From contig OY282377.1 of the NCBI GenBank assembly GCA_958295785.1, forward strand, positions 3,130,385 to 3,194,384: a DNA stretch of 64,000 nucleotides. Direction: 5' to 3'. Below, in pieces: positions 1-64,000 of the stretch (positions are counted from its first letter, which is position 1; every line of letters starts with the position of its first letter). Position numbers and translations under genes: made by a program. Under the pieces are notes generated by a model that saw only the letters and a list, made by a program, of their open reading frames with translations, did not search any database and was not told the origin of the DNA. The stretch is from an uncultured Latescibacterota bacterium (GTDB taxonomy: Bacteria > Latescibacterota > UBA2968).

Positions 1-679
1 CGTCGTTGTGAATCGGGTCAGCTTGATCGTCAATCCCGGTGAGATCGTCGGCCTTTTGGGGCCCAATGGCGCGGGAAAGACCACTTGTTTTTACCTCATT
101 GTCGGCGCGATTTCCGCCAATGCCGGGTACATTTTTTTGGGTGATCGCGACATCACCGCGTTGCCTATGTATCGCCGTGCGCGCTTGGGCATTGGATATT
201 TGGCCCAGGAAACCACGGTTTTTAGAAAAATGACGGTGTTGGACAATGTCCTGTCCGTTCTCGAATACGAAAAAATGAACAAGGCGCAACGGTTGGATCG
301 CGCCCGCTGTGCCTTGGAAGACTTGGGCGTTGGGCACTTGTCGCATCAGCGCGCAGACAGTTTGTCCGGCGGCGAGACGCGCCGATTGGAAATTGCGCGG
401 GCACTGGCGCGAGAGCCGCTCTTTATGTTGCTGGACGAACCCTTTGCCGGCATCGATCCGCGCGCGGTCGAAGATATTCAACACATCATCGCCGAGTTGC
501 AACGCCGACACATCGGGGTGTTGATTACCGATCACAATGTGCGCGAGACCCTGGCCATTACGGATCGATCCTATCTGCTCTCGGAGGGCGAGATTCTCTT
601 GTCGGGAACGCCTCAAACATTGGCAACGAGCGCGGAAGCGCGGCGAATTTATCTGGGTGACCGGTTTCGGCTCGATTGA
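1..679 (+). CDS. lptB: LptB, lipopolysaccharide export ATPase (5' end cut by window edge)
   Basis: ATP-binding subunit of the LptBFGC complex that extracts LPS from the inner membrane. Visible motifs: Walker A GPNGAGKTT close after the edge, signature LSGGE, Walker B LLDEPFAGIDP and the switch histidine in ITDHNVRE, which is typical of the LptB family. The frame is open to base 2, and the residues read before the GTG at 8 (VV-NRVSL) match the usual LptB N-terminus, so about 15 residues lie outside the window. LptB genes are often directly followed by rpoN; here rpoN comes 1.65 kb later. Confidence 0.95.
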   Translation, partial: VVVNRVSLIVNPGEIVGLLGPNGAGKTTCFYLIVGAISANAGYIFLGDRDITALPMYRRARLGIGYLAQETTVFRKMTVLDNVLSVLEYEKMNKAQRLDRARCALEDLGVGHLSHQRADSLSGGETRRLEIARALAREPLFMLLDEPFAGIDPRAVEDIQHIIAELQRRHIGVLITDHNVRETLAITDRSYLLSEGEILLSGTPQTLATSAEARRIYLGDRFRLD

Positions 680-709
680 ATCTCCAAGGGGATGAATCGG
701 GAAAAGGGG

Positions 710-739
710 TTTACAACGCCCTCTGTTATTTGTTATTAT
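710..739 (+). promoter_or_regulatory. possible sigma-70 promoter ahead of the 955 operon
   Basis: TTTACA at 710-715 and TATTAT at 734-739, 18 bp apart, lie in the 275-base gene-free gap after lptB. Nothing else was recognised in this gap. Weak evidence from consensus alone. Confidence 0.3.
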
Positions 740-954
740 TTCCTGCGAACGCCGAACAGGAAACGCGAAAGGTCAGAATCCCCGCTACAACTCGGCAGGC
801 GGTATTCCCAATTTTGGCGGCAGTCGCGCCGATCAGGTCTGTTGTGGCGGCGGAAAGCGACGAGAATCGAAGGATCTGTTGAATCTATCGCATCCGAAAT
901 CAAGCGTCAGCCTCGAGAGAGCGATGCGTGACGCATAATCTGGAGGAACGAAAT

Positions 955-1254
955 ATGTCTGAAATCACGATTTACGCCGCCAAACAACTCAGTGGCTATA
1001 CCTGCGCGCTCGAACCGAGAAGCAAAGCAACGATAGTGGATCAACTGCCCAAAGAGCCGGTTCCAGCCTCGAGCGTGTTTATCTCTTATGGCATCAGCTC
1101 AGATATTGAATTTCAGTATGAGTCAATGTGGAAACATATTGCAGAACTCTTAACGGGCCTTCCGGCAGAAAAGTTGCAGGAACTCGGCAAGGTCGTATTT
1201 GTAGATCCTAGGACAAAGAAACTTCTCTTTGAGCCTTTGGCACAATATGTCTAA
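955..1254 (+). CDS. hypothetical protein, first gene of two-gene cassette
   Basis: A 99-residue protein of unknown family. The ATG at 955 is preceded by a strong GGAGG at 942-946, which decides against an in-frame GTG at 928. No transmembrane segment or known motif is seen. Its stop overlaps the start of the next gene by 8 bases, so the two are probably translationally coupled. The pair sits between lptB and rpoN, genes that are usually adjacent, which suggests the cassette was inserted. A regulatory or antitoxin-like partner of the nuclease-like neighbour is conceivable but not shown. Confidence 0.6.
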   Translation: MSEITIYAAKQLSGYTCALEPRSKATIVDQLPKEPVPASSVFISYGISSDIEFQYESMWKHIAELLTGLPAEKLQELGKVVFVDPRTKKLLFEPLAQYV

Positions 1255-1726
1255 AAAAGCCAATCTTTATATAGGCAGAGCAGGCCATCTCGCGGTTATG
1301 GCGGAACTGTTGCTCAGAGGATGGAACACGGCCATTCCCGAAGTAGATGTGGGCGACGATATTTTCGTCGTACCCGATAGTGCCGGGGATATGCATCGCG
1401 TGCAGGTGAAAACGGCTGTGGCAAAACCGTTGAAGTCTGGGTATAGCGCGCAATTCAATATTTCGTTCCCGCAACTCGAAACGCAGATAACGCCAGATAT
1501 AATTTACCTTTTTGCAGTCCGACTTCACAGCCGCTGGGACGCTTTTGTCGTGATTGACAGGGAAATCCTAAATGCAGAACACAGTTTGCACGGCATCGGA
1601 AGTGAATACAAGGACAGGCTGACCTTGCGGTTGCGTTTTGCGGGAGCGCGTATCACCTGCGGCGGTCGTGACTTGTCGCAATACAAAAATAACTGGACGT
1701 ATTTTCCCATTATCGATCACCGATGA
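1247..1726 (+). CDS. PD-(D/E)XK nuclease-like protein
   Basis: A 159-residue protein. N-terminal GRAGHLAVMAELLLRGW is followed by PEVDVGDDIFVV and then HRVQVKTA. The order E...D...QVK is the layout of PD-(D/E)XK nuclease folds of the group-I-intron-endonuclease-like type (E near residue 20, D near 38, QVK near 55). The assignment rests on this motif order only. The start is the ATG at 1247, overlapping the end of the preceding gene. Whether it cuts DNA, and why it sits in the lptB-rpoN gap, cannot be read from the sequence. Confidence 0.5.
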   Translation: MSKKANLYIGRAGHLAVMAELLLRGWNTAIPEVDVGDDIFVVPDSAGDMHRVQVKTAVAKPLKSGYSAQFNISFPQLETQITPDIIYLFAVRLHSRWDAFVVIDREILNAEHSLHGIGSEYKDRLTLRLRFAGARITCGGRDLSQYKNNWTYFPIIDHR

Positions 1727-1735
1727 GGAGCGGAG

Positions 1736-2284
1736 ATGAAACCCGTAACGATGGCAAAATTGGAAGCGGGGTTGGACGCGATTCGCCAGTCGCCCACAGA
1801 TGCGGGCGCGTTGGCACTGATCGTGCGCCGCCCGCAGGTTGAGGCGCGAGAAGTTTTGGAAGTTGGAATGCTCGACTTGGACGAAGGACTCGTGGGCGAC
1901 AACTGGAAAGCCCGCGGCAGTTCTCGAACCGCAGATGGGTCGGCCCATCCAGACATGCAACTCAACATCATGAACGCCCGCGTGATCGCCCTGTTGGCAC
2001 AGCGCGAGGATCGCTGGGCACTGGCCGGGGATCAGTTGTATATGGACCTCGATTTAAGCGCGGAAAATGTGCCGCAGGGCACCCGATTGCGCTTGGGTGA
2101 GGCCGTGATCGAAGTTACGGATCAACCCCATACTGGCTGCAAAAAATTCGCTGCCCGGTTTGGACTGGACGCGCTGCAATTTGTCAATTCGCCGGTGGGC
2201 AAACAGCTTCAGTTGCGCGGGATCAATGCCAAAGTCATCTGCCCGGGCGCGATACGGGTGGGCGATGTTGTGAACAAAATGTAA
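1736..2284 (+). CDS. MOSC domain-containing protein
   Basis: A 182-residue protein with MOSC-domain hallmarks: EGLVGDNWKARGSSR early, GDQLYMDLDLSAENVPQGT in the middle and the HTGCKKF motif with the conserved cysteine near residue 137. MOSC domains (as in molybdenum-cofactor sulfurase C-termini and YiiM/YuaD) handle sulfur or molybdenum-cofactor ligands. A strong GAGGAG (1724-1729) precedes the ATG. It follows the 1247 gene by 9 bases, so it is probably co-transcribed. Molybdate transport genes occur at 50406-51803, but no link to them is visible. Confidence 0.85.
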   Translation: MKPVTMAKLEAGLDAIRQSPTDAGALALIVRRPQVEAREVLEVGMLDLDEGLVGDNWKARGSSRTADGSAHPDMQLNIMNARVIALLAQREDRWALAGDQLYMDLDLSAENVPQGTRLRLGEAVIEVTDQPHTGCKKFAARFGLDALQFVNSPVGKQLQLRGINAKVICPGAIRVGDVVNKM

Positions 2285-2330
2285 ACGCTGAGGGGACGAA
2301 ATTCAGCACCAAAACGATTTTGAGGCCGCG

Positions 2331-3800
2331 ATGGATATCGATAACAAACAATTTCAGGGAATACAGCAAAAACTGGCGCCGCAACTCATCCAATCTTTGC
2401 GGATACTCCACCTGCCAACCGCCGACTTGACGCAGTTGATTCAACAAGAACTGGAGATCAACCCGCTCCTGGAAATCGACGAAGATGTGGATTTGGATTT
2501 GGCGCAAGAAGAACCCGAAGCCGAACAAGCGACCGACGAGCAGAATGAAGAACCCCTCGAAGAATTGGAATTTGACGAACCGGATTTGGACACGCTCGAC
2601 ACAGATCTGTTCGACGAGCAAGACTGGGATCACTACTTGAACGAATCTGGATATGCCAGCCCACGCGAAGAATTTGATCCCAATATCGAAGACTGGCGCA
2701 ACGACAGTGCCAGCGAAAAAACGCTCAGGGATTCCCTCTTAGAACAATTGGCACTCACAGACCTTTCCCCGAGCGAGCGCATCATCGCCGAATACCTCAT
2801 CGGCAATATCGACGAAGACGGGTTTTTCGAAGGCACGCTCGGAGAGGTGGCAGAGATTTTGGGCGTGGAACGCGACAAGGTGGACCGCGTTTTGGGCGTC
2901 ATCCAGACATTCGATCCGATAGGCGTGGGCACGCGAAATTTGAAAGAATGTCTGTTGATTCAATTAAAAGCCAAAAATATCACCAATGGCTTGGTGGCAA
3001 CGGTCGTGCGCGAGCATCTCGACGACTGGATCAACCGGCGATTTGGACAAATAGCCCTCGCGCTCAACGCGAACTTGGACGAGATGCGCGCGGTTGAAGA
3101 AGTCCTCTCATCGCTCAATCCCAAGCCCAATATTGAACCCGAACCCGCGGTGAATCTCAACCACCTTATTCCCGATCTCGAAGTTCAAAAAGTGGGGGAC
3201 GAGTACGTTGTTTCCCTAATGGATCGCACCCTGCCCGAATTGCGCGTCAGCTCCATTTACCGCAGGCTGCTCGGGCAATCGGACGAATCGGCGGGCACTG
3301 CCGAAAAAGAGACCAAAAAATTTGTCGTTGACAAACTCAATTCCGCTCGCTGGTTTATCAATGCGATTCACCAACGCCGCGCAACCATGCTAAAAGTCAT
3401 GCGGTGTATTGTGGAAAATCAGGTTCAATTTTTTGACCGAGGGCCTGGGTTTCTCAAGCCCATGGTACTTCAAGAAGTCGCGGATCAAGTGCAGATGCAC
3501 ATTTCGACCATCAGCCGGGTGAGCAATGGCAAATACGTGCAAACCCCCCAAGGCGTTTACGAACTGAAATATTTTTTCGACAGCGGCATAAGCAGATACG
3601 ACGGCAATGACATCGCCGCCAAGAGCATCAAAGAAAAAATCGCAACACTCATCCGAGACGAAGATCCAAAGCGTCCATTGAGCGATCAGCGCATCTCAGA
3701 TATATTAAAAAAAGAAGGCATTAAAATTGCCCGGCGCACAGTCGCCAAATACCGAGACCAACTCAACATCAACTCCGCACGCCTGCGGAAAGCCCTCTGA
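2331..3800 (+). CDS. rpoN: RNA polymerase sigma-54 factor RpoN
   Basis: A 489-residue sigma-54. Region I (residues about 5-48) has the Gln/Leu-rich QLIQSLRILHLPTADL segment that binds activators. A very acidic region II (about 49-110) follows, then the core-binding domain, the helix-turn-helix (HISTISRVSNGKYVQTPQG) and the RpoN box ARRTVAKYRDQLNI near the C-terminus, which reads the -24 element. Length is normal. Three -24/-12 promoters in this window (5293, 9794, 60635) are plausible targets. No intact enhancer-binding activator is present here; a decayed one lies at 31703. Confidence 0.98.
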   Translation: MDIDNKQFQGIQQKLAPQLIQSLRILHLPTADLTQLIQQELEINPLLEIDEDVDLDLAQEEPEAEQATDEQNEEPLEELEFDEPDLDTLDTDLFDEQDWDHYLNESGYASPREEFDPNIEDWRNDSASEKTLRDSLLEQLALTDLSPSERIIAEYLIGNIDEDGFFEGTLGEVAEILGVERDKVDRVLGVIQTFDPIGVGTRNLKECLLIQLKAKNITNGLVATVVREHLDDWINRRFGQIALALNANLDEMRAVEEVLSSLNPKPNIEPEPAVNLNHLIPDLEVQKVGDEYVVSLMDRTLPELRVSSIYRRLLGQSDESAGTAEKETKKFVVDKLNSARWFINAIHQRRATMLKVMRCIVENQVQFFDRGPGFLKPMVLQEVADQVQMHISTISRVSNGKYVQTPQGVYELKYFFDSGISRYDGNDIAAKSIKEKIATLIRDEDPKRPLSDQRISDILKKEGIKIARRTVAKYRDQLNINSARLRKAL

Positions 3801-4143
3801 CGGGTAGGGAGAGGGAATAGCGGACATTTTTTATTAACTCTGCGTGCCTGCGCGGAGAATGGTCGCAGGGGTGGGAATTGGGGACTGGTGGACTTTGCTC
3901 TTTGCACGCGGCGCGGCCGGATGGCCTGACCACCGACCATTTGGGGAAATGGAAATTGGGGACTAGGACTTTCACTTTTTAGAATCGCACTGGAACAAAA
4001 TGTTCACCTTCGCTAACCCGTTGATTTTACGCGCTTTTTTGGGCACACAGCGCGATCACAGGCCAGTGACATATCCATGCCTGAAAAAAGTGATCCATTG
4101 CTCTCGCACAGCGCCGAGCAGGCATTTGCAGACGCTTTACATA

Positions 4144-5235
4144 TAGGACTTACGCAATCACCATTGGAATATGAGGTGCTTTGAGTTGTTGTCTCAAGAA
4201 GTCAGCCATCCCCCGGTATTTGACTTGATAAATGGTTTGTCCTGTTTGATAGGCCACCTGCGCGAGTCGAATCCAAACGAACATCGCACACCCAATATGA
4301 TTTCGTACAATGCGTGCCAATCGACATTGACACTTTTCAAGCCCGGTCACTTGTTTGACTTCGCGGTGAAATGGCTCAATTTTCCATCTTTGGTGACACA
4401 CCTGTTGTACCACTGAAGAATCGTTTTGAGCATGGTCGTTCGTTACGACATACGCCGTGCGTCTGGCAGAAGACGCCACCCGGAATAATTTCACTTTGTG
4501 GTCTTTGGGAAACCCTCTGATTTTAATTGACTTGCCTTGTTTGCGTTGCGCTTTCGTCCAAGTTAAGCTATCTACGCGCTGGTAGGGGGTTGTGCCTGCC
4601 TCATAGTCCACGCGCCGGTTCGTCTTGAGGGGACAAGAATAGGTTTTTTGCATCTGCTCTATGTGTCGCATGACCGTTTTAGTCGCATACCCACTGTCCA
4701 TCAAGACCCCGGTAAAAGGAAGGCGCTTCTGATAGACCAACCCAGAGAGCATGTCCTTGAGATGATCCAATTTGGTTTTGCCATCGCCTTGCGGGTCATA
4801 AATCCGATAGTCAATCAGCCAGAACCGATCCTCTTGCGGATTGACATAGACACATGTGACCACCCCGATGCCATTGATGACGCCTTGGGCGTTGCCGCTA
4901 TATTGACGGCGCACTAACGCGATCTTGCGTGCGTGTCGCTTGTCTAAAACCGTGTCATCAAAGATCACATCGCCTTCAGGCGTCAACGCGATGTGGTCTT
5001 TGACGTGTTCCCACACCAAGCGGGGGGGGATACGATCACCGGCGAGATAGCGGTTGATCATATCATGACTGAACCCTTCGCTATGGTCGGCGAAATGGGT
5101 CAAGGTATCGTTGAGGGGACTGCTAAGCAGATACTGACAGTAATCCAAACGCGTCGGTTGGCGCATTGATACCTCCTCAAAGTGATAAATTTTACGGAAT
5201 TGCACCCTTTTTTAACTCAGCATGCGTAAGTCCTA
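4144..5235 (-). mobile_element. IS701-like insertion sequence, copy 1 (intact, 1092 bp)
   Basis: Ends are perfect inverted repeats TAGGACTTACGC / GCGTAAGTCCTA. The flanks carry a 6-bp duplication TACATA (4138-4143 and 5236-5241). The empty site is visible in the related cassette at 9726-9740. One transposase gene fills the element. The same 1092-bp element occurs three more times in the window (15550-17738, 16371-17462, 55789-56880). Confidence 0.93.
4150..5166 (-). CDS. IS701-like family transposase (full length)
   Basis: A 338-residue DDE transposase, the only uninterrupted one of the four copies. Visible: FDDTVLDK (D70/D71), GVLMDSGYA (D157) and RWKIEPFHREVKQ (E264/E269), the D-D-E triad layout of IS4/IS701-type enzymes. 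The start MRQPTR at 5166 has GGAGG 7 bases upstream and matches the family start; an upstream in-frame ATG at 5205 lies closer to the IS end. Codon 84 is TTA (Leu) here but TGA in the other three copies, so this copy may supply transposase in trans. Confidence 0.92.
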   Translation of the reverse strand: MRQPTRLDYCQYLLSSPLNDTLTHFADHSEGFSHDMINRYLAGDRIPPRLVWEHVKDHIALTPEGDVIFDDTVLDKRHARKIALVRRQYSGNAQGVINGIGVVTCVYVNPQEDRFWLIDYRIYDPQGDGKTKLDHLKDMLSGLVYQKRLPFTGVLMDSGYATKTVMRHIEQMQKTYSCPLKTNRRVDYEAGTTPYQRVDSLTWTKAQRKQGKSIKIRGFPKDHKVKLFRVASSARRTAYVVTNDHAQNDSSVVQQVCHQRWKIEPFHREVKQVTGLEKCQCRLARIVRNHIGCAMFVWIRLAQVAYQTGQTIYQVKYRGMADFLRQQLKAPHIPMVIA

Positions 5236-5256
5236 TACATATTTCCTTGTTTTATC

Positions 5257-5292
5257 GTGCCTTAGAATATTCTGAGGTACTTTTTTGTTTTT
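5257..5292 (+). terminator. terminator-like hairpin upstream of sigma-54 promoter A
   Basis: GTGCCTTAGAA (5257-5267) pairs with TTCTGAGGTAC (5270-5280) if G-U pairs are allowed, followed by TTTTTTGTTTTT. The equivalent hairpin in cassette B differs in sequence but still pairs. Confidence 0.5.
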
Positions 5293-5308
5293 AGGCACAA
5301 CAATTGCG
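5293..5308 (+). promoter_or_regulatory. sigma-54 (-24/-12) promoter A
   Basis: AGGCACAACAATTGCG has GG at 5294-5295 and GC at 5306-5307, exactly 12 bases between their starts, with good agreement to TGGCAC-N5-TTGC. The nearest downstream gene is the Yip1-like gene at 5696, almost 400 bases away, so the target is uncertain. Confidence 0.6.
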
Positions 5309-5695
5309 AGATATGCTACGCATCAATCGCCAGAATACACGACAAAAAGCGCGAATGGACGCCCAGTCGTAGCCTACAATGCAGCGTAGCAAGTAATCCC
5401 GCCCAACTCCAAAATCGGTGGCAATGGTCAGTCCCCCCGCTTCCCAACCCCTGCGTGCTTCGATTTGCCGATCCCCTGATTCGCCCATGACCTGGCCTGA
5501 GAACCGGCCCGTTGTACCCCGTTCCGCTTGTTGTAGGCTGTGTCTATGCGTTTTGTCGCTTATTGTGGCAACTCATAGCCATTTGTTTGCCCCTTTTGAG
5601 TACGCGCCAACTCGCTATTGACCTTGCGCGGTATGGGGTTATCTTTTCAAATCCGTGTTCGTTTTTCTCGCAGCAATCTAACAGAGGAGGGTGTT
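5309..5695. other. gene-free stretch with a short dispersed repeat
   Basis: No convincing gene lies between promoter A and the Yip1-like gene. Weak open frames here lack ribosome-binding sites and family similarity. The block 5511-5558 (GTTGTACCCCGTTCCGCTTG and following bases to CTATGCG) recurs almost identically at 46466-46512. Confidence 0.5.
5511..5558. repeat. short dispersed repeat, also at 46466-46512
   Basis: About 40 of 47 bases match between the two copies, including GCTTGTTGTAGGCTGTGTCT. The first part, GTTGTACCCC, also opens related blocks at 53323 and (as CTTGTACCCC) 60383. Intergenic at every site. Confidence 0.6.
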
Positions 5696-6385
5696 ATGGC
5701 AGATTCACCAGAAGTTGCACACGCGGAAGATTTGGGTCTCGGCAAACGCATGATGGGCGTGTTCGTTTCCCCTGGCGCGACATTTGAGGCCGTGCGGGCG
5801 CGCGTCAGTGTCGCAGATTGGTTGGTGCCTCTCATTTTGACGGCGATTGTGCTCACTGTGGCCGCGTACATGACCCTGCCACTTATGGATCAAATGGCGA
5901 TGGCACAAACAAATGTTGACGAGAATATGAAGGCCGTTAACAATGCGGCGATGTTGATCGGCGCGCCGATTGGCGTTGTTGCCATGGTGTTCGTAGTGGC
6001 TGCGATATTTCTGGGGCTCGTGCGGCTCGTGCTCGGCGGTGATACAACGTACAGACATGTGCTGGCAGTCACCTGCTATAGTTCGTTGGTGTGCCTTCCG
6101 GGCGCGATAGTGACGGTACCTTTGATGCTCGCCAAAGAATCCGCAGTTGTGCAAGTCGGATTTGGGCTGTTGTTGCCCGATTCTATGACAGATAGTTTTC
6201 TCGCATATTTTTTGTATCATCTGAACTTTTTTACCATCTGGCAATATGCTTTGACTGCCATTGGACTGGGGATTGTCTCGGGCATTTCCACCAAGAAGGC
6301 TACCATCGGCGTCTTTATCTTGCTCATCCTGTACGCGCTGGGTTCGGCTGCATTGCAAGGGATGGCGAAAGGGCTGGGAGGATAA
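5696..6385 (+). CDS. Yip1-family membrane protein
   Basis: A 229-residue integral membrane protein with about five hydrophobic segments. The N-terminal FVSPGATFEAVRAR motif followed by LVPLILTAIVLTVAAY is typical of bacterial Yip1-domain proteins, which are of unknown function. The ATG at 5696 follows GAGGAGGGT. Its stop is immediately followed by the GTG of the membrane-fusion protein, so it heads a four-gene efflux operon (5696-9491). Such Yip1 proteins often precede MacAB-like ABC systems; a role in assembly is only inferred. Confidence 0.8.
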   Translation: MADSPEVAHAEDLGLGKRMMGVFVSPGATFEAVRARVSVADWLVPLILTAIVLTVAAYMTLPLMDQMAMAQTNVDENMKAVNNAAMLIGAPIGVVAMVFVVAAIFLGLVRLVLGGDTTYRHVLAVTCYSSLVCLPGAIVTVPLMLAKESAVVQVGFGLLLPDSMTDSFLAYFLYHLNFFTIWQYALTAIGLGIVSGISTKKATIGVFILLILYALGSAALQGMAKGLGG

Positions 6386-7588
6386 GTGGCGGCGTCTTGG
6401 TCTAAAAGGCGCAAATTGATCATCGGTGCAATCGGACTGGTCGTGGTGGCTGGTATGATCGCGTTCAATTTGCAACGGGAAAACAAAGCGGAAAGTCCAA
6501 CGCATGATATTGAGGCTGTACCCGTGCGCCGAGGGGCTGTCGTTGAACAACTCAAGGAGACCGGGCGCATCGAATTTGTGCGTACCGTAGAGGTCAAATC
6601 CACGGTATCGGGCGAAATCGTGCATTTGTTTGCCGAACCCGGCCAGGCCGTATCCGAAGGCGATATGCTGGCGATCATTCGCCCAGACCCCAACCAGACG
6701 CTGCAACTCTACAACAAACGCGCGGCGGTGGAGCGGGTGCGTATCGACCTCGAGCAGGTCCGCAAGGACTTGGCGCGCAAAGAAGCCCTGAAAAAACAGA
6801 ATTTGATCGCGGAAGAAGAAATCGAGCGCGTTCGCGATCAACTCGAAAAGACATTAAACGCGTACCAACTGGCGCGGCTCGAACTGGAGACGCTGGAGAC
6901 GCGGTCGAATATTCAGCAATCGGAAGGGCACTCGTCCAAGGCGCAACTGGACAATGTGCGGGTGTTGGCACCCGCGTCGGGCATTGTGATTGCGCGCCCC
7001 GTGGAAATCGGCGAGGTGGTGGTCTCGGGCATTCTCTCCACCGTGACGGGCACCAAACTGTTTGAAATTGGCGACCCGAGTCTGATGATGGTCAAATCCC
7101 ACATCAGCGAAGTCGATGTGGGGCGGCTCTTGCCGGGGCAGGATGTTCACATCATCGCGGATGCGTATCCAGATACGACGTATCGCGGCGAAGTGTATCG
7201 CATCGCACCCGTGGGGCAAATTCGGCAGGGCAGCAACATCGTATCGTTTGAAACCGAAATCCGAATTTTGGATCGAGAACCCCGATTGCGCCAGGGTATG
7301 TCGTGCGATGTCGATATCGTGTTTGCCCAGCGCGATTCCGCGCTCTATTTGCCAATCGAGGCCGCGTATGAGCATTTTGGAGACGCGGTTCGAGAAGGCG
7401 ACAAAAAGGGCGCCCGAGGGCGGTTTGTGGTTTTTGCAAAACGAGACAGCTTTGTCAAACGCGAAATCCAAGTGGGGTTGAAATCGGATAGCCGCGTGGA
7501 AGTCCTGTCCGGACTGGCGATAGGAGATTCGGTTGCTGTCGATGCTGAAAAACTGTTCAAAAAGCGCGAAGAGGAACGCGACGAATGA
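6386..7588 (+). CDS. periplasmic membrane-fusion (adaptor) protein, MacA-like
   Basis: A 400-residue RND/HlyD-type adaptor. Residues about 9-26 form an N-terminal membrane anchor. A lipoyl half-motif (GRIEFVRTVEVKSTVSGEI) follows, then a coiled-coil hairpin (about 105-175, rich in E, K, L), the second lipoyl half (VLAPASGIVIARPVEIGE) and beta-barrel domains. The start is a GTG directly after the Yip1 stop. It links the inner-membrane permease (7585) to the cell envelope. The last codons overlap the permease start in an ATGA. Confidence 0.9.
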   Translation: MAASWSKRRKLIIGAIGLVVVAGMIAFNLQRENKAESPTHDIEAVPVRRGAVVEQLKETGRIEFVRTVEVKSTVSGEIVHLFAEPGQAVSEGDMLAIIRPDPNQTLQLYNKRAAVERVRIDLEQVRKDLARKEALKKQNLIAEEEIERVRDQLEKTLNAYQLARLELETLETRSNIQQSEGHSSKAQLDNVRVLAPASGIVIARPVEIGEVVVSGILSTVTGTKLFEIGDPSLMMVKSHISEVDVGRLLPGQDVHIIADAYPDTTYRGEVYRIAPVGQIRQGSNIVSFETEIRILDREPRLRQGMSCDVDIVFAQRDSALYLPIEAAYEHFGDAVREGDKKGARGRFVVFAKRDSFVKREIQVGLKSDSRVEVLSGLAIGDSVAVDAEKLFKKREEERDE

Positions 7589-8811
7589 ACGCGCTCGATT
7601 TGTTTTTAATCGGTCTGTCTCAGTTGCAGGCAAACGCCCTGCGGTCCCTGCTGACGATATTGGGGATTACGATTGGGATCGGCTCTGTGATCGGGGTCGT
7701 ATCTATCGGCGAGGGCCTGCGGCGCAATGTCGTGTCGCAATTTTCACAGATAGGCGGTGCCAATCTCGTGGTCGTGCAGCCGCCGCGAACCTACCAGATC
7801 AAAAATGGACGGCGGGTGCCGCGTTCATGGCGGGAATATCTGACAGCGCGGGATTTGACGGCGATTGGGGCGGAAGTGGATCGCATCCGCGCGGCACTTC
7901 CCCTAGTGGGATGGAACATGCGGGCGCGCTATCAAAAAGCCTCTGCAACCGGCGAAGTGCAAGGCACCTTGCCGGGCTATCACCAAGCAATGGATTGGGA
8001 ACTGGCGCGCGGGCGGTTTTTGTCGCATTGGGACGTGAAAACCTGGCGGCGCGTGTGCGTGATTGGCGACAAAATCGCCGAAGACCTCTTTGGATCCCTC
8101 AATCCAGTCGGTCGAGAAGTGAAACTCAATGGCGAACGCTATACGGTCATCGGCGCGATGAAACCCCGGTCGTTTTTTGGCCGCGATTGGGGCAACCAGA
8201 TCGTCGTGCCCGTGACCACCTTGCAAAAGCGCGTGGTGGGCAACGATTATTACAGTATCATTTTTGTCTATGTGGAAAACGCCGCCCACGTCAAATCCGT
8301 CACACAGGACATCAGAAAAGTGCTGAAGCGATTGCACAAACGCGGGGACGCCTTTCGCGTGGACACCGGGGAGCGCGTTTTGGAAAATGTGGACAACGTC
8401 ACGCTGATCATGAAACTCGTGGCCGGGGGCATCGCGGGCATTTCCCTGATGGTGGGGGGGATTGGCATTATGAATATCATGCTCGTGTCGGTGACGGAAC
8501 GCACGCGCGAAATCGGCATTCGCAAGGCCATTGGGGCCAAGCGCGTGCATATCCTCATTCAGTTTATCATCGAATCGGCTGTGTTGAGCCTGTTCGGCGG
8601 GTTGCTCGGGATTTTGTGTGGGCTTGGGTTCGGTTTGGGCATTTCTTCTTTGATCGAATATTATTCCGAGTCCGAGTTTCCCAGCGTGGTTTCGTGGAAT
8701 GCGGTGATGCTGGCAGTCGCCATATCGGGCGGCATCGGCGTATTTTTCGGGGTTTATCCCGCGGTCCGCGCATCGGCTTTGGATCCGGTCGAGGCATTGC
8801 GCCATGAATAA
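7585..8811 (+). CDS. MacB-like ABC transporter permease (FtsX type)
   Basis: A 408-residue permease. TM1 near residues 19-40, a large periplasmic MacB-PCD domain, then three TM helices in the C-terminal third (SLMVGGIGIMNIMLVSVTER is the classic FtsX/MacB segment). It ends SALDPVEALRHE, the usual C-terminus of this family. The start overlaps the adaptor stop by 4 bases and its own end overlaps the ATPase start by 8 bases. With these neighbours it forms a MacAB-type efflux or lipoprotein-type export system of unknown substrate. Confidence 0.92.
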   Translation: MNALDLFLIGLSQLQANALRSLLTILGITIGIGSVIGVVSIGEGLRRNVVSQFSQIGGANLVVVQPPRTYQIKNGRRVPRSWREYLTARDLTAIGAEVDRIRAALPLVGWNMRARYQKASATGEVQGTLPGYHQAMDWELARGRFLSHWDVKTWRRVCVIGDKIAEDLFGSLNPVGREVKLNGERYTVIGAMKPRSFFGRDWGNQIVVPVTTLQKRVVGNDYYSIIFVYVENAAHVKSVTQDIRKVLKRLHKRGDAFRVDTGERVLENVDNVTLIMKLVAGGIAGISLMVGGIGIMNIMLVSVTERTREIGIRKAIGAKRVHILIQFIIESAVLSLFGGLLGILCGLGFGLGISSLIEYYSESEFPSVVSWNAVMLAVAISGGIGVFFGVYPAVRASALDPVEALRHE

Positions 8812-9491
8812 AGCGCAGATTCAAATTGACGCGGTGCGGAAAACCTATCAAATGGGCAATGAAATTGTTTACGCGCTGCGGGATATTTCTTTTCGCGTCC
8901 TCCAAAACGAGTACCTAGCGATCATGGGGCCCCTCCGGATCCGGCAAATCGACCTTGCTCAATATCCTCGGATGTTTGGATACGCCCTCGGCCGGGCAAT
9001 ACGTTTTGGACGGGGAAGCCATCAGCGAGATGAAAGGGGATGCCCTCGCGGACGTGCGAAACCGAAAAATCGGATTTGTGTTTCAAACGTTCAACTTGCT
9101 CAGTCGCGCAACAGCCCTGCAAAATGTGGAGTTGCCGCTGATTTACACGGGCCTATCCAGACGCCATCGCAGAGAACGGGCCAAAGCCACGCTGGATCGC
9201 GTGGGGCTATCCGACCGCATGACCCATCGCCCCAACGAGTTGTCGGGGGGGCAGCGTCAGCGCGTCGCTATCGCGCGGGCACTGGTGAACGAGCCGGCCA
9301 TTCTGCTCGCCGATGAACCCACCGGCAATTTGGATACGCGAACCGGCGAAGAGATTCTGACCATTTTTGAAGCCCTCCACCAGCAGGGGCAAACGGTTTT
9401 GGTCGTGACCCACGAAGAAGACGTGGCCCGGCGCACCTTGCGCGTTGTGCGCCTGCGAGACGGTCGCATCGAACAGGACGCGCCGCCATAA
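8804..9491 (+). pseudogene. MacB/LolD-type ABC ATPase, single-base frameshift in Walker A
   Basis: Frame 1 runs from the ATG at 8804 to the start of the P-loop (YLAIMGP). The rest ([13 protein letters not shown]..., signature [15 protein letters not shown], Walker [13 protein letters not shown]) is in the next frame from about 8934 to 9491. Removing one C from the GGGGCCCC run at 8926-8933 restores GPSGSGKST. So either the gene is freshly broken or this is an assembly indel. Family: LolD/MacB ATPases of about 230 residues. It is last in the efflux operon. Confidence 0.88.
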
Positions 9492-9515
9492 GCGCGAAAA
9501 TTTGGAGGAGATGCA

Positions 9516-9611
9516 ATGAACAAAATCAAATTTTACGCGCGCTCCTTTATTCGCACTTTTCACTTTTGGGAATCGCACTGGAACAAAATGTTCACCTTCG
9601 CAACCTATTGA
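9516..9611 (+). CDS. short ORF, probably a truncated gene start
   Basis: A 31-codon frame with GGAGGAG at 9504-9510 and start MNKIKFYARSF. The second half lies inside the dispersed cassette B, so this may be the beginning of a gene cut off by the repeat. No family recognised. Confidence 0.25.
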   Translation: MNKIKFYARSFIRTFHFWESHWNKMFTFATY

Positions 9612-9748
9612 TTTTACTTGCTTTGGAACAAAAAGTAGCGCATTCACAATCAGATGACACCTCCCGTCCTGTAAATCGCGATCCACATGCTCTCGCAGCA
9701 TGCCGCGCGTGCGTTTGCAGGCATGTTACATATCCCCTTGTTTTATCG

Positions 9749-9779
9749 CGTCTTAGAACATTCTGAGGCGTTTTTTTTA
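9749..9779 (+). terminator. terminator-like hairpin upstream of sigma-54 promoter B
   Basis: CGTCTTAGAA (9749-9758) pairs with TTCTGAGGCG (9761-9770) with two G-U pairs, followed by eight Ts. Its base changes relative to copy A preserve pairing. It would isolate the sigma-54 unit from the upstream operon. Confidence 0.55.
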
Positions 9780-9793
9780 TTTTTTCGCAAAAG

Positions 9794-9809
9794 TGGCATG
9801 GCAATTGCA
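9794..9809 (+). promoter_or_regulatory. sigma-54 (-24/-12) promoter B, ahead of the peptide-export run
   Basis: TGGCATGGCAATTGCA has GG at 9795-9796 and GC at 9807-9808, the required 12-base step. The predicted start near 9820 leaves a 63-base leader to the ATG at 9883. It may drive the whole plus-strand run to 26225. Confidence 0.7.
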
Positions 9810-9882
9810 AGATATGTCGCGTGCAGAAAATTACCGATGATGTGAACGCAGAGATGATGCAGGTAAACCCAGAGATAGCGCG

Positions 9883-11358
9883 ATGAAAATTCTACACATC
9901 TTGGATATTTCGCTGCCGCACCGACAAAGCGGCTACAGTCTGCGGAGTCAATACATCGTCAACGCGCAAAAAGCACTTGGCTTTGACCCCATCGCGCTCA
10001 CCCGATTGGGCGCGCCCGCCGATGGGCAATGTGCGGATGGCGTGGAATATATCGACGGTGTGCCCTACTTGCGAAATACCACAGAAGAACACCTGACGCG
10101 CATGGCACAGCGGCTGGGCGAACCGGCGATTCCACAGATCTATCACGCGGGGCAGGCACATCGATTTTGCAAGCGCGTTGCACGGGCCATTGAAATGGAA
10201 AAACCCGATCTGTTGCACGCGGCGTCGCCCGGCAGAAACGCGCAAATTGCCATTGATCTGGGGCATCGCTATGGCCTGCCCGCGGTGTACGAAGTGCGGG
10301 GCTTGTGGCACGACAGCGGCGTCGCGCAAGGCATGCTGTCTCCCGATTCAGCGGCGTATCAGAAACAACACGCGCAGCACGTCCAAGCTATGCAACGCGC
10401 CGATGCCGTGGTGACATTATCCGAAGTCCTGAAAGCCGAATGTGTCCGCGAAGGCATTGACGAACACAAAATCGGCGTGGTGCCCAATGGCGTCGCAGTC
10501 GCGTTTGACGCGCCCCAAAGCCGGGCGCGTGACCTCGCCGAGCACTTGGGCATTGAACCGACCGATGTCGTACTGGGCTATGTCGGGCTCGTGCGGTCAC
10601 TCGAAGGATTGCATCTGCTGTTGCAGGCATCCGAACAACTCAGAGGCCGACATCCCAACCTCAAAGTGCTGATCGTCGGCGGTGGCAGAGACTTGCCAAA
10701 CTTGCAACGCGAAGCCCGTGAACGCGGCCTCAAAGACGCCGCGATCTTTACCGGCCAAATTCCCCACGCCGACATTGCGGCGTATTACACGTTGATAGAT
10801 GTATTCGTCATTCCGCGCACGCGCAACCGCGTTACCGAATTGGTCGCGCCGATGAAGCCCTACGAAGCCATGGGCATGCAAAAAGCCGTTGTCGTCAGCG
10901 ATGTAGCCGCACTTAAAGAAGTGGTGACAGACGGCGAAACCGGGCGCGTTTTTGCAACCGACGATGTCAAAAGTCTCACGCGAACCTGCGCCGAACTCAT
11001 CGCACAGCCTGCGCTGCGAGCGCGACTGGGGCAACAGGCATGCCAATGGGTGCGCGCAGAGCGCACATGGCCCCGAGTTGTGGAACGCTATCGCGAAATA
11101 TATGAAATCGCGCGCGCGGCGCGACCCCCTCAACAATCCACCGTGCCTGTCAAAACGCGGCGCAAACGCATCGCGTTTTACAGCCAACACCTCATCGGCG
11201 TTGGGCATCACTTCCGCAACCGGCAAATTGTCAATGAACTGGTCAAAACATGCGATGTGTATTTCATCGACGGCGGGCGCCCCGTTCCAGGGGCCGAGCT
11301 CGATGAACGCATCGCGCATTTTCCTGCCCTCGCTTCGCGCAGGCGCGCGTGGCATTGA
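9883..11358 (+). CDS. GT4-type glycosyltransferase, N-terminal part of a two-domain protein
   Basis: Residues 1-415 form a complete GT-B glycosyltransferase: HRQSGYSLRSQYIV near the N-terminus, VVPNGV in the linker region, GYVGLVRSLEGLHLLL and the nucleotide-binding tail VIPRTRNRVTELVAPMKPYEAMGM with the family-4 E-x7-E spacing. The frame then enters a second domain (KRIAFYSQHLIGVGHHFRN...) and stops at 11358. Dropping one T from TTTT at 11319-11322 continues into the frame to 12409 without a break, so the native product was probably one protein of about 840 residues. Sugar and acceptor are unknown. The sigma-54 promoter B lies 63 bases upstream of the start. Confidence 0.85.
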   Translation: MKILHILDISLPHRQSGYSLRSQYIVNAQKALGFDPIALTRLGAPADGQCADGVEYIDGVPYLRNTTEEHLTRMAQRLGEPAIPQIYHAGQAHRFCKRVARAIEMEKPDLLHAASPGRNAQIAIDLGHRYGLPAVYEVRGLWHDSGVAQGMLSPDSAAYQKQHAQHVQAMQRADAVVTLSEVLKAECVREGIDEHKIGVVPNGVAVAFDAPQSRARDLAEHLGIEPTDVVLGYVGLVRSLEGLHLLLQASEQLRGRHPNLKVLIVGGGRDLPNLQREARERGLKDAAIFTGQIPHADIAAYYTLIDVFVIPRTRNRVTELVAPMKPYEAMGMQKAVVVSDVAALKEVVTDGETGRVFATDDVKSLTRTCAELIAQPALRARLGQQACQWVRAERTWPRVVERYREIYEIARAARPPQQSTVPVKTRRKRIAFYSQHLIGVGHHFRNRQIVNELVKTCDVYFIDGGRPVPGAELDERIAHFPALASRRRAWH

Positions 11359-12409
11359 GCCTGTTGACGGGCACGGGGATTTGCAGGCCGCGATGCGCGA
11401 GCACCAGACTAGGCTTTCCGAAGCGATGGAACAAATTCGCCCCGACGTGTTGTGCATCGAATTTTTCCCATTCAGTCGCTGGTCGCTCAAAAGCGAAATC
11501 CTCAATACCATTGTCAAGTGCAACCAGATCAATCCCAGTGCAAATGTGGTGTGTTCCCTGCGCGATATTCCAACGCGGGCAAAAAGCGATGTGTTGCAAC
11601 CGATCACCGAGTTTGCCCAACGCCGCGATGGCGATGCCATGCGGTTTTATTCCGTGCCCTTTGGCGGGATACACCACGAGCACCTGTCTTTTAATCGGCG
11701 CTACTACGAAGAGGTGGCGCCCGTATTGAATCTGTATTTTGACGCGGTATTGGTACACGGCGATCCCAAATTGTCGCAGTTGGAAGATCACTTCCCATGG
11801 GTGGCAGACATCGGCATTCCCGTGGTCTATACGGGATTTGTGTCCGAAAAGCTCGAAGACGCCGTGCGCCCTGAATGCGCGCCCAACCGGTATGTTTTGG
11901 TCAGCACGGGCGGCGGGGCCGAAGGCGTTGCGCTCGCGGCGCCGTGTATTGAAGCGTGGAAAAAATTGGAATGGGACGATGCGCTCAATGGCCGCGAGAT
12001 GGTGATTTTTGCTGGCGCGTTTATCGAGGACACGCATTTTGACGCCCTGCGCGCCCTGTGCGGCGACGGGCCGTTTCACTTGGAACGCTTCACGTCCAAC
12101 TTTTTGGCCTGGATGAACGATGCCGATTTGTCGATCAGCCGCGCGGGATACAATACGTGTATGAATGTGCTCGAAACGCAAATCCCAGCCATTTTAGTGC
12201 CGAGCATTGCAATGGACGATCAGGAATTTCGCGCCCAGCGGTTGATGGATCTGGGCCTCGCACATGTGATACACCCCGATCACCTGTCTGCGACAAAGAT
12301 GGCAAACGCCATTCGAGACGCGCTCGGAAGCACGGTGCCCGAACACCCTCTCGGCCTCAATGGCGCCGAGCGCACGCGAAAATTTATTGAATCAGCGGTC
12401 GGCAATTAG
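11319..12409 (+). pseudogene. MurG/GT28-like glycosyltransferase domain, continuation in shifted frame
   Basis: In-frame from about 11323 (LPSLRAGARGIEPVDG) to the stop at 12409. It shows the layout of MurG-like or predicted GT-B transferases: VLCIEFFPFSRW, RDIPTRAKSD, VYTGFVSEK, VLVSTGGGAEG, a FTSNFLAWMNDADLSISRAGYNTCMNVLETQ donor-binding region and RAQRLMDLGLA. It follows the GT4 domain with a one-base shift (extra T at 11319-11322). No separate ribosome-binding site is evident, so translation after a real frameshift would be lost. Possibly an assembly error. Confidence 0.75.
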
Positions 12410-12444
12410 CGATCCGATACCCCATCACTCCCCTGAGGTCAACA

Positions 12445-13848
12445 ATGAAGATCTACGTCCCCCATCCGTATCACGATCAAGAGAAAGTCACACAATCAAA
12501 TAGTGGCGCGTCCCTTTCGGGATTGAACCACATTCAGGCGTTGTCGCACGATTGCGATGTGTATGTGCCAGCGCCTGAAGCCGTGGATTACGGCCCGAAT
12601 TTGCACGGGATTCGGCAGGCGTTTGAGACGATTGAGTCGTCTCGGCAATGGTTTGCGCGGCAGGATTTTGACGGTGTAGTGATGTTTGAACCCAAAGCAG
12701 ATGATCTCGCGTTTTTCCGCCATGTGTGTCCCGCGCCCATCGTGATTCGGCTGTCGTGTTCTTTTGGGCGCAATCGCGATTTTATGGACAAAGTTCTGAA
12801 TTGTTATTCGCTGTTGCGGCCTTGGGACGCGCTGTCGCCCAAGTCGGCTTATGTCGCCGGAGAAATGGGCGATTTGGTGTTTGACCCGTCGCATTTGCAC
12901 CCGATTACCAATGGGGTCAATGCCGATGTGTTCGCGACGATAGACAAGTTGCAAGCGCGAAAAGAGATCGCGACGAAGCCGGGTGATCAACGCTTTTTGG
13001 AAATGCCCGTGGTGGGCTTTTGCGGGCGGTTTGAACCGGGCAAGGGCGCGTATCCGTTTTTGCGGATGGCAGATCTGAATCCCAATGTGTTGTTCGCGGT
13101 AATCGGCAAGCAGTTCGCGTCTGTGACACATCCCCCCAATGTGGTCTTCCTCGGCGCGCAACCCTATACGCAGATGCCGCTGTATTACAACATGCTCGAT
13201 GTTCTGTGCGCCCTGTCCGTGTATTCGTACGAATCGTGTCCCTCAACCGTGTTGGAGGGCATGGCGTGTGGGCTCCCCGTTGTGGCGACAAATTTTGCGG
13301 GCGCGCCCGAATTGCTGGGCCACAGCGGGCGGTTGATCGAGATCGAGCGATTTGAAGACGAGCCATTGAATGTGACGGGCTATATCTCACCCCGCGCGAT
13401 TTCGGATGCGGTGCGCGATTTGTTAAAGAGCAAAACCGAGCGCGTGGAACTGGGCGACAAGGCGCGCCAACGCGCACTCGAGTTTTCGTGGGATCGCACG
13501 GCAAAGCAAATCATCGCCCTGTTTGAAAATCTGCGGATCAAACGAGACGCGCCCGCATGCCCCATTCCAATGACCATAAGCTTTGCCCAAAGTTGCGATG
13601 CGTCCAGCAACCTGAAAAGCGTGGCCAAGGGCTTTAACTATCTGGGTAGCAAACAAGGCCCGTTGCCGCGCATCCCGTTTTTGGGACAAGACCTGCCCCT
13701 GCTTGAAGGCTTGGGCCTTCACTTGATGCACTATCTGCATCCAAACGAAGTCGAAGCCATCCTGTCGGGCTTGTGCGATACGCGAGCCACAGCCCACAAA
13801 ACGCTTCGCAAAATCCGACACCTCAGCGACATGCTCATGGCACCCTGA
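12445..13848 (+). CDS. GT4-type glycosyltransferase with extra C-terminal domain
   Basis: A 467-residue GT-B enzyme. N-terminal KIYVPHPYHDQEK, ITNGVNADVF in the linker, VVGFCGRFEPGKGAYPFL at the start of the donor domain and SYESCPSTVLEGMACGLPVVATNFAGAPE as the GT4 nucleotide-sugar motif. The last 100 residues (from about 370) are an unrecognised extension. It starts 36 bases after the previous glycosyltransferase and ends 61 bases before a double-glycine peptide gene, all on one strand, so co-transcription with the peptide genes is likely. A role in sugar decoration of the peptide is speculation. Confidence 0.88.
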   Translation: MKIYVPHPYHDQEKVTQSNSGASLSGLNHIQALSHDCDVYVPAPEAVDYGPNLHGIRQAFETIESSRQWFARQDFDGVVMFEPKADDLAFFRHVCPAPIVIRLSCSFGRNRDFMDKVLNCYSLLRPWDALSPKSAYVAGEMGDLVFDPSHLHPITNGVNADVFATIDKLQARKEIATKPGDQRFLEMPVVGFCGRFEPGKGAYPFLRMADLNPNVLFAVIGKQFASVTHPPNVVFLGAQPYTQMPLYYNMLDVLCALSVYSYESCPSTVLEGMACGLPVVATNFAGAPELLGHSGRLIEIERFEDEPLNVTGYISPRAISDAVRDLLKSKTERVELGDKARQRALEFSWDRTAKQIIALFENLRIKRDAPACPIPMTISFAQSCDASSNLKSVAKGFNYLGSKQGPLPRIPFLGQDLPLLEGLGLHLMHYLHPNEVEAILSGLCDTRATAHKTLRKIRHLSDMLMAP

Positions 13849-13909
13849 TCAGCACCCAAGGGATGCTATGCTACCCGCGCTGAGATGCGAAAGAAAGGAG
13901 GTGATAAAT

Positions 13910-14128
13910 ATGACGAGACGAATCGTATCAAACCCTGGGCAATCGGCTCCAGTTGCGACCTATTTGCCGATTAAAACGACTGATCTGAACGCGCGTCAAA
14001 CGGCTCAGGTCTCTGGTGGCTACGTTGGCTGGTCCCTTTATGATCTCATCGCTGATTATATCAGTGAGGAATTCGGTATCGACTTGCCAACACCACCAGA
14101 TGTAGATGTTCACCCTTGGTCAATGTAG
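13910..14128 (+). CDS. double-glycine leader peptide precursor 1 (bacteriocin-like)
   Basis: A 72-residue precursor. The ATG at 13910 has a perfect AAGGAGGTGAT 6 bases upstream, so it should be strongly translated. The leader (1-37) ends LNARQTAQVSGG, the pattern recognised by C39 peptidase exporters (hydrophobic positions -12, -7, -4 and GG at -2/-1). The predicted core is 35 residues, starts YVGWSLYDLIADY, is acidic and has PTPPDVD and a final PWSM. The core has no Cys or Lys. A C39 exporter and HlyD adaptor are encoded downstream at 19943-25456. Family not otherwise recognised. Confidence 0.75.
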   Translation: MTRRIVSNPGQSAPVATYLPIKTTDLNARQTAQVSGGYVGWSLYDLIADYISEEFGIDLPTPPDVDVHPWSM

Positions 14129-14255
14129 TTCAAAACCAAGGTGAGTAAGAAGCCGCTACTGCGGTGAGTTCCCAGTGGGAATACATGCTGACTATTCTGC
14201 ACAATTCTCACATTCCATAGATGCTGGGTCAATACCCGACATTTCACAACGCATG

Positions 14256-14295
14256 CCCTGAAAGTTCGCCCTCGAACTAAGGTGAGTATTCAGGG
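14256..14295 (+). promoter_or_regulatory. two-step RNA hairpin between the two peptide genes
   Basis: CCCTGAA (14256-14262) pairs with TTCAGGG (14289-14295); nested inside, AGTTCG (14263-14268) pairs with CGAACT (14273-14278) around CCCT. No T-run follows. It could stabilise or attenuate the message ahead of peptide 2. Confidence 0.4.
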
Positions 14296-14350
14296 TGCAA
14301 ACAATTTTCTTGCTGAACGTTTCCATTCATTTATTTTTTTGGAGGATATC

Positions 14351-14671
14351 ATGTCCGCTATCGCTTTGAACAATCGCGTCACCACGTATTCAGGTTCAGA
14401 TGTCGCTTTTGCCTCTTGCACGGCATTGCCCATCCATCAAACAACGCTCAGTGCTGAAGAACTGGCCGGCATTGATGGCTTGTGGGATTGGGGAGATTGC
14501 ATTTCTTGTATGGTGGAAGGTGCTGCAACTGGTCTCGTAGGTGGGGCAGTAGGTGGTGCCTTAGCTGGAGGGCTTCCCGGTGCTTTGATGGGTGCTGCGG
14601 CTGGTGCAGTAGCTGGTGCAGCAACTGGTGCAGCCGGTTATGCATGGGATGAATTCTTAGGTGACTTTTAG
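14351..14671 (+). CDS. double-glycine-type peptide precursor 2, Gly/Ala-rich class II bacteriocin-like
   Basis: A 106-residue precursor with GGAGG 6 bases before the ATG at 14351. The leader ends LSAEELAGIDG (residues 33-43), which fits the LSxxEL...G leader pattern, although the -2 residue is Asp rather than Gly. The core of 63 residues begins LWDWGDCISCM (CxxC at 50-53) and continues as a hydrophobic Gly/Ala segment with repeated GxxxG spacing, as in two-peptide pore-forming bacteriocins, ending in DEFLGDF. Peptides 1 and 2 may act together. The export system is encoded downstream. Confidence 0.75.
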   Translation: MSAIALNNRVTTYSGSDVAFASCTALPIHQTTLSAEELAGIDGLWDWGDCISCMVEGAATGLVGGAVGGALAGGLPGALMGAAAGAVAGAATGAAGYAWDEFLGDF

Positions 14672-14858
14672 GATTATTATACCAGTTTGGTTTCCTGTTG
14701 TCCGTATCCTACATACCATCAGGGATAACAAAAAGGCATGTCCATTAGGGTGAGCAAGGAAAGAGATGCTTCGACTACGCGACGCTCAGCATGGCGTGCG
14801 AAACCTTGGACGTAGATATAGGCCAACATCAAATCAATTTGGTATTAGCACTTCCTAA

Positions 14859-14913
14859 TTGAGAGTCTTCTGAGCAGATGGCTACCCAGTCTTGTTGCGA
14901 GGAAGACTCTCAA
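14859..14913 (+). promoter_or_regulatory. 12-bp inverted repeat downstream of peptide 2
   Basis: TTGAGAGTCTTC (14859-14870) and GAAGACTCTCAA (14902-14913) are perfect inverted repeats with a 31-base loop. A run of six Ts follows at 14923. The gap 14672-15011 holds no convincing gene; the hairpin may end or regulate the peptide transcript. Confidence 0.4.
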
Positions 14914-15011
14914 CCTGAACCAATTTTTTAAGGAGGTGAAAAACGAGGATCACGGGCATTCTTTCCACATAACTAGCTGTTCCAAACTGTCTGTTTCAAT
15001 GGAGGTTTTTA

Positions 15012-15278
15012 ATGAAGCACAAAAAGTCTTTTTTCGGCCATACTTGGTCAGGTCTCATCTTTGGTGTTATACTTTTGGGGATCCTTTTAGGGTTTGTCGG
15101 CGCACCAATAGCAATAATCATGACGCATTTTTATCCTGAATCAAACGGTATTGGCATAGGTAGTATCGCGAGCGGACTGATTGCCGGTTTGTCAGTAAAG
15201 GCAAAAAGGTATTGGAATTGGGCTGACCAAGTGATGGCAAAGCTCTTTGGATCCAATGGCAACAAACAGACGGGATAG
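15012..15278 (+). CDS. small membrane protein 1, candidate immunity protein
   Basis: An 88-residue protein with GGAGG 6 bases before the ATG at 15012. Two hydrophobic segments (about 13-38 and 45-62) are followed by a basic C-terminal tail. It aligns by eye with the 17773 protein: TWxGLIxGVxL, PxxII, GLIAG/MLICF and a KxxW...VMAxxF tail. Small two-TM proteins next to bacteriocin genes are often immunity proteins, but this is inferred from size and position only. The nested IS pair separates the two paralogues. Confidence 0.6.
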   Translation: MKHKKSFFGHTWSGLIFGVILLGILLGFVGAPIAIIMTHFYPESNGIGIGSIASGLIAGLSVKAKRYWNWADQVMAKLFGSNGNKQTG

Positions 15279-15549
15279 AAAGGGCAGTCAACTCGTTGAG
15301 GTAATCTCCCTTAGAGGTTCATTGGACATCCGGTGTAAGTCCTTTTAAGGGACTCACACCGCCTACCTAAAATCAGTGACGTTTTTGTTTTTCAGTGAGT
15401 CATCTATTTGACAGTAATTCACATTTTACCACTGTCTGATCAACGGAAGTCAGGTATCGTAAATTGTTGCTAAACGGTAAGTTGATTCGAAGGTCACTTT
15501 TGATTATGGGGTAGGAGCGTTTGATGGTATCGGTTCCTATCCCATAAAA
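15279..15549. other. gene-free stretch with hairpin, before IS copy 2
   Basis: No gene recognised. GGTGTAAGTCC near 15332 pairs with GGACTCACACC near 15350 with one mismatch. It may end the peptide/immunity transcript. Confidence 0.3.
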
Positions 15550-16370
15550 TAGGACTTACGCAATTTCCATTGGAATATGAGGTGCTTTGAGTTGTTGTCT
15601 CAAGAAGTCAGCCACCCCCCGGTATTTGACTTGATAAATGGTTTGTCCTGTTTGATAGGCCACCTGCGCGAGTCGAATCCAAACCCACATCGCACACCCC
15701 ATATGATTTCGTACAATGCGTGCCAACCGACATGGACACTTTTCAAGCCCTGTCACTTGTTTGACTTCGCGGTGAAATTGCTCAATTTTCCATCGTTGGT
15801 GACACACCTGTTGTACCCCTGAAGAATCGTTTTGAGCATGGTCGTTCGTTACGACATACGCCGTGCGTCTGGCAGAAGACGCCACTCGGAATCATTTCAC
15901 TTTGTGGTCTTTGGGGAACCCTCTGATTTTAATTGGCTTGCCTTGTTTGCGCTCCGCTTGAGTCCAAGTTAAGCTATCTACGCGCTGGTAGGGGGTTGTG
16001 CCTGCCGAAAAGTCCACGCGCCGGTTCGTCTTGAGGGGACAATAATAGGTTTTTTGCATCTGCTCTATGTGTAGCATGACCGTTTTGGTCGCATACCAAC
16101 TGTCCATCAAGACCCCGGTAAAAGGGAGGCACTTCTGATAGACCCACGCAGAGCGCATGTCCTTGAGATGATCCCATTTGGTTTTGCCATCGCCTTGCGG
16201 GTCATAAATCCGATAGTCAATCAGCCAGAACCGATCCTGTTGCGGATTGACATAGACACATGTGACCACCCCAATGCCATTGATGACGCCTTGGGCGTTG
16301 CCGCTATATTGACGACGCACTCACGCGATCTTGCGTGCGTGTCGCTTGTCTAAAACCGTGTCATCAAAGA

Positions 16371-17462
16371 TAGGACTTACGCAATCACCATTGGAATATC
16401 AGGTGCTTTGAGTTGTTGTCTCAAGAAGTCAGCCACCCCCCGGTATTTGACTTGATAAATGGTTTGTCCTGTTTGATAGGCCACCTGCGCGAGTCGAATC
16501 CAAACGAACATCGCACACCCAATATGATTTCGTACAATGCGTGCCAATCGACATGGACACTTTTCAAGCCCGGTCACCTGTTTGACTTCGCGGTGAAATT
16601 GCTCAATTTTCCATCGCCTGTGACACACCTGTTGTACCACTGAAGAATCGTTTTGAGCATGGTCGTTAGTTACGACATACGCCGTGCGTCTGGCAGCAGA
16701 CGCCACCCGGAATAATTTCACTTTGTGGTCTTTGGGGAACCCTCTGATTTTAATTGACTTGCCTTGTTTGCATTCCGCTTGAGTCCAAGTTAAGCTATCT
16801 ACGCGCTGGTAGGGGGTTGTGCCTGCCGAATCGTCCACGCGCCGGTTCGTCTTGAGGGGACAGTAATAGGTTTTTTGCATCTGCTCTATGTGTAGCATGA
16901 CTGTTTTGGTCGCATACCAACTGTCCATCAAGACCCCGGTAAAAGGAAGGCACTTCTGATAGACCAACGCAGAGAGCATGTCCTTGAGATGATCCAACTT
17001 GGTTTTGCCATCGCCTTGCGGGTCATAAATCCGATAGTCAATCAGCCAGAACCGATCCTGTTGCGGATTGACATAGACACATGTGACCACCCCAATGCCA
17101 TTGATGACGCCTTGGGCGTTGCCGCTATATTGACGGCGCACTCACGCGATCTTGCGTGCGTGTCGCTTGTCTAAAACCGTGTCATCAAAGATCACATCGC
17201 CTTCAGGCGTCAGCGCGATGGGGTCTTTGACGTGTTCCCACACCAAGCGGGGTGGGATACGATCACCGGCGAGATAGCGGTTGATCATATCATGACTGAA
17301 CCCTTCGCTATGGTCGGCGAAAGGGGTCAGGGTATCGTTGAGGGGACGGCTAAGCAGATACTGACAGTAATCCAAACGCGTCGGTTGGCGCATTGATACC
17401 TCCTCAAAGTGATAAATTTTACGGAATTGCACCCTTTTTTAACTCAGCATGCGTAAGTCCTA
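16371..17462 (-). mobile_element. IS701-like element, copy 3, nested in copy 2
   Basis: A full 1092-bp element with perfect ends, inserted into the transposase gene of copy 2. A 5-bp duplication AAAGA (16366-16370, 17463-17467) marks the event. It is therefore younger than copy 2. Confidence 0.93.
16377..17393 (-). pseudogene. IS701-like transposase of copy 3 with in-frame TGA
   Basis: Full-length and undamaged apart from codon 84, which is TGA instead of TTA (reads KIA-stop-VRRQ at about 17142). The frame remains open to the normal stop after it, and catalytic D157 and E264 regions are intact. Either a dead copy mobilised in trans or one needing stop-codon readthrough. Confidence 0.88.
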
Positions 17463-17772
17463 AAAGATCACATAGCCTTCAGGCGTCAGCGCGATGTGGT
17501 CTTTGACGTGTTCCCACACCAAGCGGGGTGGGATACGATCACCGGCGAGATAGCGGTTGATCCTATCATGACTGAACCCTTCGCTATGGTCGGCGAAAGG
17601 GGGCAGGGTATCGTTGAGGGGACGGCTAAGCAGATACTGACAGGAATCCAAACGCGTCGGTTGGCGCATTGACACCTCCTCAAAGTGATAAATTTTACGG
17701 AATTGCACCCTTTTTTAACTCAGCATGCGTAAGTCCTAAAAATATCAATAAGGACAAAAACGGAGGTTCTGA

Positions 17773-18078
17773 ATGAAAGACCAATCTCGCGATTATACAT
17801 GGAAAGGACTCATTTGGGGGGTTGTGTTGTATGTGCTCCTTGCAGTAACTCCAGCAATAATAATCCTTAGATATTTTTTGAGTGTAGATTATGTTCCCCT
17901 GATTGGTGGCATGACTGCAATGCTTATCTGCTTTGTACTCCAAATAAAAAGGCATTGGGCTTTGGGAGAGAGGGTGAGGAAAGTGATGGCGCAGTTTTTT
18001 CGTTTCTCTAAAGCCAAGAAAAACAAAAAAAAGAAATTCATGAAATTATGTTCGATCAAGATGGCATCAATGATATGA
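17773..18078 (+). CDS. small membrane protein 2, candidate immunity protein
   Basis: A 101-residue protein with GGAGG 7 bases before the ATG. Two hydrophobic segments (about 14-33 and 39-57), then a strongly basic tail with KAKKNKKKK. It is a paralogue of the 15012 protein (shared TWKGLIWGVVL pattern and VMAxFF). Its end overlaps the 18048 gene by 31 bases. The nested IS lies directly upstream and may have removed its original promoter. Confidence 0.6.
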   Translation: MKDQSRDYTWKGLIWGVVLYVLLAVTPAIIILRYFLSVDYVPLIGGMTAMLICFVLQIKRHWALGERVRKVMAQFFRFSKAKKNKKKKFMKLCSIKMASMI

Positions 18079-18587
18079 TGATTCTTGCAGTCATTATGTT
18101 TTGGTTTGCTACTGTTATTATCATTCTGGGTCACATGTTATCTTTTTCGGAGATCGAGTTGCGTTTTCCAATCATTGACCTCTGTAAGGTATTGGGAGCG
18201 ACTCTTTTAATGTATACGTTTCACGAAGCCCTTCATGCTTTTGCCGCTATGCTGTGGGGGAAGGTCCCGTGGCGTTCAATACATTTCGGATTCCAATGGC
18301 AACCGGGAGTTTTGTATTGTCATGTTGATAGATCGATAAAAATAGGTAATTACCGCATCTTCGTCCTTTTCCCACTGATTGTCACCACGCCCACAGCAGG
18401 TCTGATCCTGTGGTTAGATCCATCTATCTGGTCACTATTGCTCTTTTGTATCACAATATCTGCGTGTGCTGGAGATGTTATGGTATTCTTCAAGGTTCGC
18501 CGAGTAGAAAATGACAAATGGGTTCAAGATCACCCATCGGCAATGGGTTGCTATATCTTGTCAGAGTCAAAGATAAATGGAGGTTGA
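18048..18587 (+). CDS. DUF3267-like membrane protein with HExxH (putative zincin)
   Basis: A 179-residue protein with about four TM segments. HEALH at residues 59-63 within a hydrophobic helix (LLMYTFHEALHAFAAMLWG) and the later VTTPTAG segment match the DUF3267 family of putative membrane zinc peptidases. The ATG at 18048 lies inside the end of the previous gene, and its own end contains the ribosome-binding site of the next. Its place between small membrane proteins and a CPBP protein suggests a role in peptide processing or self-protection; this is not proven. Confidence 0.65.
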   Translation: MFDQDGINDMMILAVIMFWFATVIIILGHMLSFSEIELRFPIIDLCKVLGATLLMYTFHEALHAFAAMLWGKVPWRSIHFGFQWQPGVLYCHVDRSIKIGNYRIFVLFPLIVTTPTAGLILWLDPSIWSLLLFCITISACAGDVMVFFKVRRVENDKWVQDHPSAMGCYILSESKINGG

Positions 18588-18588
18588 A

Positions 18589-19461
18589 ATGGCGTATCCA
18601 AACTTGAAGCAGTCAATTTGGCTGACGGTATTGTTTCTTCTCATTACAATTGGTGTGGGCATATCGGTTGCCATTGTAGGCTATATCATTGATGAGCCTT
18701 TGGATGAATATGATTACCTGAGTGGGCTGCTATCGCTGGCGAGTTTTATCCTGATTTTGTGCTATGTCTCACATCGCACGGGTCGAACGTGGAAAGATAT
18801 GTTGCCGCTTGCGATTACAGACATAGACTACAATTGGCGCGTGTGGCTTTCCGTTGGATTATCTATTTTGGGATTGGGGATCATGCTTTCTGAATTAAAT
18901 AACGCGGTGATATCTGTGATACCCATGCCCGATGTGATGCAGGACATCTATCATAAATTGGTCGGCAAAAAAGTATCTTATCTATCAGCCTTAACTGGCG
19001 CAGTCGTGATAGCACCTTTGGGTGAAGAGATCCTTTTTAGAGGTATCATTTTGAGGGGTCTATTGGCACACTACACGCAAAGTCGGGCAATTGTTTGGTC
19101 GGCCATTCTGTTTGGCTTGGTGCATCTAAATCCGTGGCAATCTCCAGGGGCCTTTATATTGGGAATTGTCTTTGCGTGGTGGGTCATCCAAACGGGGTCT
19201 TTGTGGCCTGCAATTTTGGGGCACGCGCTGAACAATTTTCTGTTCGTGACATTTGTGCATTTTGAAATACCAGGTTTTCCAATCTCGGAAGATTTCAATG
19301 TTATCATCCACAATCCGTGGTGGTTAAATGCCTGCGGACCAATATTGGCCGCGCTCGGGCTATGGTGGTTTTACCGGGTGGCGAAGCAAAAGAAAACGGG
19401 CTGTCTTGCAGCGCGAGTTGAACCCGAGGACATTGAGGAAGCGCGTAAGGATACAGGTTAA
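18589..19461 (+). CDS. CPBP-family intramembrane metalloprotease
   Basis: A 290-residue, multi-TM protein. The three family motifs are visible: EEILFR (motif 1, about residue 145), FGLVH (motif 2) and HALNN (motif 3), plus a GxxFAWW segment. CPBP (CAAX protease and bacteriocin-processing) proteins often protect producers against their own bacteriocin or process peptides. The start at 18589 uses GGAGG at 18579-18583, which lies inside the preceding gene. An upstream ATG at 18577 would overlap the ribosome-binding site and is less likely. Confidence 0.9.
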   Translation: MAYPNLKQSIWLTVLFLLITIGVGISVAIVGYIIDEPLDEYDYLSGLLSLASFILILCYVSHRTGRTWKDMLPLAITDIDYNWRVWLSVGLSILGLGIMLSELNNAVISVIPMPDVMQDIYHKLVGKKVSYLSALTGAVVIAPLGEEILFRGIILRGLLAHYTQSRAIVWSAILFGLVHLNPWQSPGAFILGIVFAWWVIQTGSLWPAILGHALNNFLFVTFVHFEIPGFPISEDFNVIIHNPWWLNACGPILAALGLWWFYRVAKQKKTGCLAARVEPEDIEEARKDTG

Positions 19462-19482
19462 ACAAGATAATTCATGACTTTA

Positions 19483-19511
19483 TTGACATCCCAAATGAAC
19501 CGAAATATTGC
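19483..19511 (+). promoter_or_regulatory. possible sigma-70 promoter for the exporter genes
   Basis: TTGACA (19483-19488), 17-bp spacer, TATTGC (19506-19511). The -35 is perfect and the -10 is weak. It lies 64 bases before the exporter ATG. Confidence 0.35.
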
Positions 19512-19526
19512 CTATTAAGAGATGAT

Positions 19527-19551
19527 AACGCCCTAGTCGGAACAGGGCGTT
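19527..19551 (+). promoter_or_regulatory. hairpin in the exporter leader
   Basis: AACGCCCT (19527-19534) and AGGGCGTT (19544-19551) form a perfect 8-bp stem with a 9-base loop, 23 bases before the ATG at 19575. No T-run follows, so an RNA-level control or stability element is more likely than a terminator. Confidence 0.4.
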
Positions 19552-19574
19552 TCGGTTCGGCGAAAGGGTCTGCT

Positions 19575-19955
19575 ATGACCCAGTTTGAGGAAACAAAATT
19601 GAATACCGCAAAGACAGCAACCGAGGTGGCATTCATGAATTTCTCTCGCTTCTTTTTATCAAACGCGGTTCGAGCAACATCTATGAGCGTCCCTTTTGGC
19701 AGTGTCATTTTTCATCAAGGTCAGGCCGGGGATGCCTTTTACATGGTGCAATCCGGTCGGCTGAGGGTGATCAAACACAATGCGGAGGGCGGTTCTGCAA
19801 CCGTGGGCTATTTGTACGCGGGCGACCACTTTGGCGAGGGCGCGTTGCTAACCGGGCAGGGACATCGGGCGACCGTGCGGGCGGTCGAGGATTCGGATGT
19901 GTTGCAAGTGCCGAAAGATCAATTCTTTAAAGTCCTAAAAAAGAAGCGAAACTGA
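19575..19955 (+). CDS. cyclic-nucleotide-binding-like domain (N-terminus of peptide exporter)
   Basis: A 126-residue frame with one CRP-like cNMP domain: VPFGSVIFHQGQAGDAFYMVQSG, then VGYLYAGDHFGEGALLTGQGHRATVRA with the phosphate-binding-cassette layout (GE..L....RATV). It stops at 19953-19955, but 10 bases earlier the heptamer A AAA AAG allows a -1 slip into the C39 exporter frame, whose sequence continues the same domain boundary. Exporters with cNMP domains before the C39 peptidase are known in cyanobacterial bacteriocin clusters. Likely an N-terminal part of one long protein, not a free regulator. Confidence 0.7.
   Translation: MTQFEETKLNTAKTATEVAFMNFSRFFLSNAVRATSMSVPFGSVIFHQGQAGDAFYMVQSGRLRVIKHNAEGGSATVGYLYAGDHFGEGALLTGQGHRATVRAVEDSDVLQVPKDQFFKVLKKKRN
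19937..19943 (+). promoter_or_regulatory. A AAA AAG slippery heptamer in -1 frameshift phase
   Basis: Codons CTA AAA AAG of the zero frame place the heptamer exactly as X XXY YYZ. A -1 slip continues GAA GCG AAA CTG into the downstream exporter frame, while the zero frame stops 10 bases later. The alternative is loss of one A from a seven-A run. Confidence 0.45.
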
Positions 19956-22005
19956 AAGCCTATCTCGAGAATCAAGTCGCGCAAATTGCGTATCGGAATT
20001 TCACGCGATTTTTGAAGGGAGATGTTCCGAGCGAGGTGTTGCGGGTGTTGTTCGCGCGGTTGAAGCGCGAAGAGGTGGCAAAGGGAAAGCCCGTTGTCGA
20101 TCCAAACAAGCGATTTTACCTCATTGGTCGCGGCCAAGTGGAAGTCGTATCGGCAAATGGCGACACCGCGATCTTGCGCGCCGGGGATTTTTTCGGCGAT
20201 GAGAATTTGCCGAGCAACAAAATACCCGCGATCCGTTGCCAAAGCGATTGCGTCCTCTTTTATATCGACAAAAGCGATTTTAACAAACTCAAAGACATGA
20301 TGCCCGCACTCGGCGCGGCATTGGAGATGGGTCGGATATCGCGGTCAGAACACGCGACAAATGGGGCATCGCCCATCGCAGTCGCTCCCCCGCGACAAAC
20401 CCAAGGCGCAACGTTCGGCAATGGGTCAAGCGCGCAACCCAATCGGCAAAGCCAACAGGTCACAAAGCCAACCCGTGCGCGATCTGTTCAAAAACAAGAC
20501 GCAAAATCCAATGTGGTGACAATCAAAACCGGTGACCCCAAGCAGAACGCGCCCACCTCGTTTCGCTTTCCATTTTTGAAGCAACACGATCAATCCGATT
20601 GCGGGGCCGCGTGTTTGGGGATGATCTGCAAGTATTACAAAATGCCCATTGGCTTGAACCGGTTGCGCGATATGTCCAATGTCTCGCGGTACGGCACGTC
20701 GATGGCCGCATTGGCCGAAGCCGCCGAAACCCTGGGCTTTGTCACGCACGGGGTTCGCACGGGGTATGAAGCCCTGATGCAAACGGAACTGCCGGCCATT
20801 CTCCACTGGGAAGGCAATCACTTTGTGGTCTTGTATCAGATCACGAAAAAGGAGGTGAAAATTGCCGATCCGGGCGTGGGCATTCGCAAATTGTCTCGGG
20901 CGGAATTTGAAAAGGCCTGGACAAACATGGCCCTGTTGTTGGAATACACGGATCAAGTGGCAGAGAACGAAACCTCGCGCTCGTCTTTTAAGCGGTTTTT
21001 CCCATTGATAAAACCCTATACAGGCATTTTGATCGAGGTCTTGTTGGCGTCGCTGGTGCTCAGTTTGTTTGGCCTGGCGTCGCCCATTTTTATGCAGACC
21101 ATCGTCGATCAAGTGCTGGTGCATCACGACGAGGCTTTGTTGAACTTGATGCTGGTGGGCATGGTCTTTGTCGCGCTGTTTCAAATGGGCACGTCAACGC
21201 TGCGGATGTATTTGATCGGCTATGTGAGTGCGCGGTTGAGCCTTTCGATGTTGTCGCGTTTTTATCGCCATCTGCTGGCCTTGTCCATGCGGTTTTTTGC
21301 CCTGCGGCGCACAGGCGATTTGACCACGCGATTTAGGGAAAACGCCACGATCCAACGCCTGCTGACCGGCACGACCATTTCTGCGATCTTGGACTTTGTC
21401 ATGCTCTTTGTCTATCTCGGGTTGATGTTTTACTACAATTCCGAATTGACGCTCGTCCTGCTGATTTTTGTGCCCCTGTCCGCGGGCCTCACGCTGATCT
21501 ACACGCCGATTTTGAAATCCTTTAGCCAGCGCGCTTTTTTGGCGCGTGCCGAACAATCATCAGTCTTGATCGATTCGCTGCACGGCATCGACGTGGTCAA
21601 AGCCGAAGCGGTTGAGCGATCAACGCGGTGGCACTGGGAAGGCAAGTTCACAAAAGAAATTCAGATTGGATTTCAACGCTTAAAAATGCAGATGCTGTTC
21701 GGCGCGGGCGGCAACCTGATCAACTTGTTGAGCAACACGGTGATTTTGTGGTATGGCGCCTCGTTGGTCATCGAAGGCAATTTGTCCGTGGGGCAGTTGA
21801 TGGCGTTTAATGCCCTGATTGGCAATGTGATGGGCCCCATCATGGGATTGATCGGCATCTGGCCGCAGGTGCAAGAAGCGCGTGTCGCGCTGGATCGGCT
21901 CAATGATGTGTATGACACGCCAATAGAAGATGCGCGGCAACAAGGGCAGGGCCTGCGCTTGAAGCGGGTTGAAGGTCGCTTGGTTTTTGATGACGTGTTT
22001 TTTAG
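19943..22005 (+). pseudogene. C39-peptidase ABC exporter, N-terminal and membrane part (split by IS1595)
   Basis: From 19943 the frame codes for a second cNMP-like domain (about the first 130 residues), a Gln/Ser/Thr-rich linker and a C39 peptidase. The peptidase shows QSDCGAACLGM (catalytic Cys), NHFVVLY (His) and IADPG (Asp). The six-helix ABC membrane domain follows and ends at RLVFDDVFF. C39 exporters cleave double-glycine leaders and secrete the core peptide, fitting the precursors at 13910 and 14351. Reading on into the IS gives a false end at 22087. The ATP-binding part resumes at 23279; excising the IS and one 8-bp repeat restores DDVFFRYG in frame. Confidence 0.9.
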
Positions 22006-22086
22006 GGGAATTACATACTTGCCAACCCTAACCTTTCTTGTTATATTTATACAAGTTACAAGTTACGAATTAACAAGGGGGTTATG

Positions 22087-23025
22087 ATGGCAAAGCCGCT
22101 TAGTTTCGTCGCGTTCACACAGAAGTTTGCCACGCCTGAAGCGTGTATTTTGCACCTTGAAAAGATCCGCTTTAAGGATGGCGAGTCTTGTCCGCATTGT
22201 GGTAGTATGGGAAAAATCTATCGTCGTTCTGATTTGGCGTATCGGTGCTCGGATTGTGGGCGTAATTTTCATATGATTTACGGAACGATGTTTGGCAAGT
22301 CTAAAATCAAGATGTTGCCTAAATGGTTCGCCGCCATATGGATTGAAACGCACCACTCAAAAGGTATTTCAAGCGTTCAGTTGGCAAAAATGATCGGTAC
22401 AACGCAAAAGACCGCTTGGTTTATGCTTCAAAGAATACGAAACGCTTTTGGCAACAAAGACGATGATGATGATTTTCTGTCTGGTATCGTTGAAATTGAT
22501 GAAACCTACATTGGTGGCAAAGAAAAGAACAAACATAAATCCAAAAAGTTGAATGCGGGTCGCGGAACAGTAGGTAAATCGGTTGCTTTCGGAATGCGGG
22601 AAAAAGGTGAAGATGGTGAGGCAATGGTGGTTCATGTGCAGGACGCAAAAGGGGCAACATGACACGAGAAGATGTTGAACCGGGTCTTGACGGGCGCAAC
22701 TATTCATGCAGACGAGAACCGCGCATACGGCGCATTGAGGGATGATTACGAAGGGGAACAAATCAATCATTCTGCCGACGAATATGAACGCGATGGTGTC
22801 CATACAAACGCCATTGAGAGTTTGTGGGCACTGGTTAAGCGTGTCTATATGGGTATTCATCACCACTGGTCAGACAAACACATGCAAAAGTACCTGAATG
22901 CTTGCGTGTTTCGCATCAATCGAAAAAAGGGTGATACCTTAAGTCGTGTTGATGATATGTTGAATATGGCCATGGGCGCCCGGTTGACTTACAAGCAACT
23001 TGTAGCAAGTGAGGCGGTTGCATGA
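22087..23025 (+). pseudogene. IS1595 (ISXO2-like) transposase with in-frame TGA
   Basis: About 312 codons in one frame. N-terminal zinc ribbon CPHCGS...YRCSDC, then the ISXO2-like domain with EIDETYIGG (first D), HADENRAYG (second D) and NAIESLWALVK (third acidic site). Codon TGA at 22660-22662 interrupts between VQDAKGAT and HEKMLNRV; the frame stays the same on both sides, so this is a substitution, not an indel. Start 22087 has AAGGGGG upstream; 22084 is possible too. The end overlaps the passenger gene start in ATGA. Confidence 0.88.
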
Positions 23026-23249
23026 ACAAACTTTATTCTGGCGATTGTATGACCATCATGCAACAGGAAATGAGGGCATCAAGCGTTGATCTTATCTCCC
23101 TTGATCCTCCGTTCAATTCCAATAGGGCTTACCACGCGATTTACAAGGATGAAACAGGGCGACCACTTCCCGAGCAGGTTGAGGCGTTTTGTGATAGGTG
23201 GACGCTTGACAGTGAACGGGAACGGGCGATCCGAAACAAGAAAATTTAG
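23022..23249 (+). pseudogene. truncated DNA methyltransferase carried by the IS1595 element
   Basis: A 75-residue N-terminal piece of a beta-class DNA methyltransferase: MNKLYSGDCMTIM and LISLDPPFNSNR with the DPPF catalytic motif IV, ending at the right inverted repeat. The target-recognition region and the SAM-binding FxGxG motif are missing, so it cannot be a working enzyme alone. Coupled to the transposase stop by an ATGA overlap. Confidence 0.8.
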
Positions 23250-23278
23250 GTTGTCAAGTATATAATTCCCTTTTTTAG

Positions 23279-23984
23279 ATATGGCGTCGGGGCTGACGAA
23301 CCCTATGTGTTAAACAACATCGACCTGACGCTTGAACCCGGTCAAAAAATCGCCATTGTCGGACGCAGCGGCGCGGGCAAAACCACATTGGTCAAGTTGG
23401 TGCCGCGCTTGTTCGATCCGTCAGAAGGCCGCGTGTTGCTCGACGGGATGGATGTGCGAGATTTTGACCCGCATTGGTTGCGGCGGCAAGTGGGCATGGT
23501 CATGCAAGAGCCATTTTTATTTAGCGGCACCATAGCGGAAAATATCGCCGTTGGACAGGAAGATGGCGACATGGAGCGCGTCAGGGAAGTTGCAAAACTC
23601 GCCTGCGTACAAGACTTTGTGAGCGATATGCCGTTGGGATACGAAACAAAAGTGGGCGAACAGGGCGTGGGCCTGTCCGGCGGACAGCGGCAACGGATTG
23701 CAATTGCGCGGGCGCTGTATCACGATCCCAAAATTTTGATTTTTGACGAAGCCACCAATGCGCTGGATACCGATTCCGAACAGGCGATTCAAGCGAATTT
23801 GGATCTGTTTTTGGAAGATCGCACCGCATTGATCATCGCCCACCGCTTGAGCACAGTGCGAGACGCCGATGCCATTGTGGTGCTGGACAAGGGCCATATT
23901 GTCGAGAAGGGCACGCACGGCGAATTGATGGCGCGACAGGGGTTGTACGCGCACATGTGCGGGCAACAGTTGCAGGGGGTTTGA
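23279..23984 (+). pseudogene. ATP-binding domain of the C39 peptide exporter (3' part after IS1595)
   Basis: Continues the exporter with YGVGADEPYVLNNIDLTLEPGQ. Walker A GRSGAGKTT, Q-loop VMQEPFLFSG, signature [15 protein letters not shown], Walker B ILIFDEATNALD and H-loop IIAHRLSTV are all intact. An internal start at 23307 could in principle give a free ATPase domain, but no ribosome-binding site supports it. The exporter is therefore inactive as sequenced unless the IS excises precisely. Confidence 0.9.
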
Positions 23985-24061
23985 TAGAGAAAGCCATCAG
24001 CCCTTCGCTTTCGGCTATTCGCCTGTTTTTTTGCTGACCGCTTTTAATAGGAGCGCGTTGA

Positions 24062-25456
24062 ATGGCAGAACCGCTGTTGGAGGCAGAGCCGAGGGCTTTG
24101 CAAATTGAACGCGACGATGCGTCAGAAGAGACGCGCGCTTTTATGGGGTCTTTGCGGCCTTTTTGGGGCCGTGCATTGCTCTACATCGTTCTGCTATTTA
24201 TCGGCATTGCCATTGTGTGGGCATCGTTGGGCAAGGTGGATGTGGTGGCGTCAGCCCCTTTTCGGTTGGTGCCTCTGGGGCAGGTGAAAACCATGCAAGC
24301 GCAGCGGGGTGGCGAAATCGAGTGGATCGGCATTGCCGAAGGCGATCACATCGCAAAAGGCCAGGTGTTGTTCAAGCTGAAATCATGGGAGACCTGGGGA
24401 GAATTGCGGGAACGGGAACAAGCCGAGATCGCGTTTCAGCAGGCCGAATACGATCTCAAAAATGTGTTGCCGCAAAAGGCCAAATTAAACCGGGAAACCA
24501 TTGGCGCGCTCGAACAACGCCTGTCCGTTTTACAGCGGTTTATGGCGGCACACCAAAACGCGCTGGAAGATTATCGCAGCGATGTGGGCGATGCGTCTCA
24601 AAACGAAGTGCCGGACGCGGGATTGCAAGCGCAGATCGGGTTTCGCCAAGCGGAAATTGACCATCTCAAACAGGCGTTTTTGCAGCAAAAGACCCTGTTT
24701 GAACGCAAATTGATCAGCCGTTCAGACATGAATCGCGCGCGCGTGCAATACCTCAGCGCGCTGGCCGCACTGCCGGGGCGCATGTCGGAGATTTACAAAA
24801 ACGAAATGGCGGTTCAAGACCTCAAGCGTCAAATTATGGAAGCGCGCATCGCCCACGAGCGCGAGGCATCGCAAATGCAGCACGCGCACGAAACCGCCCA
24901 ACTGCGATTGGAACAGGCGCGCAAGCGCGTTGATCGCGTGCTGGACGCCGAGTCGGACCTGATTTTGGCACCGGAATCGGGCATTGTCACCCAAGTGATG
25001 GTGAACACGCTCGGGCAGGTGATCAACAAGGGGCAGCCCTTGACCGCGCTGGTTCCCGCGTCTGCACCCATGGTCGCGGAATTGATGGTGATGAACAAAG
25101 ACGTGGGCTTGCTCAAGCCCGGACAGGTGGTCAAATTGAAATACGACGCGTACGCGTTTCAGGATTTCGGCATCAAGCGCGGGTGGCTAAAACACATTTC
25201 GCCCGATGCGGTTATCGACGAAACGGTTGGGCCGATATTCAAAGCCGTCGTGGCATTGGAAGAACACACCATCCGCGTAAAAGGCGACCAAAAACCCCTG
25301 ATGTTTGGCATGAAGGGCACGGCAGAGATCATGACGGATCGCCAATCGGTCTTGCTGATGCTGTTCAGTCCCTTGCGACAGCTTTACGAATCGGCCAAGT
25401 ACGACGTAACGACCAACGAGGAGGGCGGCGATGCAGCGCGTCGAATCGAAAATTGA
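24062..25456 (+). CDS. HlyD-family secretion adaptor of the peptide exporter
   Basis: A 464-residue membrane-fusion protein with AGGAG before the ATG. A single TM segment at about 38-57 follows a cytoplasmic N-terminus. Then a lipoyl half (RGGEIEWIGIAEGDHIAKGQVLFKL region), a long coiled coil (about 110-300), the second lipoyl half (ILAPESGIVTQV) and a C-terminal barrel. It bridges the C39 exporter to an outer-membrane channel in type I secretion. It begins 77 bases after the exporter and overlaps the next gene by 26 bases. No TolC-like gene is in the window. Confidence 0.92.
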   Translation: MAEPLLEAEPRALQIERDDASEETRAFMGSLRPFWGRALLYIVLLFIGIAIVWASLGKVDVVASAPFRLVPLGQVKTMQAQRGGEIEWIGIAEGDHIAKGQVLFKLKSWETWGELREREQAEIAFQQAEYDLKNVLPQKAKLNRETIGALEQRLSVLQRFMAAHQNALEDYRSDVGDASQNEVPDAGLQAQIGFRQAEIDHLKQAFLQQKTLFERKLISRSDMNRARVQYLSALAALPGRMSEIYKNEMAVQDLKRQIMEARIAHEREASQMQHAHETAQLRLEQARKRVDRVLDAESDLILAPESGIVTQVMVNTLGQVINKGQPLTALVPASAPMVAELMVMNKDVGLLKPGQVVKLKYDAYAFQDFGIKRGWLKHISPDAVIDETVGPIFKAVVALEEHTIRVKGDQKPLMFGMKGTAEIMTDRQSVLLMLFSPLRQLYESAKYDVTTNEEGGDAARRIEN

Positions 25457-26225
25457 GGATGCGGTGCTGATCGAGGTCAACGGTACCGCGGTGTCGTTGC
25501 GCCACATCGTGCGGCAATTGGGCGTTGCCGACGACCTGCGTTTTTTTGATCGGTTTGCACGCGGGGAATTGATCCGCCAACTCGCGCAGCGCGAAGGCAT
25601 TGGCACAACGCGCGAAGACATTCAGCGCAAAGTTGATGCGTGGCGGTATCGACACCGCCTCGAGCGCGTGGAAGACACCGAGGCCTGGCTCGCGCAGCGC
25701 GGCATTACCCTGCAAGACGTGGCAGAAGACGCCGAGGTGAGCCGACTGGAATACCTGCTGTCGCAAAAAATCGCGGACGGGCAGATCGATCCCTATTTTG
25801 CACAACACACGCTGGCATTTGACGAGGCAGAAATTTGTTGGATTTTTCACGCTGACAGGGGCGTGATCGACGAGATTGACGTGCAGATTCGGGAGGATGG
25901 CGCGGACTTTTACGCAATGGCGCAGCGGTTTTCCCAAGATGCACACACACGCCCGGGCAGTGGGTTTTTGGGCCGCGTGCGCCGCACGCAGTTGCCAAAG
26001 GGCATTGCCGCCCGCGTTTTCGCCGCGTCGCCGGGCGACCTCTTCGGCCCGGAAAAAGTATCGGGCGGGTTCGCGCTGTACTTGTTGCAACAAATCTATC
26101 CGGCAACGCCAGATGATCGCGTGAAAAAAGAGATTCGCAAACGCCTGTTCAACCAGTGGCTACAGCGGGAAATGCAACGGGCAGATATACAGTATCCAAT
26201 TTGGGCAACGCGAAATCGGCCTTGA
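25431..26225 (+). CDS. PpiC/SurA-like peptidylprolyl isomerase of the export locus
   Basis: A 264-residue protein with an N-terminal SurA-like helical region (VNGTAVSLRHIVRQLG) and a parvulin domain around 130-235 (MAQRFSQDAHTRPGSGFLGRV..LP.GIAARVFAASPGDLFGPEKVSGGFALY). No signal peptide is seen, so it may act in the cytoplasm on the precursor. GAGGAGGG precedes the ATG, which lies inside the HlyD gene. Isomerases of this type sit beside C39/HlyD genes in cyanobacterial bacteriocin clusters. A chaperone role for the substrate is inferred. Confidence 0.82.
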   Translation: MQRVESKIEDAVLIEVNGTAVSLRHIVRQLGVADDLRFFDRFARGELIRQLAQREGIGTTREDIQRKVDAWRYRHRLERVEDTEAWLAQRGITLQDVAEDAEVSRLEYLLSQKIADGQIDPYFAQHTLAFDEAEICWIFHADRGVIDEIDVQIREDGADFYAMAQRFSQDAHTRPGSGFLGRVRRTQLPKGIAARVFAASPGDLFGPEKVSGGFALYLLQQIYPATPDDRVKKEIRKRLFNQWLQREMQRADIQYPIWATRNRP

Positions 26226-26338
26226 CGCACTCGTCAAAGCAGAGATATTGCCCCGCGCTTTCGGGAATGGCAATCGCGAACCCTTTGACAGTGCTTCTAT
26301 AATATGATAGTTTGTACACAATATTGGAGGATAGATTT

Positions 26339-29014
26339 ATGAATCAAAAATACAAGGCTGTTTACTTTCCCGATCTCCCGGCTCCTACAGCAAAAAAAAA
26401 ATCACTGACCTTGGCATTTGGCAAGAAAACACATGAACTATACGAGTGTATTAAAGATCTTTCCAGTGCTGAACTGCGTCAGTTGTTGGGAAACAATTAT
26501 CGAGCACTCGTGGCGAATGCCGAGGCAAGTGACTTACCGTTAAACACCTATTGTCTTCGCCAACTAAAGCAATCAATAAATCTCATTCGAGGCCACGAGA
26601 CTCAGCTTTTACTATCGAGTATGGATGCCGAAACGAAATTATTCGATCCAGTGAGTGTGACTTTCAAGGGGGGAAAAAAAGAACCCTTTGCGCGGTGGTA
26701 TCCGTACTTAGAGGGATATTCGACTCAATTTGTGGAATCCATCTTGAAGAGGTACGCCCCGAATGCACAAGTGATCCTCGACCCCTTTGCTGGAACGGGA
26801 ACCACATCCTTCACCTCATCGCAACTCGACAAAACATCCTATTTTTGTGAAATAAATCCCGTCTTACAATTTATTAGCGCGACAAAAATACGAGTCCGGC
26901 GATTAAACTCATCTCGACGTTTTGTATTGGCTCAAGAGCTCGTTCAGGCAAAAGAGACTCTGGGAAATGTAAAAAAATTCCCGCGAAATGACATATTGCA
27001 CCGAGCATATACGCAAACTTTTGGCGACAGTCTATTTTTTGATGCGCCAGTTTACGATCAGGTATTGCGAACGAGATCATGGCTTGACGAAGTCGCTCTT
27101 GAAAGTTCCATGTTAGCGGACTTAATTGCGGTCGCAATTTTATCGGCACTCGTTCCGGCATCTCGAATGAAGCGGGCAGGTGATTTGAGATACAAAACGC
27201 CCAAGGAACTCGAGCGGCAAACAGTTCCACTCGTTGAAGGCATCTGCCAAAATATCAATCAGATCGCTCAGGATATCCGAGATGACGTGGATGGCCTGAA
27301 AACAGAGCCGTTGCTCATCTGCGAAAACGCACGCTCATTAGACGACATACCCCCTCTCGGCATTGACGCCGTGATAACCAGCCCGCCTTATGTGAACGGA
27401 ACAAATTATTTTCGCAACACAAAGATAGAGTTGTGGTTCTTGCACTGCTTGAAGGAAAATCGGGATTTGACAAAATTTCGCGCGGCATCTTTAACGGCTG
27501 GCATCAACGATGTCACCGTTGCAAAAGCACCTGTTTCGTCGCATCCGGATGTTCAAAAAATCGTTTCGGTTCTTGAACGCGAAGCTTATGACGCTCGCAT
27601 TCCCCGCATGATCGCCAGTTATTTTAGCGAGATAACAGACATATTTCGAGCAATTCGCGGTCACCTAACGCCCGATGCGACAGTCGCGATTGATATTGGC
27701 GACTCTTGTTATGCGGGGATTCGCGTTCCGGTTGATCAATTGTTATCGGCTTGTTTGCAAGACCTGGGTTTTGTTCAAGAAGACGATGTGATGTTGCGAC
27801 AACGCAAATCCAGAAGCGGAATGTTGCTCAAACAATCGCTGATCGTTTTCAAATCCAAAAAAAGAAAATACCGAACAAAAAAACGGATTCCGCACTGGCG
27901 GTCCGCATGGGATGGCTTCAAGAAAAGCCCGCCTCACCAGAAAGCACCCTTTACAAAACGCAACTGGGGACATGCATGGCACTCTCTATGTTCATATCCG
28001 GGAAAACTGAAGCCCGCTATCGCACATCACTTGGTGCAGACCTTTGTTCCGCAGGGCGGACGAGTTTTAGATCCTTTTGCGGGTGTTGGCACAATCCCAT
28101 TTGAAGCGACACTATCCGACAGACTCGCCTACGGTTTTGAGATCAGCCCTGCGGCTTTTGTGATTGCCAACGCGAAGGTTCAGCATCCCACGAATCGAGG
28201 GTGTGCGGCAGTTATTGGAACAGTGAAAAATTTTATTGAATGTAACTCGGCTACAGATCGGGAGATCGATGAAGTTCATCGCTTGGGTTTCAATGGTAAA
28301 ATCGCCGAATACTACGAAACCCAAACCCTGAGCGAAATCATCTTATCCCGTCGATACTTCCAAGCCCATCCGCCACAGACGCCTGAGGAGCAATTCGCAT
28401 TTGCCTCGCTGTTGCATATTTTACACGGCAATCGCCCCTATGCCCTCAGTCGTCGCTCGCATCCGCTTACGCCCTACAAACCGACAGGGCCTTATGAGTA
28501 TCGCCCGTTAATAGATCGGCTACGCGCAAAGGTGCGGCGAAGTTTGACCGAAAATTTGCCTGTCGATTGTCCGCCCGGCAAGATATTCTTCCAAGATGCA
28601 ACGAGTTGGTGGCCTCAAGAGGTCGATCAACTCGATGCCGTTATTACGTCTCCCCCCTTTTTTAAGAGTACCCGATTTTACCTCGCAAACTGGTTGCGCT
28701 TGTGGTTTGCGGGTTGGTCTGCACGCGATTTTGACACCCGCCCATCTGTTTTTGTCGATGAACGACAGATGAAAAGTTTTGATGTGTATATCCCGATTTT
28801 ACGCCAAGCAAAGGAGCGGCTCAAATCTGATGGCGTCGTTGTTTTGCATTTGGGCAAAAGTGTGAAATGCGATATGGCCGCCCACTTGCAGAAGTTGGGC
28901 AAACGATGGTTTCGCTCTGCCGATCTTTTCGACGAAAGCGTTGTCCACTGCGAATCTCATGGTATCCGCGACAAGGGAACGGTTACGTCCCATCAGTACT
29001 TGGTTTTGTATTAG
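26339..29014 (+). CDS. two-domain DNA methyltransferase (tandem catalytic domains)
   Basis: An 891-residue protein with two complete methyltransferase cores. The first has ILDPFAGTGTTSF (SAM site) and ITSPPYVNGTNYF (catalytic SPPY). The second has VLDPFAGVGTIPFEA and ITSPPFFKSTRFY. Both are N4-cytosine/N6-adenine type. Each core may modify one strand of an asymmetric site, as in some type IIS systems; this is inferred. The ATG at 26339 follows TGGAGG. Its 3' end overlaps the convergent HNH gene by 32 bases, which makes that gene the likely restriction partner. Confidence 0.88.
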   Translation: MNQKYKAVYFPDLPAPTAKKKSLTLAFGKKTHELYECIKDLSSAELRQLLGNNYRALVANAEASDLPLNTYCLRQLKQSINLIRGHETQLLLSSMDAETKLFDPVSVTFKGGKKEPFARWYPYLEGYSTQFVESILKRYAPNAQVILDPFAGTGTTSFTSSQLDKTSYFCEINPVLQFISATKIRVRRLNSSRRFVLAQELVQAKETLGNVKKFPRNDILHRAYTQTFGDSLFFDAPVYDQVLRTRSWLDEVALESSMLADLIAVAILSALVPASRMKRAGDLRYKTPKELERQTVPLVEGICQNINQIAQDIRDDVDGLKTEPLLICENARSLDDIPPLGIDAVITSPPYVNGTNYFRNTKIELWFLHCLKENRDLTKFRAASLTAGINDVTVAKAPVSSHPDVQKIVSVLEREAYDARIPRMIASYFSEITDIFRAIRGHLTPDATVAIDIGDSCYAGIRVPVDQLLSACLQDLGFVQEDDVMLRQRKSRSGMLLKQSLIVFKSKKRKYRTKKRIPHWRSAWDGFKKSPPHQKAPFTKRNWGHAWHSLCSYPGKLKPAIAHHLVQTFVPQGGRVLDPFAGVGTIPFEATLSDRLAYGFEISPAAFVIANAKVQHPTNRGCAAVIGTVKNFIECNSATDREIDEVHRLGFNGKIAEYYETQTLSEIILSRRYFQAHPPQTPEEQFAFASLLHILHGNRPYALSRRSHPLTPYKPTGPYEYRPLIDRLRAKVRRSLTENLPVDCPPGKIFFQDATSWWPQEVDQLDAVITSPPFFKSTRFYLANWLRLWFAGWSARDFDTRPSVFVDERQMKSFDVYIPILRQAKERLKSDGVVVLHLGKSVKCDMAAHLQKLGKRWFRSADLFDESVVHCESHGIRDKGTVTSHQYLVLY

Positions 29015-30026
29015 AATGCGACTTCTGGCGAATTACTCGCCGATACTCATGATCGGCTTGGCAAATCCAAGCCGGCGAAATGGTTGTTGAATACTCGAAA
29101 AAGTCAAAATTTTTATACTCTAAAATTCGATTGCGTAACTTGATAATTTCCGGCATATAGGCCGCGTATTTTGTCAGAAGTCGATCGACGTGTTCAGGAT
29201 TTTTGAGGCACTCAATCGCTTCGGGATTGTAATGAGCCGATCCAGCGAGTGTCTCGTACTGAACACCTGTCAGGACAGCGAGTGCCCTTAACTCATTGTT
29301 CGAGTAATATGCTGAAGGCCACCTGCCCGATTTCTCTCCATTGTGTTCTCGACATAGCAATGTCGCATTTTCAGTTGTCAGGGGCCACAAAAAGACAGCG
29401 GGAAGCGTGTGATCGAGCGGGCGTTCTTTAGCCTCCACTTTCCGCAGATCTTTCTTGCACTTAAAACAACGGTAGGCAAAACGCTTATAGACTTCTTCGC
29501 TGTTGATTTTTGTACTTGCTGACAGGTCTAAATACATTCGTCGCTTCTGCGCTGCTTCTCGATGTTGGTCTGTCAACCGAGTCTTATTTTTAATCGCGTT
29601 GTAAACCGCTTTGCACAGTCTGCACTCGCCCTGGCGGCCTGATCTTCGAGAGCGGTGTCGATCAAATAAATGAAGCGGTTTGATCGTATTGCAAATGATA
29701 CAATACTTATACCCTTGAGCCTCCTCGATATAGTCATCGTGCAGAATGGTAAATCTGCCTTCTTCAGTAATGGAATTGTATCTCTGGTCTATCAATTTGT
29801 ACTCATAAAATTGGGTTTCGTCACCTGACCGCATAACAGTCTCACAACTCGGACAGACCAGTTCGAAATCCTCGCCGATCTCATCTTTGCGAATAAAGAT
29901 AAATTCCCGACACGCACTATTCAAACACTGGAAGCCTTTGAAAACGATGTCGCCCATCCCCCGGACGTGATCTGAACGAATCTGATTCGTTTTAACGACT
30001 TTTGTATAAGGCTTGCGTCTCGCCAT
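28983..30026 (-). CDS. zinc-finger HNH protein, putative restriction endonuclease
   Basis: A 347-residue protein rich in Cys pairs: CLNSAC, CPSC, CIIC and CRLC point to zinc ribbons in the first half. An HNH-like core is visible: YRCFKCKKDL, then PLDHTLPAVFLWPLTTENATLLCREHNGEKS (D-H...N...H-N). It converges on and overlaps the tandem methyltransferase, a common arrangement for type II restriction-modification. The start at 30026 follows GAGGAGA. The cut site is unknown. A different DNA-binding role is possible. Confidence 0.72.
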   Translation of the reverse strand: MARRKPYTKVVKTNQIRSDHVRGMGDIVFKGFQCLNSACREFIFIRKDEIGEDFELVCPSCETVMRSGDETQFYEYKLIDQRYNSITEEGRFTILHDDYIEEAQGYKYCIICNTIKPLHLFDRHRSRRSGRQGECRLCKAVYNAIKNKTRLTDQHREAAQKRRMYLDLSASTKINSEEVYKRFAYRCFKCKKDLRKVEAKERPLDHTLPAVFLWPLTTENATLLCREHNGEKSGRWPSAYYSNNELRALAVLTGVQYETLAGSAHYNPEAIECLKNPEHVDRLLTKYAAYMPEIIKLRNRILEYKNFDFFEYSTTISPAWICQADHEYRRVIRQKSHSNTKPSTDGT

Positions 30027-30154
30027 TTCAATCTCCTCTCAAATTGGGCGCGCGATTAATCAATATGCCTTCGGTTCTCCTCATAGGCAACACTTGATTT
30101 TGATTCTTTAAGACGAACGGCAGTTGCCGAACAAGTGCGTAAAGGAGCATGTCG

Positions 30155-31237
30155 ATGAAAATTATCTTGGTTGCGGGTGCGCGGCCCAATTTTATGAAAG
30201 TTGCCCCCGTGTGGCGTCAACTGATTAAAACGCCCGATGTGTTTGAACCGGTTTTGGTGCATACCGGACAGCACTACGACGATCAGATGTCGCAAATTTT
30301 CTTTCGGGACTTACATCTTCCCGAGGCGCATTATCAACTCAATGTGGGATCGGGCAGTCATGCCTATCAGACGGCCCAAATCATGATGGGGTTCGAGGAG
30401 GTTTTATTGTCGGAACGGCCGGATTGGGTGGTCGTTGTAGGCGATGTAAATTCCACCCTCGCCTGTGCCATAGATGCCGCGAAATTGCAAATCCCGGTCG
30501 CACATATCGAGGCGGGCCTGCGAAGTGGGGACAGGTCAATGCCCGAAGAGATCAATCGGTTGATGGTCGATGCCATATCCGATCTGCTGTTCGCGCCCTC
30601 AACGCAGGCGTGTGACAATCTGAAGCGCGAGGGGATCGGCAATCGCCGCATCCACTTTGTGGGCAATGTGATGATCGATACCCTGTTTTTATTGGCGGTC
30701 AAAGCCGATGAATCGCGCATCTTGGACGCGCATGATTTATCGGTTGGGGAATACGTTTTTCTCACGCTCCATCGGGCGTCCAATGTCGATTGTCAAGATA
30801 CGCTGCGGGGCATTTTATCCGCGTTGCAAATCCTCCAAAGCGCGTGCCCCATCGCGTGGCCTTTGCATCCGAGAACCCGCTATCGCCTCTCCCAATTTGG
30901 CTTTTTGCCATCTGTTGAGCAGATGGACAACATCAAACTCATTGACCCCGTGGGCTATCTCGATTCCCTAAAACTCCAAAAAAACGCAAAATTCGCGATG
31001 ACCGATTCCGGGGGCGTGCAAGAGGAAACGACGGCCTTGGGCGTACCGTGCTTGACCCTCAGAGAAAATACAGAACGCCCAGAGACCATAAAAATCGGGA
31101 CGAACACACTGGTAGGTGTTCGTCCCGAACGCATTGTTGCAGAGGCGGAATCCGTCTTGAACGGCCATTACAAAACCGGTCGCCTGCCCGACTTGTGGGA
31201 TGGGAAAACCGCAGAGCGCATTGTCGCATTGTTCTGA
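30155..31237 (+). CDS. wecB: UDP-N-acetylglucosamine 2-epimerase (non-hydrolysing)
   Basis: A 360-residue enzyme interconverting UDP-GlcNAc and UDP-ManNAc for envelope polysaccharide. Hallmarks: GARPNFMKVAPV, HTGQHYDDQMS, HIEAGLRSGDRSMPEEINR, TLHRASNVD, HPRTR and SGGVQEE. The ATG at 30155 has AAGGAG 8 bases upstream; an in-frame ATG at 30149 is too close to it. It stands alone between the HNH gene and a convergent membrane gene. Confidence 0.95.
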   Translation: MKIILVAGARPNFMKVAPVWRQLIKTPDVFEPVLVHTGQHYDDQMSQIFFRDLHLPEAHYQLNVGSGSHAYQTAQIMMGFEEVLLSERPDWVVVVGDVNSTLACAIDAAKLQIPVAHIEAGLRSGDRSMPEEINRLMVDAISDLLFAPSTQACDNLKREGIGNRRIHFVGNVMIDTLFLLAVKADESRILDAHDLSVGEYVFLTLHRASNVDCQDTLRGILSALQILQSACPIAWPLHPRTRYRLSQFGFLPSVEQMDNIKLIDPVGYLDSLKLQKNAKFAMTDSGGVQEETTALGVPCLTLRENTERPETIKIGTNTLVGVRPERIVAEAESVLNGHYKTGRLPDLWDGKTAERIVALF

Positions 31238-31259
31238 TTTGAAATTTTCCCGCGCTTTT

Positions 31260-31721
31260 TCACACAGGGGTTCGCCTCTTTCGCCGGTCGAAAATATAAA
31301 ATTTGACAAGCCCAACTGCGCCGACCAAACCGCAGGGAATCACGACAAAGCGATACATCGAAACTTCGGCATAGCGAAACGAGGCGCCGGCCGCGCCGAT
31401 AGTCACAATCACAAACGACAGATGCATGAGCTTTCGCGCCAAGTGCTTATTGGCAAAGGCAGCGATCAAAATCGACACGAGTGTTGTGTGAAAAAGGACA
31501 AATCCCGCGTACCCATTTCGCACAGCCAGATCGAATTGCCAATCGTAACGATAAATCCACACCATGAGCACATGGACAAAAACGATCAGCGCGACAACCC
31601 GCCACAGTGCTATCGGGTGTCGGTCTCGCAGCGTGAGCACAACCGCAGCGGTCAATCCCACATATCCCACTATCGCCGCGAAAAAACAGATAAAAATTTC
31701 CGTTGTTCCTTCTCCCACCAT
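31260..31721 (-). CDS. four-TM membrane protein of unknown function
   Basis: A 153-residue protein, mostly hydrophobic, with about four TM helices and a basic C-terminus (DRRKRRT). No family recognised. It is transcribed away from the remnant sigma-54 activator, whose truncated 5' end abuts its start, so the junction may mark a recombination point. Confidence 0.6.
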   Translation of the reverse strand: MVGEGTTEIFICFFAAIVGYVGLTAAVVLTLRDRHPIALWRVVALIVFVHVLMVWIYRYDWQFDLAVRNGYAGFVLFHTTLVSILIAAFANKHLARKLMHLSFVIVTIGAAGASFRYAEVSMYRFVVIPCGLVGAVGLVKFYIFDRRKRRTPV

Positions 31722-32514
31722 CGCAAGGGGCTTCCTTTGACTGTGGCCTGCTTTCTTCTGAAATGGCGCGCAGCGAGTTGTTCGGCTATGTTCGGGGGGC
31801 GTTTACCGGCGCGAGTGAAACGCGCTCCGGCTTGGTCGAAGCGGCGCAAGGGGGCACGCTGTTTCTCGATGAAGTGGGCGAATTGTCACCCGGCCTTCAG
31901 TTGCAATTTCTCCGCCTCATACAAGAGCGGGAATTTCGCCGCTTAGGCGAGACCTCAATACGCAAATCCAATGTTCGTTTGATCACTGAGACGCACTGCA
32001 ATTTGAGGAAAATGGTGCGAGATGGGACGTTTCGGGCAGATTTCTTTTATCGCTTAAATGTCGTGCCTCTATATTTGCCGCCCCTGAGGAAACGGCAGAG
32101 CGATCTGCCCCTTTTGGTCGCGCATTTTTGTCAGCAGGTTCATGGGTACACACGCACGTTTTCCCCCGAAGCCCTGCATAAGATGTCTTGTTATGACTGG
32201 CCGGGCAATGTGCGAGAGTTGCAACACGAGGTCGCTCGGTTGATGGTTATGGGCAAAGGCAAAATTATCCAGGTATCTGATCTGCCGCCGCGCATTCGAG
32301 GGGCCAATGGCAAGGATGATGTTTTTGAGCAGCCGTTTAAAGACGCCAGAAAGGCGGTACTGCGCTGGTTTACGCGGGAATATCTACACAGAGTGTTGAT
32401 GCAGACGCGAGGCAATGTGGGATTGGGCGACAGTATTTCCAGTTGCGTATGGCCGAACACGGTCTCAAGTCGGCAGATTACAAAAAGAAGCACAGCACGC
32501 GACAAGAGACATAA
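31703..32514 (+). pseudogene. remnant of a sigma-54-dependent activator (NtrC family)
   Basis: Retains most of the AAA+ domain: SELFGYVRGAFTGA (the sigma-54-contact loop), GGTLFLDEVGELSP (Walker B), RLGETSIRKSNVRL, FYRLNVVPLYLPPLR and the DWPGNVRELQ sensor. The Walker A motif and receiver domain are missing, as the frame starts just before SELFG. In the C-terminal DNA-binding region a one-base loss near 32425 (GGG where GGGG is needed) breaks the frame; the restored reading RQYFQLRMAEHGLK continues to a stop at 32514. Not functional as read. Confidence 0.85.
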
Positions 32515-32731
32515 GTTAGGCGTTCACGAGTTTTGAGCTTTTTTTGTATCAACACACAGGTAAAGATGCTTCGTCAGCCTGTCGATAGATAGTCGAGCCA
32601 GGGGAGGGGCTGATAGCTGATTGCTTTTCGCATCTCGTATCTTGCATTTTCTGGCGGGCATAGCGACCACGCCCTTATGTTTCTATCCCTCCCATCTCGC
32701 CTTTTTTGTGCTTTTTGTGGCTAATCGCCTT

Positions 32732-33517
32732 TCACCTCGCGCCGATCAAATACGCAACGGCCCCCTTTGCCATTCCCGCATTGTCGTGTCCCACATCGGG
32801 CACGGTATCCAATTGCCAGTTAAAGGGCACGCCAAGGGCTTGGGCCTCGCGTTTTGCCGTTTCAAAAAACGTGTGACCGCGTTCAAACCGGTGCGCGCCC
32901 TGCCGCCTTGCCCCTCGCGTGCGCCGCAATTTGGGATGCGTCACATCCACGTCATCGCTACCCAAAAGTACCACAACCCGCTGGCGCAACGCCCGCTTCA
33001 AATCCGCTACAGTCAGGCCAGACTCGGCCAATCCGTAGGGATAGGCCAAATCGAAGGTGGGCATCGTGTACCACCCGGCATTGGCCGCAACAAAAAGACG
33101 CGCCCTTGCCCGAGGCATAAAGTACAAAAACCGATGGACAAACTGGCTGCCTGCGGAATGCCCGTAAAATCCGTAGGACGCCGCGTGCAGTCCCGCACGT
33201 TTTTTTACGCGATCAAAAATGCCTTCAATCACCTGAAAAGACCAATCGGCCTCGGGGTTTCGCGCCCCGCCTTTGGCAAACACATTGCCGAGATTAAACG
33301 ACCGTTCATCTGGATAATGCGCCAAAGAGAACGCTGGGGCCAACAGCAAAAACCCATGCACATCTGCATGGCGCGCCCACGTATTGCGGTAGGTGCGGGC
33401 ATTGCGCGACGCACCGTGCAGGGCGAACACCACTGGCAAATCAACCATGCGACCCTGCGGGCAGTGATACCACACCCGCACGCGACCAAAATCAAAAGTT
33501 CCAGAGCCTCGATTCAT
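32732..33517 (-). CDS. alpha/beta hydrolase (PHB-depolymerase/feruloyl-esterase-like)
   Basis: A 261-residue hydrolase. VFALHGASRNARTY (oxyanion region), GHSAGSQFVHRF with the nucleophile Ser, LLGSDDVDV (Asp region) and VPDVGHDNAGM (catalytic His). No clear signal peptide. GAGGGA precedes the ATG. It begins 11 bases after the cytochrome c gene, so both and probably uxuA form one minus-strand operon. Substrate unknown. The gap 32515-32731 on its 3' side holds a degenerate copy of the GGGC...CCTTATG-type palindromic repeat. Confidence 0.8.
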   Translation of the reverse strand: MNRGSGTFDFGRVRVWYHCPQGRMVDLPVVFALHGASRNARTYRNTWARHADVHGFLLLAPAFSLAHYPDERSFNLGNVFAKGGARNPEADWSFQVIEGIFDRVKKRAGLHAASYGFYGHSAGSQFVHRFLYFMPRARARLFVAANAGWYTMPTFDLAYPYGLAESGLTVADLKRALRQRVVVLLGSDDVDVTHPKLRRTRGARRQGAHRFERGHTFFETAKREAQALGVPFNWQLDTVPDVGHDNAGMAKGAVAYLIGAR

Positions 33518-33528
33518 TTTTCCCTCGT

Positions 33529-34497
33529 TTATTCTCCAAACCGCTTGACGGCATTTCGGATGGGCGTGACTGTTCGCAAATAGCCGTAAATGGCACTCAG
33601 GTCTTCATCTGTCATGCCCGCGTACATCGTCCAAGGCATCACGCTATTCATCCCGTCTTGCAGTGGAATCCGCTTTGATTCTTCCGTGGCAAATTGCCTG
33701 AAGCGACTCGTGAAATACTGTTTTTGCCAGTGCCCAATGCCCGTTTCCATATCTGGGGTAATATTGGCCGATTGCACAATTTTCCCATTGGGCAAAAAAA
33801 ATTGAAATCCCCCGGCAAATTGCATGCCTTCGATGGGTTGCCGCTGTTCGTGGGGCGTGTGGCAAGTGGCGCATCCGGCGATGGTCGCCAAATATTTGCC
33901 GTAAACAACGGGGTCTGAACGGTCAATCGGCTCGGGCGGAGGATGCGCTTGGGGCATCGTGTGGACCATCAAATTCGTGGGAAAGTTCAACGCAGAACGC
34001 GGCGGCTTATGGTCAATGGGCGGCAAGGTTCGCAGATAGGCCACAATGGCCTCGGCATCCTCTGTCATCAGAAATCGGTATGCGCGATAGGGCATCAGGG
34101 GAAAAAGGGGATCGCCGTTTTTGTTCACCCCATTCGCAAAGGCCCGAATGATCTCGCCATCCGTCCAATCGGCCAGCGCGGCCGGCGTGATATTGGGCGC
34201 GACCAAAGTGCCCGGAAATCCCGTTGCCTCGGAAAATACTTGACCCCCTTTGCCCTCTGTTCCCGGTATTGGGGGCGCGGAAAAAAGCGCCCAATCGCGC
34301 GTTGAATGGCACTCGAGACACACCGTCACATGATGGGCCAAATAACGCCCGCGCGCGATTTGTTCGGGCGTTCCCGCCACGCGAATATCAGGCGGCGGCC
34401 CCACATTGGGAAAATGGGTTTTCACATAGTAACCGCCGAGCACGCCCACAATCGCGAGCACCCCCACGACTATCGCAACCGCGATAACCCGCTTCAT
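33529..34497 (-). CDS. membrane-anchored di-haem cytochrome c
   Basis: A 322-residue protein starting MKRVIAVAIVVGVLAIVGVL, an N-terminal anchor or signal. Two haem sites: CLECH (about residue 62) and CATCH (about 210), each with downstream Met ligands (PLMPYRAYRF and VMPWTMYAGM). The two domains resemble the cytochrome subunits of alcohol/aldehyde or sugar dehydrogenases. The start at 34497 is chosen for the signal-like N-terminus and a GGAGAG upstream. Lies between mannonate dehydratase and a hydrolase on the same strand. The partner dehydrogenase is not in the window. Confidence 0.9.
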   Translation of the reverse strand: MKRVIAVAIVVGVLAIVGVLGGYYVKTHFPNVGPPPDIRVAGTPEQIARGRYLAHHVTVCLECHSTRDWALFSAPPIPGTEGKGGQVFSEATGFPGTLVAPNITPAALADWTDGEIIRAFANGVNKNGDPLFPLMPYRAYRFLMTEDAEAIVAYLRTLPPIDHKPPRSALNFPTNLMVHTMPQAHPPPEPIDRSDPVVYGKYLATIAGCATCHTPHEQRQPIEGMQFAGGFQFFLPNGKIVQSANITPDMETGIGHWQKQYFTSRFRQFATEESKRIPLQDGMNSVMPWTMYAGMTDEDLSAIYGYLRTVTPIRNAVKRFGE

Positions 34498-34638
34498 CGA
34501 CCTATCTCTCCGAGTATGACGCCCACACAAAAGCCACATCAAACGATAAATTTATCTGTCTCCGCTGTCAATAGACGAATGGACGAATCGGTGAATGGAC
34601 GCACAGGGGGTAGCGAGAAGGAGACAGAATCGGCGTTC

Positions 34639-35679
34639 TTATGTGGTTGCTTTTTGTTGTCGTTCCACAGCATTGCGGATCGCCACCATCTGCCCGATGG
34701 CAAATGCCCATCCGATCCGCGTATCGGGCGTATCGCCCAAAATGCCCGGCGTGTGGTCCGGGTCGATCATGCCATCGTAACCCACTTCTCGAAACGCCTG
34801 CACGCAGGCAAACATATCGCATTCGCCGTCATCGTGAAAGGTCTCCAAATACTTAAATCGCGGAATCTCGACTTTCACATTCCTAAAATGCACTGTGCCA
34901 ATGCGGTTGCGCGACCCAAAATAGCGGATCATCTCCACGGCATCCGCGCCTTTTTCCGTCATTACGCCCGTATCGAAGAAAATGCAGTTGGATGGACTAT
35001 CCACCACATCGATCAGCCGCATCATACCCGCCACATCGCCCAGGGGTTGGGCCACCCCGCGATATTCCGGAATCGGTGGATCGTTGGGATGCGCGGCCAA
35101 CTGAACGCCCGCGCTTTCCGCTGTGGGGATCACGGTTTCGAGAAAATACGTCAGATTGTCCCACATCTCGTCCATGCCAATGCGTCCGATAGAATCGAGT
35201 GGAGGCAAATGGGCGATACGCTCATGGTCAAAATCCCGCAAGTCTGCACCGCCGCGCCCGGCACCGCGCCGCGCAGCATACCCTTCTGATGCTCGGAGGG
35301 CCGTAAAACTGTAATGCAATGCCCGAAGCCCCAGCCGCCCGGCAATTTCGATATTGGCTTTGGCGATCTCCAAATCGTCCGCTCTGCCTGGCTTGCCCAT
35401 CAAAACGCGCCCCGAAATATCCAATCTGGCGACCAAAGGTTGCAAATCAAACGCCTCGATGCGCGCCATAATGCGCTGCAATTCGCGTTCATCCCAAACA
35501 CTTCCCTGCGCGCCTTTTGGCCTGGTCTGAGTCGGCGGCACCAATTTGCGATCCCCGGTTCCCGGGGCCTCTCGCCATCGCATTGGCATCGAGACCGCCT
35601 CCACGCCAATCTGCCGATAAAATCGCAGGGTGTGTTCCGAAACATCGCCAATACCCTTGCCAATTTTGATTTGCGACAT
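34639..35679 (-). CDS. uxuA: mannonate dehydratase
   Basis: A 346-residue TIM-barrel enzyme converting D-mannonate to 2-keto-3-deoxy-gluconate in hexuronate breakdown. Family features: AAHPNDPPIPEYRGVA, NCIFFDTGVMTEKGAD, GTVHFRNV, FHDDGECDM and DPDHTPGILGD (metal-binding His/Asp). The ATG at 35679 follows AAGGAGG. Divergent from the galacturonokinase-like gene across a 138-base gap that holds two palindromic repeats. The pairing of these two uronate genes suggests uronic acids as substrates. Confidence 0.92.
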   Translation of the reverse strand: MSQIKIGKGIGDVSEHTLRFYRQIGVEAVSMPMRWREAPGTGDRKLVPPTQTRPKGAQGSVWDERELQRIMARIEAFDLQPLVARLDISGRVLMGKPGRADDLEIAKANIEIAGRLGLRALHYSFTALRASEGYAARRGAGRGGADLRDFDHERIAHLPPLDSIGRIGMDEMWDNLTYFLETVIPTAESAGVQLAAHPNDPPIPEYRGVAQPLGDVAGMMRLIDVVDSPSNCIFFDTGVMTEKGADAVEMIRYFGSRNRIGTVHFRNVKVEIPRFKYLETFHDDGECDMFACVQAFREVGYDGMIDPDHTPGILGDTPDTRIGWAFAIGQMVAIRNAVERQQKATT

Positions 35680-35708
35680 TGCGTATCCTCCTTGTATCTT
35701 GCATTTTC

Positions 35709-35788
35709 GGGCGGGCACGGGGGCATCGCCCCTACGTTTCTATCCTCGCATCTTGTATCTTTGGGCGAGCACGGGGCATCGCCCCTAC
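35709..35788. repeat. two copies of a GC-rich palindromic intergenic repeat
   Basis: GGGCGGGCACGGGGGCATCG and CCCCTACG (35709-35736) and a shorter second copy (35763-35788). Related copies occur at 42699-42726 and 46636-46661, with a degenerate one near 32651. The core GGGGGC/GCCCC is self-complementary. Confidence 0.65.
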
Positions 35789-35817
35789 ATTCTCTTACCT
35801 CTTGCGTCTTACGCCTC

Positions 35818-36999
35818 ATGATAAACCAACTCAAAACCGAAATGAAGACCCGATTTGGCATCGCGCGTAGGGATGTGTGCATCGTGCAATCGCCCTATCG
35901 TATATGTCCGCTCGGCGCGCATATCGACCACCAACTCGGTCGGGTTATGGGCATGGCGATTGATCAGGCGGTATATCTCGCGTTCGCGCCATCGGGCGAT
36001 GAAAACACGCATCTGCAAAGCCTCACCTTTGACGGCGAAGTCTCGTTTGCGCTCGGGGATGTGCCGGACAAAATTGAAGGGGATTGGGGCAATTTCCCGC
36101 GCGGCGCAGTGCGTGCATTGCAACAACGGGGTCACAAACTCGCCCGCGGCATCACAGGCATCACGGCGGGCCGAATGCACGAGGGGGGCTTGAGTTCATC
36201 GGCGGCCATTGGCGTGGCGTATTTGCTCGCATATCAAAAGGCCAATGGCTTGTCCGTCTCGCCCGCGGACAATATCCAGCTCGATCAAGCCATTGAAAAC
36301 AACTATCTCGGCCTGAAAAATGGCATTCTGGATCAATCGACAATTCTCTTATCGCAAAGGGGATTTCTCACTGTGATCGATTGCGCGAGGGCTTCGCACA
36401 AATTGATTCCCCAGTCTCCCGACCTGCAACCCTTTGATATTCTCATCGCCCAATCGGGCCTGCGAGACGCATTGGTCTCCACCGGGTATAACGCGCGGGT
36501 TGACGAATGCGCTCGGGCAGCGCGAGCCCTGCTCAATGCCGCGGGGCGCCCCGATCAACAACCCCTGCTCGGCAACATCACCATCGAAGAATACGAAACG
36601 CACAAAAGCCTGTTGAGCGGCCCTGCTGCCAAACGCGCCCAACACTTTTTTTCGGAATCTGTGCGCGTGCTTCAGGGCATCCGCGCATGGCGCAAGGGCA
36701 ACCTTGCGGGCTTTGGCCGCCTCATCGCGGAATCGGGGCGCAGTTCAATAGAAAATTACGAATGCGGCAGCGAACCCCTCATCGCCCTCTATCGCATCCT
36801 CATCGACACAGATGGGGTTTACGGTGCTCGGTTTAGCGGCGCCGGATTTCGGGGTTGTTGTATCGCCCTGGTCGATCCGCAAAAATCCAGCGCGGCGATG
36901 GAACACATCCGCACGGCTTATCGGGCGAAATATCCCGAGTTGTCAAAAAATGCCTCGGCCTTTATCTGTCACCCCGACGACGGAGCCAGAATCCTGTGA
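35818..36999 (+). CDS. GHMP kinase, probable galacturonokinase
   Basis: A 393-residue sugar kinase. SPYRICPLGAHIDHQ (residues 25-39) differs from the GEHTDY signature of ordinary galactokinases and matches plant galacturonokinase as I recall it. The same is true of GGLSSSAAIGVAYLLA, ENNYLGLKNGILDQS, SSIENYECGSEPLI and YGARFSGAGFRGCC. It would phosphorylate D-galacturonate at C1. The ATG at 35818 is used by default, without a clear ribosome-binding site; ATG 35842 is an alternative. The stop overlaps the next start (GTGA), so it is coupled to a sugar nucleotidyltransferase. Divergent from mannonate dehydratase. Confidence 0.75.
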   Translation: MINQLKTEMKTRFGIARRDVCIVQSPYRICPLGAHIDHQLGRVMGMAIDQAVYLAFAPSGDENTHLQSLTFDGEVSFALGDVPDKIEGDWGNFPRGAVRALQQRGHKLARGITGITAGRMHEGGLSSSAAIGVAYLLAYQKANGLSVSPADNIQLDQAIENNYLGLKNGILDQSTILLSQRGFLTVIDCARASHKLIPQSPDLQPFDILIAQSGLRDALVSTGYNARVDECARAARALLNAAGRPDQQPLLGNITIEEYETHKSLLSGPAAKRAQHFFSESVRVLQGIRAWRKGNLAGFGRLIAESGRSSIENYECGSEPLIALYRILIDTDGVYGARFSGAGFRGCCIALVDPQKSSAAMEHIRTAYRAKYPELSKNASAFICHPDDGARIL

Positions 37000-37742
37000 A
37001 AGCCATTATTCTCGCGGCGGGATATGCCACGCGGCTGTATCCCCTCACCAAAAATTTTCCCAAGCCCTTGCTCGAAGTGGGTGGCAAAACCATTCTCGAC
37101 CACCTCATCGATCAGCTCAAAACCATTTCGGACATTGACCGCGCGTATCTGGTGTCCAACCGCCGATTTTACGACCACTTTGCGGATTGGGCACGCGCAA
37201 AGGGCGAAACGCATCTGCCCATTGAAATTTTGGATGACGGCACGACCTCCAACGACGACCGCTTGGGCGCGGTGGGCGATCTCCTCTTTGCCATTGAAAC
37301 ACGCGCCATTGCCGACGATGTGATCGTTCTCGCGGCGGACAACATCTTGCGGTTTTCCCTGCAAAATTTCGTCAACGCATTCAAAGCCAATCCCGCGCCT
37401 CACATCGCCGTGCGCCACAATCCCAACGACAATGACCGCAAACGCCGGGGCAATGTCCTGCTGGGCGCAAACAACCGCGTCTTGCAATTCATCGAAAAAC
37501 CCGCCAAACCCATTTCCGAATGGTCCGTGCCGCCTTTTTATATTTATCCATCCACCACCTTGCCCCGCGTCAAAGCATACATCGCCAACTGCGGCACACC
37601 AGACGCGCCCGGGCATTTCGCGGAGTGGTTGCACACGCGCGAAACCGTGTATGCCCACGAAACTGACGGCCGCATTTTCGACATTGGCAATCGCGAATCC
37701 CTGTCCGAGGCGCGGGCGTTTTTTCAATCCCAAAACACCTGA
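36996..37742 (+). CDS. sugar-1-phosphate nucleotidyltransferase
   Basis: A 248-residue enzyme starting at a GTG that overlaps the kinase stop by 4 bases. AAGYATRLYPLTKNFPKPLLEVGGK is the nucleotide-binding loop of RmlA/HddC-type transferases; LAADNILRF and FIEKPAKP follow. It would join the kinase product (a sugar-1-phosphate) to a nucleotide. Together they make a two-step route to an activated sugar, plausibly UDP-galacturonate. The nucleotide specificity cannot be read. Confidence 0.85.
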   Translation: MKAIILAAGYATRLYPLTKNFPKPLLEVGGKTILDHLIDQLKTISDIDRAYLVSNRRFYDHFADWARAKGETHLPIEILDDGTTSNDDRLGAVGDLLFAIETRAIADDVIVLAADNILRFSLQNFVNAFKANPAPHIAVRHNPNDNDRKRRGNVLLGANNRVLQFIEKPAKPISEWSVPPFYIYPSTTLPRVKAYIANCGTPDAPGHFAEWLHTRETVYAHETDGRIFDIGNRESLSEARAFFQSQNT

Positions 37743-37803
37743 TCGCACGCATTGACATCGCGGGGTTCGGGTTCTATCTTTTGGCAAACAGGAGGAATTT
37801 GCT

Positions 37804-38376
37804 ATGGAAATCGCATTGGATGTCAAGCCTTTTGGCGAACTGACAGAAGATGAATTTTTTGAATTTTGTCAACGCAACGGGGATGTGCGTATTGAGCGCG
37901 ATGCAAAAGGAGAAATACATATTATGCCACTAGCAGGCGGAGCAACGAGTAACCGAAATGCAGGAATCACAATGCAGTTGGGTTTATGGGCAAAACGCGA
38001 TGGGACGGGCATTGCCTTTGATTCCTCGGGCGGCTTTCGGTTGCCCAACCAAGCGGTGCGTTCACCGGATGCGTCCTGGGTCTTGCGCTGGCGTTATGAC
38101 CAATTGACCAACAGGGAACAAGAGCGATTTTTACCCCTGTGTCCCGATTTTGCCATTGAACTCAAATCGCCCTCGGATACTCTTTCTGTGCTGAAACGCA
38201 AAATGGACGAGTATATCGAAAATGGCCTGCAACTCGGTTGGCTCATTGAACCGAAGCAGAAAACCGTTCATATTTATCGTCCGCATCTGCCCGTTGAAAT
38301 CCGCGACAATCCCAACACCTTATCCGCCGATCCAATTCTATCGGGATTTATTTTGGATCTCACGGAAATTTGGTGA
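37804..38376 (+). CDS. Uma2-family nuclease-like protein, tandem copy 1
   Basis: A 190-residue protein with GGAGG 9 bases before the ATG. Shows the Uma2/DUF820 layout of a PD-(D/E)XK fold: SPDASWVLR (Asp), CPDFAIELKSPSDTLSVLKRKM (E-x-K) and GLQLGWLIEPKQKTVHIYR. Function of the family is unknown. Some members are named endonucleases by fold only. First of four nearly identical genes. Confidence 0.85.
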   Translation: MEIALDVKPFGELTEDEFFEFCQRNGDVRIERDAKGEIHIMPLAGGATSNRNAGITMQLGLWAKRDGTGIAFDSSGGFRLPNQAVRSPDASWVLRWRYDQLTNREQERFLPLCPDFAIELKSPSDTLSVLKRKMDEYIENGLQLGWLIEPKQKTVHIYRPHLPVEIRDNPNTLSADPILSGFILDLTEIW

Positions 38377-38407
38377 GATGAGCATTTTATCAATAGGGGA
38401 ATGTGCT

Positions 38408-38980
38408 ATGGAAATTGCATTGGATGTCAAGCCCTTTGGCGAACTGACAGAGGATGAATTTTTTGAATTTTGCCAGCGCACCCATGATGTGCGTATTGAA
38501 CGCGATGCAAAAGGAGAAATACATATTATGCCACCAGCAGGCGGAGCGACGGGCAATCGAAATGCGGGGATCACAACACAAGTGTATTTATGGGCAAAAC
38601 GCGATGGCACGGGTGTTGCGTTTGATTCCTCAACTGGCTTTCGGTTGCCCAACCAAGCGGTGCGTTCGCCGGATGCGTCCTGGGTCTTGCGCTGGCGTTA
38701 TGACCAATTGACCAACAGGGAACAAGAGCGATTTCTACCCCTATGTCCCGATTTTGCCATTGAACTCAAATCGCCCTCGGATACTCTTTCTGTGCTGAAA
38801 CGCAAAATGGATGAATATATCGAAAATGGCCTGCAACTCGGTTGGCTCATTGAACCGAAGCAGAAAACCGTTCATATTTATCGTCCGCATCTGCCCGTTG
38901 AAATACGCGACAATCCCAACACTTTGTCCGCCGATCCAATTCTACCGGGATTTATTTTGGATCTCACGGAAATTTGGTGA
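38408..38980 (+). CDS. Uma2-family nuclease-like protein, tandem copy 2
   Basis: A 190-residue near-copy of the preceding protein. Differences cluster in residues 25-65 (THDVRIERDAKGE, PPAGGATGN, QVYLW); the C-terminal 110 residues are almost identical down to the DNA. It begins 31 bases after copy 1. The leader GAATGTGCT before its ATG is shared with copies 3 and 4, so the unit duplicated with its leader. Confidence 0.85.
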   Translation: MEIALDVKPFGELTEDEFFEFCQRTHDVRIERDAKGEIHIMPPAGGATGNRNAGITTQVYLWAKRDGTGVAFDSSTGFRLPNQAVRSPDASWVLRWRYDQLTNREQERFLPLCPDFAIELKSPSDTLSVLKRKMDEYIENGLQLGWLIEPKQKTVHIYRPHLPVEIRDNPNTLSADPILPGFILDLTEIW

Positions 38981-39011
38981 GGTGAGCATTTTATCAAAAG
39001 GGGAATGTGCT

Positions 39012-39728
39012 ATGGAAATTGCATTGGATGTCAAGCCTTTTGTCGAACTGACAGAGGATGAATTTTTTGAATTTTGTCAACGCAACCGCGATGCGCGTAT
39101 CGAACGCGATGCACGAGGAGGAATACGAATTACGCCACCAGCAGGAGAGGCTACGATAGAAACCGTATTGGATGTAGAGCCTTTTGTCGGGCTTACGGAG
39201 GATGAATTTTTTGAGTTTTGCCAGCGCACCCATGATGTGCGTATTGAACGCGATGCACGAGGAGGAATACTGATTATGCCACCGACAGGAGGTGCGACGG
39301 GCAATCGAAATTTGGAGATCGAAATACAGTTGGGTTTATGGGCAAAACGCGATGGGACGGGCATTGCGTTCAATTCTTCAACTGGCTTTCGGTTGCCCAA
39401 CCAAGCGGTGCGCTCGCCGGATGCGTCCTGGGTCTTGCGCTGGCGTTACGATCAGTTGACAGAACGAGAACGAGAGCGATTTCTGCCTCTATGTCCTGAT
39501 TTTGCCATTGAACTCAAATCGCCCTCGGATACTCTTTCTGTGCTGAAACGCAAAATGGACGAGTATATCGAAAATGGCCTGCAACTCGGTTGGCTCATTG
39601 AACCGAAGCAGAAAACCGTTCATATTTATCGTCCGCATCTGCCCGTTGAGGTGCGCGACAATATCAACACCCTATCCGCCGATCCAATTTTGTCGGGATT
39701 TATTTTGGATCTCACGGAAATTTGGTGA
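39012..39728 (+). CDS. Uma2-family nuclease-like protein, tandem copy 3, duplicated N-terminus
   Basis: A 238-residue member. Residues 1-48 (LDVKPFVELTEDEFFEFCQ...) are repeated at 49-96 (LDVEPFVGLTEDEFFEFCQ...), followed by the standard catalytic part with SPDASWV and CPDFAIELKSPSD. The duplicated block is in frame, making the protein 48 residues longer than copies 1 and 2. The same duplication is in copy 4, so it preceded that gene duplication. Confidence 0.85.
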   Translation: MEIALDVKPFVELTEDEFFEFCQRNRDARIERDARGGIRITPPAGEATIETVLDVEPFVGLTEDEFFEFCQRTHDVRIERDARGGILIMPPTGGATGNRNLEIEIQLGLWAKRDGTGIAFNSSTGFRLPNQAVRSPDASWVLRWRYDQLTERERERFLPLCPDFAIELKSPSDTLSVLKRKMDEYIENGLQLGWLIEPKQKTVHIYRPHLPVEVRDNINTLSADPILSGFILDLTEIW

Positions 39729-39759
39729 GATGAGCATTTTATCAAAAGGGGAATGTGCT

Positions 39760-40476
39760 ATGGAAATTGCATTGGATGTCAAGCCTTTTGTTGAACTGAC
39801 AGAGGATGCGTTTTTTGAATTTTGTCAACGCAACCGCGATGCGCGTATCGAGCGCGATGCACGAGGAGGAATACGAATTACGCCACCAGCAGGAGAGGCT
39901 ACGATAGAAACCGTATTGGATGTAGAGCCTTTTGTCGAACTGACAGAGGATGAATTTTTTGAATTTTGCCAGCGCACCCATGATGTGCGTATTGAACGCG
40001 ATGCAGAAGGAGGAATACGAATTATGCCACCGACAGGAGGTGCGACGGGCAATCGAAATTTGGCGATAGAAACCCAGTTGTATTTATGGGCAGAACAAGA
40101 TGGCACGGGCATTGCCTTTAATTCCTCAACTGGTTTTCGGTTGCCCAACCAAGCGGTGCGTTCGCCGGATGCGTCCTGGGTCTTGCGCTGGCGTTACGAT
40201 CAGTTGACAGAACGAGAACAAGAGCGATTTCTACCCCTGTGTCCCGATTTTGCCGTTGAACTCAAATCGCCCTCGGATACTCTTTCTGTGCTGAAACGCA
40301 AAATGGACGAGTATATCGAAAACGGCCTACAACTCGGTTGGCTCATCAACCCCAAGCAGAAAACCGTTCATATTTACCGTCCGCATCTGCCCGTTGAAAT
40401 ACGCGACAATATCAACACCCTATCCGCCGATCCAATTCTATCGGGATTTATTTTGGATCTCACTAAAATCTGGTAG
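39760..40476 (+). CDS. Uma2-family nuclease-like protein, tandem copy 4, duplicated N-terminus
   Basis: A 238-residue close copy of the third gene, with the same 48-residue N-terminal duplication. Changes include EDAFFEF, LWAEQDGTGIAF and INPKQKTV. Catalytic-site residues (SPDASW, CPDFAVELKSPSD) are kept. It is last in the array and 25 bases ahead of the RidA-like gene. Confidence 0.85.
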   Translation: MEIALDVKPFVELTEDAFFEFCQRNRDARIERDARGGIRITPPAGEATIETVLDVEPFVELTEDEFFEFCQRTHDVRIERDAEGGIRIMPPTGGATGNRNLAIETQLYLWAEQDGTGIAFNSSTGFRLPNQAVRSPDASWVLRWRYDQLTEREQERFLPLCPDFAVELKSPSDTLSVLKRKMDEYIENGLQLGWLINPKQKTVHIYRPHLPVEIRDNINTLSADPILSGFILDLTKIW

Positions 40477-40501
40477 CCCCAACACAAAGGACTTTCACGT
40501 T

Positions 40502-41698
40502 ATGGCAAGCGTTCACATCATCCGTCACAAGCCCATCCCCATTTTTGCCAGCACAGCCGAAGTCGTGATTACCTACGACGACACCCAAGTTGCGCGCCTC
40601 GTTGAACCCAGCGGCAATGTGGGCACGCAATATCCCAACGAACTCGGCGCAGAGTGGTTTGGCACAATTGAAAACCTCAGCGCGGGCCTCGCACGCGGGG
40701 GCGCGAACTGGGGCGATGTGTACAAAACCGATGTTCTTTGGACCACGCCCTCTGGTAGGCGCGACGACTGCGCGGCTTATCGAGATGCGTTCAACGCGAT
40801 CTATGCCCCGATGAGTAGCGCGGCGACCGGTTGCGAGCTCAAATCCAATCGCATGGCGCGCTTCACCCACCCGGAGGGATTCCCCGATCCCAGAGCACTC
40901 TTTGAGGTGGAGATCAAGGCCATCAAGGGCGAAGACATTTCTTTTGGCGATGGCAAAATCGAATACGGCGCGTGGACCGATCACCAACCCAGCGGTGCCT
41001 CGGTGATGCACGTCGATGATCGGGGCAATATCGCGACGACACTCGGCGGCGACCTCAAACGAGAAACGGAATTTGTGCTCGAACAATACGCAAAAAAGCT
41101 CGCGGCTGACACTGTCGATTTCAAAACGCAAACCGTCTATCTCGAAGCCCTCGTCGCCATTGACGACGATCCTGCGGCGATTTGGGCGCGCATTGAAACC
41201 GTGCGCGACGCGATAGCCAATTATTTTGGCGACCATCGCCCCGCCGGCAAAATCTATGCGGTCTCGCGCATTCCCAACCTCGATGGCGTTGTCGAACTCC
41301 AGCCGCGCTGTGTCACCGGCGATGTCGCCATTGACCGCTCGGACCATATCGCCGATGGCTTCAGCACATGGACGGCCATTCGCAGGCAAGGGGTGTCCGA
41401 AGTGCTGATCAGCGGCGTTGGTGGCGACGATGCCGCCGCCATTCTCAACGCCATTGACGCGCACATCAAAGCCGCAGGCGGCGCAGGGCTGAAAGAAAAT
41501 GGGGTTTTCAACAATGCCTATATTGTTGCCGCCGAAAGCAGCGCGGCCTCACGCGAGCGTCTCGCCACCTTCAACGACCAATTCTCGGGCTATTACACGG
41601 GTGTTGCGCCTTCTGGCCGAACCGCCCAATTTGTGCCCGGCTTCATGCGCGACAACCACATCTGCGGCATATCAAACCGCACGATATTTGCGGGGTAA
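40502..41698 (+). CDS. tandem RidA-like (YjgF/UK114 fold) protein
   Basis: A 398-residue protein that may hold two RidA-like domains. The first includes ANWGDVYKTDVLWTT, YRDAFNAIY and DPRALFEVEIKAI (about 60-150). The second has YLEALVAIDDDPAAIWARIETVRDAIANYF and VVELQPRCV (about 220-280). RidA enzymes deaminate reactive enamines and end in a similar VEIEAVA strand. The catalytic Arg is not clearly placed, so the assignment is tentative. The start ATG 40502 is chosen because upstream codons belong to the Uma2 end. No strong ribosome-binding site. Confidence 0.45.
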   Translation: MASVHIIRHKPIPIFASTAEVVITYDDTQVARLVEPSGNVGTQYPNELGAEWFGTIENLSAGLARGGANWGDVYKTDVLWTTPSGRRDDCAAYRDAFNAIYAPMSSAATGCELKSNRMARFTHPEGFPDPRALFEVEIKAIKGEDISFGDGKIEYGAWTDHQPSGASVMHVDDRGNIATTLGGDLKRETEFVLEQYAKKLAADTVDFKTQTVYLEALVAIDDDPAAIWARIETVRDAIANYFGDHRPAGKIYAVSRIPNLDGVVELQPRCVTGDVAIDRSDHIADGFSTWTAIRRQGVSEVLISGVGGDDAAAILNAIDAHIKAAGGAGLKENGVFNNAYIVAAESSAASRERLATFNDQFSGYYTGVAPSGRTAQFVPGFMRDNHICGISNRTIFAG

Positions 41699-41829
41699 GC
41701 GGAAACGAATATCAGGGATGCACAATGAAAAACATCCCCTCATCCATTGATGACGAGACCTACCGGCTCTCCCATATCAAAGCGGCAGAGTAGAACAGGA
41801 TTGCGATGGCCTGCGCGTACTCAATCCCT

Positions 41830-42597
41830 TTACCCCTCGATCAACGCCATCACGTCTTCAAACAACGCGCCATTTGTGCCGATAGCCTCGTTGCCCCAAA
41901 TCGTGGCTTCGCCGCTCCAGGTGGTAAATGTTCCGCCCGCTTCTCGCAAAATGGGCGCGAGTGCGGCACAGTCCCACACACTCATCACGGGATCGAGCAT
42001 CACCTCTGCGCGCCCGGTCGCCACGAGCATATATCCGTAACAATCGCCCCAGCCGCGCACCAGCTTGGCCCGCGAGCAAATCCGCGCAATGGCTTCGTCG
42101 CGTCCGTGTAGATGCACGGAATCGGTCAAAATCACTGTGGCGTCCTTCATATCTGACACCTCCGACACCCGCGCTGCGCGGCCATTCCACATGCAGCCCA
42201 AACCCGTGGCCGCGCAAATCATCTCGTTCAACGCGGGAAAATGCACCACGCCAACTGCGGGATCGCCATCGACCTCTACGCCGACCATCACCCCATAGAG
42301 CGGAACGCCGTGTACAAATGATTTTGTCCCGTCAATCGGATCGACGATCCACCGTCTGCCCGTTGTGCCCGCTTTGTCGCCGTGTTCTTCCCCCACAATG
42401 CCGTCATCGGGAAACCGCGTGGCGATCAATTCCCGCAATTTTGTCTCTGCATCCCTATCCGCTGCCGTCACCGGCGATTCATCGGCCTTTTGCTCAACCG
42501 CAACCCCAGTTTGAAAATACCGCAATGTAATCCGTCCGGCTTGCCATGCCGCATCCATTGCAAAATCCAATATGTCCCGCAGCGATGCGTCTGCCAT
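41830..42597 (-). CDS. inositol-monophosphatase-family phosphatase (HisN-like)
   Basis: A 255-residue Mg-dependent phosphatase. Metal sites are visible: GEEHG, WIVDPIDGTKSF and SVWDCAALAPILREAGG. The short form and DPIDGTKSFVHGVPLYG resemble histidinol-phosphatase HisN rather than classical inositol phosphatase, but substrate cannot be fixed. GGAGG lies 8 bases before the ATG. It stands alone with a convergent RidA-like gene downstream. Confidence 0.9.
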   Translation of the reverse strand: MADASLRDILDFAMDAAWQAGRITLRYFQTGVAVEQKADESPVTAADRDAETKLRELIATRFPDDGIVGEEHGDKAGTTGRRWIVDPIDGTKSFVHGVPLYGVMVGVEVDGDPAVGVVHFPALNEMICAATGLGCMWNGRAARVSEVSDMKDATVILTDSVHLHGRDEAIARICSRAKLVRGWGDCYGYMLVATGRAEVMLDPVMSVWDCAALAPILREAGGTFTTWSGEATIWGNEAIGTNGALFEDVMALIEG

Positions 42598-42698
42598 TGT
42601 TGCCTCCTAAAACGCGAAATGGCATTCAAAATTCCTCTGCCCGCGAATGTCCGCGAACAATCTAAATGCCGATATTTTCCCTGTCAATTGAATGCTTC

Positions 42699-42726
42699 GG
42701 GCGGGCACGGGGGCACCGTCCCTACG
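42699..42726. repeat. GC-rich palindromic intergenic repeat
   Basis: Same family as 35709-35736: GGGCGGGCACGGGGGCACCG then TCCCTACG. It is the only feature in the 210-base gap 42598-42807. Confidence 0.6.
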
Positions 42727-42807
42727 TTTTCACGCCTGACCTTTAGATGGACAGATGGTTGAGCGGACTGGCCCCTGACTGACCGCTTATTTTGCACAGG
42801 AGACCAG

Positions 42808-43866
42808 ATGGAACACCCCGAACACAGCGGTGCAATTCGCACCTATATCGACCACCTCTATGCCGACAACCTGCGCTATGTGGCATACGGGACAACGGGC
42901 CGCGAATCGTTTCAACAATGGCAAGCGCAGGCGCGGCCCGTGCTTTGCCACTTGCTCGGCCTTGAAAGCATTGGCGCGTCTTTGGGCAACCACACCATTC
43001 AGGTGCAACGCGGCGCAGTGCAGGACAGGGGCACCTACACGTTGCAACCCGGGATCATCACCACTGAACCGCACTTTGACTTGCCCTTTTGGTATCTCCA
43101 ACCCAAAGGAGACGGCCCTTTTCCACTCGCTGTTTTGCCACACGGCCACGACAAATACGGCATGGACACGTACATTGGCAAAGCACGCGACGCCGACCAT
43201 CGCAAAAAGATCGAAACCGAAGATCGAGATGTTGCGGTTCAGGCCGTCAAACGCGGGTTTGCCACCATCGCTCCCGCAGCGCGCGGCACCAGCACCACAG
43301 GCATTCCCGATATCAACAAACGCCACGGCGACCGCGACTGCCGCAGCCAGTTTATGCACGCCTTGCTCGCCGGGCGCACCGCTACCGGCGAGCGCGTGTG
43401 GGATGTGATGCGCCTGATTGACTGGGCACAGGACGTACCCGAAATCGACACTTCAACCATCTTGGTGATGGGCAATTCGGGCGGTGGGGTCATCACTTGT
43501 TACGCCGCCGCAGTGGATCCCCGCATCACCATTGCCGTGCCGAGTTGTTCCTTTTGCACGCTTGTAGGGAAAACCGGCTTGATTCACCATTGCGATTGCA
43601 ATGCCGTGCCCGGCATCGCGCGCTTTGGCGAAATTTGGGATGTTGCGGGCCTCATTGCCCCGCGCCACCTCTGCATTGTCAATGGCAAACAGGACGCGCT
43701 ATTCCCCATCCCCGAAGTTGACCGTGCGGTCAAAGGCATCGCGCATCTCTACCAAATCGCCGGCATGCCCGACCGCGTCGAACACCACTACGGCCCGGCC
43801 GGGCATCGCTTTTACAGCGATCTCATGTGGCCGTTTATTGAAAGAGCCAAAAATGCCGCTCAATGA
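42808..43866 (+). CDS. alpha/beta hydrolase (acetyl-xylan-esterase-like)
   Basis: A 352-residue hydrolase of the large-esterase type: LPFWYLQPKGDGPFPLAVLPHGHDKYG, VMRLIDWAQDVPEIDTSTILVMGNSGGG (nucleophile Ser in GNSGGG), VPSCSFCTL, VNGKQDALFPI (Asp) and GPAGHRFYSDLMWPF (His). No signal peptide is evident. The genome neighbourhood of sugar enzymes suggests a carbohydrate ester as substrate, which is inference. The gene ends just before a strong terminator. Confidence 0.85.
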   Translation: MEHPEHSGAIRTYIDHLYADNLRYVAYGTTGRESFQQWQAQARPVLCHLLGLESIGASLGNHTIQVQRGAVQDRGTYTLQPGIITTEPHFDLPFWYLQPKGDGPFPLAVLPHGHDKYGMDTYIGKARDADHRKKIETEDRDVAVQAVKRGFATIAPAARGTSTTGIPDINKRHGDRDCRSQFMHALLAGRTATGERVWDVMRLIDWAQDVPEIDTSTILVMGNSGGGVITCYAAAVDPRITIAVPSCSFCTLVGKTGLIHHCDCNAVPGIARFGEIWDVAGLIAPRHLCIVNGKQDALFPIPEVDRAVKGIAHLYQIAGMPDRVEHHYGPAGHRFYSDLMWPFIERAKNAAQ

Positions 43867-43885
43867 ACGAGTGCCCAAAAAAGAC

Positions 43886-43923
43886 AAAAGGGCGTCGGTG
43901 AGTTGTGCCAACGCCCTTTTTTT
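43886..43923 (+). terminator. rho-independent terminator after the hydrolase
   Basis: AAAAGGGCGT (43886-43895) pairs perfectly with ACGCCCTTTT (43911-43920), followed by three further Ts. Confidence 0.88.
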
Positions 43924-44034
43924 GCATTTTTTAACGAGATAATGCAGGCGAAACGCCGATGTCTCGCCTTTTGTCGCGTATTCTGGAGGATGATACACGA
44001 AAGTAACCATACGCGGGTTCGAGCCGACTTTGGT

Positions 44035-46362
44035 TTAATTTTCGAGATTGGCGGAAAACGGTTGTCCTCTTATATATCGTTCCATGTGGTTGTAGTCTGG
44101 TGTTTCGCGTTCCGTGACTGGCAATTTGATTCTCGATGCTTTCAATCTCGTCTGGCTGCATTTTCTGCCATAGTTGTACCGATACTGTTCTATATTGAGA
44201 AGCGTTACGAGGAACATGGCGATGTATGCGTTCATCTCAAACTTAGGTACCAGTTTTTCAACGTGATCGGATGCTGAAAACGGGTCTTTTTGGTAAGTAC
44301 AATATCCCAAAACCGCACTGTCAACCGTCAACACGCCCCCATCTTCGGTTGCAATGCTGTAAAAACCATTGACACCATTATTAGTCGCTTGCGTGGTGAC
44401 ATAGGGATATATTCCCGGGCCCGCGCTTTTCAAATCGCCGATAGGCGTCGTTTTACTTCCCGTAATTTCAAATAAATCAGCTAGGGAAAACCATTTCCAA
44501 CGCTCTGTATTCAAAGATACGGGGGGGCCGGATGTTTTATCGGATACACTTCGGCAGACGCGATTGCGAAACAAGTACGTGGAATACTCGTGCAAAGTAT
44601 CTTCAAATAGACCATCTGATACGATGGTGTAATCCGTCTCCATATATGCTTCTGCAGCCCACTCATCTCGAGGCCCTAACCGGACATTTACACTCAGGCC
44701 CGGTTTTGTTTTGCGGTTGATATATAGATCGAGCCACTCTTTCTCGATCTCGGGCCATCGCCCCGATGCGTCTATTCGGCCCCCTACTTTTTGTTTGACA
44801 AACCCATCATTTTTGAAATAGCCGAGAAATGTATTTTTGTTTTTCGGATGGGAATGGTGAGCGAGAAAAATCATGATGCATGAGACAACGCCGACTTTAG
44901 AATTAAAGAAAAGTTCATCGGGCATGGAGCAAACGGCTTCCAATGTGTGATTTTTTAGGATATTTTTCTTCAGCAAAGCTCTGGCACCTCGTACCGCTAA
45001 AGCACATTGCATGGGTAAAATTGCCACGCAAATTGAACCTGGTCGTAAACATTCTAAATTGTTGAGCACGAAATCGAACTCTTCCCTATCGTTCCTTTTA
45101 TCTGCCTTATACGGTGGATTGAGCAAGCCGACTGTGGGATTTTTTTTTTGTATTTCTCGGATGATGGCTTCGTCAAAACAATCACCGCAGTAAATATTCG
45201 ATTTCCCGTCTTGGTGAATATACATGTTGGAAACCGCTAAGGAATAGATATGATCCTGAAATTCAACACCGAAAAGCTGAGATTGCTTAATGCGTTTTTC
45301 CATTTCCATAGACCCTTGTGCCTTATCGATCATGCGTTTCATCGCACTGATGAGGAAACCGCCAGTGCCAGCACAATTGTCATATACTATCGAATGGGTG
45401 TTAACTCGTGCCAAATCGGCAAAGAGTGCTGTAATATGCGGAGGCGTGAGAACGATACCGAGACTTTTGTCGCTATTGGCATATTTGAGAAACTCCACGT
45501 ACAAATTGCCGAGTACGTCCCGATATTTGTGGTTTTTGATGAAGGAAGTCACCTCGGTATCAATGTGTTGAACAATCTCTTTCAGCTCATTTGTTTTTCC
45601 TATTTTTCCCGTCAGCCCTGTCGCCGTTGGCAAAAAGCGAAACTGTTGTTCCAAAATTGACAATCCGGCAACACTTGCATCTTCCAACTGTGCCAGTGCT
45701 GCATTTACGATCATTTTAGCCAATCTAGTTGGATCGTCTTCTGAGGAGTAAGCAGTTTTGAAAGACCGCTGTTCAAGCGCGAGCAATATCGCACTGATAA
45801 GCAAAGATCGGTTGCTTTCGGCGACTTTGTTGCTGTGAAGGCGAACATTTAAGTTGCGTATGAAATTTTGCAGCGACTCATGATCCCGCTGATATTTTAT
45901 CGGGTCTCTTGAGTACCCTTCAATATAATCCGTTGGGGCGAGCAACGCTCCTCCAAAAATTTCAGACGCGCTGTGCTGATTTCTCAGTTGAAGAAAATGC
46001 GAAACCCTGACATCCTGCTCGTTTGTACCGCTCACGCCAATTGCCAACACATCAAAATTTTTGGAAAGATATGACGCATAGAGCAAGGCGCCATCAACGG
46101 CAAAGTCTTTATATTGATCGCGTTGTGGACTCTGGTGTTTTTGCGGGTCTGCTTTGCACTCGACAACGATCAGCAAATCGAATTTCTTTTTTCGCGAAAT
46201 AAGGAAGTCTGGATACCCTCTTCCAGGTCCATCCTTTGAGGCCGATTGAAGCAATTTATTGATTTGAGGTGAATCCGAAGATTGTTCCGCTAGAGTAACT
46301 TCATTACCAAATTTTTGGAAGTGTCGGCGCACAATTTCTGCTGTTTTTCTTTCGTTAGCCAT
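44035..46362 (-). CDS. type IIG-like restriction enzyme-methyltransferase fusion
   Basis: A 775-residue protein combining three activities. N-terminal nuclease: GRGYPDFLIS..FDLLIVVECKAD (PD...ExK). A helical linker follows. The N6-adenine methyltransferase has YDNCAGTGGFLISAM and LLNPPYKADK (about residues 330-450). A C-terminal target-recognition domain reads like a type I HsdS half (WKWFSLADLFEITGSKTTPIGDL). One polypeptide would both cut and modify. The start at 46362 follows AAGGAGGACA; an upstream extension to 46533 lacks support and runs into a repeat. No separate specificity gene lies nearby. Confidence 0.87.
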   Translation of the reverse strand: MANERKTAEIVRRHFQKFGNEVTLAEQSSDSPQINKLLQSASKDGPGRGYPDFLISRKKKFDLLIVVECKADPQKHQSPQRDQYKDFAVDGALLYASYLSKNFDVLAIGVSGTNEQDVRVSHFLQLRNQHSASEIFGGALLAPTDYIEGYSRDPIKYQRDHESLQNFIRNLNVRLHSNKVAESNRSLLISAILLALEQRSFKTAYSSEDDPTRLAKMIVNAALAQLEDASVAGLSILEQQFRFLPTATGLTGKIGKTNELKEIVQHIDTEVTSFIKNHKYRDVLGNLYVEFLKYANSDKSLGIVLTPPHITALFADLARVNTHSIVYDNCAGTGGFLISAMKRMIDKAQGSMEMEKRIKQSQLFGVEFQDHIYSLAVSNMYIHQDGKSNIYCGDCFDEAIIREIQKKNPTVGLLNPPYKADKRNDREEFDFVLNNLECLRPGSICVAILPMQCALAVRGARALLKKNILKNHTLEAVCSMPDELFFNSKVGVVSCIMIFLAHHSHPKNKNTFLGYFKNDGFVKQKVGGRIDASGRWPEIEKEWLDLYINRKTKPGLSVNVRLGPRDEWAAEAYMETDYTIVSDGLFEDTLHEYSTYLFRNRVCRSVSDKTSGPPVSLNTERWKWFSLADLFEITGSKTTPIGDLKSAGPGIYPYVTTQATNNGVNGFYSIATEDGGVLTVDSAVLGYCTYQKDPFSASDHVEKLVPKFEMNAYIAMFLVTLLNIEQYRYNYGRKCSQTRLKASRIKLPVTERETPDYNHMERYIRGQPFSANLEN

Positions 46363-46465
46363 AGTGTCCTCCTTCCCCCCTCTAGTCCCAACCCCAAAGT
46401 GGTCAGCGGTCAGTCCCCGCCCAACAACCCCAAAATCCGAAGCACTTCGATGAACTGCTATCGCA

Positions 46466-46512
46466 GTTGTACACCGTTCCGCTTGTTGTAGGCTGTGTCT
46501 ATGCGGTTTGTC
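46466..46512. repeat. short dispersed repeat, copy of 5511-5558
   Basis: Matches 5511-5558 with a few substitutions over 47 bases, including GCTTGTTGTAGGCTGTGTCT. Both copies are intergenic. Confidence 0.6.
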
Positions 46513-46635
46513 AGGTACTGCGCGAATTGGCATAACATAGTCAAAAACGCCATCGCAATCAAGACGCGATTGTGAAGGCGTTTCGCGTTGAAAATGAAAG
46601 GGCTACACCTGCTGACCGCTTGTGTTACATACGAG

Positions 46636-46661
46636 GACAGGCACAGGGGCCTGTCCCTACG
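46636..46661. repeat. palindromic intergenic repeat
   Basis: ACAGG...CCTGT inverted repeat in the context GGCACAGGGGCCTGTCCCTACG-like, a relative of the copies at 35709 and 42699. Confidence 0.5.
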
Positions 46662-46907
46662 GCTCATGGGAGCGCGGGGGTTGATCGCTGACCACCGGCC
46701 ACTGACTTGTATTTCAACTACAATAGGCCGTGAGTCGCTTGCTGTGGGCGGGGTGGCACCGAATCTATGATGTTGCGGGTATCATTTCCCATTGAGAATT
46801 TACACAGCCGATTGTATCTTGCCATAGGTAATAGGGTCAGGGTGTCTGACCCAAACATTGCAAACCAATTTCACAGTGCATGGCTTTCCAGAGAACAAGG
46901 AGCATTC

Positions 46908-48695
46908 ATGCAGAGGGATTATTCCGAAGTCAAAGGGCAATTGCGGAGTCAAGAGTGGTTCAACAACCCGCACAACATGGGCATGACCGCCGTTTATGTG
47001 GAACGCTACATGAACTACGGCTGGACGCGCGAGGAACTCCAATCGGGCAAACCCGTCATCGGCATCGCGCAAACGGGCGGGGATCTCACGCCCTGCAATC
47101 GCATTCACGTTGAATTGGTCGACCGCGTCAAAGCCGGTATCCGCGACAACGGGGGCATCCCCTTTGAATTTCCCGTTCACCCCATTGCCGAACAGGGCAA
47201 ACGGCCCACGGCCGCACTGGATCGCAACCTCGCGTATTTGGGCTTGGTCGAAATCCTGCACGGCTATCCCATTGACGGCGTGGTGCTTACCACAGGGTGC
47301 GACAAAACCACGCCTGCGTGCATCATGGGCGCCTGCACCCTCAACCTGCCCGCCATTGTACTCTCGGGCGGCCCCATGCTCGATGGGCACTTTCAAGGGC
47401 GTCTGGCCGGATCGGGCACGGTCGTGTGGGAAGCGCGCGAACGCCATGCGGCCGGGGAGATCGACTACGACGGGTTTATGGACCTCGTCACGTCCTCCTC
47501 GCCCAGCCTGGGCCATTGCAACACGATGGGCACGGCCCTGTCCATGAACGCTTTGGCCGAAGCCTTGGGCTTGTCCCTGACGGGTTGTGCGGCCATTCCC
47601 GCGCCCTATCGCGCCCGCAAGCAGATGGCCTATGGCACGGGCCTCCGCATCGTGGATATGGTCAAAGAAGACCTCACCCCGGACAAAATTTTGACGCCCA
47701 AAGCCTTTCAAAACGCCATTGTGGTCAACTCTGCGCTCGGGGGATCGACCAATGCGCCGGTTCACATCACCGCGATAGCGCGACACATCGGGCACGCGCT
47801 CCCGGCAAAAGACTGGCAAACTTATGGTCACAACATCCCCTTGCTCGTCAACTGCCAGCCCGCGGGCGAATACTTGGGCGAGGCGTTTTACCGCGCCGGG
47901 GGCGTGCCCGCGGTCATGGCCGAACTCGTCAAAGCAGACAAACTCCACGCGGACTGCATGACCGTCACGGGCGAGACCATGGGCGAAAATCTCGAGGGCA
48001 TCGCCATTGAAGACGACCGCGTCATCAAGCCCTACGACCGGCCCCTAAAAGAAAACGCGGGTTTTATCGTCCTCAGCGGCAACCTCTTTGAATCGGGCTT
48101 GCTCAAAACCTCGGTGATCGGCGACGCGTTCCGCAAAAAATACCTCCAGCGCGAAGGCGACGAAAACGCATGGGAAGGCGCGGCCGTGGTCTTTGACGGC
48201 CCGGAGGATTACCACCACCGCATCGACGACCCCGAGTTGCCCATCGATGAAAATGCCATGCTGTTCGTGCGCTATTGCGGGCCTGTGGGCTATCCCGGCT
48301 CCGCCGAAGTCGTCAACATGCTCCCGCCCGAACGCCTCGTGCAGGCCGGCATTTCCGAACTGCCCTGCATTGGCGACGGGCGTCAAAGCGGCACGTCTGC
48401 CAGCCCGTCCATCCTCAACGCGTCGCCCGAAGCCACAGTCGGGGGCGGCCTGGCGTTTCTCAAAACCGGCGACCGCGTGCGGATCGACCTCAACACATGC
48501 ACGGTCAACGTGCTCATCAGCGAAGAAGAACTCGCGCGGCGCAAAAAGGATTGGAAACAACCCGACCTGACCCACCAAACGCCCTGGCAGGAACTCTACC
48601 GTCAAAACGTGGGGCAACTCGCGGATGGCGCGTGCTTGGAACTGGCTGTCAAATACCAAAACGCGCGCGACAACACCCCCCGCCACTCGCACTAA
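46908..48695 (+). CDS. IlvD/Edd-family sugar-acid dehydratase
   Basis: A 595-residue iron-sulfur dehydratase. Cluster-ligand regions: TPCNRIHVE, TTGCDKTTPACIMG and SLGHCNTMGTA; also VVNSALGGSTNAPVHITAIA, VLSGNLFESGLLKTSVI and DGRQSGTSASPSILNASPEA. The layout and length fit the sugar-acid (xylonate/arabonate-type) branch of IlvD/Edd better than dihydroxy-acid dehydratase, but both are possible. The start at 46908 has AAGGAG 6 bases upstream. With uxuA it widens the sugar-acid catabolic theme. The stop overlaps the stop of the convergent methyltransferase. Confidence 0.9.
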   Translation: MQRDYSEVKGQLRSQEWFNNPHNMGMTAVYVERYMNYGWTREELQSGKPVIGIAQTGGDLTPCNRIHVELVDRVKAGIRDNGGIPFEFPVHPIAEQGKRPTAALDRNLAYLGLVEILHGYPIDGVVLTTGCDKTTPACIMGACTLNLPAIVLSGGPMLDGHFQGRLAGSGTVVWEARERHAAGEIDYDGFMDLVTSSSPSLGHCNTMGTALSMNALAEALGLSLTGCAAIPAPYRARKQMAYGTGLRIVDMVKEDLTPDKILTPKAFQNAIVVNSALGGSTNAPVHITAIARHIGHALPAKDWQTYGHNIPLLVNCQPAGEYLGEAFYRAGGVPAVMAELVKADKLHADCMTVTGETMGENLEGIAIEDDRVIKPYDRPLKENAGFIVLSGNLFESGLLKTSVIGDAFRKKYLQREGDENAWEGAAVVFDGPEDYHHRIDDPELPIDENAMLFVRYCGPVGYPGSAEVVNMLPPERLVQAGISELPCIGDGRQSGTSASPSILNASPEATVGGGLAFLKTGDRVRIDLNTCTVNVLISEEELARRKKDWKQPDLTHQTPWQELYRQNVGQLADGACLELAVKYQNARDNTPRHSH

Positions 48696-50200
48696 AAAAG
48701 CGCGAATTGAGACGCGCTGATTTCAGCATCTGCGCACGGCCCATACAGGGTTTTGTGCTGCATCTTTGCGAGTGCCCGCAAATCCAACCGCTTGAGGATA
48801 TGCGCGGTGATCGGGCGTTTGGCATCCCAAAAAATGAACGCCCGCAAAAACTCACGCGCGGCTTTTGAATTGAGCAGATCGGCACACAAAACCGCCTCAT
48901 TCCGATTTGTGCAGGGCAAAAAATAACACGTATCGTCAACCATTGCGGGTTTGCCATCCACAGGTGGAATGATTGAAAATTGGATCCTTTTGTACAATCC
49001 CGAAATCGCCACCTTCCACGCGGCAAAGGAATAATCGCCGACGCCAAAAATGGAAAAACGCGGTTTATTCTTGTAAACAGAGCTTTTTCTTTGATCCAAC
49101 TCGTCCGCGTATTCGGTCAAATACGACCACGTCTTGGGTGCGCTCTCCCGAATAATGCGGGTGTCATCGCCGACGCTTTTTTGCGTGATTAGAACCCAAC
49201 GCTCGGGCCTGTTGGTCAACCCCTTTGCCACAGCCGAACTTTTGTACAGCGGGAACACAAACTCGTCCTCAATATCGACCCTCTCGCCCAAGCCATTGAC
49301 AAACGCGCCCTCTCTGCGGATAAATTCCATCACTTGAACGCAATCGTGTTTGACGCCCGACCGCCATGCAACGGGCACCTGCCCATCGAGTTGCGACCAC
49401 TTTTTGTATTTTTTCTGATCGGCCAAAAGGGTTGCCTCGTGCATTCCTATCGCAGAGATTTTACGCGCAGTCGAAACGCCGCTGAAAACACCGCACGCCT
49501 TGGCCCCAGCAGGCGGGCCCGCCCGACACACCAGCAGGCAGGCGGGCGCAGACACATTGAAATGCGCCTTGGCATCCACGGTGTATAACCGGGTATCCGA
49601 GATGCTGAAATCCCGAGTCCATATATGTTTCAACACTTTTCTCGCAACCGCAGTCTTGCACAGCATCGCCAATACAGCGCGCCTGTGTTGCAATTTATCC
49701 AGCAGGTGAATGAGCATCCACTCGGATATGTCGAAATTGGATTTTCCGGTTATGGCATCGAATCCCCTGTGGCCTTGAAAATTATTTTTGATGGGCAAAT
49801 TCGATCCCCGAATGCGCCCCAAAACCGAATTGGTCACCCACGGCGGATTGCCGAGCACGAGAATGGGTTCAGGCAGGTGGGGCAAAATATCCTCCCAATC
49901 GAGTTGAAAAAAATCCGCATGTCTCAGTTCCACCCGCTTGCGGTCTGCCTGTCGCAGTTTTTGTTCGAGAACCCGCAGATATGCCCGGTTAATCTCAATG
50001 CCCAAAAATTTCCGCGCATGCTCAAAAGCGGCCATCGCACTGATAAGAAACCCCCCTATCCCGCACGTCGGTTCAACGACACTCTTGGGACGCACGCCCT
50101 CGGCAAGCAGGCAATGGCAAATCTCATCTGCGAGATGAGATGGCGTTTGAAAATCGCCAAACTCCACGACCTGTCTTTTTTTTTGGTTTTTCCCAGTCAT
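48692..50200 (-). CDS. N6-adenine DNA methyltransferase (Eco57I/TaqI-like)
   Basis: A 502-residue gamma-class methyltransferase: QTPSHLADEICHCLL, VVEPTCGIGGFLISAM (SAM site), FLGIEINRAY, LRHADFFQLDW and LVLGNPPWVTNS (catalytic NPPW), followed by a long target-recognition region. No endonuclease partner is adjacent, so it may be a solitary enzyme or a fused one with a divergent nuclease. Its start overlaps a small upstream frame in ATGA. Its TAG stop and the TAA of the dehydratase share two bases on opposite strands. Confidence 0.85.
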   Translation of the reverse strand: MTGKNQKKRQVVEFGDFQTPSHLADEICHCLLAEGVRPKSVVEPTCGIGGFLISAMAAFEHARKFLGIEINRAYLRVLEQKLRQADRKRVELRHADFFQLDWEDILPHLPEPILVLGNPPWVTNSVLGRIRGSNLPIKNNFQGHRGFDAITGKSNFDISEWMLIHLLDKLQHRRAVLAMLCKTAVARKVLKHIWTRDFSISDTRLYTVDAKAHFNVSAPACLLVCRAGPPAGAKACGVFSGVSTARKISAIGMHEATLLADQKKYKKWSQLDGQVPVAWRSGVKHDCVQVMEFIRREGAFVNGLGERVDIEDEFVFPLYKSSAVAKGLTNRPERWVLITQKSVGDDTRIIRESAPKTWSYLTEYADELDQRKSSVYKNKPRFSIFGVGDYSFAAWKVAISGLYKRIQFSIIPPVDGKPAMVDDTCYFLPCTNRNEAVLCADLLNSKAAREFLRAFIFWDAKRPITAHILKRLDLRALAKMQHKTLYGPCADAEISASQFALF

Positions 50201-50391
50201 AATATTTCTAATATCCCCTCAACTTGTCCCGCTTGGTCAATGAGCCTACGATACTGAAGCCGCCACTGTAAGGCGTTGGAAATTGTGAGGTACCCAATAT
50301 TGGGCGGATTCTTAAATAACTCTTGAGCTATCCGCCGCGCTTCAATTTCGCTTCCTTTGGTGAAATGTTGGGGACATTTGAAGATAGTCAT
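50197..50391 (-). CDS. small ORF coupled to the methyltransferase, doubtful
   Basis: 64 residues starting MTIFKCPQHFTKGSEIEARR; no family seen and no ribosome-binding site. The ATGA overlap with the methyltransferase is the only support. It may be the remnant end of a longer gene whose 5' part was lost where modB begins. Confidence 0.3.
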   Translation of the reverse strand: MTIFKCPQHFTKGSEIEARRIAQELFKNPPNIGYLTISNALQWRLQYRRLIDQAGQVEGILEIL

Positions 50392-50405
50392 TTTTTTTAT
50401 TTTTT

Positions 50406-51086
50406 ATGATACTCCCAACTTCCGAAGAATACACTGTCCTCGCCCTCTCGCTCAAGGTGGGCGTGCTCTGCGTGGTGATCAGCCTGCCCTTTGCCGTCTC
50501 GTTGGGGTGGGTGCTGGCGCGCAAAAACTTTCGCGGCAAGCTCCTCCTCGACGGCTTGTGCCACCTGCCCCTCGTGTTGCCGCCCGTCGTGGTCGGCTAT
50601 TTGCTCCTCCTGCTGTTGGGACGCCGAGGGTTTTTGGGTCATATTCTGAGCGAATGGTTTGGGTTGCAAATCGCGTTTACGTGGCGCGGTGCTGTTCTGT
50701 CTGCTGCTGTGGTGGGGTTCCCGCTCATGTTGAGAGCCGTGCGCTTGGCGATTGAAAGCGTCGACCCCCGGCTTGAACGCGCAGCGCGCACCCTCGGCGC
50801 CCATCCGCTTCGCGCCTTTGTTTCCATTACGTTGCGCTTGGCCGCGCCGGGCGTGCTCGTGGGATGCCTCTTGGCATTTGCCCGCAGCTTGGGCGAATTT
50901 GGCGCGACCATCACCTTTGTCTCCAACATCGCCGGCGAAACCCGCACCCTCCCGCTCGCCATTTTCACGTACATCAACCAACCCGACGGCGAAGCAGCGG
51001 CCGCGCGCTTGGTCGTCCTCTCCATCATCCTCTCGCTGGGCGCGCTCATCGCCAGCGAGGCCATTGCCCGCAAAATGAAATCCTAA
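50406..51086 (+). CDS. modB: molybdate ABC transporter permease ModB
   Basis: A 226-residue permease with five to six TM helices. LPPVVVGYLLLLLLGRRG and the EAA loop RAARTLGAHPLRAFVSITLRLAAPGVLVG match ModB/CysT-type permeases, and SLGEFGATITFVSNIAGETRTLPLAIF is strongly ModB. It is followed after 3 bases by modC. The usual modA (binding protein) should lie upstream, but that side is occupied by the divergent methyltransferase genes. Confidence 0.93.
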   Translation: MILPTSEEYTVLALSLKVGVLCVVISLPFAVSLGWVLARKNFRGKLLLDGLCHLPLVLPPVVVGYLLLLLLGRRGFLGHILSEWFGLQIAFTWRGAVLSAAVVGFPLMLRAVRLAIESVDPRLERAARTLGAHPLRAFVSITLRLAAPGVLVGCLLAFARSLGEFGATITFVSNIAGETRTLPLAIFTYINQPDGEAAAARLVVLSIILSLGALIASEAIARKMKS

Positions 51087-51089
51087 CCC

Positions 51090-51803
51090 ATGCTCACCTT
51101 GCGCGTACACAAACAACTCGCTGAATTTACCCTTGAAGTCGATGTGACGTGCGCCCATCCGGTCACGGCGATATTCGGGCCATCGGGCGCGGGCAAGACC
51201 ACGATCCTCAATCTCGTCAGCGGCTTGATGCGCCCAGACAGCGGCGAAATCACCTTGGAGGACATCCCCCTCTTCCACGCGGAAAAGGGCATTGACCTGC
51301 CCCCGGAACAGCGGCGCGTAGGCCATGTGTTTCAAGACGACCTGCTCTTTCCCCACTTGAGCGCACGCCAAAACCTCGCGTATGGCTACCAATTTCTCGC
51401 CCCATCAGAACGCAAATTTCACCCCGATGCCATCGCGGACCTGCTCGAATTAACCGCTTTGCTCGACCGCCGGCCCGCGTTGCTCTCGGCCGGGGAACGC
51501 CAGCGCGTCGCGCTCGGGCGCGCCATCCTGACCTCGCCCAAGTTGCTTCTCATGGACGAACCCTTGGCCGCGCTCGACCGGGAACTCAAAGACCGCATCA
51601 TGCCGTATTTGCGCCACATTCGCACGGACTTGGGCATCCCCATGCTCTACGTGAGCCACGCGGTCGGGGAAATCCTGCAACTCACCGAGCAAGTCATCGC
51701 ACTCAACCGCGGGCGAGTGCTCGCGCACGGCAACTTTTCTTCTATCGCGCACCAAGCCCAAATCCTCCCCTTGCTCAAAACACGCGGGTTTGAAGGGGAA
51801 TAG
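51090..51803 (+). CDS. modC: molybdate ABC transporter ATPase ModC (lacking the MOP domain)
   Basis: A 237-residue ATPase. Walker A GPSGAGKTT, QRRVGHVFQDDLLFPHLSARQNLAYG, signature LSAGERQRVALGRAI (LSAGE is typical for ModC/CysA relatives), Walker B LLLMDEPLAALD and VSHAVGEI. Typical ModC is about 350 residues with a C-terminal molybdate-binding MOP domain; here the protein ends right after the ATPase core. Short ModC forms exist, so this need not be damage. Confidence 0.9.
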   Translation: MLTLRVHKQLAEFTLEVDVTCAHPVTAIFGPSGAGKTTILNLVSGLMRPDSGEITLEDIPLFHAEKGIDLPPEQRRVGHVFQDDLLFPHLSARQNLAYGYQFLAPSERKFHPDAIADLLELTALLDRRPALLSAGERQRVALGRAILTSPKLLLMDEPLAALDRELKDRIMPYLRHIRTDLGIPMLYVSHAVGEILQLTEQVIALNRGRVLAHGNFSSIAHQAQILPLLKTRGFEGE

Positions 51804-52149
51804 CCCAAAAAATTTCCCTCAAAGTGCATCCAAAGGCATGTAACAGTGAAGGCCGAAAAAAATCCCAAATTCTTCCTTGACGAATTGGGATTCTCTGAGT
51901 ATCTTTTCGCGTCTCAACAGTCGCAACCCATCACCTTACAAACAGGGAATCCATCGTGTATATTTTCAATCCCACACCATTGGGCTGAGTGTCCTGGTAC
52001 GACATTCGCAATAACACGAGAAACTCGCTTTCAATCTCGCCATTGTTGCTCTCTCTCAATCGTCCCCCCAGGATCGCTCGCAACACAACGAACGCGCTTT
52101 TGTCGCGCTTGGGGAGGATGTATGGCTTGTTGAACGCATCAAAGAACAG

Positions 52150-52178
52150 GGCCATCCCTCGCCGGATGGCCTTTTTTT
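52150..52178 (+). terminator. rho-independent terminator 1 of a tandem pair
   Basis: GGCCATCC (52150-52157) / GGATGGCC (52164-52171) with a 6-base loop and seven Ts. Confidence 0.85.
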
Positions 52179-52179
52179 A

Positions 52180-52216
52180 GGCCACAGTGCGACCAAAACG
52201 CGGTGGCCTTTTTTTT
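52180..52216 (+). terminator. rho-independent terminator 2 of a tandem pair
   Basis: GGCCAC (52180-52185) / GTGGCC (52203-52208), then eight Ts. Begins one base after the T-run of terminator 1. Confidence 0.75.
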
Positions 52217-52323
52217 CAAGGAGGCGCGATGATGATTTGACAAACGAGTTGCAAAATCGGACTGGTATCACTTCTCACCCCCAAACAGAGAGGAGGTTCG
52301 ACATGACGCCAGTGCAAACAAAA

Positions 52324-52364
52324 AGGCCCTCGCGCGAGTCTTTGGCCGGACGCCGCGAGGACCT
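52324..52364 (+). promoter_or_regulatory. GC-rich hairpin
   Basis: CCTCGCG (52328-52334) pairs with CGCGAGG (52354-52360), and AGG/CCT can extend the stem across a C/A mismatch. No T-run follows. Confidence 0.4.
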
Positions 52365-52456
52365 CTGAACACACCGATCAGTACGTGCGGTGTTCGCATA
52401 ATTTAGGACAAATTTTCCATAACTGCAAATGAAATATAAACTTGTGGAGACAGCCC

Positions 52457-52654
52457 ATGCAAACGTGGAAGGATGTGTTTCGCAGAAAAGAGGAACGGCA
52501 AAATCTGAAAAACATCGGATTTTGCATCCTGATCACCGTCGCGCTCGTCACGGGTTCGTACGCTCTGTCGTCGCTGCGCGACATCTTTCAAGTCTCGCGC
52601 GCGGCGCCCGCAGAGTGGGAAGTGACCGCGACGCTTGACCTCGTTGAAGACTGA
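52457..52654 (+). CDS. small single-TM protein ahead of an ECF sigma factor
   Basis: A 65-residue protein: basic N-terminus (KDVFRRKEERQNLKN), one TM helix (about 21-40) and an outside tail. The ATG at 52457 has GGAG 8 bases upstream. It precedes the sigma factor by 32 bases, a position in which anti-sigma factors are found, but it lacks any zinc-binding anti-sigma domain. It shares the post-TM pattern LRDIF with the protein at 54469-54633 (LRDVF). Function unknown. Confidence 0.5.
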   Translation: MQTWKDVFRRKEERQNLKNIGFCILITVALVTGSYALSSLRDIFQVSRAAPAEWEVTATLDLVED

Positions 52655-52686
52655 ATCGACAACCATTCACCAAAAGGGTGCAAACC

Positions 52687-53268
52687 ATGCAGTATGCAGA
52701 AGAGAGGGACTTGGTGCGCCGCACCTTGAACGGCGATGCCCGCGCTTTCAACAGGCTCTACAAACGCCATCACCCTCGGATTTTGGCAACCCTGATCGGG
52801 CGAACCCAAAACCGACACGATGCCGAAGACCTGATGCAAGTGACCTTCTTGCGCGCCTATCGCGGTTTGGCCGGGTTTCGCGGGGACGCCGCATTTTCGA
52901 CTTGGCTGATGCAAATTGCCCTGAATGTGTGTACCACGCACCTGCGCGCCAAACAAGCCCGCAGGTCTTGGCAAAAGACTATTGAAGACCCGCAGTTGGG
53001 GTATCGAGACACATGGGAGCCTGCCGACGCAGAGCGTCCCGACGACGCGCTGTCTCGAAAAGAATGCCGCGAAATGCTCGAAGAACGCATCGCAGAATTG
53101 CCACAGCAGTATCGCCACGCCGTGCGGTTGCGCTATGTGCAAGATCGATCTTATGCAGAAATTGCCCGAGAACTCGGCGTGCCCATGGGCACATTGAAAA
53201 CCTGGCTACACCGGGCGCGACACCAGTTGCAAGCCTCGCTCAACGAGACCGAACTCGCAACGATGTAG
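52687..53268 (+). CDS. ECF-type RNA polymerase sigma factor
   Basis: A 193-residue sigma factor. Region 2: FNRLYKRHHPRILATLIGRTQNRHDAEDLMQVTFLRAYRGL and STWLMQIALNVC. Region 4: LPQQYRHAVRLRYVQDRSYAEIARELGVPMGTLKTWLHRAR (helix-turn-helix). The ATG at 52687 is preferred over an in-frame GTG at 52678 because AAAAGGG lies 8 bases upstream. No typical anti-sigma gene follows. The short TM protein upstream is the only candidate partner. Confidence 0.92.
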   Translation: MQYAEERDLVRRTLNGDARAFNRLYKRHHPRILATLIGRTQNRHDAEDLMQVTFLRAYRGLAGFRGDAAFSTWLMQIALNVCTTHLRAKQARRSWQKTIEDPQLGYRDTWEPADAERPDDALSRKECREMLEERIAELPQQYRHAVRLRYVQDRSYAEIARELGVPMGTLKTWLHRARHQLQASLNETELATM

Positions 53269-53282
53269 CGAACCTGCGGCAC

Positions 53283-53332
53283 GGGGTACAACTGGCCGTT
53301 GAACGGCCTCGAGAGGCAGCCCGTTGTACCCC
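53283..53332. repeat. inverted repeat after the ECF sigma gene
   Basis: GGGGTACAAC (53283-53292) and GTTGTACCCC (53323-53332) are perfect inverted repeats. The right arm starts a block related to those at 5511, 46466 and 60383. Confidence 0.6.
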
Positions 53333-53347
53333 ATTGCTCAAGCTATT

Positions 53348-53458
53348 TCATCGACGAATCGTGGATTCGCGGTCTTTGCCACGGCCTTGCTCGCCATTGC
53401 CATCCAAGCCCTCAAAGCCGCCCGCCGCAATCCGGTCAACGCATTGCGATACGAGTGA
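53348..53458 (+). pseudogene. C-terminal remnant of a MacB/FtsX-type ABC permease
   Basis: One open frame reads FAVFATALLAIAIQALKAAR and then RNPVNALRYE-stop. The ending xxPVxALRYE is the standard C-terminus of this permease family. Nothing of the rest remains, so this is a relic, left where a repeat now begins. It occupies the gap 53269-53580, in which no intact gene is seen. Confidence 0.7.
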
Positions 53459-53580
53459 GCGCGAGAATTTTCCCTGTTGACAGAACGAGAGAAACCGCGA
53501 TATTAGCGGTCAACAATCAGCGCCACCGCTTGGAGCCGGATGGTGGGCCGGACTGACAACAGACAACGGACAACGGCCTC

Positions 53581-54327
53581 ATGATCCCCAACAACCTCAC
53601 AAACCGAACCGCTATCGTCACCGGTGCCGCGCAGGGCATTGGCAAAGCCATTGCCTCACGCCTTGCCAATGCGGGCGCGCGCGTGGCAATCGCGGACCTC
53701 AATTTGGACATGGCCCGAGAAACGGCTCGGCAAATCCGCGCAGACGCATTCGCCCTGTTGCTCGACGTCGCCAATGCCGAGAGCGCGCAAAACGCGGTCG
53801 ATGCCTGTCTCAACGCATGGGGGCGCATCGACATTCTCATCAACAACGCGGGCATTATCGGGCGCGGCTTGCCGGTCAAAGACCTTACAGAAAGGGACTG
53901 GGATCAGGTGCTCGACATCAACCTCAAGGGCACGTTTCTCTGTTCGCGTGCGGTACTCCCGCCGATGCTCGCGCAAAAAAAAGGCGCCATCGTCTCGGTC
54001 GCCTCCATAGCTGGCAAAGAAGGCAACCCGAGCATGACGCACTATGCGGTCTCGAAAGCGGGCGTAATTTGCTTTACCAAGTCCCTGGCCAAAGAGCATA
54101 TCCACGACAACATCCGCGTCAACTGCGTCTCGCCCGCCCTAATCGAAACCCCCCTGCTGGCAAATGTCAAGGCGGAGCAACTCGAATACATGACCTCCAA
54201 AATCCCCCTCGGCCGCTTGGGCCAACCCGAAGAAGTCGCCGAGGTTGTTCACTTCCTCGCCTCAGACGATGCCTCGTTTGTCACGGGCCAGTGCTACGAC
54301 ATCAGCGGCGGCAGGGCGACGTATTGA
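53581..54327 (+). CDS. short-chain dehydrogenase/reductase (FabG-like)
   Basis: A 248-residue classical SDR. TGAAQGIG (NAD(P) binding), DILINNAG, VSVAS (catalytic Ser), YAVSK (Tyr/Lys) and the C-terminal GRLGQPEEVAEVVHFLASDDASFVTGQ are all present. ADLN at the end of beta-2 favours NAD(H), with Asp as ribose ligand. Substrate cannot be told; many sugar or polyol dehydrogenases look the same. No obvious ribosome-binding site is seen. Confidence 0.92.
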   Translation: MIPNNLTNRTAIVTGAAQGIGKAIASRLANAGARVAIADLNLDMARETARQIRADAFALLLDVANAESAQNAVDACLNAWGRIDILINNAGIIGRGLPVKDLTERDWDQVLDINLKGTFLCSRAVLPPMLAQKKGAIVSVASIAGKEGNPSMTHYAVSKAGVICFTKSLAKEHIHDNIRVNCVSPALIETPLLANVKAEQLEYMTSKIPLGRLGQPEEVAEVVHFLASDDASFVTGQCYDISGGRATY

Positions 54328-54468
54328 AAAGCAACCACCGATGAACGGGCAGGTCTCTGCGTGATGTAATACCCAAGTCACTGGATTACTTACGTTGTGC
54401 TTGTGCGTGCTGACTTTCGTCAAAATGACGATGGGACGGACGGACCGCTAACCCCTGACCGCTTTCCA

Positions 54469-54633
54469 TCATCCCAACGGTCGCGCGCTGAATACGTCTC
54501 GCAAATACAGGATCACCCATCCGAGAACCGTCACGACAAGAGCCACGCCCACGGCGATCAGACACAGCAGCCAGCCCGGTGGTCGAGCGTCTGAATTGTG
54601 ATAGGGATTTCGTCGAGGATCGTCCCAGCGCAT
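54469..54633 (-). CDS. small single-TM protein with LRDVF motif
   Basis: 54 residues from ATG 54633: MRWDDPRRNPYHNSDARPPG, then a TM helix (WLLCLIAVGVALVVTVLGWVIL) and YLRDVFSARPLG at the end. The nearest GGAGG is too far upstream for this ATG, so the true start may be a non-ATG codon 8 codons before it. It resembles the 52457 protein in size, TM position and the LRD(I/V)F motif. No family recognised. Confidence 0.35.
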   Translation of the reverse strand: MRWDDPRRNPYHNSDARPPGWLLCLIAVGVALVVTVLGWVILYLRDVFSARPLG

Positions 54634-54756
54634 GGCCGTGTTCCAAATTTGATTCCTCCCTCCTCTTCCACCTCTTCTCGTAGGGAGGCCGTGATGCTCC
54701 CCTTTCTGGCTGGCGGGAAGGGGAGGAAATAAAAAATTAAAACAACTTTTAATATA

Positions 54757-54797
54757 CCTCAAAGCCTTGGGTTTTGAGGATTTTTTATTTTTTTCAT
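54757..54797 (+). terminator. rho-independent terminator before the GntR operon
   Basis: CCTCAAA (54757-54763) / TTTGAGG (54773-54779), 9-base loop, followed by ATTTTTTATTTTTTTT. It would end transcripts coming from the SDR side. Confidence 0.75.
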
Positions 54798-54804
54798 TTA
54801 GGGC

Positions 54805-54833
54805 TTGACATTGGAATTGTCTTAGTGTATTAT
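54805..54833 (+). promoter_or_regulatory. sigma-70 promoter of the GntR/ABC operon
   Basis: TTGACA (54805-54810), 17-bp spacer, TATTAT (54828-54833). One of the best housekeeping-type promoters in the window; 46 bases before the ATG at 54880. Confidence 0.75.
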
Positions 54834-54850
54834 TTAAGTAGAACACTAAG
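54821..54850 (+). promoter_or_regulatory. operator-like palindrome over the -10 box
   Basis: CTTAGTGT (54821-54828) and ACACTAAG (54843-54850) are perfect inverted repeats flanking the -10 region. The position and the adjacent GntR gene suggest autorepression. Confidence 0.7.
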
Positions 54851-54879
54851 ATACTATGACAAATGGGGTATGATTCACA

Positions 54880-55251
54880 ATGGCTACCTTTGAGTTCGAT
54901 CCGAACCAGCCGATTTATTTGCAAATTATCGCCGAGATCAAAAAGCGTTTCGTGCGCGGGGTCTATGCGCCCGGCGCGAAGTTGCCCTCGGTGCGGGATA
55001 TGGCGCGAGAAATGCGCGTGAATCCCAATACAATGTCGCGTGCTTATGCCGAACTCGACCGAGAGGGATTTATTTTTACGCGGCGTGGTCAAGGGTCGTT
55101 TGTCACCGAGAAACAGAAGACCATCAAGGCCGAGCGGCAAAAGTTGGCACAGAGAGCGGTGGCGCAGTTTGTCGCAGAGGTGGGCGAACTCGCGCTTTCC
55201 AAATCGCAAATTGCAACGCTGTTGCACAAAATTGAGGAGGATTTGACATGA
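54880..55251 (+). CDS. GntR-family repressor, YtrA type
   Basis: A 123-residue regulator. Winged helix: PIYLQIIAEIKKRFVRGVYAPGAKLPSVRDMAREMRVNPNTMSRAYAELDREGFIFTRRGQGSFV, followed by only about 45 residues of helical dimerisation tail, as in the YtrA subfamily. YtrA regulators control ABC transporter operons. Its stop overlaps the ATPase start by 4 bases. The palindrome at 54821-54850 is the obvious binding site. Confidence 0.93.
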   Translation: MATFEFDPNQPIYLQIIAEIKKRFVRGVYAPGAKLPSVRDMAREMRVNPNTMSRAYAELDREGFIFTRRGQGSFVTEKQKTIKAERQKLAQRAVAQFVAEVGELALSKSQIATLLHKIEEDLT

Positions 55252-55788
55252 TGATCGATGTTCGCGGTCTGTGGAAGCGATACCCGGGCACATGGGCCTT
55301 GCGGGGGATTTCCTTTCGGGTTGCGCGTGGGCGCGTGCAAGGCGTGTTGGGCGAAAACGGCAGCGGCAAGAGCACCTTGTTTCGCATTTTGACCGGCATG
55401 ACCCGACCGTCGCGGGGAACCGCTGAGGTGATGGGGCAAAAGGTTTGCGCGAAGACCCGGCAGCATGTGGCGTATTTGCCCGAGATCAATCCGTTTTACG
55501 ATTGGATGAAGGAAGGTGATGGAGCAAATCGAATTTTTGGCGACCTTTTATCCCATGTGGGATCTGGATAAGTCGCGCGAGATGCTCGGTTTTATGGGCC
55601 TGGATGGCGACAAAAAAGTGGGCGCGCTTTCGCGGGGGCAAAAGGGACGGCTCAAGGTGGTGTGCGGGTTTTCATGGCCGAGCGATCTGGTCTTGATGGA
55701 CGAGCCGCTGGCCGGCATTGATCCGCCATCGCGCAAACGCATTGTCGAAGCGTTGTTCAACGAGTTTCGCTTTGACGAGCAAACGATT

Positions 55789-56880
55789 TAGGACTTACGC
55801 ATGCTGAGTTAAAAAAGGGTGCAATTCCGTAAAATTTATCACTTTGAGGAGGTATCAATGCGCCACCCGACGCGTTTGGATTACTGTCAGTATCTGCTTA
55901 GCAGTCCCCTCAACTATACGCTGACCCATTTCGCCGACCATAGCGAAGGGTTCAGTCATGATATGATCAACCGCTATCTCGCCGGTGCGCGTATCCCACC
56001 CCGCTTGGTGTGGGAACACGTCAAAGACCACATCGCGTTGACGCCTGAAGGCTATGTGATCTTTGATGACACGGTTTTAGACAAGCGACACGCACGCAAG
56101 ATCGCGTGAGTGCGCCGTCAATATAGCGGCAACGCCCAAGGCGTCATCAACGGCATCGGGGTGGTCACATGTGTCTATGTCAATCCGCAAGAGGATCGGT
56201 TCTGGCTGATTGACTATCGGATTTATGACCCGCAAGGCGATGGCAAAACCAAATGGGATCCTCTCAAGGACATGCTCTCTGCGTGGGTCTATCAGAAGCA
56301 CCTTCCTTTTACCGGGGTCTTGATGGACAGTTGGTATGCGACCAAAACGGTCATGCTACACATAGAGCAGATGCAAAAAACCTATTATTGTCCCCTCAAG
56401 ACGAACCGGCGCGTGGACGATTCGGCAGGCACAATCCCCTACCAGCGCGTAGATAGCTTAACTTGGACTCAAGAGGAGCGCAAACAAGGCAAGTCCATTA
56501 AAATCAGAGGGTTTCCCAAAGACCACAAAGTGAAATTATTCCGGGTGGCGTCTTCTGATAGACGCACGGCGTATGTCGTGACCAACGACCATGCTCAAAA
56601 CGATTCTTCAGTGGTACAACAGGTGTGTCACCAGCGATGGAAAATTGAGCCATTTCACCGCGAAGTCAAACAAGTGACCGGGCTTGAAAAGTGTCAATGT
56701 CGGTTGGCACGCATGGTACGAAATCATATTGGGTGTGCGATGTTAGTTTGGATAAGACTCGCGCAGGTGGCCTATCAAACAGGACAAACCATTTATCAAG
56801 TCAAATACCGGGGGCTGGCTGACTTCTTGAGACAACAACTCAAAGCACCTCATATTCCAATGGTGATTGCGTAAGTCCTA
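55789..56880 (+). mobile_element. IS701-like element, copy 4 (1092 bp)
   Basis: Perfect ends, inserted in the ABC ATPase gene just after the Walker B region. A 5-bp duplication CGATT (55784-55788, 56881-56885) flanks it. Orientation is opposite to copies 1-3. Confidence 0.94.
55858..56874 (+). pseudogene. IS701-like transposase of copy 4 with in-frame TGA
   Basis: Same reading frame as the intact transposase over its whole length except TGA at codon 84 (56107-56109). Catalytic DDTVLDK, LMDSWYA and RWKIEPFHREVK regions are kept. GGAGG precedes the ATG. Shares the stop with copies 2 and 3. Confidence 0.88.
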
Positions 56881-57174
56881 CGATTCTGATTTCGACCCAT
56901 CTCGTTCACGAAGTGGGCGAGTTTGTCGAAGACGTGATGTTCCTCAAAGAAGGCGAGATCGCCCTTTCCGGCAATGCAGACGCCCTGCGCGAGGAACGCG
57001 GGGAATCGTTTTCAGAGATGTTTGAACAGGTGGCGTTTTAACCATTGTCCGAATCGCGGATGAAAGGCGCGAGTAGTGCAAAGTCGGGGTGTGGCTACTG
57101 GATTAAGCCTTCTTGCACAGGCCCCATGCCCGCCCGAATCAACGCATCGACAATCCTTAACACGGGAGTGCGAC

Positions 57175-57915
57175 ATGAAACAGTTTTTTGCATTGTACGT
57201 GAAAGAACTCAAGGCGAATAAGGCCATTTTTTTGTTTTTGCTCGTTTTGATTGTGGGGATGAACGCCTATGGCCTTATCTCATTGGAAAATTTTCGGCTT
57301 CTTAAAATGGAGACAGGTTTTGGAAGAACACTTGAGATTCTCAATGTTCCTTGGTCGGGGCTGGCCGCTTTTATCTTTTTTTTCTCTCTGCCCTTTTTGC
57401 TCGCGCATGCCTTCAATGCCGAGTGGAAATCAGAAACGCATTATCTCCTGTTTGCCCTGCCAGTTTCGCAATACAGCGCGATTCTGGCCAAGGTCGCTGC
57501 GGTGGCGAGTATGGGCTTTGTAGGTGGCGTGATTGTTATTGTCGGTCTGTCTTTGTGGATGGTGCGCAAGGGAATTTTGCCGTTTATGTCATTTGATTTT
57601 GCTTTGGTCACTGGTTTGATACTTGTGACGTATATGGTTTTCATTCTCGGCCTCGTAGTCGGAATGGAAGGGGTAAAGTTTTCTGTGAAGCGGTATCGAG
57701 GATTGACTGCCGTTGCTTTTTTCTCCGTCTCTGTGTTTTTATACGGCTACTTTTACCCGCACGGGGAGAGGGCATTTGAATTTTTCGGGCAAATTTCAAT
57801 ATCTCTTTCCGATGAATTTTCAACCGATTTAGCGCCTTTTGTCTATACCTTTCTGGTGGGCATCATCTTCCTCGTCATTGGGTGTGTGACATACGAAAAA
57901 CGCGCAGAAATTTGA
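57175..57915 (+). CDS. ABC transporter permease of the GntR operon
   Basis: A 246-residue membrane protein with six hydrophobic segments (ABC-2/YtrC-like). Start MKQFFALYVKELKANKAIFLFLL, a typical amphipathic start with K-E-L-K, and GGGAG 7 bases upstream. It lies 133 bases behind the broken ATPase. Without the ATPase it would not transport. Family inferred from topology and context. Confidence 0.75.
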   Translation: MKQFFALYVKELKANKAIFLFLLVLIVGMNAYGLISLENFRLLKMETGFGRTLEILNVPWSGLAAFIFFFSLPFLLAHAFNAEWKSETHYLLFALPVSQYSAILAKVAAVASMGFVGGVIVIVGLSLWMVRKGILPFMSFDFALVTGLILVTYMVFILGLVVGMEGVKFSVKRYRGLTAVAFFSVSVFLYGYFYPHGERAFEFFGQISISLSDEFSTDLAPFVYTFLVGIIFLVIGCVTYEKRAEI

Positions 57916-57948
57916 GGCTTGAAGCGCGAAATATTTGGAGAACGGGTT

Positions 57949-60339
57949 ATGACGACGCGATGGAAATGGCTTTTTGTGATTTTTTTGGCTACGCCAGCAA
58001 CACAGGCAAAAGTGATTCGGGGCAGTGTGACCGACGCGGCAACCGGTGAACCGTTGCCCGCTGCGACAGTGCTGGTTCTCGGCACGTATCACGGCGCGAT
58101 TTCAAATGCCGAAGGCCAGTACGAGGTCGAATTGCGCGCCTTTCCCGCGGCGGTGGAAGTGCGTTATATCGGCTACCGGTCGCAGCGGATCGAGATAACC
58201 GAAGACGCAGCCGATGTACACCATTTCGCCATGGAACTCGTGCCCCTTGAAATGGAAGAGATCGTGGTTACGGCAGAGGATGGGCCGAGTATTATGCGTA
58301 AAGTCATCGCGCAAAAGCAAACGTGGTGGGGCGCGCTCAAGACATTTCGCGTTGCGGCGTATTCGCGGTTTGTGTTTCGCAGGGCATCCGAGATCGCGGC
58401 GATTACCGAAAGCCTGTCCGAGGGGTTTTGGGACCATCGAAAAGGGTGGCGAGAGGTCGTTATAGACAAGCGCGTGACCGAGAACTTGGATTTTGAATTT
58501 GGAGAGCTCGTTTTGCCCGCGGCTCAAGGGGTGAATTTGTATGAAGATGAGACAGAACTCGGCGGTCATCATCTCGTCGGCGTCACGCACCCCGATGCGC
58601 TGGATCACTACGATTTCGTGCTCGCGGGGCAGCGCAAAATGGATGAGCGCATCATTTACGATATTGACGTGCAACCCAAACACCGCCTCAAGACCGCGTT
58701 TCAGGGTCGCGTGGCCGTGCTCGACAGCGCGTATGCCCTCGTGGAGGTGGAACTGACGCCCAATCAGGCGTTTTTGTTTCCGCCGCCCATTCGCGGATGG
58801 ACGAGTACCATGCGCCAGCAGTTTAGCAATTTTGGAGGGGATTTCTATTTGCCCGTGGGCTGGCAGTCAGAGGATAAAATTGGAATCGGGATCATTGGCC
58901 TGCAATTTCCGCCAATAGAGGTGCGACGCATTTCCCGCCTGACCGGGTATGAGGTAAATGTCGCATTGCCCGATTCGCTTTACGAACAGCAGCGGGATGT
59001 AGTGGTGGATTCCGCGCGGGTTGAACAGGACAGTTTATTGGCGAGAACCGCGCTTGCCGTGCCATTGGATGAGATCGAGCAAGAGGCATACACACGCATT
59101 GACAGCACGATGACGCTTTACGAAGCGTACAAGCCCAAGGGATTTTTGGCGCGTTTTATCGAAGATGATGAAAGCAAAAGTGGAAAAAAAAAGAGGGACA
59201 ACAAGAAGAAGGGGCGGCGCAAATGGCCGGTTCGGATCAGTTCCGATCTGTGGTTCAATCGCGCGGATGGGGGGCACCTGAGCTTAAACCTGTCCGCGGG
59301 ATCGAGCAACGCGGCGTTTGCCGGCGGAGGGGCGTATAACACGGGTTTGAAACAATGGGCTTTTGATGGCGAAGCGACGTTGCGCTGGGGGCCGAGCAAG
59401 CGGGGATGGGTCGCGCTCGCGGGATTGCGCGGCACAGATACGCGCTATCGGTCGAGGCTATATGGACGGACGCAGACCAGCGCGCAACAGATTTTGGGTT
59501 TTGAAGATTATTTCGATTATTTCTGGCGCGAAGGAATAAGCGGAAGCGCGGGCTATGGGTTTGGGCATCCACACAGGGCGAAGATGCGGTTGAGCGGCGG
59601 GATAAATATCGAGCGACACAAGTCTGTGAACAAGACCACAGATTGGCATTGGCTTGGGGACCGAGACGCGCAACGCCCCAATCCATCTATTGACCCGGGC
59701 AATTCGCGGTCTGTGGTCTTGCGCGCGGACTTTGAGGGCGAAAGCGCGGGCCCCTCGCGCCTTTTTGGACAGCGAAAAATCGCATTGGAGGTCGAGCACA
59801 GTCGCCCGGGGTTTGGGAGTGATTTTGCCTTTACCCAATTTCGGTTGCTCTTGGATCGGCGGATAGAAACGCTGTTTAAGCGGCGTTTGTTGCCCAATGT
59901 GCTCGACGTGCGCGTGGTTGGCAGCACGTTTACGGGAACCCTGCCCCGGCAACGCTTTGAGATTTTGGATTCGGGCCTGTTGCTGGGCGGGATTTCGACC
60001 TTTGGGGGATTTCGCACGCCTGTGGATCGCCCGTACGAAGGCGAGCAGGTGCTCGGCGTGTTTTGGGAACACCATTTTCGCACGGTGCCCTTTGAGTTGA
60101 TCGGCTGGCGGTGGGCTGCCGAACAGAATATCGGTTTGACAATCCACGGCGGTCACGGGCGCACCTGGTTTGGGGATCGCACCTTGGCGGGCTTGGATTA
60201 CAAACCGCAGTATCTCGACGGGGTTCACCACGAACTGGGCGTGTCGATCAACGGGTTGTTTTATCTGTTGCGCGTGGATTTTACCGTGCGATTGGATGCG
60301 CCGGGCTTTTATGTGAGCGCGGGAATAGCGCGGTTTTGA
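57949..60339 (+). CDS. outer-membrane protein with carboxypeptidase-regulatory domain and DUF5686-like barrel
   Basis: A 796-residue exported protein. Signal peptide about 1-20 (WLFVIFLATPATQA), then a CarboxypepD_reg-like domain (KVIRGSVTDAATGEPLPAATVLV, SNAEGQYEVEL and YIGYRSQRIEI). IVVTAEDGPSIMRKVI and the central domain follow, then a KKKRDNKKKGRRK linker (about 405-430) and a beta-barrel with final aromatic residue F (ISAGIARF-type end). This order is typical of DUF5686 proteins of Bacteroidota-like bacteria. GGAG precedes the ATG at 57949. Ligand unknown. Confidence 0.85.
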   Translation: MTTRWKWLFVIFLATPATQAKVIRGSVTDAATGEPLPAATVLVLGTYHGAISNAEGQYEVELRAFPAAVEVRYIGYRSQRIEITEDAADVHHFAMELVPLEMEEIVVTAEDGPSIMRKVIAQKQTWWGALKTFRVAAYSRFVFRRASEIAAITESLSEGFWDHRKGWREVVIDKRVTENLDFEFGELVLPAAQGVNLYEDETELGGHHLVGVTHPDALDHYDFVLAGQRKMDERIIYDIDVQPKHRLKTAFQGRVAVLDSAYALVEVELTPNQAFLFPPPIRGWTSTMRQQFSNFGGDFYLPVGWQSEDKIGIGIIGLQFPPIEVRRISRLTGYEVNVALPDSLYEQQRDVVVDSARVEQDSLLARTALAVPLDEIEQEAYTRIDSTMTLYEAYKPKGFLARFIEDDESKSGKKKRDNKKKGRRKWPVRISSDLWFNRADGGHLSLNLSAGSSNAAFAGGGAYNTGLKQWAFDGEATLRWGPSKRGWVALAGLRGTDTRYRSRLYGRTQTSAQQILGFEDYFDYFWREGISGSAGYGFGHPHRAKMRLSGGINIERHKSVNKTTDWHWLGDRDAQRPNPSIDPGNSRSVVLRADFEGESAGPSRLFGQRKIALEVEHSRPGFGSDFAFTQFRLLLDRRIETLFKRRLLPNVLDVRVVGSTFTGTLPRQRFEILDSGLLLGGISTFGGFRTPVDRPYEGEQVLGVFWEHHFRTVPFELIGWRWAAEQNIGLTIHGGHGRTWFGDRTLAGLDYKPQYLDGVHHELGVSINGLFYLLRVDFTVRLDAPGFYVSAGIARF

Positions 60340-60634
60340 AAATGAATCTACGAATAGACGAATCAGCAGAACGAGAGTACTACTTGTACCCCATTGTTCA
60401 GGCTGGTTCATCAGTTAATCGAAGCACGTAGCGGTTGAGGAGTAGGGCGAGTTGCTCTTTGATATAAGTGTTCGTTTTCGGACATCACTGTATCAAAATC
60501 GGACACTTTTTTACTAACAAAAAGTGTCCGATTTTTTTAGTGCTGAAAAAGCAAATAATTCTGAAATTTTATCTCTTTGTTTTTCAAAAATTTAATCATA
60601 TTCAAGTGCCTTTTTTTAATTTCTGGACACCTTC
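60340..60634. other. intergenic stretch with repeat and terminator before sigma-54 promoter
   Basis: Contains a copy of the CTTGTACCCCATTG repeat (from 60383) related to 53323, then the 17-bp-stem terminator at 60495 and an AT-rich segment upstream of the -24/-12 promoter. No gene recognised. The AT-rich part could bend or hold activator sites. Confidence 0.5.
60495..60538 (+). terminator. long perfect rho-independent terminator
   Basis: A 17-bp stem (60495-60511 with 60519-60535; core ATCGGACACTTTTT / AAAAAGTGTCCGAT), 7-base loop, then further Ts. Separates the outer-membrane gene from the sigma-54 unit. Confidence 0.9.
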
Positions 60635-60650
60635 TGGCACACATCTTGCG
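60635..60650 (+). promoter_or_regulatory. sigma-54 (-24/-12) promoter C, near consensus
   Basis: TGGCACACATCTTGCG matches TGGCAC-N5-TTGC in every conserved base; GG at 60636-60637 and GC at 60648-60649 give the 12-base step. Predicted transcription start near 60661. Precedes two tiny ORFs and the Sel1-repeat genes. Confidence 0.85.
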
Positions 60651-60660
60651 ATTAGAAAGG

Positions 60661-60711
60661 GCGAGGTGTGAAATTGTGAGATATTCGAGGAGCACAAACG
60701 ACACACCTCGC
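60661..60711 (+). promoter_or_regulatory. inverted repeat at the predicted 5' end of the transcript
   Basis: GCGAGGTGTG (60661-60670) pairs perfectly with CACACCTCGC (60702-60711). The left arm begins at the predicted start site, so the mRNA would open with a 10-bp clamp, a structure that can protect 5' ends or control translation. Confidence 0.55.
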
Positions 60712-60743
60712 AGCGCGTATAAATGCTCGAGAAAGGAGGCATT

Positions 60744-60800
60744 ATGTTTGACTCTGGTCGAAACGATGCTGTTTGTTCACCTTTCAATCGAGGAGGGTAA
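60744..60800 (+). CDS. 18-residue ORF behind sigma-54 promoter C
   Basis: MFDSGRNDAVCSPFNRGG, with AAAGGAGG 6 bases before the ATG. Its last codons (GGAGGG) form the ribosome-binding site of the next small ORF, suggesting coupling. Could be a leader peptide or a small product; no family known. Confidence 0.4.
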   Translation: MFDSGRNDAVCSPFNRGG

Positions 60801-60804
60801 TATC

Positions 60805-60927
60805 ATGACTAAGTTGTCTTCCCGCATTTCTTCGGAATCCGACCTCAAAGCGCACATTGCGTCATATCCTGAACTCTACGAGGATCTGGCGAATGAAGGG
60901 CGAACGGATGTGCGACAACCCGTCTAA
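60805..60927 (+). CDS. 40-residue ORF behind sigma-54 promoter C
   Basis: MTKLSSRISSESDLKAHIAS and 20 more residues ending in VRQPV. Ribosome-binding site GGAGGG lies within the preceding ORF. Hydrophilic, no Cys, no TM. Begins 5 bases after the 18-residue ORF; the Sel1 gene follows 34 bases later. Function unknown. Confidence 0.5.
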   Translation: MTKLSSRISSESDLKAHIASYPELYEDLANEGRTDVRQPV

Positions 60928-60961
60928 CGTTATCCCAATCCAGAAATAAAGGAGCTTTACG

Positions 60962-62749
60962 ATGACCGCGAATAAAGGACGAACCCATGTGCAACGCGCT
61001 ATGTATGGCGCAACCCGCTTGTTTTTTCTTGTGTCGCTGTGTCTGATCATCGCGTCCTCGGCGTGGAGTGGCTATCAAGAGGGCAAGGATGCTTACAACC
61101 GCAAGGACTACGCGATTGCGCGCAAAGAACTGCAACCCGTCGCAGAGCAAGGCGATGCCGGTGCTCAGTATCTCATCGGCTATATGTATTACAAAGGCCG
61201 AGGCGTGAAGAAAGACGGTGCAGAGGCCACAAAATGGCTTCGCATGGCCGCAGAACAAGGCCATCTCAAAGCACAAGTGCGCTTGGGCATAATGTATCGC
61301 CTCGACGGTTCGGGCGTGCCGAAAAACTACGCGGAGGCCGCAAAGTGGCTTGGCATGGCTGCTGAGCAAGGCGATGGCAAAGCCCAGTATAACCTCGCCT
61401 TGATGTATGTCAGAGGCCAAGGCGTGGAAAAAGACGAAGAGGCGTTTGTGGAATGGATTCACAAGGCTGCCGAGCATGGCTATGCCGGTGCTCAGTATCT
61501 CATCGGCTATATGTATTACAAAGGCCGAGGCGTGAAGAAAGATGGTGCAGAGGCCACAAAATGGCTTGGCATGGCCGCAGAGCAAGGTCATCCGAAGGCT
61601 CCACTCGTGCTTGCCGAGATGTATTCCAAAGGGCAGAGCGTTCCGAAAGACGGTGTGGAGGCCGTAAAGTGGCTTCGCAAGGCCGCAGAACAAGGCAATG
61701 TCCAAGCCCAGGGCCACCTTGCGGAGGCCGTAAAGTGGCTTCGCAAGGCCGCAGAACAAGGCGATGTCCAAGCCCAGTTCCACCTTTTCGATGTGTATTT
61801 CAATTTCGATTTGTATTTTAAAGGGCGTGGCGTTCCGCAAGACCCTGCGGAGGCCGTAAAGTGGCTTCGCAAAGCCGCAGAGTCAGGTCATCCGAAGGCT
61901 CAACTCGGCCTTGCCGAGATGTATTCCAAAGGGCAGAGCGTTCCGAAAGACGGTGCGGAGGCTGTAAAGTGGCTTCGCAAGGCCGCAGAACAAGGCGATG
62001 TCCAAGCCCAGACCCGGCTTTTCGATGTGTATTTCAATGGGCGTGGCGTTCCGCAAGACCCTGCGGAGGCCGTAAAGTGGATTCACAAGGCCGCAGAGCA
62101 AGGTCATCCGAAGGCTCAACTCGGCCTTGTCGAGATGTATTCCAAAGGGCAGAGCGTTCCGAAAGACGGTGCGGAGGCTGTAAAGTGGCTTCGCAAGGCC
62201 GCAGAACAAGGCGATGTCCAAGCCCAGACCCGGCTTTTCGATGTGTATTTCAATGGGCGTGGCGTTCCGCAAGACCCTGTGGAGGCCGTAAAGTGGCTTC
62301 GCAAGGCCGCAGAACAAGGCGATGACCAAGCCCAACTTGTTCTTGCACTGATGAATGACAAAGGGCAGAGCGTTCCGAAAGACCCTGCGGAGTTTGTCAA
62401 GAGGCTTCGCAAGGCCGCAGAACAAGGCGACGGCAAAGCCCAACTTGTTCTTGCCGTTATGTATTCCAAGGGAGAGGGTGTTGAAAAAGACGATGCGGAG
62501 GTCGTAAAGTGGCTTCGCAAGGCCGCAGAACAAGGCCAAGAAGTAGCCCTATTCTTCTTCGGCAATCTATATTCCGTGGGTGAACTCGGCCTGTCGAAAG
62601 ACCTTGTGGAGGCCTACAAGTGGTGGAGTTTGGCCGCGGCACAGGGCCACAAAAAGGCCCGCAAAGAACGCGATAGGCTCGCCCAAGATATGACCGCAGA
62701 TCAAATTGCCGAAGCCGAGCGCAGGATGCACGAGTGGGCGAAAAAGTGA
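60962..62749 (+). CDS. secreted Sel1-repeat (TPR-like) protein
   Basis: A 595-residue protein with a signal peptide (LFFLVSLCLIIASSAWS, about 20-37) and then about 14 Sel1 repeats of 36 residues (AxxGDxxAQxxLGxMYxxGxGVxKDxxEAVKWLRKAAEQG). One unit is shortened (near 265 residues) and one has an insert (FNFDLYFKGRG), showing recent repeat slippage; several repeats are nearly identical in DNA. The end GLSKDLVEAYKWWSLAAAQGHKKARKERD is the usual closing repeat. AAGGAG precedes the ATG. Sel1 proteins mediate protein contacts, sometimes host interaction. Likely sigma-54 controlled. Confidence 0.9.
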   Translation: MTANKGRTHVQRAMYGATRLFFLVSLCLIIASSAWSGYQEGKDAYNRKDYAIARKELQPVAEQGDAGAQYLIGYMYYKGRGVKKDGAEATKWLRMAAEQGHLKAQVRLGIMYRLDGSGVPKNYAEAAKWLGMAAEQGDGKAQYNLALMYVRGQGVEKDEEAFVEWIHKAAEHGYAGAQYLIGYMYYKGRGVKKDGAEATKWLGMAAEQGHPKAPLVLAEMYSKGQSVPKDGVEAVKWLRKAAEQGNVQAQGHLAEAVKWLRKAAEQGDVQAQFHLFDVYFNFDLYFKGRGVPQDPAEAVKWLRKAAESGHPKAQLGLAEMYSKGQSVPKDGAEAVKWLRKAAEQGDVQAQTRLFDVYFNGRGVPQDPAEAVKWIHKAAEQGHPKAQLGLVEMYSKGQSVPKDGAEAVKWLRKAAEQGDVQAQTRLFDVYFNGRGVPQDPVEAVKWLRKAAEQGDDQAQLVLALMNDKGQSVPKDPAEFVKRLRKAAEQGDGKAQLVLAVMYSKGEGVEKDDAEVVKWLRKAAEQGQEVALFFFGNLYSVGELGLSKDLVEAYKWWSLAAAQGHKKARKERDRLAQDMTADQIAEAERRMHEWAKK

Positions 62750-62919
62750 GCGATGAGTATCCGCAATGGTCAAGGCCGCTCACATTGTTTATCGAGATAT
62801 AGGTGGCCTTGACCAGTATTATTACTTTGTGCAACCGATGATGATTATGTTCATCACCAAATTGTGCAACAACCTGTCGGGCTTCTTCCACTTTCCCAAA
62901 AAAATAAAGGAGATTTATC

Positions 62920-63555
62920 ATGGCTCATATCACGATGACTGCGAATGAACAGCGAACCCATGTGCAACGCGCTGTGTATGACGCAACCCGCTTGTTTTTC
63001 ATTGAGCAAGGCGATGCCAGTGCTCAGTATCTCATCGGCTATATATATTTCAAAGGTCGGGGCGTGGATAAAGACGGTACAAAGGCCGTGAAGTGGCTTT
63101 GCAAAGCCGCAGATCAAGGCCATCTCAAAGCACAAGTGCATCTCGGCATGATGTATCGCCTCGGCTTGAAAGTGCCGAAAGACGGTGCAAAGGCTGTGAA
63201 GTGGCTTCGCAAAGCCGCAGATCAAGGCTATGACCAAGCCCAGTTCCAACTTTTCGAGATGTATTCCAAAGGGCAAGGTGTTCCGCAAGACCCTGTGGAG
63301 GCCGTAAAGTGGATTCACAAGGCCGCAGAGCAAGCACACGCTGACGCTCAATTCTCTCTCGGTGGGGTATATGCTCAAGGTGCGTTTGGCGTGTCGAAAG
63401 ACATTGTGGAGGCCTACAAGTGGTGGGACTTGGCCGCGGTGCAGGGCCACAAAAATGCCAGCAAAGAACGCGATAAGCTCGCCCAAGATATGACCGCGGA
63501 ACAAATTGCCGAAGCCGAGCGCAGGATGCGCGAGTGGGCACTTTCCGATACCTGA
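62920..63555 (+). CDS. Sel1-repeat protein, shorter paralogue without signal peptide
   Basis: A 211-residue paralogue. Residues 6-25 match the start of the longer protein (MTANxxRTHVQRAxYxATRLFF), but the rest of the signal peptide and the first repeat are missing, and it continues IEQGDASAQYLIGY. Five to six Sel1 units follow, closing with the same KWWDLAAVQGHKNASKERDK end. AAAGGAG precedes the ATG at 62920. Probably made in the cytoplasm, or no longer exported. 170 bases behind the first Sel1 gene. Confidence 0.85.
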   Translation: MAHITMTANEQRTHVQRAVYDATRLFFIEQGDASAQYLIGYIYFKGRGVDKDGTKAVKWLCKAADQGHLKAQVHLGMMYRLGLKVPKDGAKAVKWLRKAADQGYDQAQFQLFEMYSKGQGVPQDPVEAVKWIHKAAEQAHADAQFSLGGVYAQGAFGVSKDIVEAYKWWDLAAVQGHKNASKERDKLAQDMTAEQIAEAERRMREWALSDT

Positions 63556-63705
63556 TTACCAAGGTCAATAGCCAACCTGTTTTGACCGAATTTGGCAAGT
63601 ATCATTTTTATCCCTTCAAATAATCGTGTCTTGATTAGATCGTCTATATTATATACGTACACAGACAGGTTGGTTCTCAATCCCCCTCAATCGAAAGGTA
63701 CGCCG

Positions 63706-64000
63706 ATGCGTTTCATAAAAGTATTCCCTCTTCTCATCATCAACCTTTTGGTCCCTTATGGCACCACTGCCGCATTGCATTCAACGGTGGTCGCGGAGAA
63801 AAAACACCGGATCAGTGTGGATATAGGATTGGCGCATTACACAACGAGAACTTCCCAATGGTTGGACATATAGAATCTCGGTTCAGGACTGGTTTTCAGT
63901 TGACAATGTTTCGCATGAAGGCGTTGGCATTCCCCCGGATATTCGCGTTGCGATCTCGCCATCAGACGCGCTGATGAAAAAAGATGCGGTTATCGAGAAA
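63706..64000 (+). pseudogene. broken gene: signal peptide plus S41-peptidase-like tail (cut by window edge)
   Basis: The ATG at 63706 opens a signal-like MRFIKVFPLLIINLLVPYGT, and the frame stops at 63873. In the next frame, from about 63845 to the window end, the reading ELPNGWTYRISVQDW then HEGVGIPPDIRVAISPSDAL is the typical C-terminal region of S41 (tail-specific) proteases. The central protease domain is absent, so this is a deletion remnant joined out of frame. The tail continues beyond the window. Confidence 0.6.

Follow-up and report, generated by a model that had tools for sequence, protein, structure and literature searches.

A galacturonokinase-like kinase translationally coupled to a sugar nucleotidyltransferase in Latescibacterota and a probable bacterial route to UDP-galacturonate

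Introduction

Galacturonic acid is the main sugar of pectin. Plants salvage it with a galacturonokinase followed by a separate broad-range UDP-sugar pyrophosphorylase (PMC3659416, PMC8636097). A related arrangement is found in zebrafish, where the glucuronokinase DrGKUP carries an N-terminal nucleotidyltransferase (NTase) domain whose relatives include NTases of bacteria and archaea. In PMC3938481, this domain gave only traces of UDP-GlcA after 70 h, and its prokaryotic relatives are described as NTase only. A paper on UDP-GlcA 4-epimerase (PMC7984243) states that galacturonate-1-phosphate can no longer be bought and that its authors found the known GalA kinase too weak and unstable. Among the open-access papers that our literature searches listed, none describes a bacterial galacturonokinase, and searches for the peptide motifs of the kinase and for galactokinase contact residues found nothing.

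The window analyzed here is a stretch of 64,000 nucleotides from an uncultured member of the Latescibacterota, the genome of which is 5.66 Mb in one contig. It holds a kinase and NTase pair that, judging from its sequences, probably makes UDP-galacturonate from free galacturonate by way of galacturonate-1-phosphate.

Results

Both reading frames reported by the initial annotation were found. The first (35818..36999, + strand) encodes a galacturonokinase-like GHMP sugar-1-kinase of 393 aa, assigned from the ORF, Pfam and NCBIfam searches, relatives, a tree, and an alignment. The second (36996..37742, +) encodes a sugar-1-phosphate NTase (PF00483) of 248 aa with a GTG start, the putative UDP-GalA-forming enzyme. 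The quoted kinase motifs are present, SPYRICPLGAHIDHQ as residues 25-39 (35890..35934, +), which include Ala34 (Glu in galactokinases), and SSIENYECGSEPLI as residues 309-322 of the translated ORF. The translational coupling claimed for the pair was also borne out: the start of the NTase and the stop of the kinase overlap in the 4-bp GTGA at 36996..36999 (+), and a GGAG lies within the 3' end of the kinase at 36982..36985 (+), 10 nt 5' of the GTG start; the further loci with an overlap that were displayed have this GGAG in front of it as well. Both frames are real genes, since relatives with 77-81% identity were present in 10/10 further genomes of the genus and the differences between the window and locus L007 fall as 48/36/143 on codon positions 1/2/3. 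The gap 5' of the kinase contains two copies of GGGCATCGCCCCTAC, at 35721 and 35774, and no further copy was found on either strand of the window.

Relatives of the kinase with at least 49% identity were found in 19 of the 64 Latescibacterota genomes, the copy in G019 being split by a disruption; further matches in this phylum, at 35% identity or less, were GalK-like. A profile search (E<=1e-80) placed the kinase in 5/387 Verrucomicrobiota and in 4/35 genomes of the phylum of genome G065. The NTase lies directly 3' of the kinase in 15 of the 19 kinase-bearing Latescibacterota and in 5/5 Verrucomicrobiota, and wherever an NTase was near a kinase it was directly downstream (20/20 loci), with a 4-bp stop/start overlap in 16 loci and gaps of 44, 67, 107, and 139 bases in the others. 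The eight kinase genomes with no adjacent NTase are split equally between Latescibacterota and the G065 phylum; the four Latescibacterota (G018, G057, G062, and G063) gave no NTase genome-wide at E<=1e-50. Conversely, seven of the 64 Latescibacterota (G016, G017, and G020-G024) have the NTase without the kinase. Amidohydrolase-2 genes occur near the pair in several loci (L090-L094 and L040-L042), and they are kept in genomes G020-G024 of Latescibacterota family f2, where the NTase stays and the kinase is missing. Among plasmids, one from Lactococcus garvieae matched both proteins best (kinase 42%, NTase 39%). At this locus (L071:12001-13882), the kinase is split by a frame change and the NTase has two stops, by decay or sequencing errors.

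The catabolic pathway that includes mannonate is that of glucuronate and not that of galacturonate. The divergent neighbor of the kinase (34639..35718, - strand), described initially as a catabolic mannonate dehydratase, proved to be a TIM-barrel gene with a UxuA-like Pfam match (149 bits against a cut-off of 23.7) that reaches neither of the two NCBIfam cut-offs for mannonate dehydratase (118 bits of 191, 88 bits of 199.55). Among the loci examined, a UxuA-like gene adjoins the kinase in the genus of the window and, more weakly, in G028. With the gene below the curated cut-offs and its proximity to the kinase confined mainly to one genus, this link was dropped as evidence, and the proposed function does not require it. 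On the other side of the pair, a tandem series of four overlapping ORFs from a single repeated family, which we take to be Uma2-like, occupies 37804-40476, between the NTase and a conserved gene of unassigned function (40505..41698, +). The latter, which is directly 3' of the NTase in many Latescibacterota loci, had no Pfam or NCBIfam match (nor did its counterparts in L040-L047) and only weakly matched YabJ/RidA-type structures (best E 0.009).

To place the kinase relative to the plant enzyme, a provisional 424-aa Arabidopsis GalAK sequence, not drawn from a database, was included in the comparisons. This provisional sequence shares 49.5% identity with the window kinase, against 27-32% with the GalK rows, and in the tree it nests within the bacterial kinase clade (support 100/99). 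A topology in which the 19 bacterial rows form a clade that excludes it had a p-AU of 0.0506 and was not rejected at 0.05. On the alignment the provisional sequence reaches up to 54% identity to other bacterial rows and 52% to the window kinase; being as close to the other rows, it was not simply modeled on the window kinase.

The active-site columns were compared in 19 clade rows and 11 GalK rows, the Lactococcus row being a C-terminal piece only. Among the galactose-contact columns, the clade keeps Arg28, His35, and Asp37 in 18/18 rows, Gly169 and Asp172 in 19/19, and Tyr224 in 18/19. Two positions differ. Position 34 carries Ala throughout the clade (18/18 rows) where the GalK rows carry Glu, that of GEHTDY (11/11); at position 345, in motif III, 16 of the 19 clade rows have Arg and 3 have Lys, against Gly in all 11 GalK rows. 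In the numbering of the human enzyme, Ala34 corresponds to the O6 contact Glu43, and an Ala in place of the GalK Glu is presumably a mark of GalAK. The loss of an acidic residue near O6 together with the gain of a basic one would fit a carboxylate at C6.

These substitutions point to an acidic C6 and not to the configuration at C4, so the kinase could also act on another acidic sugar, such as glucuronate, a hexosaminuronate, or guluronate, which the NTase would then activate. Eight Verrucomicrobiota NTase loci without a window-type kinase were looked at, and in L098 (genome G244; L098:1960-3741) a window-type NTase, sister to a galacturonokinase-paired NTase (support 97/89), lies directly 3' of a GHMP kinase 42% identical to a provisional Arabidopsis glucuronokinase sequence. 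Glucuronokinase-like enzymes form a separate GHMP group, however: against the same provisional sequence the L098 kinase scored E 2e-72, and the window kinase showed no such similarity (E 7.5). In addition, the galactose-contact residues other than the Glu are kept in the window clade. We therefore regard another acidic sugar as unlikely, and galacturonate as the better candidate.

The kinase has a galactokinase fold. The galactokinase-type GHMP domains PF10509, PF00288, and PF08544 were all over their Pfam cut-offs, and a fold search with a structure model (built from 5 sequences, mean pLDDT 76) confirmed the galactokinase fold and nothing further. A structure-based reading of the sugar pocket was abandoned because pLDDT was under 50 at residues 31-50, 167-180, and 341-345, stretches that include the key residues. 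All five NCBIfam galactokinase models match the window kinase but none reaches its cut-off (TIGR00131, 195 of 226.65 bits), and HddA and fucokinase, which the initial annotation had named as possible better matches, were not; only the galactokinase models match well. In the tree the clade separates from 10 GalK rows with support 100/100. Together with Ala34 and Arg/Lys345, this favors the earlier description of the kinase as plant galacturonokinase-like and not a galactokinase. The genome also carries two other kinase loci with a galactose-binding signature, a true GalK that passes two galactokinase cut-offs (TIGR00131, 362.6; NF003705, 407.9) and a third GHMP kinase; since it has this GalK, adjoining a galE-galT ORF apart from the window locus, and the third kinase, the window kinase is unlikely to serve galactose. 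The galE-galT ORF (L106:5893-8052) is a single frame of 719 aa that joins GalE and GalT directly 5' of galK. The third kinase (L061, G000:C1 near 5111713) adjoins a GalU-like ORF and is 28.6% identical to a provisional plant glucuronokinase sequence.

A divergent galactokinase would allow the pair to make UDP-galactose by kinase and pyrophosphorylase without GalT, and besides the fold, the company kept by the NTase family speaks for this. An NTase match was found in 8/35 genomes of the G065 phylum, and in four of these it lies in an open frame of 617-641 aa. Three NTase-galactokinase fusions of 618-620 aa in this phylum (L122:1501-3363, +; L123:346-2208, -; L124:1501-3357, +) were read, and each carries a true GEHTDY galactokinase in which the two key positions are Glu and Gly; in L121, the NTase overlaps a galactokinase gene. 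The same fusions set the window kinase apart, as the L122 kinase domain passes two galactokinase cut-offs and the window kinase none. With the Glu-to-Ala and Gly-to-Arg/Lys changes in every clade row and a galK of its own in the genome, a divergent galactokinase is unlikely, and galacturonate remains the preferred candidate substrate.

The NTase scored 97.2 bits with PF00483 (cut-off 21.2) and was under the NCBIfam equivalog cut-offs of AglF (73 of 400 bits), GalU (40 of 327), and RmlA (37 of 361). A fold search with its model returned UDP-glucose pyrophosphorylases at Z 23.8, and the model resembles GalU, RmlA, and further NTases to the same degree. Its top plasmid matches include Natrinema pellirubrum, Natronorubrum bangense, and Halopiger xanaduensis, which are also among the prokaryotic relatives in figure 3 of the DrGKUP paper (PMC3938481); the overlap seen consists of species names common to both lists. 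The haloarchaeal and Rhizobium neighborhoods of the NTase held no recognizable kinase, and a phage search gave remote matches only. It is improbable that the NTase takes some nucleotide besides UTP, or that its sugar-1-phosphate comes from elsewhere than this kinase: its even-handed fold, the seven Latescibacterota that have it without the kinase, and the traces of product from the zebrafish domain would suit this, but the stop/start overlap with the kinase is conserved in two phyla.

In two relatives the pair lies in polysaccharide operons, next to a UDP-glucuronate-4-epimerase-type gene. In an exopolysaccharide locus of a Verrucomicrobiota genome (L065, G417), the kinase and then the NTase are followed by an SDR epimerase, a Cps4B-like phosphatase (70.9 bits, below its cut-off), and polysaccharide export genes, the last assigned by reading ORFs. 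On the Lactococcus plasmid (L071), it is SDR, kinase, NTase, nucleotide sugar dehydrogenase, and glycosyltransferases. The two SDRs are 72% identical to each other and under all NCBIfam cut-offs; among solved structures 5u4q is closest to them (372/358 bits), and WbgU and the characterized UDP-glucuronate 4-epimerase 6zl6 (138/132 bits) rank after it. We take 6zl6 to be the Bacillus cereus enzyme of the UDP-GlcA 4-epimerase paper. A Klebsiella pneumoniae protein is 54% identical to the SDR and is presumably the UDP-galacturonate 4-epimerase recorded for that species in a reference of PMC7984243. The genome of the window has a 51% homolog of the L065 SDR, far from the window locus and adjoining a heparinase-like gene, so UDP-GalA may be supplied both de novo and by salvage. 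The two operons may not be independent, because their kinase rows (L054, the same locus as L065, and Lactococcus) are sisters in the tree (support 83/53).

Discussion

From the gene structure, the conserved coupling, the family, the active-site substitutions, the separate galactokinase, and the epimerase/UDP-glucose dehydrogenase context in relatives, all of them observed, we infer which substrate is used, that UTP is the donor, and where the product goes. Like plant galacturonokinase, the GHMP kinase would use ATP to phosphorylate D-galacturonate at C1, the coupled NTase would transfer UMP from UTP onto galacturonate-1-phosphate, and the UDP-galacturonate formed would feed polysaccharide or glycoconjugate synthesis. 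Galacturonate is the best supported reading because of the clade, the substitutions, the coupling, and the two operons with a UDP-glucuronate-4-epimerase-type gene. The two-enzyme route put forward in the initial annotation is therefore retained in outline, with the qualification that the NTase is not of the plant type and that its family also accompanies glucuronokinase-like and galactokinase partners. The route known from plants seems common to several bacterial phyla.

Since one NTase family pairs with galacturonokinase-like, glucuronokinase-like, or galactokinase partners, an NTase partner is not by itself proof of the sugar, and as far as sequences tell, it is the kinase and not the NTase that marks it. 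Kinases of the glucuronokinase-like type were found in 125/387 Verrucomicrobiota (E<=1e-20); in the best 12 of their loci (L109-L120 among them), the gene after the kinase is a GalU-like NTase in 11 and a window-type NTase in one (G244). It is possible, and we suggest it tentatively, that these are modular two-enzyme salvage cassettes of bacteria, in which one short NTase family is joined to an anomeric kinase that sets the sugar (galacturonokinase-like, glucuronokinase-like in L098, galactokinase in L122-L124), with GalU-like NTases taking this place beside the glucuronokinase-like kinases of Verrucomicrobiota, and that plant galacturonokinase is an acquired bacterial enzyme that lost its NTase partner. 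The pairs and fusions described here go beyond the NTase-only description of the prokaryotic relatives in the published text.

The bacterial kinase with its cotranslated NTase could be a better enzyme source for UDP-GalA, and the pair could give bacteria a route from the pectin sugar straight to a nucleotide sugar. The kinase is a possible origin of plant galacturonokinase, and the bacterial NTase relatives, being separate proteins, offer a handle on the role of the NTase domain of animal glucuronokinase.

The pair would be a new form, in bacteria, of the known plant salvage route. Over its whole length the window kinase has about 50% identity with plant GalAK (Arabidopsis At3g10700, EC 2.7.1.44; provisional sequence), with which it has the motifs AHIDHQ, ENYECG, and GAGFRGCC in common, but it is bacterial and cotranslated with its own NTase, a member of a short NTase family, whereas the plant UDP-sugar pyrophosphorylase is a different type of enzyme. 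With the galactokinase GalK (TIGR00131) it has in common the fold, the domains, the catalytic Asp and Arg, and most of the sugar-contact columns; it differs in its identity of 28-35%, in scores under the curated cut-offs, and in the clade's replacement of Glu by Ala and of Gly by Arg/Lys. Zebrafish DrGKUP, as described in PMC3938481, likewise joins an anomeric uronate kinase to a short bacterial-type NTase, but its kinase is of the glucuronokinase group and the two activities reside in one fused protein, with the NTase first.
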